Positions 1 to 32,536 of a DNA stretch of 32,536 nt are shown piece after piece. The position numbers were made by a program, and so were the translations under genes. How positions within the stretch are numbered: the first letter of the stretch is position 1; each line of letters starts with the position of its first letter. Source of the DNA: Candidatus Mediterraneibacter excrementavium. Its GTDB lineage: Bacteria; Bacillota; Clostridia; Lachnospirales; Lachnospiraceae. Where the stretch lies: NCBI GenBank assembly GCA_019120275.1, contig DWVL01000091.1, forward strand, positions 1 through 32,536. Reading direction: 5' to 3'. A model generated the notes under the pieces. The model saw only the letters and a list, made by a program, of their open reading frames with translations. It was not told the DNA's origin and did not search any database.

Positions 1-501
1 GCAAAGAAAGTGGTCGTATTCGATATCAGCGATGCAAGACTGGATCTGGCAAAGCGTCTCGGGGCGGATGCGGTGATCAATACAACAGAAGAAGGATTTA
101 TGGATAAAGCCATGGAGATTACCGGAGGCAAAGGATACGGCTACGTATTCGAGACGGCAGGACAGGTGGCGACCATGCAGATGGCATTTAAGCTGGCGGC
201 AAATAAAGCACATGTGTGCTTTATCGGTACGCCGCATGAAACGTTGTCCTTTACCCAGGACCTCTGGGAGCAGATGAACCGCAAGGAATTCAAACTGACC
301 GGTTCCTGGATGTCCTACAGTTCCCCGTTTCCGGGCAAAGAGTGGGATCTTACCGCGCACTATTTCGCGACCGGACAGCTGAAAGTGGATCCTTCATTTA
401 TCTACAAAGAGATGCCGATGAGCCAGGCGCAGGAAGCATTCCAGATGTTTAAGACGCCGGGACTTGTAAAAGGCAAAGTGATGCTGGTAAACGAGGATTG
501 A
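1..501 (+). CDS. gatD: Galactitol-1-phosphate 5-dehydrogenase-like zinc alcohol dehydrogenase (C-terminal part)
   Basis: Only the last 166 codons are in the window; the reading frame is open from base 1. This is the C-terminal half of a medium-chain zinc-dependent dehydrogenase: the end of the Rossmann NAD-binding fold followed by the substrate domain. The stretch GSWMSYSSPFPGKEW matches the corresponding segment of GatD, which oxidises galactitol-1-phosphate to tagatose-6-phosphate. The N-terminal catalytic zinc site lies outside the window. A PfkB-type sugar-phosphate kinase starts 29 bases downstream and an aldo/keto reductase follows, so a hexitol catabolic operon is likely. Dehydrogenase membership is secure; the exact hexitol substrate is inferred from the motif and the neighbouring kinase. 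Confidence 0.82.
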   Translation, partial: AKKVVVFDISDARLDLAKRLGADAVINTTEEGFMDKAMEITGGKGYGYVFETAGQVATMQMAFKLAANKAHVCFIGTPHETLSFTQDLWEQMNRKEFKLTGSWMSYSSPFPGKEWDLTAHYFATGQLKVDPSFIYKEMPMSQAQEAFQMFKTPGLVKGKVMLVNED

Positions 502-530
502 TCCCTGTGAGATCAGGAGGCGGAAGAAAA

Positions 531-1460
531 ATGATACTGACAGTAACATTAAATGCGGCGATCGATAAGCGCTATGTGGTGGATGGATTTCAGGTCGGCG
601 AGGTCAACCGTGTGAAGGAATGTGCCTATACGCCGGGCGGCAAGGGACTCAATGTATCTAAACCCGCATCCATCGCCGGGGCGGAGGTCGTGGCGACCGG
701 ATTCGTGGGCGGACATGCCGGACATTATATCGAGGATTCCCTGAAACCCTTCGGGATCAGAAGCGAATTCTACCATCTGGCGGATGAGAGCCGGTCCTGC
801 ATCAATATCTGGGATGAAGTGAACCATGTGCAGACGGAATTCCTGGAGCCCGGATTCACGGTGACGGAAGAGGATTTCGCAAATTTTGAAGAGAAATTTA
901 AAGGCCTGGTTGCGAAGGCGGACGTTGTTTCCATGTCCGGAAGCGTGCCGAAAGGTCTGGACGGAAGGGCCTATCAGCGGCTGGTAAAGATCTGTAAAGA
1001 GGCCGGGAAGCCGGTGATCCTGGATACCAGCGGAAGGCTGTTGGAAATGGGGATCGAAGCCTGCCCGACCATGATCAAGCCGAATATCGATGAGATCCGG
1101 ATGCTCACCGGCAAGGCCTGCGACCATTTGGAAGACATGGTGGAAGCGGCGAAAGAGGTCCACAAAAAAGGAGTGGATATCGTGGCGGTGTCCCTCGGCG
1201 GAGACGGATCCTTTGTGGTATGCGACGAAGGGATCTTCCGGGCGAAGGTGCCGAAGATTGATGCGGTGAACACAGTGGGGTGCGGCGATTCCATGATCGC
1301 CGGCTATGCCCTCGGCATCAGCGAAGGCCTTTCAGTAAAGGAGACACTCAGGAAAGCCAGCGCCATTTCAGCGGCTGCAGCGCTGAGAGAGGAGACAGGA
1401 TTCTTTGTAAAGGAAGATATGGAACGGATCCTGCCTCAGATTAAGATCACAGAACTTTAA
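531..1460 (+). CDS. 1-phosphofructokinase / tagatose-6-phosphate kinase family (PfkB) sugar-phosphate kinase
   Basis: A 309-residue PfkB/ribokinase-fold kinase, full length for the FruK/LacC group. It opens with the typical MILTVTLNAAIDK, carries the GGKGLNVS substrate motif near residue 37, and ends with the NTVGCGDSMIAGYA signature holding the anion hole and catalytic Asp. These enzymes phosphorylate fructose-1-phosphate or tagatose-6-phosphate with ATP. After a GatD-like dehydrogenase, tagatose-6-phosphate is the more natural substrate, but sequence alone cannot separate the two. The ATG at 531 is chosen because AGGAGG (515-520) precedes it at good spacing; an in-frame upstream start at 498 would overlap gatD and has no ribosome binding site. 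Confidence 0.88.
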   Translation: MILTVTLNAAIDKRYVVDGFQVGEVNRVKECAYTPGGKGLNVSKPASIAGAEVVATGFVGGHAGHYIEDSLKPFGIRSEFYHLADESRSCINIWDEVNHVQTEFLEPGFTVTEEDFANFEEKFKGLVAKADVVSMSGSVPKGLDGRAYQRLVKICKEAGKPVILDTSGRLLEMGIEACPTMIKPNIDEIRMLTGKACDHLEDMVEAAKEVHKKGVDIVAVSLGGDGSFVVCDEGIFRAKVPKIDAVNTVGCGDSMIAGYALGISEGLSVKETLRKASAISAAAALREETGFFVKEDMERILPQIKITEL

Positions 1461-1476
1461 TAAAGGAGGAACGAAA

Positions 1477-2490
1477 ATGGGAGAATTCATTAATCCGGCT
1501 ATCGTGCCGAAAGTGAAAGTGTATACCGGCGAAGAGATTCCGGGCATGGGGATCGGAACATTCGGTTCGGACCGTGTGAGTGCGGAGGAAGTGTCAAATG
1601 CAGTGGCAGGAGCGCTACGCAGCGGCTATCGGATGTTTGACTGCGCGGCCTGCTATGGAAATGAAGACCAGATCGGGGAAGTATTCCAGGCGGCGTTTGA
1701 TGAAGGCGTGGTAGAGCGCAAAGAGCTCTTCATCATGTCCAAAGTGTGGAACGACATGCACAAAAAAGTGGAGGAGGCCTGCACGAAGAGCATCCGGGAT
1801 CTGAAATGTGATTATCTTGATATGTATTTCATCCACTGGCCCTTCCCGAACTACCATGCACCGGGATGTGATGTGGATTCCAGAAATCCGGATTCCAGAC
1901 CGTTCAGCGTGGAGGAGTTCATGGATACTTACAGACAGTGTGAAAGCCTCGTAGAGAAAGGACTGATCCGCCACATCGGGATTTCCAATATGACGATCCC
2001 GAAGCTGGAGGCGGTGCTCCCGCTGATGAAGATCCGTCCGTCAGCCTGCGAGATCGAACTCCATCCCTGTATGCAGCAGAAGGAGCTGTTCGACTACCTT
2101 GTAGCGCATGACATCCAGGTGATCGGTTACATGCCGCTTGGTTCGCCGCAGCGTCCGGAACGTGACATCATGCCGGAGGACATCGCGGATATGGAGCAGC
2201 CGGAGATCCGGGAGATCGCGGCGGCGCACAACTGTCATCCGGCGCTGATCTGTCTGAAGTGGTCCCACCAGCTGGGCGCGATCCCGATCCCCTTCTCCGT
2301 CCGTGAGAAGAACTATGTCAGCAACCTGAAGTCCATCACCGAAGATCCGCTGACCGATGAGGAGATGGCGAAGATCGCGACGCTGGAGCGCAACAACCGT
2401 CTTGTGAAGGGACATGTATTCCTCTGGCCGGGCGCAAAAGACTGGCATGATCTCTGGGATGAGGACGGAAAGATCGTAACGCTGGACTGA
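1477..2490 (+). CDS. Aldo/keto reductase
   Basis: A 337-residue NAD(P)H-dependent aldo/keto reductase, cytosolic, with the (beta/alpha)8 fold of the AKR superfamily. The visible parts of the catalytic tetrad are Asp and Tyr in FDCAACYGNE, Lys in MSKVWND and His in YFIHWPF. The C-terminal half carries GYMPLGSPQRPE and the cofactor-binding IPIPFSVREKNYVSNL segment. It starts 16 bases after the kinase behind a strong AAAGGAGG site, so it is the third gene of the hexitol-phosphate operon. It probably interconverts a sugar or polyol with its aldehyde or ketose; the substrate is not readable from sequence. A terminator follows at 2583-2625. Confidence 0.88.
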   Translation: MGEFINPAIVPKVKVYTGEEIPGMGIGTFGSDRVSAEEVSNAVAGALRSGYRMFDCAACYGNEDQIGEVFQAAFDEGVVERKELFIMSKVWNDMHKKVEEACTKSIRDLKCDYLDMYFIHWPFPNYHAPGCDVDSRNPDSRPFSVEEFMDTYRQCESLVEKGLIRHIGISNMTIPKLEAVLPLMKIRPSACEIELHPCMQQKELFDYLVAHDIQVIGYMPLGSPQRPERDIMPEDIADMEQPEIREIAAAHNCHPALICLKWSHQLGAIPIPFSVREKNYVSNLKSITEDPLTDEEMAKIATLERNNRLVKGHVFLWPGAKDWHDLWDEDGKIVTLD

Positions 2491-2582
2491 CGGGTAAGCA
2501 TGATCAAAAGGCGTAATAGAAAGTGTAATAGATAAGCAGATATTATGGTAAGCAGGTGAATAGTACATATACATTGTACGGA

Positions 2583-2625
2583 CAGAATGCACTTTGTAAA
2601 AAAAGCAGAGTGCATTCTGTTTTTT
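2583..2625 (+). terminator. Rho-independent terminator after the hexitol operon
   Basis: Perfect 11-bp inverted repeat (CAGAATGCACT at 2583-2593, its complement at 2609-2619) followed by TTTTTT at 2620-2625. It closes the gatD-kinase-reductase operon just before the next promoter. Confidence 0.9.
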
Positions 2626-2628
2626 GCC

Positions 2629-2657
2629 TTGACAAATGCAGCGGGGGCGTTTAACAT
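2629..2657 (+). promoter_or_regulatory. Sigma-A type promoter of the binding-protein gene
   Basis: TTGACA at 2629-2634, a 17-base spacer, and TAACAT at 2652-2657. The consensus -35 directly abuts the preceding terminator, so the binding protein is an independent transcription unit. The expected start is near 2664. Confidence 0.8.
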
Positions 2658-2670
2658 TAAAGCGTTAGCA
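2657..2670 (+). promoter_or_regulatory. Candidate cre (CcpA) operator
   Basis: TTAAAGCGTTAGCA agrees with the cre consensus TGWAARCGYTWNCW at 13 of 14 positions, differing only at the second base. It lies on the expected transcription start of the binding-protein promoter, a position where CcpA binding represses. Recognised by consensus only. Confidence 0.5.
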
Positions 2671-2690
2671 TTTATCAAGGAGGAGTTATT

Positions 2691-3860
2691 ATGAAAATGT
2701 GGAAAAAGGCAGCAAGCCTTGCCCTTGCATCAGCGATGGTATTTTCACTGGCTGCATGCGGCGGCGGAAGTGACAGCAGCGAGGGCAATGCTGAGGCAAC
2801 GACATTCAAGATCGGCGGCATCGGACCGATCACAGGAGATACGGCAATCTATGGTACAGCGGTGCAGAACGGCATTCAGCTTGCAGTAGATGAGATCAAT
2901 GCGGACGGCGGCATCAATGGTTATCAGATCGAGTATCAGTTTGAGGATGACCAGTCTGATTCCGAGAAATCGGTTAACGCATACAACACACTGAAAGACT
3001 GGGGTATGCAGATGCTGGTCGGCACGGTAACATCCACACCGTGTACAGCAGTAGTTGAGGAGACGCACGCGGACAATATGTTCCAGCTTACACCGTCAGC
3101 TACAGCGGTTGAGAGTATCCAGTACGACAATGCATTCCGTATGTGTTTCTCTGACCCGAGCCAGGGAACTGTATCTGCGGATTATATTTCAGAAAACGGA
3201 CTTGCATCAAAAGTAGCGATTATCTATGACAGCTCTGATACTTATTCAACAGGTATCTACCAGAGCTTTGCAACAGAGGCTGAGGCAAAAGGGCTGGAGA
3301 TCGTAGCTGCAGAGGCGTTTACAGCAGACAGCAGCACAGATTTCTCCGTTCAGATCCAGAAAGCAAAAGATGCAGGCGCAGAACTTGTATTCCTTCCGAT
3401 CTATTATCAGGAGGCATCCCTGATCCTTGCACAGGCTGACAGAGCAGGATTCGCTCCGAAGTGGTTCGGCGTTGACGGTATGGACGGACTTCTTGACGTG
3501 GAAGGCTTTGACGCTGCACTGGCGGAAGGACTGATGTTCCTGACACCGTTCACACCGGATGCAGAGGATGAGGCGACACAGACATTTGTAGCAGATTTTG
3601 AAGAGGCATTTGGTAACACACCGATCCAGTTCGCGGCAGATGCATACGACTGTATGTACGTGATCAAAGCGGCTGCAGAGCAGGCTGACATTGATCCGAC
3701 GATGAGCGTATCTGATATGTGTGAGGCAATGAAGACAGCCATGACAGAGATTACGATCGATGGTCTTACAGGAAAACAGATTTCCTGGGGTGAGGACGGC
3801 GAGCCGTCAAAACAGCCGACAGTCGTAGTTATAGAAGGCGGAGCTTATAAAGTACTGTAG
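2691..3860 (+). CDS. ABC transporter substrate-binding lipoprotein, branched-chain amino-acid type
   Basis: A 389-residue periplasmic-binding-fold type I protein of the LivJ/LivK (Peripla_BP_6) family. A lipoprotein signal peptide (MKMWKKAASLALASAMVF, lipobox LAAC with the lipidated Cys near residue 23) anchors it outside the membrane. The mature protein begins with a Gly/Ser linker, then FKIGGIGPITGDTAIYG, typical of the ligand-binding N-lobe. AAGGAGGAG precedes the ATG. No permease or ATPase gene is adjacent, and terminators lie on both sides, so it is an orphan binding protein that must share a transporter encoded elsewhere. The ligand is probably an amino acid or small amide, not determined. 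The promoter overlaps a candidate cre site, suggesting carbon catabolite control. Confidence 0.88.
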   Translation: MKMWKKAASLALASAMVFSLAACGGGSDSSEGNAEATTFKIGGIGPITGDTAIYGTAVQNGIQLAVDEINADGGINGYQIEYQFEDDQSDSEKSVNAYNTLKDWGMQMLVGTVTSTPCTAVVEETHADNMFQLTPSATAVESIQYDNAFRMCFSDPSQGTVSADYISENGLASKVAIIYDSSDTYSTGIYQSFATEAEAKGLEIVAAEAFTADSSTDFSVQIQKAKDAGAELVFLPIYYQEASLILAQADRAGFAPKWFGVDGMDGLLDVEGFDAALAEGLMFLTPFTPDAEDEATQTFVADFEEAFGNTPIQFAADAYDCMYVIKAAAEQADIDPTMSVSDMCEAMKTAMTEITIDGLTGKQISWGEDGEPSKQPTVVVIEGGAYKVL

Positions 3861-3873
3861 GCAGAGTAAGATT

Positions 3874-3907
3874 CAGGTTGCAGAAAACTCTGTTTTGCGG
3901 AAACCTG
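3874..3907 (+). other. Imperfect stem-loop in the 3' leader between binding protein and terminator
   Basis: CAGGTT (3874-3879) pairs with AACCTG (3902-3907), with partly complementary GAAAAC and GTTTTG inside. It precedes the terminator at 3942 and could protect the 3' end of the mRNA. Function unknown. Confidence 0.35.
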
Positions 3908-3941
3908 CGGTCTGCGGACATTTTACAGAAGAGAAAAAATG

Positions 3942-3977
3942 GCCAGGAAGTCAAATTTGATTTCCTGGCTGTTTTTT
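3942..3977 (+). terminator. Rho-independent terminator after the binding-protein gene
   Basis: GCCAGGAA (3942-3949) pairs with TTCCTGGC (3962-3969), the stem extending inward through GTCA/TGAT, followed by TGTTTTTT to 3977. It ends the single-gene unit. The rest of the 3861-4200 gap holds the stem-loop at 3874, the next promoter and the palindrome at 4101; no gene is seen. Confidence 0.88.
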
Positions 3978-4091
3978 GTGGACCGGTACGGATCAGACCC
4001 CTGTGATCTTTCATGGAGTATGAAAAAAGTCCAACCAGACGGTGAACGCAGTATTTTTACACAAAAAAATCATAATTAGCAGGGGGATACG

Positions 4092-4100
4092 TGGTATAAT
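4092..4100 (+). promoter_or_regulatory. Extended -10 promoter of the DUF5685-DnaJ operon
   Basis: TGGTATAAT is a perfect -10 (TATAAT, 4095-4100) with the TG extension. No convincing -35 is seen 17 bases upstream. Transcription would start inside the palindrome at 4101-4120. Confidence 0.65.
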
Positions 4101-4120
4101 GATTGCACATGCGTGCAATC
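4101..4120 (+). repeat. Palindrome at the transcription start (candidate operator or 5' hairpin)
   Basis: Perfect 8-bp arms GATTGCAC and GTGCAATC around a 4-base ATGC loop, starting immediately after the -10 box. The position fits a repressor operator or a protective hairpin at the 5' end of the mRNA. No regulator is assigned. Confidence 0.5.
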
Positions 4121-4200
4121 CAGCCTGGAGTCCGGGCTGCTCCGCTATGCGTAGATTATACCGGGACCTGCGGCCTGGAAAGTAAATGCGGGAGATTATC

Positions 4201-5040
4201 ATGTTTGGATATGTGACGATACATGAACCGGAATTAAAAGTAAAAGATCTGAATAAATATAAAGCATATTACTGCGGACTGTGTCGTGTCCTGAAAGAAG
4301 ACTATGGCTTTATGGGACAGATGACGCTGACCTATGATATGACGTTTGCGATCATACTCCTGTCTTCTCTGTACGAGAGCGAAGGGAAGACGGAGATGCA
4401 CCGATGCAAGGCACATCCGGTAAAGAAGCGTCCGATGCTGAAAAACGAGATCACATCCTATGCTGCGGCGATGAATGTGCTGCTGGCCTACTATCATCTG
4501 GATGATGACTGGAAGGACGACAGGAAGATCACAAGTCTGGCGGCCAGGACTGCAATACAGCGGAAGGTGAGTAAAGTGATCCGGCAGTATCCGCGGCAGA
4601 GCCGGGCAATCCGGAAGTCTCTGAAGGAGCTCGCGGTATGTGAACGTGAGAACAGCATGGACCTTGACCGGACGGCGGGCTGTTTCGGGAAGCTGATGGA
4701 AGAGCTCTTTTTATACAGAAAGGATGTCTGGGAAGAACAGCTCAGACGGATGGGCTTCTTCCTGGGCAAGTTTATCTATCTTATGGACGCCTATGAGGAT
4801 CTGCCGGAAGACCTGGAGAAGAACCGCTATAATCCATTGAAGAAAATCTATGGGGAAGAAGGGTATGAGGAGCGGATCCGGGAAATCCTCTGCATGATGA
4901 TCGCAGAGAGCACGGCGGAGTTCGAGCGGCTGCCCTGTCTGATAGATGTGGACATTTTGCGGAATATATTGTATGATGGAATTTGGAGTCGTTATAATAA
5001 GATACAGATGAAGAAAAGCGAGGAGCAAAAAAATGAGTAA
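4201..5040 (+). CDS. DUF5685 family protein
   Basis: A 279-residue soluble protein starting [13 protein letters not shown], followed by [13 protein letters not shown] with a CxxC pair; this opening is the hallmark of the DUF5685 family common in Clostridia. No biochemical function is established. The rest is predicted helical with many charged residues and no signal peptide or membrane segment. ATG 4201 is chosen over the in-frame ATG at 4186 because GGGAG (4190-4194) is correctly spaced only for 4201, and the family begins MFGYV. Its last 8 bases overlap the DnaJ-domain gene, so the two are translationally coupled and probably act together. Confidence 0.8.
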
Positions 5041-5713
5041 GAATCCATATGAGGTGCTCGGCGTATCTCCGAACGCCTCGGATGATGAGATAAAGAAAGC
5101 ATACCGTGATCTGACCAGGAAATATCATCCGGATGCAAATGTGAACAATCCGCTGGCGGATCTGGCGGAGGAGAAGTTTAAAGAAGTGCAGGAAGCCTAT
5201 GATACGATCATGCATGAACGTTCATCAGGCGGAGCCGGCGGATATTCCTACGGGGGAAGTTCATCCGGAAGCAGTTCGGGCAGCTATTCCTACGGCGGCG
5301 GATCCTATGGGGGCGGCAGTTACCAGAACGCCCAGCAGGACCCGAGGTTTCAGGCGGCGGTCAATTACATCAACAGCCGGCGTTTCCGGGAGGCGCTCAA
5401 TACACTGGACCAGGTGTCGGAGCGTTCCGCCCTGTGGTATTATTTAAGCGGATGTGCCAATGCGGGACTTGGTAACAATGTACTGGCCAGAGACCATGCG
5501 GCGCAGGCTGTAAATATGGAACCGAATAACCTGCAGTACAGACAGCTTTTAAATCAGCTGGAGTTCAGCAGCCGGAGATATCAGAACAGTCCGTACGGAA
5601 CCGGGTACGGCATGGGCGGATCATCCTGCGGGACCGGAAACTTCTGCTGTGACCTGTGGCTGGCGGATACGTGCTGCGAATGTATGGGAGGGGATCTCTG
5701 TTCATGCATGTAA
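5033..5713 (+). CDS. DnaJ-domain protein with TPR-like region and Cys-rich tail
   Basis: A 226-residue J-domain protein that is not canonical DnaJ. Residues 4-65 form the J domain with the HPD motif at 32-34, the part that stimulates DnaK ATPase. A Gly/Ser/Tyr-rich linker follows (about 70-100), then a helical TPR-like region (about 103-185) likely to bind a client, and a tail with seven cysteines ([18 protein letters not shown]). The canonical DnaJ zinc-finger repeats are absent. The start overlaps the DUF5685 stop by 8 bases and the membrane-protein gene starts 10 bases before its end. A specialised co-chaperone, possibly membrane-associated, is inferred. Confidence 0.85.
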
Positions 5714-6234
5714 AGGCAAAGACAGTAGCGCTTGGGGGACTTCTTCTGGCGCTGACAATCGTTTTTATGGCGCTGGGAAGCTTCATTGAGACAAGTACGC
5801 TGTTCCTGCTCGCTGCGGCATCTTTCTTTGTGGGGATCGTGATCCGGGAGTTCGGACTCGGCGCGGGCGGTGCATTCTATCTGGCGGCAGTGCTGCTGGG
5901 ATTTTTTGTGGCGCCAAATAAGTTTTATGTGCTTACGTTTGCAGCTATGGGATTTTATATCCTGGGGATCGAGGCAGTGTGGCGCTGGCTTGCGAAGCGG
6001 CATGAAATGAATAAGAGACATCTTGTCTTCTGGATCGCCAAATATCTGATCTTTAATATTGTGTACATCCCGATCGTGATCATTTTCCGTGATATGCTTT
6101 TTCCGCAGGCGGTGTCGGACACGATGCTGATCATTGTGATCATTGCCGGCCAGATCGGACTTTTTGTCTACGACAGGGCGTACGATTATGTACAGGCGTA
6201 TATATGGGGAAAAATGAGAGGGAGATTCCTTTAG
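5704..6234 (+). CDS. Six-helix integral membrane protein of unknown function
   Basis: A 176-residue very hydrophobic protein with about six predicted membrane helices, beginning [12 protein letters not shown]. No family was recognised. ATG 5704 is chosen because GGGAGGGG (about 5686-5693) precedes it; an in-frame upstream start at 5656 would add a polar, non-conserved-looking extension inside the dnaJ-like gene. It overlaps the J-domain gene by 10 bases in another frame and is the last gene of the operon. A membrane partner or client of the upstream co-chaperone is possible but only inferred from coupling. Confidence 0.7.
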
Positions 6235-6385
6235 GGCAAAAAGGAAGAGCCACATTTCTGCGGCTCAAAGGGGGAAAAAGTTTATGAAAAAGTGTTCTTC
6301 TTAAGAACAATTACAGTATACAAATGAGATGTGTAAAAAGTGTGTTCAGGCTTTGAATGAATTATGAACATTATATAAAAAATTA
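6235..6385 (+). other. Intergenic region without a gene
   Basis: AT-rich spacer between the membrane protein and the riboflavin promoter. It holds a weak stem (GAGCC at 6247, GGCTC about 10 bases later) without a following T tract, and a short dyad GTTCTT/AAGAAC near 6294-6308. No coding potential or clear terminator is seen. Confidence 0.4.
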
Positions 6386-6414
6386 TTGCAATGGCTGATA
6401 AAAAGAGTTATAGT
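6386..6414 (+). promoter_or_regulatory. Promoter of the FMN riboswitch-ribU transcript
   Basis: TTGCAA at 6386-6391, a 17-base spacer and TATAGT at 6409-6414. Transcription would begin near 6421, just upstream of the riboswitch aptamer. Confidence 0.72.
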
Positions 6415-6433
6415 AACATATGTAAAAAGGAAC

Positions 6434-6569
6434 AGATCTTCGGGGTCGGGTGCAAATCCCAACCGGCGGTACAGTCCGCGAACTGCTCACCTGAGCAGCC
6501 GAACCGGTGACCTTCTGACAGAGAGGGAATTCCGGTACCGACAGTATAGTCTGGATGAGAGAAGAGATT
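6434..6569 (+). ncRNA. FMN riboswitch (RFN element)
   Basis: The conserved RFN blocks occur in order: CTTCGGGG and GGGTGCAAATCCC (from 6439), ACCGGCGGTACAGTCCGCGA (about 6462-6481), GAACCGGTGA (from 6501), AATTCCGGTACCGACAGTAT (about 6528-6547) and AGTCTGGATGAGAGAAGAG to the end. The aptamer binds flavin mononucleotide in the nascent RNA. A terminator follows at 6626-6655 and the riboflavin transporter gene lies behind it, so FMN should cause premature termination when flavin is plentiful. A short stem (CTGTATG/CATACAG, about 6579-6597) between aptamer and terminator may be part of the switching region. Confidence 0.96.
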
Positions 6570-6625
6570 TACAGCAGTCTGTATGATGAACATACAGGCG
6601 GCGGTTCATTGCGATCGATGGTTTA

Positions 6626-6655
6626 CCCCGGAATTGTTTCCGGGGTTTCTTTTTT
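6626..6655 (+). terminator. FMN-controlled intrinsic terminator
   Basis: CCCCGGAA (6626-6633) pairs with TTCCGGGG (6638-6645), followed by TTTCTTTTTT. It sits between the FMN aptamer and ribU, the arrangement of a transcription-attenuating riboswitch. Confidence 0.9.
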
Positions 6656-6738
6656 GATCGGATGGGTGGATTTCCGGGAAGACTGCCTTTTTCAGAAATA
6701 ATATGCCGCAGACGCGGAAGAAAAAGGAGAGACAGAAA

Positions 6739-7305
6739 ATGAGTACAGAAACAAACACAGCAGCAGTATCAACAGGAAGACGCACGGCAAAACTGGTGAA
6801 AATGGGAGCAATGGTGGCAATATCGGTTGTTCTTGTATACCTGATCCATTTCCCGATTTTTCCGGCAGTCGCATTTCTGGAGTATGATCCGGCGGATATC
6901 CCGATCCTGATCGGTACATTTGCATTCGGACCGGTCGTAGGACTGATCCTTACAGTTGTTACTTCAGTTGTCCAGGGACTGACCGTCAGCGCATCAAGCG
7001 GACTTTATGGCATCCTGATGCATGTGATCGCTACGGGAGTTCTTGTCATTGTAGCCGGATCGATCTACCGGTATAAAAAGACAAGGACAATGGCGCTTGT
7101 GGCGTTATTGTGCGGCATGGCAGCAATGGCGGTTGTCATGATGGGAGCAAATATGGTGATCACACCGGTCTTTATGGGAGTCCCGGCGTCAGCCGTGTGG
7201 TCCCTGATGCCTTTTATAGTTGGCTTTAACGTCATCAAAGCAGGGATCAACGGAGCGGTGACATTTGTTCTTTATAAACGGATCGCCAATTTCCTGAGAA
7301 AATAA
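6739..7305 (+). CDS. ribU: Riboflavin transporter, ECF S component RibU
   Basis: A 188-residue integral membrane protein with about six helices. The segment EYDPADIPILIGTFAFGP near residues 46-63 is characteristic of RibU, the S component that captures riboflavin; it works with the shared energy-coupling module EcfA/A'/T, not encoded here. ATG 6739 is chosen because AAAAAGGAGA precedes it; the longer frame from 6703 has no ribosome binding site and adds only charged residues. The FMN riboswitch upstream independently supports the flavin assignment. A terminator follows at 7325. Confidence 0.95.
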   Translation: MSTETNTAAVSTGRRTAKLVKMGAMVAISVVLVYLIHFPIFPAVAFLEYDPADIPILIGTFAFGPVVGLILTVVTSVVQGLTVSASSGLYGILMHVIATGVLVIVAGSIYRYKKTRTMALVALLCGMAAMAVVMMGANMVITPVFMGVPASAVWSLMPFIVGFNVIKAGINGAVTFVLYKRIANFLRK

Positions 7306-7324
7306 TATTTTATGGATGAGACAC

Positions 7325-7360
7325 GCCGGCCGGAGGAGTTTATACCCGGCCGGCTGTTTT
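7325..7360 (+). terminator. Terminator after ribU
   Basis: GCCGGCCGG (7325-7333) pairs with CCGGCCGGC (7346-7354), followed by TGTTTT. A perfect 9-bp GC-rich stem with a 12-base loop. Confidence 0.85.
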
Positions 7361-7379
7361 ATATGGTGAAATAAAAAAG

Positions 7380-7408
7380 TTGACAATGTGAGATGATTAT
7401 ATTACAAT
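7380..7408 (+). promoter_or_regulatory. Promoter of the cell wall hydrolase gene
   Basis: TTGACA at 7380-7385, a 17-base spacer and TACAAT at 7403-7408: a near-consensus vegetative promoter. It leaves a 5' leader of about 100 bases before the ATG at 7513. Confidence 0.82.
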
Positions 7409-7512
7409 CCAATCTGTAACATTTTTGTAATATCTGTAATAAAATCGAAATGAATGGCATATATTTAGAAAAGAACGGTTAAAGATATTGCAATGGATCA
7501 GAGGAGGAGTAA

Positions 7513-8181
7513 ATGAAATATAATCAGAACAGACGGCTGCTGTGTGCGTGCTATGCGGCGGCAGGCCTGATGTTGTTAACAGGATCTACAAGCCTGGCTG
7601 CCGGACTGCACGTGCCTGAGACAGATGTAGTACAGCCGCGGGCAGAAGCAGAGGCAGAGACAGCTGCGGATGGGGCGGCGTGGGATTTCGCAGAAATCAC
7701 AGCCGGTATTCATGAAGATACGGTAGTCGGGATAAGAGCAGCTGTCGAAAAAGCTCATGAGGATTATACAGAGAAAGTGGAAGAGGAGCGCCGGAAGGCG
7801 GAGGAAGAGGCGGCCCGCGAAGCAGCTGCACAGGCGGCGGCAGCGACAGCAGCACAGGAGAAAGAACTTCTTGCCGCGCTGATCTTCTGCGAGGCCGGCA
7901 ATCAGCCTTACGAGGGCCAGGTGGCAGTGGGTGCTGTTGTAATGAACCGGGTGAACAGCGGACAGTTTCCGGATACGATCACGGACGTGATCTACCAGTC
8001 CGGACAGTTTACGCCGGCCATGACCGGATGGCTTGATTCCGTTCTGGCAAGCGACGGTTATACGGATTCTGCGATGCAGGCGGCGGCCGATGCGCTGGCA
8101 GGAAGCAATCCGATCGGGGACTGCCTCTATTTCAGCACCGGCGGAAACGGCTATCAGCTGGGAGATCATTTCTTCCGTTAA
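7513..8181 (+). CDS. Secreted cell wall hydrolase, SleB/CwlJ (Hydrolase_2) family
   Basis: A 222-residue exported peptidoglycan hydrolase. The N-terminus has a signal peptide (basic MKYNQNRRLL, then a hydrophobic stretch ending near residue 28). Residues about 75-118 form an Ala/Glu/Lys-rich, probably coiled-coil spacer. The C-terminal domain from about residue 118 (LLAALIFCEAGNQPYEGQVA, then VAVGAVVMNRV) is the SleB-type lytic domain, with the Glu of FCEAGN as the likely catalytic acid. No LysM or other wall-binding module is present. GGAGGAG precedes the ATG. Related enzymes act on spore cortex or on growing wall; the strong vegetative promoter favours general wall turnover here. Confidence 0.88.
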   Translation: MKYNQNRRLLCACYAAAGLMLLTGSTSLAAGLHVPETDVVQPRAEAEAETAADGAAWDFAEITAGIHEDTVVGIRAAVEKAHEDYTEKVEEERRKAEEEAAREAAAQAAAATAAQEKELLAALIFCEAGNQPYEGQVAVGAVVMNRVNSGQFPDTITDVIYQSGQFTPAMTGWLDSVLASDGYTDSAMQAAADALAGSNPIGDCLYFSTGGNGYQLGDHFFR

Positions 8182-8192
8182 ATGCCGGTCTG

Positions 8193-8201
8193 TGCTATAC
8201 T
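8193..8201 (+). promoter_or_regulatory. Extended -10 promoter of the GNAT gene
   Basis: TGCTATACT: a -10 hexamer TATACT (8196-8201) with the TG extension, just after the hydrolase stop codon. No clear -35 is seen. Confidence 0.55.
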
Positions 8202-8256
8202 ACTGTACAGAACGATGCGGGGAAAGACGTCGGGAGATACAGAGGAGAGATCAGGC

Positions 8257-8748
8257 ATGCAGATACAGATTACAGCGTATACGGACAGATATATAAAAGA
8301 AGCAGTGGATATCTGGAATCAGGTCGTGGAGGACGGTGTGGCCTTCCCACAGATGGAACTGCTTACAGAAGAAAACGCTGATCCGTTTTTTAAAGAACAG
8401 TCCTTTACAGGGCTGGCCCTTGATGCAGAAACCGGCCAGGCTGCCGGTCTCTATATCCTGCATCCGAACAATGTCGGACGGTGCGGCCATATCTGCAACG
8501 CCAGCTACGCCGTGCACAGAGATATGCGGGGACATCAGATCGGAGAAGCGCTGGTGCGCCACTGCCTTCAGAAAGCGAAAGAACTGGGATTTAAGATCCT
8601 TCAGTTCAACGCAGTCGTGGCATCCAACACGCCGGCGCTGAACCTGTATAAAAAACTCGGCTTTGTGAGGCTTGGGACGATCCCCGGCGGATTCCTCATG
8701 AAAGACGGGCATTACGAGGATATCGTAGTGCACTATATTGTTTTATAA
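8257..8748 (+). CDS. GNAT family N-acetyltransferase
   Basis: A 163-residue GCN5-related acetyltransferase. The acetyl-CoA-binding loop is visible as RDMRGHQIGEALVRHCL (motif A, R/Q-x-x-G-x-G/A type), followed by FNAVVASNTPALNLYKKLGF, the usual C-terminal motif. It transfers acetyl from acetyl-CoA to an amine of a small molecule or protein; the acceptor cannot be read from sequence. ATG 8257 is chosen because AGAGGAGAG (8241-8249) precedes it; the in-frame ATG at 8182 lies in the promoter region. The stop codon overlaps the end of the convergent topoisomerase gene by 6 bases. Confidence 0.88.
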   Translation: MQIQITAYTDRYIKEAVDIWNQVVEDGVAFPQMELLTEENADPFFKEQSFTGLALDAETGQAAGLYILHPNNVGRCGHICNASYAVHRDMRGHQIGEALVRHCLQKAKELGFKILQFNAVVASNTPALNLYKKLGFVRLGTIPGGFLMKDGHYEDIVVHYIVL

Positions 8749-10962
8749 TTTCAGATTCTTAAAGGCTTCCGCGAATGCGTTGTTGATCGGCGCATTCGCT
8801 TCTTTTGCCTGTTTTTTCATATAGGCGGCCACGTCGCGCTTATTAGCGCCTTTTCCTTCTTTCTTTTTCCGTTCCTGGAAAGCGCTCAGTTTCTCTTTAT
8901 GTCCGCAGGAGCAGACGAACCGCTGGGCGTCGCCTTTGCCGACCAGTTCCATTTTTTTGTGGCAGACCGGGCAGCGGGCGTTGGTGCGGCGGGAAATGGT
9001 TTCCCGGTATCCGCATTCCCGGTCCTGGCAGACGAGCATTTTTCCGTGTTTTCCGTTTACTTCCAGCATGAACTTCCCGCACTGAGGGCATTTGTGCCTG
9101 GTCAGGTTGTCGTGGCGGAAGGTTCCGTCCGAATTTTTGATCTGGCTGATCAGTGATCGGGTGTAAGCCTCGATCTCGGACATGAATTTCCCGGCGGACT
9201 CTTTTCCCTGTGCAATGGCTTTCAGGCGCAGCTCCCACTGGGCGGTGAGTTCGGGACTTTTCAGATCGGCGGGCACCAGGGCGAGGAGCTGTCTTCCCTT
9301 GGAGGTGATGTGGATCTCATTCCCTTTTTTTTCCATGAGGAAGCCGGCAAAAAGTTTCTCGATAATATCAGCCCGGGTAGCCACGGTCCCGAGGCCGCCG
9401 GTCTCGCCCAGCGTGCGGGCAAGGGTGCGGTCCTGACGCTGCATATAGCGCACCGGGTTTTCCATGGCTGCGATCAGGGTGCCTTCGGTAAAATAAGCGG
9501 GCGGACGGGTCCGGCCCTCAGTGGTGCGGATGGCGTCTGTTGTCAGGTCTGCTCCCTCTTTAAATGTAATAGCTGCGCTTCCGGGAAGCAGGCTGTCCGC
9601 CGCGTCATTATCAAAGCTTCCTTCATCCTCATCCGCTTCCGGATCCTGCCAGTCGGAGCCGTAGATTTCCCGCCATCCGGCGTTCAGGATGACGTTCCCT
9701 TTTGTGCGGAATGTCTCGCCGCCGATGGTTCCGGTCAGGGAAGTTTCCTCGTATTCGCATGCCGGGGACAGGACTGCAAGGAAGCGGCGGACGACCAGAT
9801 CATAGATCTTCCGCTCCTCATTCGAGAAATGTTCCGGCTGGACGAACTGTTCCGTCGGGATAATGGCGTGGTGGTCCGATACTTTTGAGTTATTTACGAA
9901 AGATTTATCTGCCCTGATCTCCCCCATGGCAAGCCGTGACGCGAATTTCCGGTAAGGACCGACAGCACATGCCTGGAGCCGTTCTTTCAGGGTGGGCACG
10001 ATGTCGGACGTAAGATACCGGGAATCCGTGCGCGGGTAGGTCAGGACTTTATGGTTTTCGTACAGGCGCTGCATGATGTTCAGGGTCTCTTTTGCAGAAT
10101 ATCCGTACCGCTGGTTCGCCTCCCGCTGAAGCGCGGTCAGGTCATAAAGCGCCGGCGCGAACGTTTTTTTCGCTTTTCTCCGGATCTCCGTGATGTGCAG
10201 GGTTTTTCCGCGCGCCGCTTTTTGGACGGCTTCGATCCGATCCTTGTTGAAGGTTCGGTTTGAGCCGGATTTCGCATCATTCCAGATGAATGTGATCCCG
10301 CCACAGGAAAGTTTCAGTCCATAATATGGTTTCGGAACAAATTTTTTAATTTCTTCTTCCTGGGCGGCGATCATTGCAAGGGTGGGCGTCTGCACCCGTC
10401 CGCAGGAGAGTTGGGCGTTATATCTGCATGTGAGTGCACGGGTGGCGTTGATGCCTACGACCCAGTCGGACTCCGCCCGCGCTACGGCGGCATGGTACAG
10501 ATTTTCATAATCTTTTCCCGGCTTCAGGCGGGCGAAGCCTTCCCGGATTGCCTTGTCGGTCACGGATGAGATCCAGAGACGTTTCACCGGCTTTTTATTT
10601 CCGGCTTTCTCAAGGATCCACCGGGCGACCAGTTCGCCTTCCCGCCCCGCGTCGGTGGCGATGATGATATCCGATACATCCCTGCGGAAGATCTGTTCTT
10701 TCACGGCGTGGTACTGCCGGGCGGTCTGGCCGATGACGACCAGCTTCCAGGGATCGGGAAGCATGGGCAGGGTGTCCATGCTCCAGGTCTTATACTGGCT
10801 TCCGTATTCCTCCGGGTCGGCCAGGGTGACCAGATGGCCCAGCGCCCAGGTAACAATATAGTTTTCCCCTTCCATATAGGAATTGTTCTTCTTTCCGCAG
10901 CCGAGCACCCGGGCGATGTCGCGGCCGACGGAAGGCTTTTCAGCAATGACAAGATGTTTCAT
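8743..10962 (-). CDS. topB: DNA topoisomerase III (type IA)
   Basis: A complete 739-residue type IA topoisomerase. The Toprim domain opens MKHLVIAEKPSVGRDIARVL, with ATDAGREGE as its metal-binding acidic motif. The catalytic Tyr is residue 309 in LTYPRTDSRYL. The C-terminal end carries zinc ribbons: CPQCGKF with CQDRECGY, then CPVCHKK with CSCGHKE. It relaxes negatively supercoiled DNA and decatenates single-stranded links. The length and the start MKHLVIAEKPS agree with Firmicutes TopB. It stands alone on the minus strand with no plasmid or integrative-element genes nearby, so it appears to be the chromosomal copy. Confidence 0.96.
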   Translation of the reverse strand: MKHLVIAEKPSVGRDIARVLGCGKKNNSYMEGENYIVTWALGHLVTLADPEEYGSQYKTWSMDTLPMLPDPWKLVVIGQTARQYHAVKEQIFRRDVSDIIIATDAGREGELVARWILEKAGNKKPVKRLWISSVTDKAIREGFARLKPGKDYENLYHAAVARAESDWVVGINATRALTCRYNAQLSCGRVQTPTLAMIAAQEEEIKKFVPKPYYGLKLSCGGITFIWNDAKSGSNRTFNKDRIEAVQKAARGKTLHITEIRRKAKKTFAPALYDLTALQREANQRYGYSAKETLNIMQRLYENHKVLTYPRTDSRYLTSDIVPTLKERLQACAVGPYRKFASRLAMGEIRADKSFVNNSKVSDHHAIIPTEQFVQPEHFSNEERKIYDLVVRRFLAVLSPACEYEETSLTGTIGGETFRTKGNVILNAGWREIYGSDWQDPEADEDEGSFDNDAADSLLPGSAAITFKEGADLTTDAIRTTEGRTRPPAYFTEGTLIAAMENPVRYMQRQDRTLARTLGETGGLGTVATRADIIEKLFAGFLMEKKGNEIHITSKGRQLLALVPADLKSPELTAQWELRLKAIAQGKESAGKFMSEIEAYTRSLISQIKNSDGTFRHDNLTRHKCPQCGKFMLEVNGKHGKMLVCQDRECGYRETISRRTNARCPVCHKKMELVGKGDAQRFVCSCGHKEKLSAFQERKKKEGKGANKRDVAAYMKKQAKEANAPINNAFAEAFKNLKL

Positions 10963-11025
10963 GTAAATTTCTCCGTTTCTTGTTTAATATAAGATGCCGT
11001 CGGATTGTTCCGTGCTCCGCACTCT

Positions 11026-11868
11026 CTAAATGCTGTGGAACCCTTTTCCGATGATCTCGCTTGTGTTGGAGATGAGGATAAATGCCTGCGGGTCGTTCTG
11101 CCGGATAAAGTTCCTTAGCCGGACGGCCTGCACACGGTTCAGGGCGGTGAAGATGATGTATTTATCTTTACCGGAATAGGCGCCTTTGGCGTGACAGACG
11201 CTGGCGCTCCTGGAAAGTGTGTGCACGATGAAGTCGCAGATCGGTTCCGGATGGTCGCAGACGACATTGAAATATTTCGACAGGTTAAAGCTCTCTATGA
11301 AGTTGTCGATCATAAATGAGCGGATCGCCAGGCCGAGGACCGAATAAAGTCCGGTCTCCACATCAAAGATGAAGAAGCCGGCGGCCGTGATCAGCGCGTC
11401 TGAGATGAGGAGCGCCCGGCCGATGTCAAAACTGGAATATTTCTTCAGGATCATGGCAATGATATCCGTGCCGCCGCTGGACGCCCCGATATTGAAAAGG
11501 ATCGCCGAGCCGAGCGCCGGAAGCGCGATGGCGAAGCAAAGTTCCAGCATCGGCTGTCCGGTGAGCGGACGGTCCATGGGCCAGATGCGCTCCATGGCGG
11601 ACAGCGCCACGGAGAGAAGGATGCTGCAGTAAGCTGTTTTTGCGGCGAATTTCTTCCCCAGGACGATGAGGCCGATCAGCAGCAAGATCATGCTCATGAC
11701 CAGGTTGAAATCACTGGCGGAAATAAGCCCGGTCTTTGCGACCAGCACGGCCAGGCCGGTGATGCCGCCGAAGGTGAAATTATTGGTAAATTTGAAAAAA
11801 TACGTTCCGAAAGCAATGAACAGCGTGCTGAGCGTCAGCATGGAAAAATATTTGGCTTTTTCTTTCAT
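11026..11868 (-). CDS. YitT family membrane protein with C-terminal DUF2179 domain
   Basis: A 280-residue protein of the YitT family: about five or six membrane helices (residues about 10-190, including GTYFFKFTNNFTFGGITG and NIGASSGGTDIIAMIL), then a soluble DUF2179 domain (DKYIIFTALNRVQAVRLRNFI and FILISNTSEIIGKGF). The family is widespread in Firmicutes; transport is presumed but the substrate is unknown. The start at 11868 is chosen because AGGAGG lies 9 bases upstream on the minus strand; the longer frame to 11958 runs into the promoter. It is transcribed divergently from the enolase-like gene. Confidence 0.9.
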   Translation of the reverse strand: MKEKAKYFSMLTLSTLFIAFGTYFFKFTNNFTFGGITGLAVLVAKTGLISASDFNLVMSMILLLIGLIVLGKKFAAKTAYCSILLSVALSAMERIWPMDRPLTGQPMLELCFAIALPALGSAILFNIGASSGGTDIIAMILKKYSSFDIGRALLISDALITAAGFFIFDVETGLYSVLGLAIRSFMIDNFIESFNLSKYFNVVCDHPEPICDFIVHTLSRSASVCHAKGAYSGKDKYIIFTALNRVQAVRLRNFIRQNDPQAFILISNTSEIIGKGFHSI

Positions 11869-11929
11869 ATGCCGGTTCCTCCTGAGTGCATTCTGAATCT
11901 GAACAGGTATCATGTATGCATCTACCCGA

Positions 11930-11958
11930 ATTGTAATCTCTGGAATATGAAAAGTCAA
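11930..11958 (-). promoter_or_regulatory. Promoter of the YitT gene (minus strand)
   Basis: On the minus strand, TTGACT (11953-11958), a 17-base spacer and TACAAT (11930-11935). A near-consensus promoter for the YitT gene. Confidence 0.75.
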
Positions 11959-12012
11959 CGCATTAAGAAGGCACCGCGGGAAATACTAGGTCATGGAAGG
12001 AGGATGGGCAAA

Positions 12013-12681
12013 ATGGAGCGGTTAAATGCAGTTTTACCGATAAGAGATATCTTTTCCAGAGTGATCCTTAACTGCTGCGGACAGTCCGCCCTTGAGACGG
12101 AAGTGCTGGCCGGGGAGGATGTGGTCGGACGGGTATCCGTGCCGGGGAACGGAAGAGAGGATCCGGATGTGCGGGCGGACGCGGAGTATATCAATACCGT
12201 GATCGCAGGGGAGCTGACCGGGGAAAATATATTTGACCAGGAGCGGATCGACGGGCTCCTGTCCCGGTTTGAACGAAGAAGTGAAGCCCTGTTCTGTGTG
12301 TCCGCCGCTGCGGCCTCTGCGGCAGCCGCGGCGCTGAAACTCCCGCTGTACCGGTATCTGGGCGGCGTGCGTGCCACGCGTCTGCCGGTGCCGGAGATCC
12401 ATCTGACAGAAGAGGAGCCGGATCCGGCGTTGCATGTCAGGATCGGACAGACGGCGACGCTTGGCGAACTGTCCGGACAGATCCAAAAGGCGAAAGCGGA
12501 CGGAATCCCTGTGATCTTCTGCTGCTCAGAGGGGGAGACAGCGGATACGCTGCTGACGGATCTTGCAGTCGCATACGGGGCGGACCGGATCGATGCCGGA
12601 CCGGCGCGCCATATGGAGCATGTGGAAAAGTACAACCGGCTTCTCAGGATCCGTGAAAAGCTGGAAAAGAAGTTGACATGA
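12013..12681 (+). CDS. Truncated enolase-like protein lacking the catalytic barrel
   Basis: A 222-residue protein recognisably built from enolase (usually about 430 residues). Residues about 8-131 follow the enolase N-terminal domain: I.DIFSR in place of AREILDSRGNP, DQERID, then LPLYRYLGG and LPVPEI. Residues about 140-215 follow the extreme C-terminus: IGQTATLGEL, SEGETADTLLTDLAVAYGA and KYNRLLRIREKLE. The intervening TIM-barrel part with the Mg-binding acids and catalytic Glu and Lys is missing. The SGAST loop reads PGNG, the His-Arg-Ser of the C-terminal loop reads Cys-Cys-Ser, and the last active-site Lys is not kept. It therefore cannot be a working enolase. The frame is clean, with AAGGAGG 9 bases before ATG 12013. 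Whether it is a functional pseudoenzyme or a slowly decaying paralogue is undecided. Confidence 0.8.
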   Translation: MERLNAVLPIRDIFSRVILNCCGQSALETEVLAGEDVVGRVSVPGNGREDPDVRADAEYINTVIAGELTGENIFDQERIDGLLSRFERRSEALFCVSAAAASAAAAALKLPLYRYLGGVRATRLPVPEIHLTEEEPDPALHVRIGQTATLGELSGQIQKAKADGIPVIFCCSEGETADTLLTDLAVAYGADRIDAGPARHMEHVEKYNRLLRIREKLEKKLT

Positions 12682-12701
12682 ACAGCCGGATTCCGTAAGA
12701 T
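12673..12701 (+). promoter_or_regulatory. Promoter of the PH-domain operon, inside the end of the enolase-like gene
   Basis: TTGACA at 12673-12678, a 17-base spacer and TAAGAT at 12696-12701. The -35 overlaps the last codons of the enolase-like gene. The -10 runs into the inverted repeat at 12699-12724. Confidence 0.65.
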
Positions 12702-12724
12702 TGTATTAAAAAGATAATACAATC
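12699..12724 (+). repeat. 10-bp inverted repeat between promoter and PH-domain gene
   Basis: GATTGTATTA (12699-12708) and TAATACAATC (12715-12724) are perfectly complementary around AAAAGA. It covers the end of the -10 box and the expected start site, and ends just before the ribosome binding site AGGAG. Either an operator or a 5' hairpin next to the translation start. Confidence 0.6.
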
Positions 12725-12735
12725 AGGAGTGTGCT

Positions 12736-13284
12736 ATGGACGAAAAGATCATACAAAGTACGAAAGAATACAGGAAACTTCCGGTGCGGGCACTGCGCTG
12801 CATGTATACCGCCGATCTGGTGGCAGGCCTGATCGTTCTGGCCGTTATCGGAGCGGTCAATTATTTCTGGCTGTTTCCGAAGGATATAACCGTCGGGAAA
12901 TGGATCTCGCTGGCCCTGGCGCTGCTGACGCTGGCGGATATGACGGTCAGCCCGTATTTCCGGTATCACCGGTACCGGTATAGTATTAATGAAGAATGCA
13001 TCGACGTCATAGAAGGATATCTGTTTGTGAAACGGCAGATCGTGCCCATCGAGCGGATCCACAAGCTGCAGACCAAGAAAGGCCCCATCGACCAGGCGTT
13101 CCATGTGGCAAAGGTGATCGTGACCACAGGCGGCGGGGATGTGACGCTGTCCTTCCTGGAGGAAGAGCGGGCGGAGCAGATTGCGGACAGCCTGAGAAAG
13201 CGGATCAATGAGATCGTGCTGGAGCAGCGGTCCGCAGATGAACGGAAAGAAAACATACAGGAAGATGGGAAAAAGTATGAATGA
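12736..13284 (+). CDS. PH domain-containing membrane protein (YdbS-like, bPH2)
   Basis: A 182-residue protein with two N-terminal membrane helices (about residues 27-47 and 56-76), then a bacterial PH (bPH2/DUF304) domain. IEGYLFVKRQIVPIERIHKLQT is the typical core strand pattern of the YdbS family. In Bacillus subtilis the related YdbS/YdbT pair helps resist certain antimicrobial peptides; that role is known from the family, not shown here. AGGAG precedes ATG 12736. It overlaps the next gene by 8 bases, the same order as ydbS-ydbT. A charged, variable C-terminal tail follows the PH domain. Confidence 0.82.
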   Translation: MDEKIIQSTKEYRKLPVRALRCMYTADLVAGLIVLAVIGAVNYFWLFPKDITVGKWISLALALLTLADMTVSPYFRYHRYRYSINEECIDVIEGYLFVKRQIVPIERIHKLQTKKGPIDQAFHVAKVIVTTGGGDVTLSFLEEERAEQIADSLRKRINEIVLEQRSADERKENIQEDGKKYE

Positions 13285-14812
13285 GAACAGGAAATTCCGC
13301 AATCATATATCAGTCGTTCTGGAACAGACCGCAGGAGTGCTTGCTGCGATCGCGGTGCTCGTCGTTACACAGCTTCTGGAGCATCTGGATGAGATCCTGA
13401 AAGCGGATCTTTCGTTCCTGACGGAAAAGGGTGCGCTGATCGTGCCCGGCGTGATCCTTCTTCTGGCAGCGGCGGTCATCGCCCAGGTGCTGGTGTGGCG
13501 GAAGACGTACATATCGATCGAAGACAATGCGGTGGTGATCGAGAAGGGAAGCGTCAATAAGCAGAAGAATACGATCGGCATCCGCAATATTTCCAATATC
13601 AATCTGGAGCAGAACCTGATCGAAATGCTGTTCGGGACATGCAAGGTAAAACTGGATACGAACAGCCGGTCCACGGCGGACAGCACGGATGTGAAGATCG
13701 TACTGAAGAAGGCGGATGCGCTCTGGTTCCGTCAGGAAGTGGCGCGGCGGATCGAGGCGGCGGGCGGCCGGCCCGGTCTGCGCAAGCCGGAGAATGAAGC
13801 CGGCAGCGGGCAGGATTGCGCGGAAGAACAGCGTGGGGCGGTGCGCCCCGCGGAAGACGGCGAAGAATATGACGTGCGTGCAGACCTCGGGGACGTGCTC
13901 CGGCACGGCATTTTTTCGATCAGCGCGGTTTCGGTCGTGATCTTCATCCTTGCGCTCGCGGGAACCATGTTCAGCATGGTTGAAACGGTGCGCAATGCGG
14001 ACCTTCTCGGGACGGCGGCGGCCGGGATCGCGGTCGCGGCGCTGATTGCCCTGTCCTCTCTGTGGGATACGGTGAAAGATTTCGTCCGTTACTATGATTT
14101 CCGCGCAAAGCGCAGGGAGGATAAGATCCACATTCAATACGGGTTCTTTAAAAAGGTGGAATACACCATCCCGGTGGACAAGATCCAGGCGCTGAAGATC
14201 CGCCAGTCCATGGTGGCGCGGATCGGCCGGCGCTATATGGCGGAGATCATCAATGTGGGGATGGGAGATGACCAGGAGGAGAAACATTCGTTCCTGATCC
14301 TTTACTGTACGGAGAATGAACTGAGGCGTCAGCTCCGGCTCCTGCTTCCAGAGTATGCGGACACACCGGACATCCGGACAGAGCGGATGCCGGCGGCTGT
14401 CTGGGCGGCCTGGAGCATCCCGTTCGGGATCTTCGTGGCCTGTACATTCGCGGCAGCTGCAGCAGCAGCCTTTATGATACCAGAGAAATATATCCGTTTC
14501 CTGTGGCCCGGTGCGGCGGCTGTCCTTGTCCTTACCATTCTGTGCATGCTCCTCAGATACCGGACGGCCGGAACAGGCGCGGACAGGCGGATCCTGAAAA
14601 CAGCCGGCGGATATTTCGGCCGGCAGTATCTGTGCGTGCCCTTCAGGAACATCCAGTACGTGGAATTTTCATCCAATCCGGCGGCCAGGGCGAACGGGAT
14701 TAGCCGGGGCACCATGCATCTGCTGGCTTCGTCGGCGGATGCGGCGCAGGGCATCCCGTATTCCGGCAGGGAAAAAGAGGAAATGATAAAAGAGCGGATG
14801 CTTGTCTTTTAA
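13277..14812 (+). CDS. PH domain-containing membrane protein (YdbT-like, multiple bPH2 domains)
   Basis: A 511-residue membrane protein of the YdbT type. It has paired membrane helices (about residues 17-40 and 50-72), a first bPH2 domain (KTYISIEDNAVVIEKGSVNK, TIGIRNISNINLEQNLIE), a charged linker, a second helix pair and bPH2 domain (HIQYGFFKKVEYTIPVDKIQ), then a third helix pair and partial PH-like unit (CVPFRNIQYVEF). ATG 13277 overlaps the end of the YdbS-like gene, implying translational coupling; in-frame starts further upstream lie within that gene and would add a non-family sequence. The two proteins probably form a complex at the membrane. Confidence 0.82.
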   Translation: MNENRKFRNHISVVLEQTAGVLAAIAVLVVTQLLEHLDEILKADLSFLTEKGALIVPGVILLLAAAVIAQVLVWRKTYISIEDNAVVIEKGSVNKQKNTIGIRNISNINLEQNLIEMLFGTCKVKLDTNSRSTADSTDVKIVLKKADALWFRQEVARRIEAAGGRPGLRKPENEAGSGQDCAEEQRGAVRPAEDGEEYDVRADLGDVLRHGIFSISAVSVVIFILALAGTMFSMVETVRNADLLGTAAAGIAVAALIALSSLWDTVKDFVRYYDFRAKRREDKIHIQYGFFKKVEYTIPVDKIQALKIRQSMVARIGRRYMAEIINVGMGDDQEEKHSFLILYCTENELRRQLRLLLPEYADTPDIRTERMPAAVWAAWSIPFGIFVACTFAAAAAAAFMIPEKYIRFLWPGAAAVLVLTILCMLLRYRTAGTGADRRILKTAGGYFGRQYLCVPFRNIQYVEFSSNPAARANGISRGTMHLLASSADAAQGIPYSGREKEEMIKERMLVF

Positions 14813-14826
14813 ACGCCGGAAGATGG

Positions 14827-14835
14827 TGCTATACT
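14827..14835 (+). promoter_or_regulatory. Extended -10 promoter of the M16C protease gene
   Basis: TGCTATACT, identical to the -10 before the GNAT gene, lies 36 bases before the protease ATG. No good -35 at 17 bases. Confidence 0.55.
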
Positions 14836-14870
14836 GTAAGAATGACTAACGTAAAAAAGGAGACTGGAAT

Positions 14871-17828
14871 ATGAGCATATATGACCTGACCGCCTATGAA
14901 GTCGTCAGAGAGGAAGATCTCTCGGATCTCAGATCAAAAGGCGTACTTCTGAGGCATAAAAAAAGCGGAGCGCGGGTGCTCCTGATGGAAAATGATGATG
15001 AGAACAAAGTGTTTGCCATCGGGTTCCGCACGCCGCCTTCAGACAGCACCGGCGTGCCCCACATCATGGAGCATTCGGTCCTGTGCGGTTCCCGGGAGTT
15101 CCCGGTGAAGGATCCATTTGTGGAGCTGGTGAAAGGATCTCTGAATACATTTTTAAATGCAATGACCTACCCGGATAAGACGGTTTACCCGGTGGCCAGC
15201 TGCAATGACGCGGATTTCCAGAACCTGATGCACGTGTATATGGACGCGGTGTTCTATCCGAATATTTATGAGAGCGACAAGACATTCCGGCAGGAGGGCT
15301 GGAGCTATCACCTGGAGGATCCGGACGGGGATCTGACCCTGTCGGGGGTGGTGTACAACGAGATGAAGGGCGCCTTCTCCTCACCGGAAGGCGTGCTGGA
15401 CCGGGTGATCCTGAATTCCCTTTTCCCGGATACGTCCTATGCCAATGAATCCGGCGGCGATCCGGATGTGATCCCGGAGCTGACCTATGAGCAGTTCCTT
15501 GATTTCCACCGGAAATATTATCATCCGTCCAACAGTTATATCTATCTGTACGGCGATATGGATATGGAAGAGAAGCTTCAGTGGCTGAATGAGAAATATC
15601 TCTCCGGTTTTGACCGGATCGAAGTGGACTCTGCGATCCATTATCAGGAAGCCTTCAAGGAAATGAAGGAGATCGTGCAGGAGTATTCCATAGCAAGCGA
15701 TGAAAGTTTATCAGATAATACCTATCTTTCCTACAATAAGGTGATCGGCACTTCACTGGATGAGAAGCTGTATCTGGCTTTCCAGATCCTGGACTATGCC
15801 CTTTTGTCCGCGCCGGGCGCGCCGCTTAAGAAAGCGCTGCTGGACGCCGGCATCGGCAAGGATATCATGGGATCTTACGATAACGGCGTATACCAGCCGA
15901 TCTTCTCGGTGATCGCCAAGAGCGCCAATATGGAACAGAAGGAAGCGTTTATCCGGGTGGTGGAAGATACGCTCCGGAATCTGGCGGAGAACGGTATTGA
16001 TAAAAAATCGCTCCGTGCCGGTATCAATTACTACGAATTCCGTTTCCGCGAGGCGGATTTCGGCAGCTATCCGCGGGGCCTGATGTACGGGCTGCAGCTT
16101 TTCGACAGCTGGCTTTACGATGAAGAGAAACCGTTCATCCACATGCAGGCCATCCCGACATTTGAATTCCTGAAGAGCCAGGTGGAGACGGGATATTTTG
16201 AGGATCTGATCCGGACGTGGCTGCTTAACAATACCCACGGCGCCATCGTGATCATCCGTCCGGAGCAGGGACGCACCGCGCGGATGGACCGGGAACTGGC
16301 GGAGGAACTGCAGACATATAAGGAAAGCCTCTCCGCAGAAGAACTGGAGAAGCTCGTCCGGGATACAAAAGAGCTGGAAGCCTACCAGGAAGAGGAGTCC
16401 GCGCCGGAGGACCTGGCGAAGATCCCGGTGCTGAAGCGCTCCGACATTTCCCGGGAGATCGCTCCGGTCTATAACGACGAGCGGGAAGTAAACGGCATAA
16501 AGATGGTCCACCACAATGTGGAGACCAACGGCATCGGGTATGTGACCCTTATGTTTGATCTGTCCGGCATCCGGGAAGAGAAGCTTCCGTATGTGGGGAT
16601 CCTGCAGAGCGTGCTGGGGATCATCGACACCACGAACTATGAATACGGAGAACTTTTTAACGAGATCAACGTGCACACCGGCGGCATCGGCACCTCGCTG
16701 GAGCTGTACACGGATGTGACGAAAGTAAAAGAAAAGGCGTTCCGCGCCACATTTGAAATGAAAGGAAAAGCCCTGTACCCGGAGATGGATGTGCTCTTTG
16801 CCATGATGCGGGAGATCCTGATGGAGTCGAAGCTGGATGATGAGAAGCGGCTGAAAGAGATCCTGGCCATGCTGAAATCCAGGCTCCAAATGTCCTTCCT
16901 CTCCTCCGGCCATACGACGGCGGCGCTCCGCTCCCTGTCCTATACTTCGCCGATCGCCAAGTTCAAGGACGATACAGACGGCATCGGGTATTACGAAGTC
17001 GTTAAAGAGATCGAGGAACATTTCGAAGAACACAAGGCGGAGCTGATCCGCAGCCTGAAAGCGATCGCGGCAAAACTCTTCCGCGCGGACAACATGATGG
17101 TCAGCTATACGTCCTCGGAAGACGGGCTGGAACCCATGGAAAAAGCCTTTGGCGCCGTGGGCGGACATCTGAATGACACATCTTCCGCGACGGAGCCGGC
17201 GGACGGCAGCGGTGACGGTGTTTCGGGGGCGTGCATCCTCCACTGCAGGAAACGGAACGAAGGGTTCAAGACGTCTTCAAAAGTACAGTACGTGGCGCGG
17301 ACCGGCAATTTCATCGACGGCGGCGCGGCGTACACCGGCGCCCTTCAGATCCTGAAAGTGATCTTAAGCTACGATTACCTGTGGCAGAACATCCGTGTCA
17401 AAGGCGGGGCTTACGGCTGCATGAGCAACTTCAACCGGATCGGCGAAGGGTATCTCATTTCCTACCGCGACCCGAACCTGAAGAAGACCATGGATGTGTA
17501 CGAGGGCGTGGTCGATTATCTCGAGAACTTCAGCGTGAGCGACCGCGACATGAATAAATTCGTCATCGGCACGATCAGCAACATCGACCGTCCGATGAAC
17601 CCGGCGGCAAAAGGCAGCCGGTCCATGAACCTGTACATGAACCATGTATCAGAAGAAATGATCCGCGCCGAGCGGAATCAGATCCTGGATGCGGACCAGG
17701 CGGACATCCGCGCGCTGGCGGATGTGCTGCGGGCGGTCCTGGCGGAACAGTCCCTGTGCGTCATCGGAAGTGAAGACAAGATCGAAGAGAACAGAGACAT
17801 GTTCATGGAAGTAAAGACACTGAGCTAA
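14871..17828 (+). CDS. M16C family zinc metalloprotease (presequence protease / insulinase type)
   Basis: A 985-residue protein, full length for the PreP/M16C group. The inverted zinc motif HxxEH is HIMEH at residues 64-68 (His64, Glu67, His68), with the distal zinc ligand probably Glu164 in VVYNEMKGA. The two-lobed clam-shell architecture and the M16C-associated middle region (IVIIRPEQGR, then the KIPVLKRSDISRE linker) are visible, and the C-terminal lobe is a non-catalytic repeat. No signal peptide, so it is cytosolic. Such enzymes degrade short unfolded peptides. AAAAAAGGAGA precedes the ATG. The next gene is era, separated by a REP hairpin. Confidence 0.93.
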   Translation: MSIYDLTAYEVVREEDLSDLRSKGVLLRHKKSGARVLLMENDDENKVFAIGFRTPPSDSTGVPHIMEHSVLCGSREFPVKDPFVELVKGSLNTFLNAMTYPDKTVYPVASCNDADFQNLMHVYMDAVFYPNIYESDKTFRQEGWSYHLEDPDGDLTLSGVVYNEMKGAFSSPEGVLDRVILNSLFPDTSYANESGGDPDVIPELTYEQFLDFHRKYYHPSNSYIYLYGDMDMEEKLQWLNEKYLSGFDRIEVDSAIHYQEAFKEMKEIVQEYSIASDESLSDNTYLSYNKVIGTSLDEKLYLAFQILDYALLSAPGAPLKKALLDAGIGKDIMGSYDNGVYQPIFSVIAKSANMEQKEAFIRVVEDTLRNLAENGIDKKSLRAGINYYEFRFREADFGSYPRGLMYGLQLFDSWLYDEEKPFIHMQAIPTFEFLKSQVETGYFEDLIRTWLLNNTHGAIVIIRPEQGRTARMDRELAEELQTYKESLSAEELEKLVRDTKELEAYQEEESAPEDLAKIPVLKRSDISREIAPVYNDEREVNGIKMVHHNVETNGIGYVTLMFDLSGIREEKLPYVGILQSVLGIIDTTNYEYGELFNEINVHTGGIGTSLELYTDVTKVKEKAFRATFEMKGKALYPEMDVLFAMMREILMESKLDDEKRLKEILAMLKSRLQMSFLSSGHTTAALRSLSYTSPIAKFKDDTDGIGYYEVVKEIEEHFEEHKAELIRSLKAIAAKLFRADNMMVSYTSSEDGLEPMEKAFGAVGGHLNDTSSATEPADGSGDGVSGACILHCRKRNEGFKTSSKVQYVARTGNFIDGGAAYTGALQILKVILSYDYLWQNIRVKGGAYGCMSNFNRIGEGYLISYRDPNLKKTMDVYEGVVDYLENFSVSDRDMNKFVIGTISNIDRPMNPAAKGSRSMNLYMNHVSEEMIRAERNQILDADQADIRALADVLRAVLAEQSLCVIGSEDKIEENRDMFMEVKTLS

Positions 17829-17848
17829 ATGTGAAAAAACTGTGAACC

Positions 17849-17881
17849 GGGACGTAGTAAAATTGAATTTTACTACGTCCC
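17849..17881 (+). repeat. Solo REP hairpin immediately upstream of era
   Basis: Perfect palindrome: 16-bp arms GGGACGTAGTAAAATT and its complement around one central G. It is base-for-base identical to the left terminal hairpin of the RAYT element at 25201-25233. It contains the GTAG tetranucleotide typical of REP sequences. It lies between the protease stop and the era ribosome binding site, with no transposase gene beside it. Confidence 0.9.
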
Positions 17882-17898
17882 AAACCGAGGTATTTTGT

Positions 17899-18795
17899 AT
17901 GAATGATAATTTTAAATCCGGCTTTGCCACATTGATCGGCAGGCCGAATGTAGGAAAATCCACCCTGATGAACCGGCTGATCGGACAGAAGATCGCGATC
18001 ACATCCAATAAGCCGCAGACGACAAGGAACCGGATCCAGACGGTGCTGACGACGGAGGATGGCCAGATCGTTTTCGTCGACACGCCGGGCATCCACAAGG
18101 CAAAGAACAAGCTGGGCGAGTATATGGTCCATGTGGCGGAGCGGTCGCTCAATGAAGTGGACGTGGTGCTCTGGCTGGTGGAGCCCTCCACGTTTATCGG
18201 GGCGGGGGAACGGCATATCCTTGACCAGCTGAAGAAAGTGAAGACGCCGGTCATCCTGGTGATCAACAAGATCGATATGGTGAAGAAAGAGGAACTGCTC
18301 CCGGCCATCGATACATACCGGAAGGAGTATGATTTCGCGGATATCGTGCCGGTGTCTGCAAGGAGCGGGGACAATACGGATGAGCTTGTAAAGGTGATCC
18401 TGAAATATCTCCCCTACGGGCCGCAGTTTTATGACGAAGATACGGTGACGGACCAGCCGGAGCGCCAGATCGTGGCGGAGCTGATCCGGGAGAAGGCGCT
18501 GCACTGCCTGAACGAAGAGATCCCGCATGGCATAGCGGTGGCCATTGACCGCATGAAGATGGAGCGCAAAGTCATGCACATTGACGCAACCATCATCTGC
18601 GAGCGGGATTCCCACAAAGGGATCATCATCGGTAAGCAGGGCAGTATGCTCAAGAAGATCGGCAGCACGGCCCGGTATGAGATCGAGCGGCTGCTGGACT
18701 GTAAGGTGAACCTGAAGCTGTGGGTGAAGGTGCAGAAGAACTGGCGGGACAGCGACTATATGATGAAGAACTTCGGCTACCGGGATGAGGAGTGA
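17899..18795 (+). CDS. era: GTPase Era
   Basis: A 298-residue Ras-like GTPase with a C-terminal KH domain, needed for 16S rRNA maturation and 30S subunit assembly. G1 is GRPNVGKST, G3 DTPG, G4 NKID and G5 SARSG. The KH loop GIIIGKQGSMLKKIG lies near residue 240, ready to bind the 3' end of 16S rRNA. The start MNDNFKSGF is usual for the family. The frame is open upstream to a GTG at 17842 through the REP hairpin, but the ATG at 17899 has GAGG (17886-17889) at usable spacing and gives the conserved N-terminus. The REP insertion so close to the start may affect its expression. Confidence 0.97.
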   Translation: MNDNFKSGFATLIGRPNVGKSTLMNRLIGQKIAITSNKPQTTRNRIQTVLTTEDGQIVFVDTPGIHKAKNKLGEYMVHVAERSLNEVDVVLWLVEPSTFIGAGERHILDQLKKVKTPVILVINKIDMVKKEELLPAIDTYRKEYDFADIVPVSARSGDNTDELVKVILKYLPYGPQFYDEDTVTDQPERQIVAELIREKALHCLNEEIPHGIAVAIDRMKMERKVMHIDATIICERDSHKGIIIGKQGSMLKKIGSTARYEIERLLDCKVNLKLWVKVQKNWRDSDYMMKNFGYRDEE

Positions 18796-18801
18796 ATCCC
18801 C

Positions 18802-19158
18802 TCAGGGGCGGTCCTCTTCATCAGATGAGACTTTGGACTTGTAATCCTCGCCCCAGTTCCAGAGGGCGTCGAGGATGGGCTTCAGGCTCATGCCGAGTTC
18901 TGTGAGAGAGTACTCCACTTTCGGGGGTACTTCCGGATAAACTTTGCGGCTGACAAGCCCGTCGCGCTCCATATCGCGCAGCTGGGCGGTCAGTACTTTC
19001 TGGGAAACATTTCCCACGGATTTCTTTAATTCGCCGAATCGTTTCGCTCCCGGCAGCAGGTCCCGGACGATCAGCACTTTCCATTTATCTCCGATGAGGG
19101 TGAGTGTGGTCTCCACCGGGCATGCCGGGAGTGTTTTCTTTTCTGTATGGTCTGACAT
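18802..19158 (-). CDS. HxlR family winged-helix transcriptional regulator
   Basis: A 118-residue MarR-like regulator of the HxlR/YodB group. The N-terminal ACPVETTLTLIGDKWKVLIVRDLL carries the conserved Cys that acts as thiol sensor in YodB and HypR, then RFGELKKSVGNVSQKVLTAQLRD forms the recognition helix-turn-helix, and YPEVPPKVEYSLTELG the wing. These proteins are dimeric repressors or activators answering to quinones, disulfide stress or aldehydes. GGAG precedes the ATG on the minus strand. It is divergent from an NAD(P)-binding oxidoreductase operon, which it very likely controls along with itself, since a dyad lies between the two promoters. Confidence 0.93.
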   Translation of the reverse strand: MSDHTEKKTLPACPVETTLTLIGDKWKVLIVRDLLPGAKRFGELKKSVGNVSQKVLTAQLRDMERDGLVSRKVYPEVPPKVEYSLTELGMSLKPILDALWNWGEDYKSKVSSDEEDRP

Positions 19159-19183
19159 ATTTTTTTCTCCTTTATATGACCTT

Positions 19184-19212
19184 ATTGTATTCGTATTTTC
19201 GGGATCTGTAAA
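19184..19212 (-). promoter_or_regulatory. Promoter of the HxlR gene (minus strand)
   Basis: On the minus strand TTTACA (19207-19212), a 17-base spacer and TACAAT (19184-19189). The -35 touches the dyad at 19212-19229. Confidence 0.7.
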
Positions 19213-19229
19213 GTTACCTCCCGGTTACT
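19212..19229. promoter_or_regulatory. Candidate HxlR operator
   Basis: Imperfect dyad AGTTACC-N4-GGTTACT (6 of 7 positions symmetrical), abutting the -35 of the hxlR promoter and upstream of the divergent -35 at 19251. The size and place suit a dimeric winged-helix regulator. Confidence 0.45.
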
Positions 19230-19250
19230 ATGCCACATTTTTGTGCGTAC

Positions 19251-19279
19251 TTTACGCTGCTTCCTGCTGCATCTATAAT
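19251..19279 (+). promoter_or_regulatory. Promoter of the oxidoreductase-macrodomain-SirTM operon
   Basis: TTTACG at 19251-19256, a 17-base spacer and TATAAT at 19274-19279: perfect -10. It drives the three-gene operon starting at 19378 with a leader of about 90 bases. Confidence 0.75.
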
Positions 19280-19377
19280 AAAGCCAGGAGTTGAGAAAAC
19301 GGCCGTTTCAAGACCCTGATGAACGACAGGAAATAATCTGTTAAATAATATTGAATCAATACAGGAGGAAGATTATC

Positions 19378-20007
19378 ATGAAAATAGCAGTTGTATGTGC
19401 AAACGGGAAAGCAGGAAAACTGATCGTCAGGGAAGCGGCAGAGCGCGGACTGGATGTGACCGCAGTTGTGCGCGGAGAAAACCGCACGTCAGCGGAAAAG
19501 GTGATCCTGAAAGATCTTTATGATCTGACAGCGGAGGATCTGGCCGGGTTCGATGTGGTCGTGGATGCATTCGGCGCATGGACGGAGGAGACGCTTCCGC
19601 AGCACAGCACTTCACTGAAACATCTGTGCGATATCCTTTCGGGCACGGACACCCGTCTCCTGATCGTGGGCGGCGCAGGGAGCCTCTATGTGGATCCGGA
19701 GCATACCGTATGCGTGGCGGACGGACCGGACTTCCCGGATGCGTTCAAACCTCTTGCGGCAGCCATGGCGAAGGCGCTCGGAGAACTCAGAGAAAGAAAG
19801 GATGTCAACTGGACTTATATCAGCCCGGCCGGAGATTTCCAGGCGGACGGAGAATGCACCGGAGCCTACATCCTGGGCGGTGAGGAACTGACCCTCAATG
19901 AGCGGGGCGAAAGTGTGATCAGCTATGCGGATTATGCCATTGCCGTGGTCGATGAAGCGGTAAATGGAAAACATTTCCGCGAGCGGATCAGTGTAGTGAG
20001 GAAATAA
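19378..20007 (+). CDS. NAD(P)-binding oxidoreductase (atypical SDR / NmrA-like)
   Basis: A 209-residue Rossmann-fold protein. The dinucleotide-binding loop is CANGKAGKLIVREA near residues 7-20, a variant of GxxGxxG; LLIVGGAGSLYVD and WTYISPAGDFQADG are typical of the NAD(P)H-binding (PF13460-type) family related to NmrA and YwnB. Members bind NADP(H) as reductases or redox sensors. AGGAGG precedes ATG 19378. It is transcribed divergently from the HxlR regulator, the common arrangement for this pair, and is followed after 4 bases by the macrodomain gene. Its inclusion with two NAD-derived signalling enzymes suggests a redox-stress operon. Confidence 0.85.
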   Translation: MKIAVVCANGKAGKLIVREAAERGLDVTAVVRGENRTSAEKVILKDLYDLTAEDLAGFDVVVDAFGAWTEETLPQHSTSLKHLCDILSGTDTRLLIVGGAGSLYVDPEHTVCVADGPDFPDAFKPLAAAMAKALGELRERKDVNWTYISPAGDFQADGECTGAYILGGEELTLNERGESVISYADYAIAVVDEAVNGKHFRERISVVRK

Positions 20008-20011
20008 AGAT

Positions 20012-20824
20012 ATGACACAGAAAGAACGGCGGATATACCTGATAAAAGAACTTTTAAATGAGCAGAGAGAATACGGCGGACCGCGGCATGAAGACCCGGA
20101 TATCCCGGCGGATGAGCAGGCGCAGAAGCGTCTGCTCCGTTCGCTGTTCAATATCCGGATGCCCCGTCCGGTCTCCGGAGAATTCCTGGAGATCCAGGAT
20201 GCGTATCTGCAGGAAGAGACCCGGCAGAAAGGGGTCACGGACATCGCGGAACTTACCCCGGCGGAAGACGGGATTTATCTGTGGCAGGGGGATATTACGA
20301 CGCTGAAATGCGATGCCATCGTAAATGCGGCGAACAGCCGGCTGCTGGGCTGCTTTGTGCCCTGCCACGGCTGCATCGACAATGTGATCCACACTTACGC
20401 GGGCGTGCAGCTTCGCGCCGCCTGTGCGGAACTGATGCGGGTCCTGGGACATGAGGAGGAGACCGGGCGGGCGAAGATCACCCCGGCGTTCAATCTGCCC
20501 TGCCGGTATGTGCTCCACACGGTGGGGCCGGTCGTGGGCGCCCGGGTGACGAAAAAGGATGAGGAACTGCTGGCGTCCTGTTACCGGTCCTGTCTGGAAC
20601 TTGCCGCAGAAAACCATCTGGGAAGCGTGGCCTTCTGCTGTATTTCCACAGGAGAATTTCATTTTCCGAACCGGAGGGCCGCTGAGATCGCAGTGAGGAC
20701 CGTGCGTGAGTTCCGGAACCGGACCGCCACGGCAGACCCGGACGCCGGAAAACTGGAGGTGATATTCAATGTTTTCAAAGACGAAGATCTTCACATCTAC
20801 CGGGAACTCCTCGGGAACGGATGA
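20012..20824 (+). CDS. Zinc-dependent macrodomain protein-ADP-ribose hydrolase
   Basis: A 270-residue protein with a helical N-terminal region (about 1-75) and a macrodomain (about 80-265). LWQGDITTLKCDAIVNAANS is the ADP-ribose-binding start of the fold. LLGCFVPCHGCIDNVIH holds the Cys-His-Cys cluster that marks the zinc-containing (Zn-Macro) subgroup, and FCCISTGEFHFPNRRAAEIA is the second ribose loop. Known members paired with SirTM sirtuins remove ADP-ribose from a modified protein. It overlaps the SirTM gene by 56 bases in another frame, so the eraser and writer are made together. Confidence 0.93.
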   Translation: MTQKERRIYLIKELLNEQREYGGPRHEDPDIPADEQAQKRLLRSLFNIRMPRPVSGEFLEIQDAYLQEETRQKGVTDIAELTPAEDGIYLWQGDITTLKCDAIVNAANSRLLGCFVPCHGCIDNVIHTYAGVQLRAACAELMRVLGHEEETGRAKITPAFNLPCRYVLHTVGPVVGARVTKKDEELLASCYRSCLELAAENHLGSVAFCCISTGEFHFPNRRAAEIAVRTVREFRNRTATADPDAGKLEVIFNVFKDEDLHIYRELLGNG

Positions 20825-21728
20825 GAACACGAAAGACCGGACGCCGGCCGGCCGGCTTGGGAGCGCGCCCGCAGAGGCGGACGCGGTTGTGATCGGAGCC
20901 GGTGCGGGACTTTCCGCCTCGGCAGGGATGATTTACACCGGTGAGAGATTTGAAAAATATTTTGCGGATTTCCGGGGAAAATATGGATTCCGGGATATGT
21001 ATTCCGGCGGTTTTTATCCGTATGATACGCTGGAAGAATACTGGGCGTACTGGAGCCGGTATATCTGGATCAACCGGTATATGGACCCGCCGGAACCGGT
21101 CTATGAAAATCTTTACAGACTGGTAAAGGATAAAGACTATTTTGTCCTGACGACGAACGTGGATCATTGTTTTCAGAAAGCCGGATTTGATAAGCGCCGG
21201 CTTTTTTATACCCAGGGCGATTACGGTCTCTTTCAGTGCAGCAGGCCGTGCCACCAGGCGACTTATGATAATGGGGAAACAGTCCGCAGGATGGTGCTGG
21301 TCCAGGGGTATGTGACCGGAGCGGACGGGGACTTAAGCCTGCCGGAAGGAAGGCGGCCGGAAATGACGATCCCTTCTGAACTTATCCCGCGCTGTCCAAA
21401 ATGCGGGGCGCCGATGAGCATGAATCTCCGGGCGGACGATACGTTCGTTCAGGATGCGGGCTGGCGCCAGGCGGCAGGACGGTATGAGCGGTTTTTGAGA
21501 GAACATGAGGGAAAGCGGATCCTGTTCCTGGAGCTGGGTGTGGGAATGAATACGCCGGGCATTATTAAATATCCTTTCTGGCAGATGACATACCGGAATC
21601 CGAAAGCGGTATATGCCTGCATCAATTATGGGGAGGCGTATGTGCCGGGAGAGATCGCGGGGCGATCAGTTTGTATTGACGGGGATATTGGGAATGTACT
21701 GGGACAGATGGGACTTGTATTTCTGTGA
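20769..21728 (+). CDS. SirTM-type sirtuin (class M, likely protein ADP-ribosyltransferase)
   Basis: A 319-residue Sir2-fold protein. GAGAGLSASAGM is the NAD-binding loop, TTNVDHCFQKAGF replaces the usual TQNIDGLHQKAG, and the usual catalytic His is replaced by Gln in YTQGDYGLFQC, as in SirTM enzymes that ADP-ribosylate rather than deacylate. Two Cys pairs (QCSRPCHQ and PRCPKCGAP) form the zinc ribbon, and LELGVGMNTPGIIKYPFW is the C-terminal NAD contact. ATG 20769 is chosen because GGAGGT (20755-20760) lies 8 bases before it; this makes a 56-base overlap with the macrodomain gene. In staphylococci and streptococci the partners GcvH-L and LplA2 lie beside it; here they are absent, so the target is unknown. 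Confidence 0.92.
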   Translation: MFSKTKIFTSTGNSSGTDENTKDRTPAGRLGSAPAEADAVVIGAGAGLSASAGMIYTGERFEKYFADFRGKYGFRDMYSGGFYPYDTLEEYWAYWSRYIWINRYMDPPEPVYENLYRLVKDKDYFVLTTNVDHCFQKAGFDKRRLFYTQGDYGLFQCSRPCHQATYDNGETVRRMVLVQGYVTGADGDLSLPEGRRPEMTIPSELIPRCPKCGAPMSMNLRADDTFVQDAGWRQAAGRYERFLREHEGKRILFLELGVGMNTPGIIKYPFWQMTYRNPKAVYACINYGEAYVPGEIAGRSVCIDGDIGNVLGQMGLVFL

Positions 21729-21734
21729 GAGATG

Positions 21735-21743
21735 TGTTATATT
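21735..21743 (+). promoter_or_regulatory. Extended -10 promoter of the DUF134-NifX gene
   Basis: TGTTATATT (TATATT at 21738-21743 with a TG extension), seven bases after the sirtuin stop codon. No clear -35. Confidence 0.5.
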
Positions 21744-21782
21744 ATTTTCGACATATGACGGAAATGAAACGGAGGTGTCTCT

Positions 21783-22625
21783 ATGGCAAGACCGAGAAGA
21801 TGCAGAAGGGTCTGTACGGAACCGGATTATTCAAGTTTCGCGCCGGACGGCATTCCCTGCGGGGGGCGTGTGACGCTGGCGGTGGAAGAATATGAAGTGA
21901 TCCGGCTGATCGATCTGGAGAAGCTGACCCACGAACAGTGCGCGAAGCAGATGGATATTTCCAGGACAACGGTGACGGAGATCTATGAATCTGCACGTGA
22001 GAAAATCGCGGACTGCATCGTGAACGGCAGGCCCATGGAGATATCGGGAGGCAGCTACCGCCTGTGCGACGGTTCCGCTGTTCATTTCTGCCGGAAAAAA
22101 TGCCGGCGGGGCACAGGCGCGTTTCCGGAAAGCGCGGATGCACGGGAACCGGGAACGGCTCCGGAGCGCTGTCCGGATATAGCAGAGAAAGGGGAACATG
22201 TAATGAGGATCGCAGTAACATTTGAAAACGGAGAAGTATTTCAGCATTTCGGACATACGGAGCAGTTTAAAGTCTACGATGTGGAGAACGGGCAGATTAC
22301 AAAAGAACAGGTCGTTGACACGAACGGGAGCGGCCACGGCGCGCTGGCAGGTTTTCTGACAGACATGAGTGTGGATGCGCTGATCTGCGGCGGCATCGGC
22401 ATGGGCGCGAAAAATGCCCTGGCAGATGCCGGGATCGATCTGTACGGCGGCGTTTCCGGAAATGCGGACGAGGCGGTAAAAGCGTTCCTTGCAGGAAATC
22501 TGTCCTATAACCCGGATGTCCGGTGCAGCCACCACGGTGAGGGGCATCATCACGGAGAAGGACATCATGGCGGACACTGCGGCGAGAACAAACACGGCTG
22601 TGGCGGAAACGGAAGCTGCCACTAG
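21783..22625 (+). CDS. DUF134 DNA-binding domain fused to NifX/NifB-type iron-molybdenum cofactor-binding domain
   Basis: A 280-residue two-domain protein. Residues 1-85 are a DUF134 domain: MARPRRCRRVC, then LTHEQCAKQMDISRTTVTEIYESAREKI, a sigma-like helix-turn-helix. A Cys-rich linker (CRKKC) follows. From Met141 (MRIAVTFENGEVFQHFGHTEQFKVYDV) to about 245 it is a dinitrogenase iron-molybdenum cofactor-binding (NifX/NifY-like) domain. The last 35 residues form a Gly/His/Cys tail with repeated HHGEGHH units, a probable metal-binding site. No nitrogenase genes are near, as usual for these small proteins in gut clostridia. A strong internal ribosome binding site before Met141 suggests a second, shorter product. 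Metal-responsive regulation is plausible but not shown. Confidence 0.88.
   Translation: MARPRRCRRVCTEPDYSSFAPDGIPCGGRVTLAVEEYEVIRLIDLEKLTHEQCAKQMDISRTTVTEIYESAREKIADCIVNGRPMEISGGSYRLCDGSAVHFCRKKCRRGTGAFPESADAREPGTAPERCPDIAEKGEHVMRIAVTFENGEVFQHFGHTEQFKVYDVENGQITKEQVVDTNGSGHGALAGFLTDMSVDALICGGIGMGAKNALADAGIDLYGGVSGNADEAVKAFLAGNLSYNPDVRCSHHGEGHHHGEGHHGGHCGENKHGCGGNGSCH
22187..22205 (+). promoter_or_regulatory. Internal ribosome binding site and in-frame start within the DUF134-NifX gene
   Basis: GAAAGGGGA (22187-22195) sits about 7 bases before an in-frame ATG at 22203, exactly at the first residue of the NifX-like domain. It would yield a stand-alone 140-residue NifX-like protein with the His/Cys tail. 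Confidence 0.55.
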
Positions 22626-22694
22626 AAACTGCCGCTAAAAGAAATTGATATCAGACGGGAAATTCATTATAATGTGAATGGACTGTCAAGGCTT

Positions 22695-22740
22695 TACCCT
22701 GCAAAAAGTCCTGGTATTTTTTGCGGGGTATAGTGTTTTT
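22695..22740 (+). terminator. Terminator after the DUF134-NifX gene
   Basis: TACCCTGCAAAAA (22695-22707) pairs with TTTTTGCGGGGTA (22718-22730) with one T-G pair, followed by TAGTGTTTTT. It separates this unit from the yqzL-recO genes. Confidence 0.8.
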
Positions 22741-22785
22741 ATGAGCCGGGAACCCTAATCTTATCACATAAGACGAGGTGGACCG

Positions 22786-22980
22786 ATGAAAGAGACATAC
22801 TGGGATCAGTTTATGGCAAGCGGCAGGATCGAAGATTACCTGAATTACAGGATGACGGCCGACCGTGAATGCAGTGCGGGAAAAACCGGCATCTTCCGGG
22901 AAACCTGCGGAAAGGAACAGCGTGAATCAGATCGTACTTACAGGGATGGTGCTCTCCACCATGCCCATCGGGGAATATGA
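22786..22980 (+). CDS. YqzL-like small protein upstream of recO
   Basis: A 64-residue small protein. Its first 27 residues (MKETYWDQFMASGRIEDYL and onward) resemble the YqzL family, short proteins found directly upstream of recO in Firmicutes: aromatic W..F, then G.IE.YL. The function is unknown. ACGAGGTGG precedes the ATG. The polar C-terminal half overlaps the recO start by 59 bases in another frame and may simply be extra sequence after the conserved core. The family match is by pattern only. Confidence 0.65.
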   Translation: MKETYWDQFMASGRIEDYLNYRMTADRECSAGKTGIFRETCGKEQRESDRTYRDGALHHAHRGI

Positions 22981-23662
22981 CCGGCGGGTGGTCATACTGA
23001 CAAAAGAACAGGGAAAGATCTCTGCGTTTGCCCGCGGTGCGAGGCGGCCGAACAGCCCCCTTGTCGGCGCGGTCAATCCGCTGGCGTTCGGTGAATTTAC
23101 CATGTATGAGGGGCGGACTTCCTATACGATCCAGTCGGCCAGTATCACCAACTATTTCGCGGAGCTGCGGGAAGATGTGGTGGGCGCCTATTATGGATTT
23201 TATTTTCTCGAGGTGGCCGATTATTATGCAAAGGAATATACCGATGAGCGGGAAATGCTGAAGCTGCTTTACCAGTCCATGCGTGCGCTGATCAATCCCC
23301 ATATCCCCAACCGCCTCGTGCGCCGGATCTTCGAACTGAAAGCGCTGACGGTCAACGGGCAGGCGCCCCAGGTATTTCAGTGTGTGATCTGCGGGGATAA
23401 AGAACGGCCCGCCGTATTCAGTCCGGCAAAGGGCGGCCTTGTCTGCAGCGAGTGCAGCGGGGACGTCATAGACGGGATGCTCTTTGATAATTCCACGTTA
23501 TACAGCATGCAGTACATAGAATCCACGCCGGTCGTGAAACTGTATACATTTACTGTGGCGGAAAATGTGCTCGCCGAACTGGAAAAAGTGATGGACCGTC
23601 TTATGGAAGTATACGTGGACAGGCGGTTCAAATCACTGGAGATCCTGGAGACGCTGACATGA
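22922..23662 (+). CDS. recO: DNA repair protein RecO
   Basis: A 246-residue RecO, which helps RecF and RecR load RecA and anneals single strands. The N-terminal OB fold reads VNQIVLTGMVLSTMPIGEYDRRVVILTKEQGKISAFARGARR, here quoted only to mark its start at GTG 22922; the C-terminal zinc site is CVICGDK with CSECSG. AAAGGA (about 22912-22917) precedes the GTG at close spacing. A longer frame from 22865 exists but lacks a ribosome binding site and adds a non-family stretch. It overlaps the YqzL-like gene by 59 bases and is followed by glyS, which has its own promoter. Confidence 0.92.
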   Translation: MNQIVLTGMVLSTMPIGEYDRRVVILTKEQGKISAFARGARRPNSPLVGAVNPLAFGEFTMYEGRTSYTIQSASITNYFAELREDVVGAYYGFYFLEVADYYAKEYTDEREMLKLLYQSMRALINPHIPNRLVRRIFELKALTVNGQAPQVFQCVICGDKERPAVFSPAKGGLVCSECSGDVIDGMLFDNSTLYSMQYIESTPVVKLYTFTVAENVLAELEKVMDRLMEVYVDRRFKSLEILETLT

Positions 23663-23720
23663 CGGATGAGGGCAGTCAGAGGGATGCATGTACAGCAGGG
23701 GAAACATTGCGCGCATTCCC

Positions 23721-23749
23721 TTGAAAAAAATGGATGCAGCCGTTATAAT
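23721..23749 (+). promoter_or_regulatory. Promoter of glyS
   Basis: TTGAAA at 23721-23726, a 17-base spacer and TATAAT at 23744-23749. Only 39 bases separate it from the glyS ATG, leaving no room for a T-box leader. Confidence 0.85.
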
Positions 23750-23788
23750 AAGTACCGATTGAGAAAAAGAAATGTGAGGAACATAATT

Positions 23789-25189
23789 ATGGTTGAAAAG
23801 ACAATGGATAAAATCGTGGCCCTTGCCAAATCAAGAGGATTCGTCTATCCGGGATCCGAGATCTACGGCGGCCTTGCAAACACATGGGATTACGGCAATC
23901 TCGGTGTGGAACTGAAGAACAATGTAAAGAAAGCATGGTGGAAGAAATTCGTACAGGAGAATCCGTATAATGTAGGCGTTGACTGTGCGATCCTGATGAA
24001 CCCGCAGACATGGGTGGCGTCCGGACATCTGGGCGGCTTCAGCGATCCGCTGATGGACTGTAAAGAATGTCATGAGCGTTTCCGTGCTGACAAGCTGATC
24101 GAAGACTACTGTGAAGAAAAAGGCATCACACTGGAAGGCTCTGTGGACGGCTGGTCACAGGAGCAGATGACGGCATTTATCGAGGAACACCAGATCCCGT
24201 GCCCGACCTGCGGCAAACATAATTTCACAGATATCCGTCAGTTTAACCTGATGTTCAAAACATTCCAGGGCGTGACCGAGGATGCGAAGAATACCGTTTA
24301 TCTCCGTCCGGAGACCGCGCAGGGAATCTTTGTAAACTTCAAGAATGTACAGCGTACATCCAGAAAGAAACTGCCGTTCGGCATCGCGCAGATCGGAAAA
24401 TCATTCCGGAACGAGATCACACCCGGAAACTTCACATTCCGTACAAGAGAGTTCGAGCAGATGGAGTTGGAATTCTTCTGCAAACCGGATACAGACCTGG
24501 AGTGGTTCGATTACTGGAAGAGCTTCTGCCTGAACTGGCTGTCATCCCTCGGCCTCAAAGAAGACGAGGTGCGCTACCGCGACCATGACAAGGAAGAACT
24601 TTCCTTCTACAGCAAAGCAACCACAGATGTAGAATTCCTCTTCCCGTTCGGATGGGGCGAGCTGTGGGGTATCGCAGACCGTACGGATTACGACCTGACC
24701 CAGCATCAGACCGTATCCGGCCAGGATCTGACTTATTTTGACGACGAGATCAATGAAAAATATATCCCGTATGTTATCGAGCCTTCACTGGGAGCTGACC
24801 GTATGGTCCTGGCATTCCTGTGCAGCGCATACGATGAGGAAAACATCGGAACAGAAGAAAAGCCGGATATGCGTACCGTGCTTCATTTCCATCCGGCGCT
24901 GGCACCGGTTAAGATCGGAGTGCTGCCGCTTTCCAAAAAACTGAACGAAGGCGCGGAGAAGATCTTCGCAGAACTGAGCAAGTATTATAACTGCGAGTAT
25001 GATGACCGCGGAAACATCGGAAAACGTTACCGCCGTCAGGATGAGATCGGAACCCCGTTCTGCGTGACTTACGATTTCGAGTCAGAAGAAGACGGGGCGG
25101 TGACAGTCCGCGATCGTGATACCATGGAGCAGGAACGGATCAAGATCGAAGATCTGAAGGCGTATTTCGAGAAGAAATTTGAGTGGTAA
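23789..25189 (+). CDS. glyS: Glycyl-tRNA synthetase, single-chain (alpha2) type
   Basis: A 466-residue class II aminoacyl-tRNA synthetase of the eukaryote/archaea-like homodimeric type. Motif 1 region [17 protein letters not shown], a CxxC pair before residue 100 (DCKECHERF) and another in CPTCGKHNF, motif 2 FRNEITP with [15 protein letters not shown], and motif 3 [14 protein letters not shown] are all present; the C-terminal anticodon-binding domain begins near [11 protein letters not shown]. It charges tRNA-Gly. ATG 23789 follows GTGAGGA at good spacing; the longer frame from 23666 has no support. The high use of preferred codons agrees with strong expression. Confidence 0.97.
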
Positions 25190-25200
25190 TACTCCATTCC

Positions 25201-25277
25201 GGGACGTAGTAAAATTGAATTTTACTACGTCCCAAATTAACATTTACTGTGTCCCAAATTGAGTTTTGCCCTGTCCC
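25201..25277 (+). repeat. Left end of the RAYT element (REP hairpin plus two degenerate modules)
   Basis: 25201-25233 is the 33-nt perfect REP hairpin, identical to the copy before era. The rest holds two further half-units ending GTGTCCC and CTGTCCC. The unit is inverted relative to 26074-26150. Confidence 0.88.
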
Positions 25278-25299
25278 GGATTTTGAAAGGGGTGAAATG

Positions 25300-26067
25300 A
25301 TGCCGCGTACAGCACGCAGAAAAAGCGCTACGGATTTTTATCATGTGATAGCGCGGGGGATTAATAAAGAAGAAATCTTTAAACAGAAAAGAGAGAAGAA
25401 CAATTTTCTGAGGCTTCTTAAGAAGCATCTTAAAGATCAAGATATAGAAGTATATGCGTATGTTATCATGTCTACGCATTTTCATATTTTGATTCATGTT
25501 GATCTGAAACTCTTATCTCATTTTATGGCCAGTGTCTTGGCAGAATTTGCAGAATATTACAATTATAAACACAATCGTAACGGACATGTATTTCAGGATC
25601 GGTTTTGCAGTGAATGTGTGGAAACAGAACAGTATTTCTGGAATTGTTTGAGATATATCCATATGAATCCTGTTCATGCGAAAATAGCAAAAAATCCTGT
25701 AAACTACCAATTTTCCAGTCTCAAAGAATATGCGGCAGAAAAAGACCACATAATACATCCAAAGGCAATAAAACTGTATAAGTCTAAGTTTGGAGATTTT
25801 GAAGAAAGTTTAGAATTTCATGACAGAGGACAAAAACAGGTTTTTATTGATATTCCCGGGGAAGTGGAGGCGCAAAGAAGCAAAGCGGCATTGATATATT
25901 TGAATCAGGAGGCAAACAGGAAGAACCTGGAAGAACCCAGGATAATTCTTGAAGATAAAAACTTAAGGGAAGAATATAAGGTTTTGCTGAGGAAAGAATT
26001 GAAGATATCAAAAGCAGAAACTGAACGATTGTATCGTGGCGTAAAAAGTTGTATAATCAACAAATAG
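25300..26067 (+). CDS. REP-associated tyrosine transposase (RAYT, IS200-like Y1 family)
   Basis: A 255-residue Y1 HUH-type single-strand transposase. TARRKSATDFYHVIARGIN at the N-terminus and VIMSTHFHILIHV (metal-binding His60-x-His62) are typical. RYIHMNPVHAKI carries the likely catalytic Tyr119, and HVFQDRFCSE is the usual linking motif. A C-terminal helical extension (about residues 160-255), rich in Lys and Glu, is beyond the Y1 core and may recognise the REP hairpin. AAAGGGG lies before two tandem ATGs (25297 and 25300); 25300 has better spacing. The gene is AT-rich compared with neighbours. It looks intact, so the element may be active. Confidence 0.92.
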   Translation: MPRTARRKSATDFYHVIARGINKEEIFKQKREKNNFLRLLKKHLKDQDIEVYAYVIMSTHFHILIHVDLKLLSHFMASVLAEFAEYYNYKHNRNGHVFQDRFCSECVETEQYFWNCLRYIHMNPVHAKIAKNPVNYQFSSLKEYAAEKDHIIHPKAIKLYKSKFGDFEESLEFHDRGQKQVFIDIPGEVEAQRSKAALIYLNQEANRKNLEEPRIILEDKNLREEYKVLLRKELKISKAETERLYRGVKSCIINK

Positions 26068-26073
26068 CCAAAA

Positions 26074-26150
26074 GGGACAGGGCAAAGTTCAATTTGGGAC
26101 ATAGTAAAATTTAATCGGGGACGTAGTAAAATTCAATTTTACTACGTCCC
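26074..26150 (+). repeat. Right end of the RAYT element (three 22-bp modules ending in a REP hairpin)
   Basis: Modules start at 26074 (GGGACAGGGCAAAG), 26096 (GGGACATAGTAAAA) and 26118 (GGGACGTAGTAAAA), each 22 bp apart. The last is the 5' arm of a perfect hairpin 26118-26150. This end lies just before the ribosome binding site of the M18 aminopeptidase gene. Confidence 0.88.
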
Positions 26151-26172
26151 CGATAGAGAGGAGAACTTAAAA

Positions 26173-27564
26173 ATGGATAGAAAGAGTGCATGGGGGTCTT
26201 ACAACAGCGAGCAGCTAGAAGAGCTTGAACAGATCAGTAAGAGATATAAATCCTGTCTTGATGCCGGCAAGACGGAGCGGGAGTGCGTGGAACTTGGCGT
26301 CCGCATGGCGCAGGAGGCCGGCTACCGGGACCTGAATGAGGTGATGGCGGCGGGCGAGAGCCTGAAAGCGGGAGATAAGGTATATGCGGTGTGCATGAAG
26401 AAGATGCTGGCGCTTTTCCGCCTCGGGGAGGAGCCGCTTTCTGCGGGCATGAACATTCTGGGCGCCCACATTGATTCTCCGCGTATCGACGTGAAGCAGA
26501 ATCCGCTCTATGAGAATGAGGGATTGGCTTATCTGGATACGCATTATTACGGCGGTATCAAAAAGTATCAGTGGGTGGCGCAGCCGCTGGCGCTGCACGG
26601 CGTGATCGTGAAGAAGGGCGGGACGACGGAAAAGGTTTCCATCGGAGAGGATGAAAATGATCCGGTATTCGTGATCACGGATCTTCTTATTCATCTTGCA
26701 CAGGAGCAGATGGAGAAGAAAGCCTCGAAGGTGATCGAGGGGGAGAAGCTGGACCTGCTCATTGCCAACCGTCCGCTGGAAGAAGCTGCGGGGGATGAAA
26801 AGGAGAAAGAGGCGATCAAGGCCAATGTACTCCGCCTTCTGAAAGAGAAATATGATATGGCGGAGGAGGATTTCCTCTCGGCGGAACTGGAGATCGTTCC
26901 GGCCGGCAGGGCCCGCGACTGCGGACTGGACCGCAGTATGATCCTTTCCTACGGGCAGGACGACCGGGTCTGCGCATTTACGTCACTGTTTGCGATGCTG
27001 GATGTAACGGAGGCGAAGAGGACAGGATGCTGTCTTCTTGTAGATAAAGAAGAGATCGGAAGTGTCGGTGCCACTGGCATGCACTCCCGCTTCTTTGAGA
27101 ATACGGTGGCAGAGCTGATTGCCATGACAGAGGGTGAATCGGATCTGAAAGTGCGCCGCGCGCTGATGAATTCGCGGATGCTTTCTTCTGACGTAAGCGC
27201 GGCCTATGACCCGATGTTTGCCGAGGCGTTTGAGAAACGAAGTTCTGCGTTTTTCGCAAACGGAATTACATTTAATAAATTTACGGGCAGCAGGGGGAAA
27301 TCCGGTTCCAATGACGCCAATGCGGAATATATCGCGGCGCTGCGGAACGCGCTGGATGACGCCGGCGTGGCCTACCAGTTTGCGGAGCTGGGCCGTGTCG
27401 ATGCGGGCGGCGGCGGAACCATTGCCTATATCATGGCAAACTACGGCATGGAAGTGATCGACAGCGGTGTTGCGGTCCTGAACATGCACGCGCCCTATGA
27501 AGTCACGAGCAAGGCGGATGTGTACGAAGCGGTAAAAGGCTACCGCGCATTTCTTAACATGTAG
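26173..27564 (+). CDS. M18 family aminopeptidase
   Basis: A 463-residue cytosolic zinc aminopeptidase of the M18 (aspartyl aminopeptidase-like) family. ILGAHIDSPRIDVK carries the first metal ligand (His99) and the catalytic Asp101; HYYGGIKKYQWV is a family block; VDKEEIGSVGATGMHS includes the catalytic Glu pair; and NMHAPYEVTSKADVYE holds the final His ligand. It trims acidic or other N-terminal residues from peptides. GAGAGGAG (26156-26163) precedes the ATG. The upstream REP hairpin ends only 22 bases before the start, so the native promoter may have been displaced or may lie inside the element. Confidence 0.93.
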   Translation: MDRKSAWGSYNSEQLEELEQISKRYKSCLDAGKTERECVELGVRMAQEAGYRDLNEVMAAGESLKAGDKVYAVCMKKMLALFRLGEEPLSAGMNILGAHIDSPRIDVKQNPLYENEGLAYLDTHYYGGIKKYQWVAQPLALHGVIVKKGGTTEKVSIGEDENDPVFVITDLLIHLAQEQMEKKASKVIEGEKLDLLIANRPLEEAAGDEKEKEAIKANVLRLLKEKYDMAEEDFLSAELEIVPAGRARDCGLDRSMILSYGQDDRVCAFTSLFAMLDVTEAKRTGCCLLVDKEEIGSVGATGMHSRFFENTVAELIAMTEGESDLKVRRALMNSRMLSSDVSAAYDPMFAEAFEKRSSAFFANGITFNKFTGSRGKSGSNDANAEYIAALRNALDDAGVAYQFAELGRVDAGGGGTIAYIMANYGMEVIDSGVAVLNMHAPYEVTSKADVYEAVKGYRAFLNM

Positions 27565-27586
27565 GCGGCGGGCGTTGTGCCGCCTA
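27562..27586. repeat. Inverted repeat joining the stop codons of two convergent genes
   Basis: TAGGCGGC (27562-27569) and GCCGCCTA (27579-27586) form a perfect 8-bp stem with a 9-base loop. Its outer bases are the TAG stops of the M18 gene (plus) and the Crp-type gene (minus). No T tract follows on either strand, so it is at best a weak bidirectional terminator. Confidence 0.6.
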
Positions 27587-28297
27587 TGACGACCAGTCCT
27601 CGTAATTCACATAGTGATGGATCACTTTCTGTGCTTTGCGGTACTGTTCGGAGGTCATGCTGATCTTCCCTTTTCTGAGGGAGATCAGCCCCTCATCCTT
27701 CAGCTTTTTCACCGTGCGGTTGATCGTTTTTACCGTGATGCCGCACTCTTCATATAAAGCCTGCCGGGTCTTGGGCAGGATGATCTCATGTTTTTTCTCG
27801 ATATCCATGGCGGCGGCCGCTTTCAGGATATAGTCCAGCAGGATGAAATGGGGCGGATAGAAGAGCCTTGCTCCCCGGTTGTAGGAGGAACGGTACAGCT
27901 TATAGGCGACTTTGTGTGCCACCAGCCGGAGAAAATGGATATCCTTTGAAATCCAGTCTTCAAAATCTTTCCGTGAGAAAAATGCCACCGTTGTCTCGGT
28001 GAGCGTCTCGATGGTGACGGACGTTTTCTCCATTCCTGCGAGGATGGTCACTTCGCCCACGAAGTCGATGGGCTCATTCTTTTCGATCATATAGACGTTC
28101 CCATTCTGAAATTCATTGATCACCCGGTGTTCACCTTTGGCGATGAGGCCGAAATGTTCCAGCTTATAATCTTTCTGATGGATGATCGTTCCCGGCGGAT
28201 ACACGCGGATGCTGCAACGCTGCCACAGTTCTTCCGGCATATATCTTGTGTATTCTTCAAGCTCCGGCACTTCCCGGACCAGTTCTTCCAGCGTCAT
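27584..28297 (-). CDS. Crp/Fnr family transcriptional regulator
   Basis: A 237-residue regulator. Residues about 28-135 are a cyclic-nucleotide-binding-like beta barrel (VYPPGTIIHQKDYKLEHFGL and EPIDFVGEVTILAGMEKT). Residues about 160-230 hold the winged helix-turn-helix, with the recognition helix in QALYEECGITVKTINRTVKKL. The cysteines needed for an Fnr-type iron-sulfur cluster are absent, so it probably senses a small molecule. The start at 28297 is chosen because GGGAG lies 8 bases upstream on the minus strand; in-frame ATGs further upstream lack a ribosome binding site. It is divergent from the DUF3100 operon, its most likely target. Confidence 0.88.
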   Translation of the reverse strand: MTLEELVREVPELEEYTRYMPEELWQRCSIRVYPPGTIIHQKDYKLEHFGLIAKGEHRVINEFQNGNVYMIEKNEPIDFVGEVTILAGMEKTSVTIETLTETTVAFFSRKDFEDWISKDIHFLRLVAHKVAYKLYRSSYNRGARLFYPPHFILLDYILKAAAAMDIEKKHEIILPKTRQALYEECGITVKTINRTVKKLKDEGLISLRKGKISMTSEQYRKAQKVIHHYVNYEDWSS

Positions 28298-28320
28298 AGC
28301 AAGTTCTCCCATAAAACGGA

Positions 28321-28350
28321 TTGATCTGATTATATCCATTATAGGATCAA
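28321..28350. promoter_or_regulatory. TTGATC/GATCAA dyad over the likely -10 of the Crp-type gene
   Basis: TTGATC (28321-28326) and GATCAA (28345-28350) flank a minus-strand TATAAT-like box. It may be an autoregulatory site, although the 18-base spacing is wider than a standard Fnr site. The rest of the 28298-28524 gap holds the long inverted repeat and a promoter. Confidence 0.35.
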
Positions 28351-28411
28351 AAAAAGAAGAAAAAAAGTCCCATTTGTCCTTTTTTGCCGGGGCGTGTCCC
28401 GCTACAATACA

Positions 28412-28480
28412 TAGCGTCAGTGTACAAGGGACAATACGGTCGTTGAAGGGCTGATTTTGGTCCCTTGTACACTGATGCTA
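28412..28480. repeat. Long inverted repeat (21-bp arms) in the divergent control region
   Basis: 28412-28432 and 28460-28480 are complementary at 20 of 21 positions with a 27-base spacer. Each arm contains CAGTGTACAAGGGAC. The right arm overlaps the probable -35 of the DUF3100 operon. It may be a pair of operator sites for looping, or an RNA hairpin if transcribed. Confidence 0.75.
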
Positions 28481-28493
28481 GCGTTGGTACAAA
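28465..28493 (+). promoter_or_regulatory. Probable promoter of the DUF3100 operon
   Basis: TTGTAC (28465-28470), a 17-base spacer and TACAAA (28488-28493). Moderate match only; the -35 lies in the right arm of the long inverted repeat, fitting regulated transcription. Confidence 0.5.
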
Positions 28494-28524
28494 AAAATAC
28501 AAAAGAGAATGAGGAGGAAGTGAA

Positions 28525-29403
28525 ATGGATAAGTTCGTCTATCCGTCGCTCAAGGCAAGGCTGAAGACAGAGTATAAGATCTACATCGCAGCCGTCATAT
28601 TCATCCTGATCGCCGATTCCATCGGTCAGATCCAGATCCCGCTGGGGCCGGGGCAGTTCATCCTGTTCCCGATCTTCTACGCGCTGATCATGGGCGTCCT
28701 TTCGGGGCCGCAGGCAACAAAGATCATGAAGTCAAAAGAAGTAAAGGCCGCGTCCAAGCTGGTCATCGTGGCCATCTGCCCGTTTATCGCAAAGCTCGGT
28801 ATTAATGCCGGCGCCAGCCTGGAGACCGTTGTTTCTGCGGGACCGGCGCTCCTTCTGCAGGAATTCGGCAACCTGGGGACCATCCTTCTGGCCATGCCGC
28901 TGGCGATCCTGCTGGGCATGAAGCGGGAAGCCATCGGTGCGACCCACTCCATCAACCGGGAGTCCAACCTGGCGTTGATCACCGATGTGTACGGGCCGGA
29001 TTCACCGGAGGCGAGGGGAAGCCTTTCCATCTATGTGGTGGGCGGAATGATCGGTACGATTTATTTTGGATTCATGGTTTCCGTGATCGCCATGCTTGAC
29101 ATTTTCCATCCCTATGCGCTGGGCATGGCGTCCGGCGTGGGCGCGGGCATCCTGATGGCGAGCGCCGTGGCGTCCCTGACGGAAATATTCCCGGCCATGG
29201 CGGATCAGATCTCGGCACTGGCCAGCGCCAGCGAGACCATATCCGGCATCGATGGGATCTATATGTCGCTTCTGATCGGCCTGCCGCTTTGCAACTGGCT
29301 CTATAAAGTGCTGGAGCCGAGGATCGGTCGGTTCGGCGGGAAGCGCAGACAGGAGAAAGCTGCCGCCGCAGACGCAGTGGAGGAGAAGGAGGAGCAGAAA
29401 TGA
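28525..29403 (+). CDS. DUF3100 family membrane protein (putative transporter)
   Basis: A 292-residue integral membrane protein of the DUF3100 family with about eight predicted helices. IQIPLGPGQFILFPIFYALIMG near residues 31-52 and GMKREAIGATHSINRESNLALI in the middle are typical of the family. The function is unknown; its polar residues within helices suggest a carrier. GAGGAGG precedes the ATG. It overlaps the next gene by 4 bases (ATGA), then an amidohydrolase and a TauE/SafE exporter follow. Uptake of the amidohydrolase substrate is the natural inference. Confidence 0.82.
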   Translation: MDKFVYPSLKARLKTEYKIYIAAVIFILIADSIGQIQIPLGPGQFILFPIFYALIMGVLSGPQATKIMKSKEVKAASKLVIVAICPFIAKLGINAGASLETVVSAGPALLLQEFGNLGTILLAMPLAILLGMKREAIGATHSINRESNLALITDVYGPDSPEARGSLSIYVVGGMIGTIYFGFMVSVIAMLDIFHPYALGMASGVGAGILMASAVASLTEIFPAMADQISALASASETISGIDGIYMSLLIGLPLCNWLYKVLEPRIGRFGGKRRQEKAAAADAVEEKEEQK

Positions 29404-29846
29404 GATATATCGAATGGCTTGTTTTGTTTGTAATATCCGGGTGTGGGATCGCACTGGCGAACTTTGTCGGATTTGATGTGGGATTCATGGAGTCTCTTCC
29501 GGGCATCCTGGTGCTGCTGGTCATCGCGGCCCTGGGAGTTGCTGTGAGTAAAGTGATCCCGCTGAAACTTCCTGTAGTGGCATATGTATCCATCATCGGC
29601 CTTCTGGCGGCCTGTCCGGTTTCTCCCTGCCGGGAATTTGTCATAGACGCGGCGGGAAAGATCAATTTCACGGCTCCGCTCACCATGGTGGGCGCCTACG
29701 CCGGCATTTCCATCAGCGACCAGATCAAGTCCTTCCTGAAGCAGGGATGGAAAATGATCCTCGTGGGCATCTTTGTCATGACCGGCACGTTCGTGGGTTC
29801 GGCGCTGATCGCCCATGTGGTGCTGAAGATCACGGGAGCCATCTGA
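29400..29846 (+). CDS. Small integral membrane protein, partner of DUF3100
   Basis: A 148-residue protein with about four membrane helices (near residues 5-25, 31-50, 56-74 and 118-142), beginning MRYIEWLVLFVISGCGIALA. No named family was recognised. The ATGA overlap with the DUF3100 gene implies stoichiometric synthesis, so the two may form one transporter. The central segment SPCREFVIDAAGKINFTAPLT is polar and may lie in a loop. Confidence 0.72.
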   Translation: MRYIEWLVLFVISGCGIALANFVGFDVGFMESLPGILVLLVIAALGVAVSKVIPLKLPVVAYVSIIGLLAACPVSPCREFVIDAAGKINFTAPLTMVGAYAGISISDQIKSFLKQGWKMILVGIFVMTGTFVGSALIAHVVLKITGAI

Positions 29847-29868
29847 CATGAAAACGGAGGGAAAACAT

Positions 29869-31155
29869 ATGTCTGACCTGATCATAACGGACGCCGCGGT
29901 GCTGTTCCCGGACGGAACGGTGCGCGGCGGCCGGACCATTGAGATAAAAGACGGGATCATTCAGTCTGTCCGCGAAGCAAAGGAGAGCGACCGGGAACTG
30001 TCGGCAAAGGAGCACATTTCCGGCAGGGGCAAACTGGTCATGCCGGGGCTGGCGGACTGCCACATGCATACCGGGCAGCAGCTCCTGAAAGGCAGGGTGC
30101 TGGACGCCCTTCCGATGATCTGGACGCGGATCATGCTGCCCTTTGAGAGCACCCTTACCGATGAAAAAATGGAACGCAGCGCATCCCTTGCCGCCCTGGA
30201 AATGATCAAGTCCGGCACCACCGCATTTGTGGATGCCGGAAGCTATCATATGGAAGCGGCAGCGGATGTGTACGCGCGCTCGGGGCTTCGCGGCCTTCTC
30301 TCTGCATCCACCATGGATGAGAAGGGGCTGCCGGAATCCATTGCACAGAATGCAGATGAAGCGCTGGCCCAGACCGACCGGCTTTATGATGCATACAACG
30401 GAAAAGGAAATCTGAAAGTGGCCTACTCCCTGCGCTCCCTGATCTCCTGTTCGGACGAGCTGAACCGGAAGGTGTCGGAGCGGGCGAAAGAGCGGGGGGC
30501 AAAACTGCAGGTCCACATGAATGAATACGCCGGGGAGGTCAATTTCTTCCTGGCAAATAAACAGATGCGGCCTTTTGAATACATGGATTCCATCGGGGCG
30601 CTGGACGGGGATTTCATCGCCGCCCACTGCCTGCTCCTCTCAGAGCATGAAAAGGAACTGCTGGCGGAGCGTGAGGTAAAAGTCTGCCACTGCCCGTTCA
30701 GCAACTGCGGCAAAGGTGCGCCGGATACGCCGTCTTTACAGGCTCGCGGGATCTGCGTGGGACTGGGGACGGACGGGGCGGCCCACGGGGGCTTAAGCCT
30801 GTGGAATGAGATGAAGATCTTCCGGTCTGTCATGAACGTGGAATACGGAAGCCGCCTCAATGAACCGGCGGTCATGCCGGCCCGGGAGATCCTGCGCATG
30901 GCGACGGAGAACGGATACCGGCTGATGGGCGAGGACGGCGGTGTGATCGCGCCGGGAAAGCAGGCGGATCTCATTACCATTAATCTGATGCAGCCCCATC
31001 TTTACCCTACCGGAAATCTCGTCAACACACTGCTGGAGTGCGTGACGGCCGGGGATGTATGCGACAATATCGTAAACGGAAAGATCCTGATGCGGGACCG
31101 GGAAGTGCTCACACTGGATGAGGAGAAAATCATGAAAGAGGCGGCAGAATTATGA
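29869..31155 (+). CDS. Amidohydrolase family protein (TrzN/SsnA-like deaminase or hydrolase)
   Basis: A 428-residue metal-dependent hydrolase of the amidohydrolase superfamily. The first metal ligands are His65 and His67 in DCHMHT, followed by HMNEY, AAHC and the Asp of GLGTDGAAHGG, the set expected of the mononuclear deaminase/chlorohydrolase group (MtaD, TrzN, SsnA). Such enzymes remove an amine or halide from a heterocycle. The substrate is not known. ATG 29869 is chosen for GGAGGG at good spacing; an in-frame ATG at 29848 lacks one. The last 4 bases overlap the TauE/SafE gene. Confidence 0.88.
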   Translation: MSDLIITDAAVLFPDGTVRGGRTIEIKDGIIQSVREAKESDRELSAKEHISGRGKLVMPGLADCHMHTGQQLLKGRVLDALPMIWTRIMLPFESTLTDEKMERSASLAALEMIKSGTTAFVDAGSYHMEAAADVYARSGLRGLLSASTMDEKGLPESIAQNADEALAQTDRLYDAYNGKGNLKVAYSLRSLISCSDELNRKVSERAKERGAKLQVHMNEYAGEVNFFLANKQMRPFEYMDSIGALDGDFIAAHCLLLSEHEKELLAEREVKVCHCPFSNCGKGAPDTPSLQARGICVGLGTDGAAHGGLSLWNEMKIFRSVMNVEYGSRLNEPAVMPAREILRMATENGYRLMGEDGGVIAPGKQADLITINLMQPHLYPTGNLVNTLLECVTAGDVCDNIVNGKILMRDREVLTLDEEKIMKEAAEL

Positions 31156-31910
31156 GTATGATCCTGATCCTTCTTCTGAACCTTCTGGTGGGCGCATGCA
31201 TCGGTCTTACCGGCATCGCCGGATTCCTGCTCCCGATGTTCTATACCGGCTTTCTCGGGATGCCTGCCGGAGAATCGCTGGCATTAAGCTTTTCCGCCTT
31301 TCTCATTTCGGGCGTGCTGGGTTCGGTGACCTATTACCGTCAGGGCAACCTGGACCTGAAGCCGGCGGTGATCCTCTCGGCGGGCAGCCTTCCCGGGGCG
31401 CTGGCCGGCGTGTGGGTCAACCTGCTGATCCCCGAGGATGTGATGCAGATGATCCTCTATATCGTGGTGCTTGTCTCGGGCATCTCCATCCTTCTCCGGA
31501 AGGACGCGAAAACGGACGGGCCGGAGAGACAGATGACTGTGGCCGGAACGAAGGCGGTCCTGTTCTTCCTGCTGGGTGTGGCGACGGGCGCGGTCTGCGC
31601 GGCGTCCGGGGCCGGAGGCCCGGTGCTGGTCATGCCGCTTCTGACGCTGATCGGATTCCCGGCGCACACGGCCGTGGGCATCTCTCTCTTTAATTCAGTC
31701 TTTATCGCACTGCCGGCGGCGGGCGGATACCTCTGGAGCGGGGCGGAGAATACGGAAATGTTCCTGCTGCTCATACCGGTCCTTATCGCCCACGGGACCG
31801 GCGTGGCGTTCGGGAGCAGAAATGCGGAAAAGATCGATCCGGCGATGCTCAAACGCATCGTGGCGGCGGCATCCATCGCCATCGCCCTTATAAAGCTTTT
31901 CCTGCAGTGA
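31152..31910 (+). CDS. TauE/SafE (TSUP) family anion exporter
   Basis: A 252-residue membrane protein with about eight helices in two related halves: GACIGLTGIAGFLLPMFY in the first and GAVCAASGAGGPVLVMPLL in the second, the inverted-repeat signature of the family. Known members export sulfite, sulfoacetate or related organic anions. It overlaps the amidohydrolase by 4 bases and is the last gene of the operon, so it may remove an end product of the pathway. Confidence 0.9.
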   Translation: MSMILILLLNLLVGACIGLTGIAGFLLPMFYTGFLGMPAGESLALSFSAFLISGVLGSVTYYRQGNLDLKPAVILSAGSLPGALAGVWVNLLIPEDVMQMILYIVVLVSGISILLRKDAKTDGPERQMTVAGTKAVLFFLLGVATGAVCAASGAGGPVLVMPLLTLIGFPAHTAVGISLFNSVFIALPAAGGYLWSGAENTEMFLLLIPVLIAHGTGVAFGSRNAEKIDPAMLKRIVAAASIAIALIKLFLQ

Positions 31911-32007
31911 CAGCCAGCTGCCGGTATGCCGGAACAGGACTTAAACAGCCCGACGGACGAAGCGTCATCCGGAATATTCAGAATATGTATAATTCCCGAT
32001 AAAACGC
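31911..32007 (+). other. Intergenic region before the ppdK promoter
   Basis: No gene and no clear terminator. It holds a lone TATAAT (31988-31993) without a -35 and a short GGAAT/ATTCC dyad. Confidence 0.35.
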
Positions 32008-32036
32008 TTGACGCAATGGACTGAAACCATTAAAAT
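32008..32036 (+). promoter_or_regulatory. Promoter of ppdK
   Basis: TTGACG (32008-32013), a 17-base spacer and TAAAAT (32031-32036). Downstream, GCGAAATATT and AATATTTGC (about 32043-32066) can form a short 5' hairpin with one bulged base. Confidence 0.75.
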
Positions 32037-32093
32037 ATTATATGCGAAATATTACGGAAATATTTGCAAATTTATTGAGGAGGTCATTGGAAC

Positions 32094-32536
32094 ATGGCAA
32101 CAAAATGGGTTTATATGTTCAAAGAAGGTAACGCGACAATGAGAAACCTTCTTGGCGGCAAAGGCGCCAACCTTGCAGAGATGACAGGCCTGGGCCTTCC
32201 GGTTCCGCAGGGATTCACTGTTACAACAGAGGCTTGTACACAGTACTATGAGGACGGAAGACAGATCAACGACGAGATCATGGGCCAGATCATGGATGCA
32301 ATGGCAAAACTCGAGGAGATCACAGGAAAGAAATTCGGAGACAAAGAGAATCCGCTTCTCGTTTCCGTACGTTCCGGTGCAAGAGCTTCCATGCCGGGTA
32401 TGATGGACACGATCCTGAACCTGGGTCTGAATGAAGAAGTTGTTGAGGCGCTGGCGTCTGCATCAGGCAACGAGCGCTGGGCATGGGACTGCTACAGAAG
32501 ATTCATCCAGATGTATTCTGACGTAGTTATGGAAGT
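32094..32536 (+). CDS. ppdK: Pyruvate, phosphate dikinase (N-terminal part, cut by window end)
   Basis: The first 147 codons of an enzyme usually about 875 residues long. [30 protein letters not shown] is the standard PPDK start; [20 protein letters not shown] and [21 protein letters not shown] belong to its ATP-grasp nucleotide-binding domain. The enzyme interconverts pyruvate, ATP and phosphate with PEP, AMP and pyrophosphate. GAGGAGG precedes the ATG. Codon use is highly biased, as expected for an abundant enzyme in anaerobes. The catalytic His and PEP domains lie beyond the window. Confidence 0.96.

Follow-up and report, generated by a model that had tools for sequence, protein, structure and literature searches.

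The window, by which we mean the whole 32,536-nucleotide stretch of DNA that was analyzed, carries a short enolase-related gene that we call eno2. It is read from the forward strand and lies between two genes on the reverse strand and three further genes on its own strand. The genes and features of the locus, with the basis of each assignment, are as follows.

8743–10962, − strand: DNA topoisomerase III (TopB), conserved neighbor (profile match, synteny).
11026–11958, − strand: YitT-family membrane protein, divergent neighbor in the conserved locus (profile match, synteny).
11997–12003, + strand: Shine-Dalgarno-like AAGGAGG (sequence).
12013–12681, + strand: eno2, coding sequence of a putative 222-residue pseudo-enolase (frame, domains, orthologues, ω).
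12040–12360, + strand: enolase N-terminal domain (residues 10–116), without catalytic loop L1 (Pfam, alignment).
12058–12060, + strand: Arg16, equivalent to enolase Arg8 in yeast numbering, kept by 31/31 inactive eno2 (alignment).
12094–12096, + strand: Glu28, equivalent to enolase Glu20, kept by 31/31 inactive eno2 (alignment; homodimer role described in PMC9452966).
12340–12393, + strand: LPLYRYLGG...LPVP segment, in which YLGG corresponds approximately to the start of the Staphylococcus aureus octamer contact Tyr135-Asn140 (contact described in PMC4667285).
12400–12426, + strand: junction at which loop L2 and the barrel middle (~154–342 in the intact eno2 of genome G006) are missing (alignment).
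12427–12669, + strand: last part of the enolase barrel, residues 139–219 (Pfam, alignment).
12523–12531, + strand: Cys171-Ser172-Glu173, replacing His370-Arg371-Ser372 of the catalytic loop (alignment).
12616–12618, + strand: Glu202, at the position of enolase Glu404, kept by 29/31 inactive eno2 (alignment).
12646–12648, + strand: Arg212, at the position of enolase Arg414, the partner of Glu20 in the homodimer, kept by 24/31 inactive eno2 (alignment; PMC9452966).
12736–13284, + strand: bacterial PH-domain (bPH_2) protein, downstream neighbor (profile match, synteny).
13208–14812, + strand: second, larger bPH_2 protein (profile match, synteny).
14871–17828, + strand: M16C peptidase (PreP-like), conserved neighbor (profile match, synteny).

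The eno2 frame is open from its ATG at 12013, and the AAGGAGG motif ends 9 nt 5′ of this codon. A second in-frame ATG, at 12004, abuts the motif and is the less likely start. A promoter and terminator scan gave four promoter-like sites against 2.4 expected, none of them immediately 5′ of eno2. The intact 222-codon frame and ribosome binding site described in an earlier sequence-only reading of this DNA are thus borne out, as is its description of the product as an enolase N-terminal domain followed by an enolase C terminus. Pfam Enolase_N matched residues 10–116 (profile positions 1–131 of 131, E 5e-11) and Enolase_C matched residues 139–219 (profile positions 203–283 of 296, E 4.5e-11). Both matches exceed the gathering score, which assigns the protein by descent to the enolase superfamily. 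That reading had the catalytic barrel removed altogether. The middle of the barrel is indeed missing, Enolase_C positions 1–202 having no counterpart, but its last part remains at residues 139–219, which we take, from enolase topology, to be three β-α units. Compared with the intact eno2 of genome G006, the protein lacks ~44–59, which form catalytic loop L1, and all but a few residues of ~154–342. Its score against the NCBIfam enolase equivalog TIGR01060 was 95.9 bits, far below the curated cut-off of 300, and it is therefore not an enolase equivalog. The NCBIfam family PRK08350, which we take to be that of the second enolase of Thermococci and Methanococci, also matched (54 bits, cut-off 624). 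Solved sequences matching the protein numbered 69, and the 60 of these that were listed are enolases, each with two matched stretches.

None of 13 scored enolase active-site residues is present in the 222-residue protein. The scored sites were S42, H159, Q167, E168, E209, D246, E290, D317, K342, H370, R371, S372, and K393; the site names are E. coli or yeast enolase numbers, and the residue identities are those of the alignment. The first eight sites have no counterpart in the protein. K342 is replaced by Arg and K393 by Asp, and the SHRS loop reads CCSE, so that His370-Arg371-Ser372 has become Cys-Ser-Glu. The sequence-only reading had reported Cys-Cys in place of His-Arg, a small misalignment; the pair has become Cys-Ser. 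Cys170, Cys171, and Glu173 of this former phosphate loop are invariant across four short orthologues (see below), as might be expected if the protein were still an enzyme, with residues replacing the enolase set and acting on another substrate or by another chemistry. We consider this very unlikely, given the eight catalytic sites without counterpart, the substitution of both lysines, and the fact that the replacing residues differ among inactive lineages.

Full-length orthologues with the same junction, an expectation of the sequence-only reading, were found in the genomes of three other species, at 98, 95, and 92% identity. The named records matching the protein are from Mediterraneibacter (3 loci). 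The four orthologues also bear on a second frame at this position, a 243-residue minus-strand frame at 11991–12722, which would be the true gene were eno2 open merely by chance. In three of the orthologues the minus-strand frame has no stop within 666 bases, but in the orthologue from genome G031 it has four, and the plus-strand frame is open in all four. The enolase domains on the plus strand are significant, and the variable sites fall at plus-strand third codon positions. Together, the G031 stops, the plus-strand domains, and the codon-position pattern refute the antisense gene, to which we attach next to no probability.

The eno2 gene is present in 55 of 58 Mediterraneibacter genomes. Matches at E 1e-13 were obtained in 54 of these, G026 (1.5e-13) was added, and G014 carries two copies, giving 56 copies in all. 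Counted within the fetched stretches, many of them on short contigs, YitT was found beside 50 copies, TopB beside 39, each bPH gene beside 40, and M16 beside 39. This shared arrangement, TopB-YitT / eno2 / bPH-bPH / M16, establishes the copies as orthologues at one locus. No eno2 was found in the other three genomes of the genus (G021, G072, and G080), where the remaining enolases were eno1 only, plus a third type in G021. The YitT orthologue that adjoins eno2 also seems to be absent from these three genomes, in which only YitT relatives of 23–32% identity were found. The two absences may represent a joint loss.

A separate full-length enolase gene, eno1, whose presence the sequence-only reading had anticipated, is encoded on a separate contig, C61, of this genome. 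It is a 438-residue open frame that scores 661 bits to TIGR01060 and retains 13/13 active-site residues; eno1 active sites were scored in 8 genomes. A high-scoring eno1 accompanies inactive eno2 (defined below) in 30 of 31 genomes. In the 31st, G019, the start of eno1 is found at 3640–3726 of a contig of 3728 bases, and so the gene runs off the contig. No genome examined relies on an inactive eno2 alone. Among genomes with an intact eno2, 23 of 24 have eno1, the exception being G034 (98% complete), where the sole enolase found is the intact eno2. In a TIGR01060 survey of 28 Lachnospiraceae genomes, 15 had a single enolase, which the tree places with eno2, and two high-scoring enolases were found in six (G084, G095, G098, G108, G119, and G222). 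Both copies were in the tree for four of these six; in G084, G108, and G119 one copy falls with eno1 and the other with eno2, which is not the case in G095. From the family-wide placement, the two-enolase genomes, and G034, eno2 seems to be an ancient enolase that was at one time functional.

The 56 eno2 copies differ widely in their active sites. Twenty-five keep 11–13 of the 13 residues, and we refer to these as intact; the remaining 31, which keep 0–9, we refer to as inactive. The inactive copies comprise 22 of 393–462 residues and nine of 225–339 residues. These lengths depend on the chosen start: with the ATG at 12004, the 222 residues of the window protein become 225. For the ten of 64 scored rows that have no clear start, the length was counted from the preceding stop. 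Shortened copies are found in the four-species clade of the window and in G008 (232 residues), G070 (279), G068 (288), G013 (326), and G005 (339). Part of the barrel is also gone from the 405-residue eno2 of G026, a relative of G005. In every shortened eno2 the main deletion is internal to the barrel, the two termini of the protein being retained, and several lineages lost the barrel center separately. The nearest relative of the 222-residue clade is G070, the eno2 of which looks like an intermediate toward the short form.

The active site was lost more than once. In a tree of the neighboring genes the inactive rows are scattered, with a minimum of 8 changes on 54 rows or 7 on 52 rows (the former omitting G028 and the second G014 copy, the latter also G034 and G008). 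Grouping of all inactive eno2 as one clade was rejected on the 52-row tree (p-AU 2.7e-44). For the 22 inactive rows that fall on the same side as the window, one origin is compatible with the data (p-AU 0.11); this set was picked after the tree had been seen. Support is weak at many internal nodes and the tree searches were quick, so our claim is limited to rejection of a single origin. The enolase tree itself has long branches, and 26 inactive rows group together in it. This grouping may be due to attraction, and we therefore relied on the neighbor-gene tree.

Selection was assessed with our own M0 script (GY94, F3x4) rather than a published program. For the four 222-residue orthologues ω was 0.195–0.199 on three topologies (LRT 43.3–45.5 versus ω = 1), with 0.13 for residues 1–131 and 0.29 for residues 132–222. 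Their alignment of 222 columns contains neither an indel nor a stop, the frame being open in 4/4 species. The variable sites number 13, 11, and 44 at the three codon positions, so that 44/68 are third-position sites. When neutral evolution was simulated 5000 times with base changes alone along four equal branches, the four frames all remained open in 0.86% of the runs. Among the neighbors at the locus, ω was 0.17–0.21 for the bPH genes, 0.09–0.10 for topB and M16, and 0.06–0.09 for YitT. Neither a lack of orthologues nor a neutral ω, the two outcomes that the sequence-only reading had named against itself, was found, which supports its proposal that the protein retains a role outside enolase chemistry.

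The longer inactive eno2 copies are also under purifying selection. Nine usable estimates from five groups gave ω of 0.12–0.42, each with an LRT of at least 13.9, whereas intact eno2 gave 0.04–0.13 in five of six pairs, the other pair (G063/G071) showing almost no change. The inactive values lie above the intact ones and below 1, indicating that constraint is relaxed but real. Codon pairs that could not be used were G066/G064, for which the null beat the alternative, and G004/G036, G026/G005, and G000/G070, which were saturated (dS 27 to 30). By region, ω was lowest in the C-terminal units for four of the five inactive groups, one value (the C-terminal part of G024/G009) being saturated. In G074/G020 the N-domain (0.063) is below the C-terminal units (0.077), with a saturated estimate for the barrel middle. 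Five inactive frames (G004, G009, G023, G024, and G026) had been flagged for an internal stop. Each flagged stop is the frame's own 3′-end stop codon. The match extends beyond it in G026 alone, by 9 codons.

These data can be set against the possibility that eno2 is a decaying relic, redundant beside eno1 and lost piecemeal, with the open frames as leftovers. Several observations are in keeping with decay: the graded lengths (225 to 462 residues) and graded loss of the active site, the relaxed ω of inactive relative to intact eno2 (as slow decay of the gene in some lineages would also produce), the three of 58 genomes without the gene, and the truncated enolases of Butyrivibrio, read as gene loss in PMC6118326. 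A relic is nevertheless improbable, since the ω of the short form is similar to that of the neighboring bPH genes, the variable sites are concentrated at third positions, open frames would seldom persist under neutrality, and the flagged stops are genuine gene ends. An intact paralogue in the same genome and selection persisting after catalytic loss are instead what is expected of a retained pseudoenzyme, which the 222-residue product very probably is.

In the clade of G030, G062, and G077 (loci L057, L113, and L112) the inactive eno2 is very fast-evolving and its neighbors are slow. Only 0–5 of the 13 residues are left, against 11–13 in the next relatives; the frame is open and ω is 0.33.

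We compared residue retention across 170 alignment columns that are at least 96% invariant in the 25 intact eno2 and 8 eno1 sequences, a set that includes 12 of the 13 catalytic columns. Retention was calculated over inactive rows having a residue at the column, with weights that reduce three near-identical groups (total weight 26). Mean retention was 29% for the catalytic columns versus 60% for 154 other invariant columns (Mann-Whitney p 0.0003) and versus 50% for the 56 polar columns among the others (p 0.009). The inactive eno2 proteins have therefore lost catalytic residues preferentially. With gaps counted as lost, the invariant sites are best kept in the LPLYRYLGG-LPVP segment (96%) and the N-terminal hairpins (79%). 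Intermediate values were obtained for the N-domain helices (66%), a7-b8 (65%), the C-terminal helix (63%), and b6-a6 (58%), and the poorly kept regions are the barrel middle (48%), the SHRS loop (41%), L2 (31%), and L1 (23%).

Residues at the enolase subunit interface are among those best retained. Arg8 presumably pairs with Glu404. Glu20 and Arg414 are described as forming the antiparallel enolase homodimer (PMC9452966), with an interface between the N-domain of one subunit and the C-domain of its partner (PMC4356359). For the S. aureus enzyme, strands 1–3 and helices 5 and 12 are reported to take part in dimerization, Tyr135-Asn140 to be the center of the octamer contact, and dimers to be inactive (PMC4667285). 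R8 and E20 are present in all 31 inactive eno2, E404 in 29, and R414 in 24, being changed in the other seven; these contact residues were chosen once the alignment was in hand. Fourteen invariant columns are fully retained by weight, including several Gly, Ala, and Asp, a Ser, and an Asn, so that R8 and E20 do not stand alone and could serve folding instead of dimer contact. The C-terminal helix is retained to about the same extent as the N-domain helices and a7-b8, which weakens a strict dimer reading. Of the partners suggested in the sequence-only reading, namely enolase, the RNA degradosome, or a surface ligand, the pattern of kept residues would favor enolase.

A structure prediction for the 222-residue protein, made with its three orthologues (4 sequences), had a mean pLDDT of 47.8 and a pTM of 0.36. 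A Foldseek search with this low-confidence model gave no match at E ≤0.001, the best (0.028) being to enolases over ~80 columns. A Csm/AcrIIIA2/enolase complex listed by Foldseek suggested that the protein could be a decoy for a phage protein, an idea that was set aside.

Selection in the absence of catalytic residues would also fit a retained pseudoenzyme that acts without Eno1, for example through a moonlighting contact, with the RNA degradosome, at the cell surface, or elsewhere, that the full enzyme formerly made. PMC4356359 and PMC4390880 report that enolase moonlights and belongs to the degradosome, and the latter describes a fast-evolving second enolase (arCOG paralogues) in Thermococci and Methanococci, for which a non-glycolytic ancillary role was proposed. 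Such a role seems to us less likely for eno2 than one involving Eno1. The five neighbors examined are the same for intact and inactive eno2 and so give no hint of a partner peculiar to the inactive copies, and the most retained residues include the subunit-contact residues R8 and E20.

Returning to a pseudoenzyme that acts on Eno1, the course of events was probably as follows. An ancestral second enolase at a fixed Mediterraneibacter locus was freed of glycolytic duty by the presence of eno1, which takes care of that step. The active site was then lost in several lineages, and some of these, including that of the window, also lost the barrel middle. The N-terminal domain and the end of the barrel were retained, and it is through the surfaces of these two parts that enolase subunits are joined. 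We infer that the product is made and folds. Its most likely mode of action is to join the normal enolase in mixed oligomers, or else to pair with itself; to co-assembly with Eno1, suggested by the retained contact residues, we give about an even chance. Joining would change the assembly, activity, or partners of Eno1, or alternatively the eno2 protein would hold a partner. The S. aureus enzyme is described as needing its octamer for activity (PMC4667285), and so a small pairing subunit unable to form the ring could lower or localize activity. That a glycolytic enzyme has repeatedly been turned into a non-catalytic miniature subunit, setting enolase activity or partners from within mixed rings, is a tentative proposal that we hold at somewhat less than an even chance.

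The 222-residue protein is homologous to enolase (phosphopyruvate hydratase; TIGR01060, PF03952 + PF00113) in its N-domain and last barrel part, and is unlike it in its equivalog score and in having all 13 active-site residues absent or changed. The archaeal second enolase resembles eno2 in being a fast-evolving paralogue alongside a glycolytic one but comes from a different domain of life. Closer relatives are the rumen Butyrivibrio, members of the Lachnospiraceae with shortened enolase genes; about half of the strains are stated to have no enolase and some a truncated form, read as gene loss (PMC6118326, PMC2914790). The passages concerned name no second intact enolase and no selection test, whereas eno2 lies in genomes with eno1 and is under purifying selection. 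A functional likeness to eno2/eno1 may be found in the AdoMetDC prozyme (PMC5201418) and deoxyhypusine synthase (PMC3663545), in each of which a catalytically dead paralogue is described as activating its partner. These are not enolases, and their heteromers, of inactive paralogue with active enzyme, were demonstrated experimentally, whereas a heteromer of eno2 and Eno1 is proposed here from sequence. The open-access literature searched yielded no account of an enolase pseudoenzyme from Mediterraneibacter or elsewhere in the Lachnospiraceae, of a repeated, selected series of inactive enolases at one locus, or of a regulatory-subunit scheme for enolase. What appears to be known already is the proposal of a non-glycolytic second enolase in archaea and the truncated enolases of Butyrivibrio.

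Enolase occurs in almost all organisms and has been studied extensively. Since a single protein carries out both, its roles outside catalysis are difficult to tell apart from the enzymatic one. In these gut bacteria a second enolase has repeatedly lost its active site, and in the genome of the window half of its length, yet remains protected by selection, and so probably has a new job, for example tuning the working enzyme. The eno2 locus thus offers a natural separation, with selected inactive copies beside an intact one and with intact, half-lost, and miniature stages at the same position, and it allows the direct question of what enolase does besides catalysis. It also raises the question of whether the truncated enolases of related rumen bacteria are working proteins.

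Further enolase-like genes were observed outside the eno2 locus. Proteins scoring ~340–380 bits to TIGR01060 are encoded at G021:C3:34209-35450 (L152), G073:C2:39253, G023:C11:89815, G001:C5:1024052, and G116:C1:1223016 and 1224332, the last two being side by side. In L152, the one of these that was read, the phosphate loop is SGRSGG instead of SHRSGE. Two Lachnospiraceae genomes, G086 and G088 (97 and 96% complete), gave no enolase match at E 1e-8 and in this respect resemble the Butyrivibrio strains that lack enolase. In other Lachnospiraceae genera, apparently shortened enolase frames are present beside a full-length enolase at G090:C10:47700-48395 (248 residues) and G089:C28:99322-99852 (178 residues).
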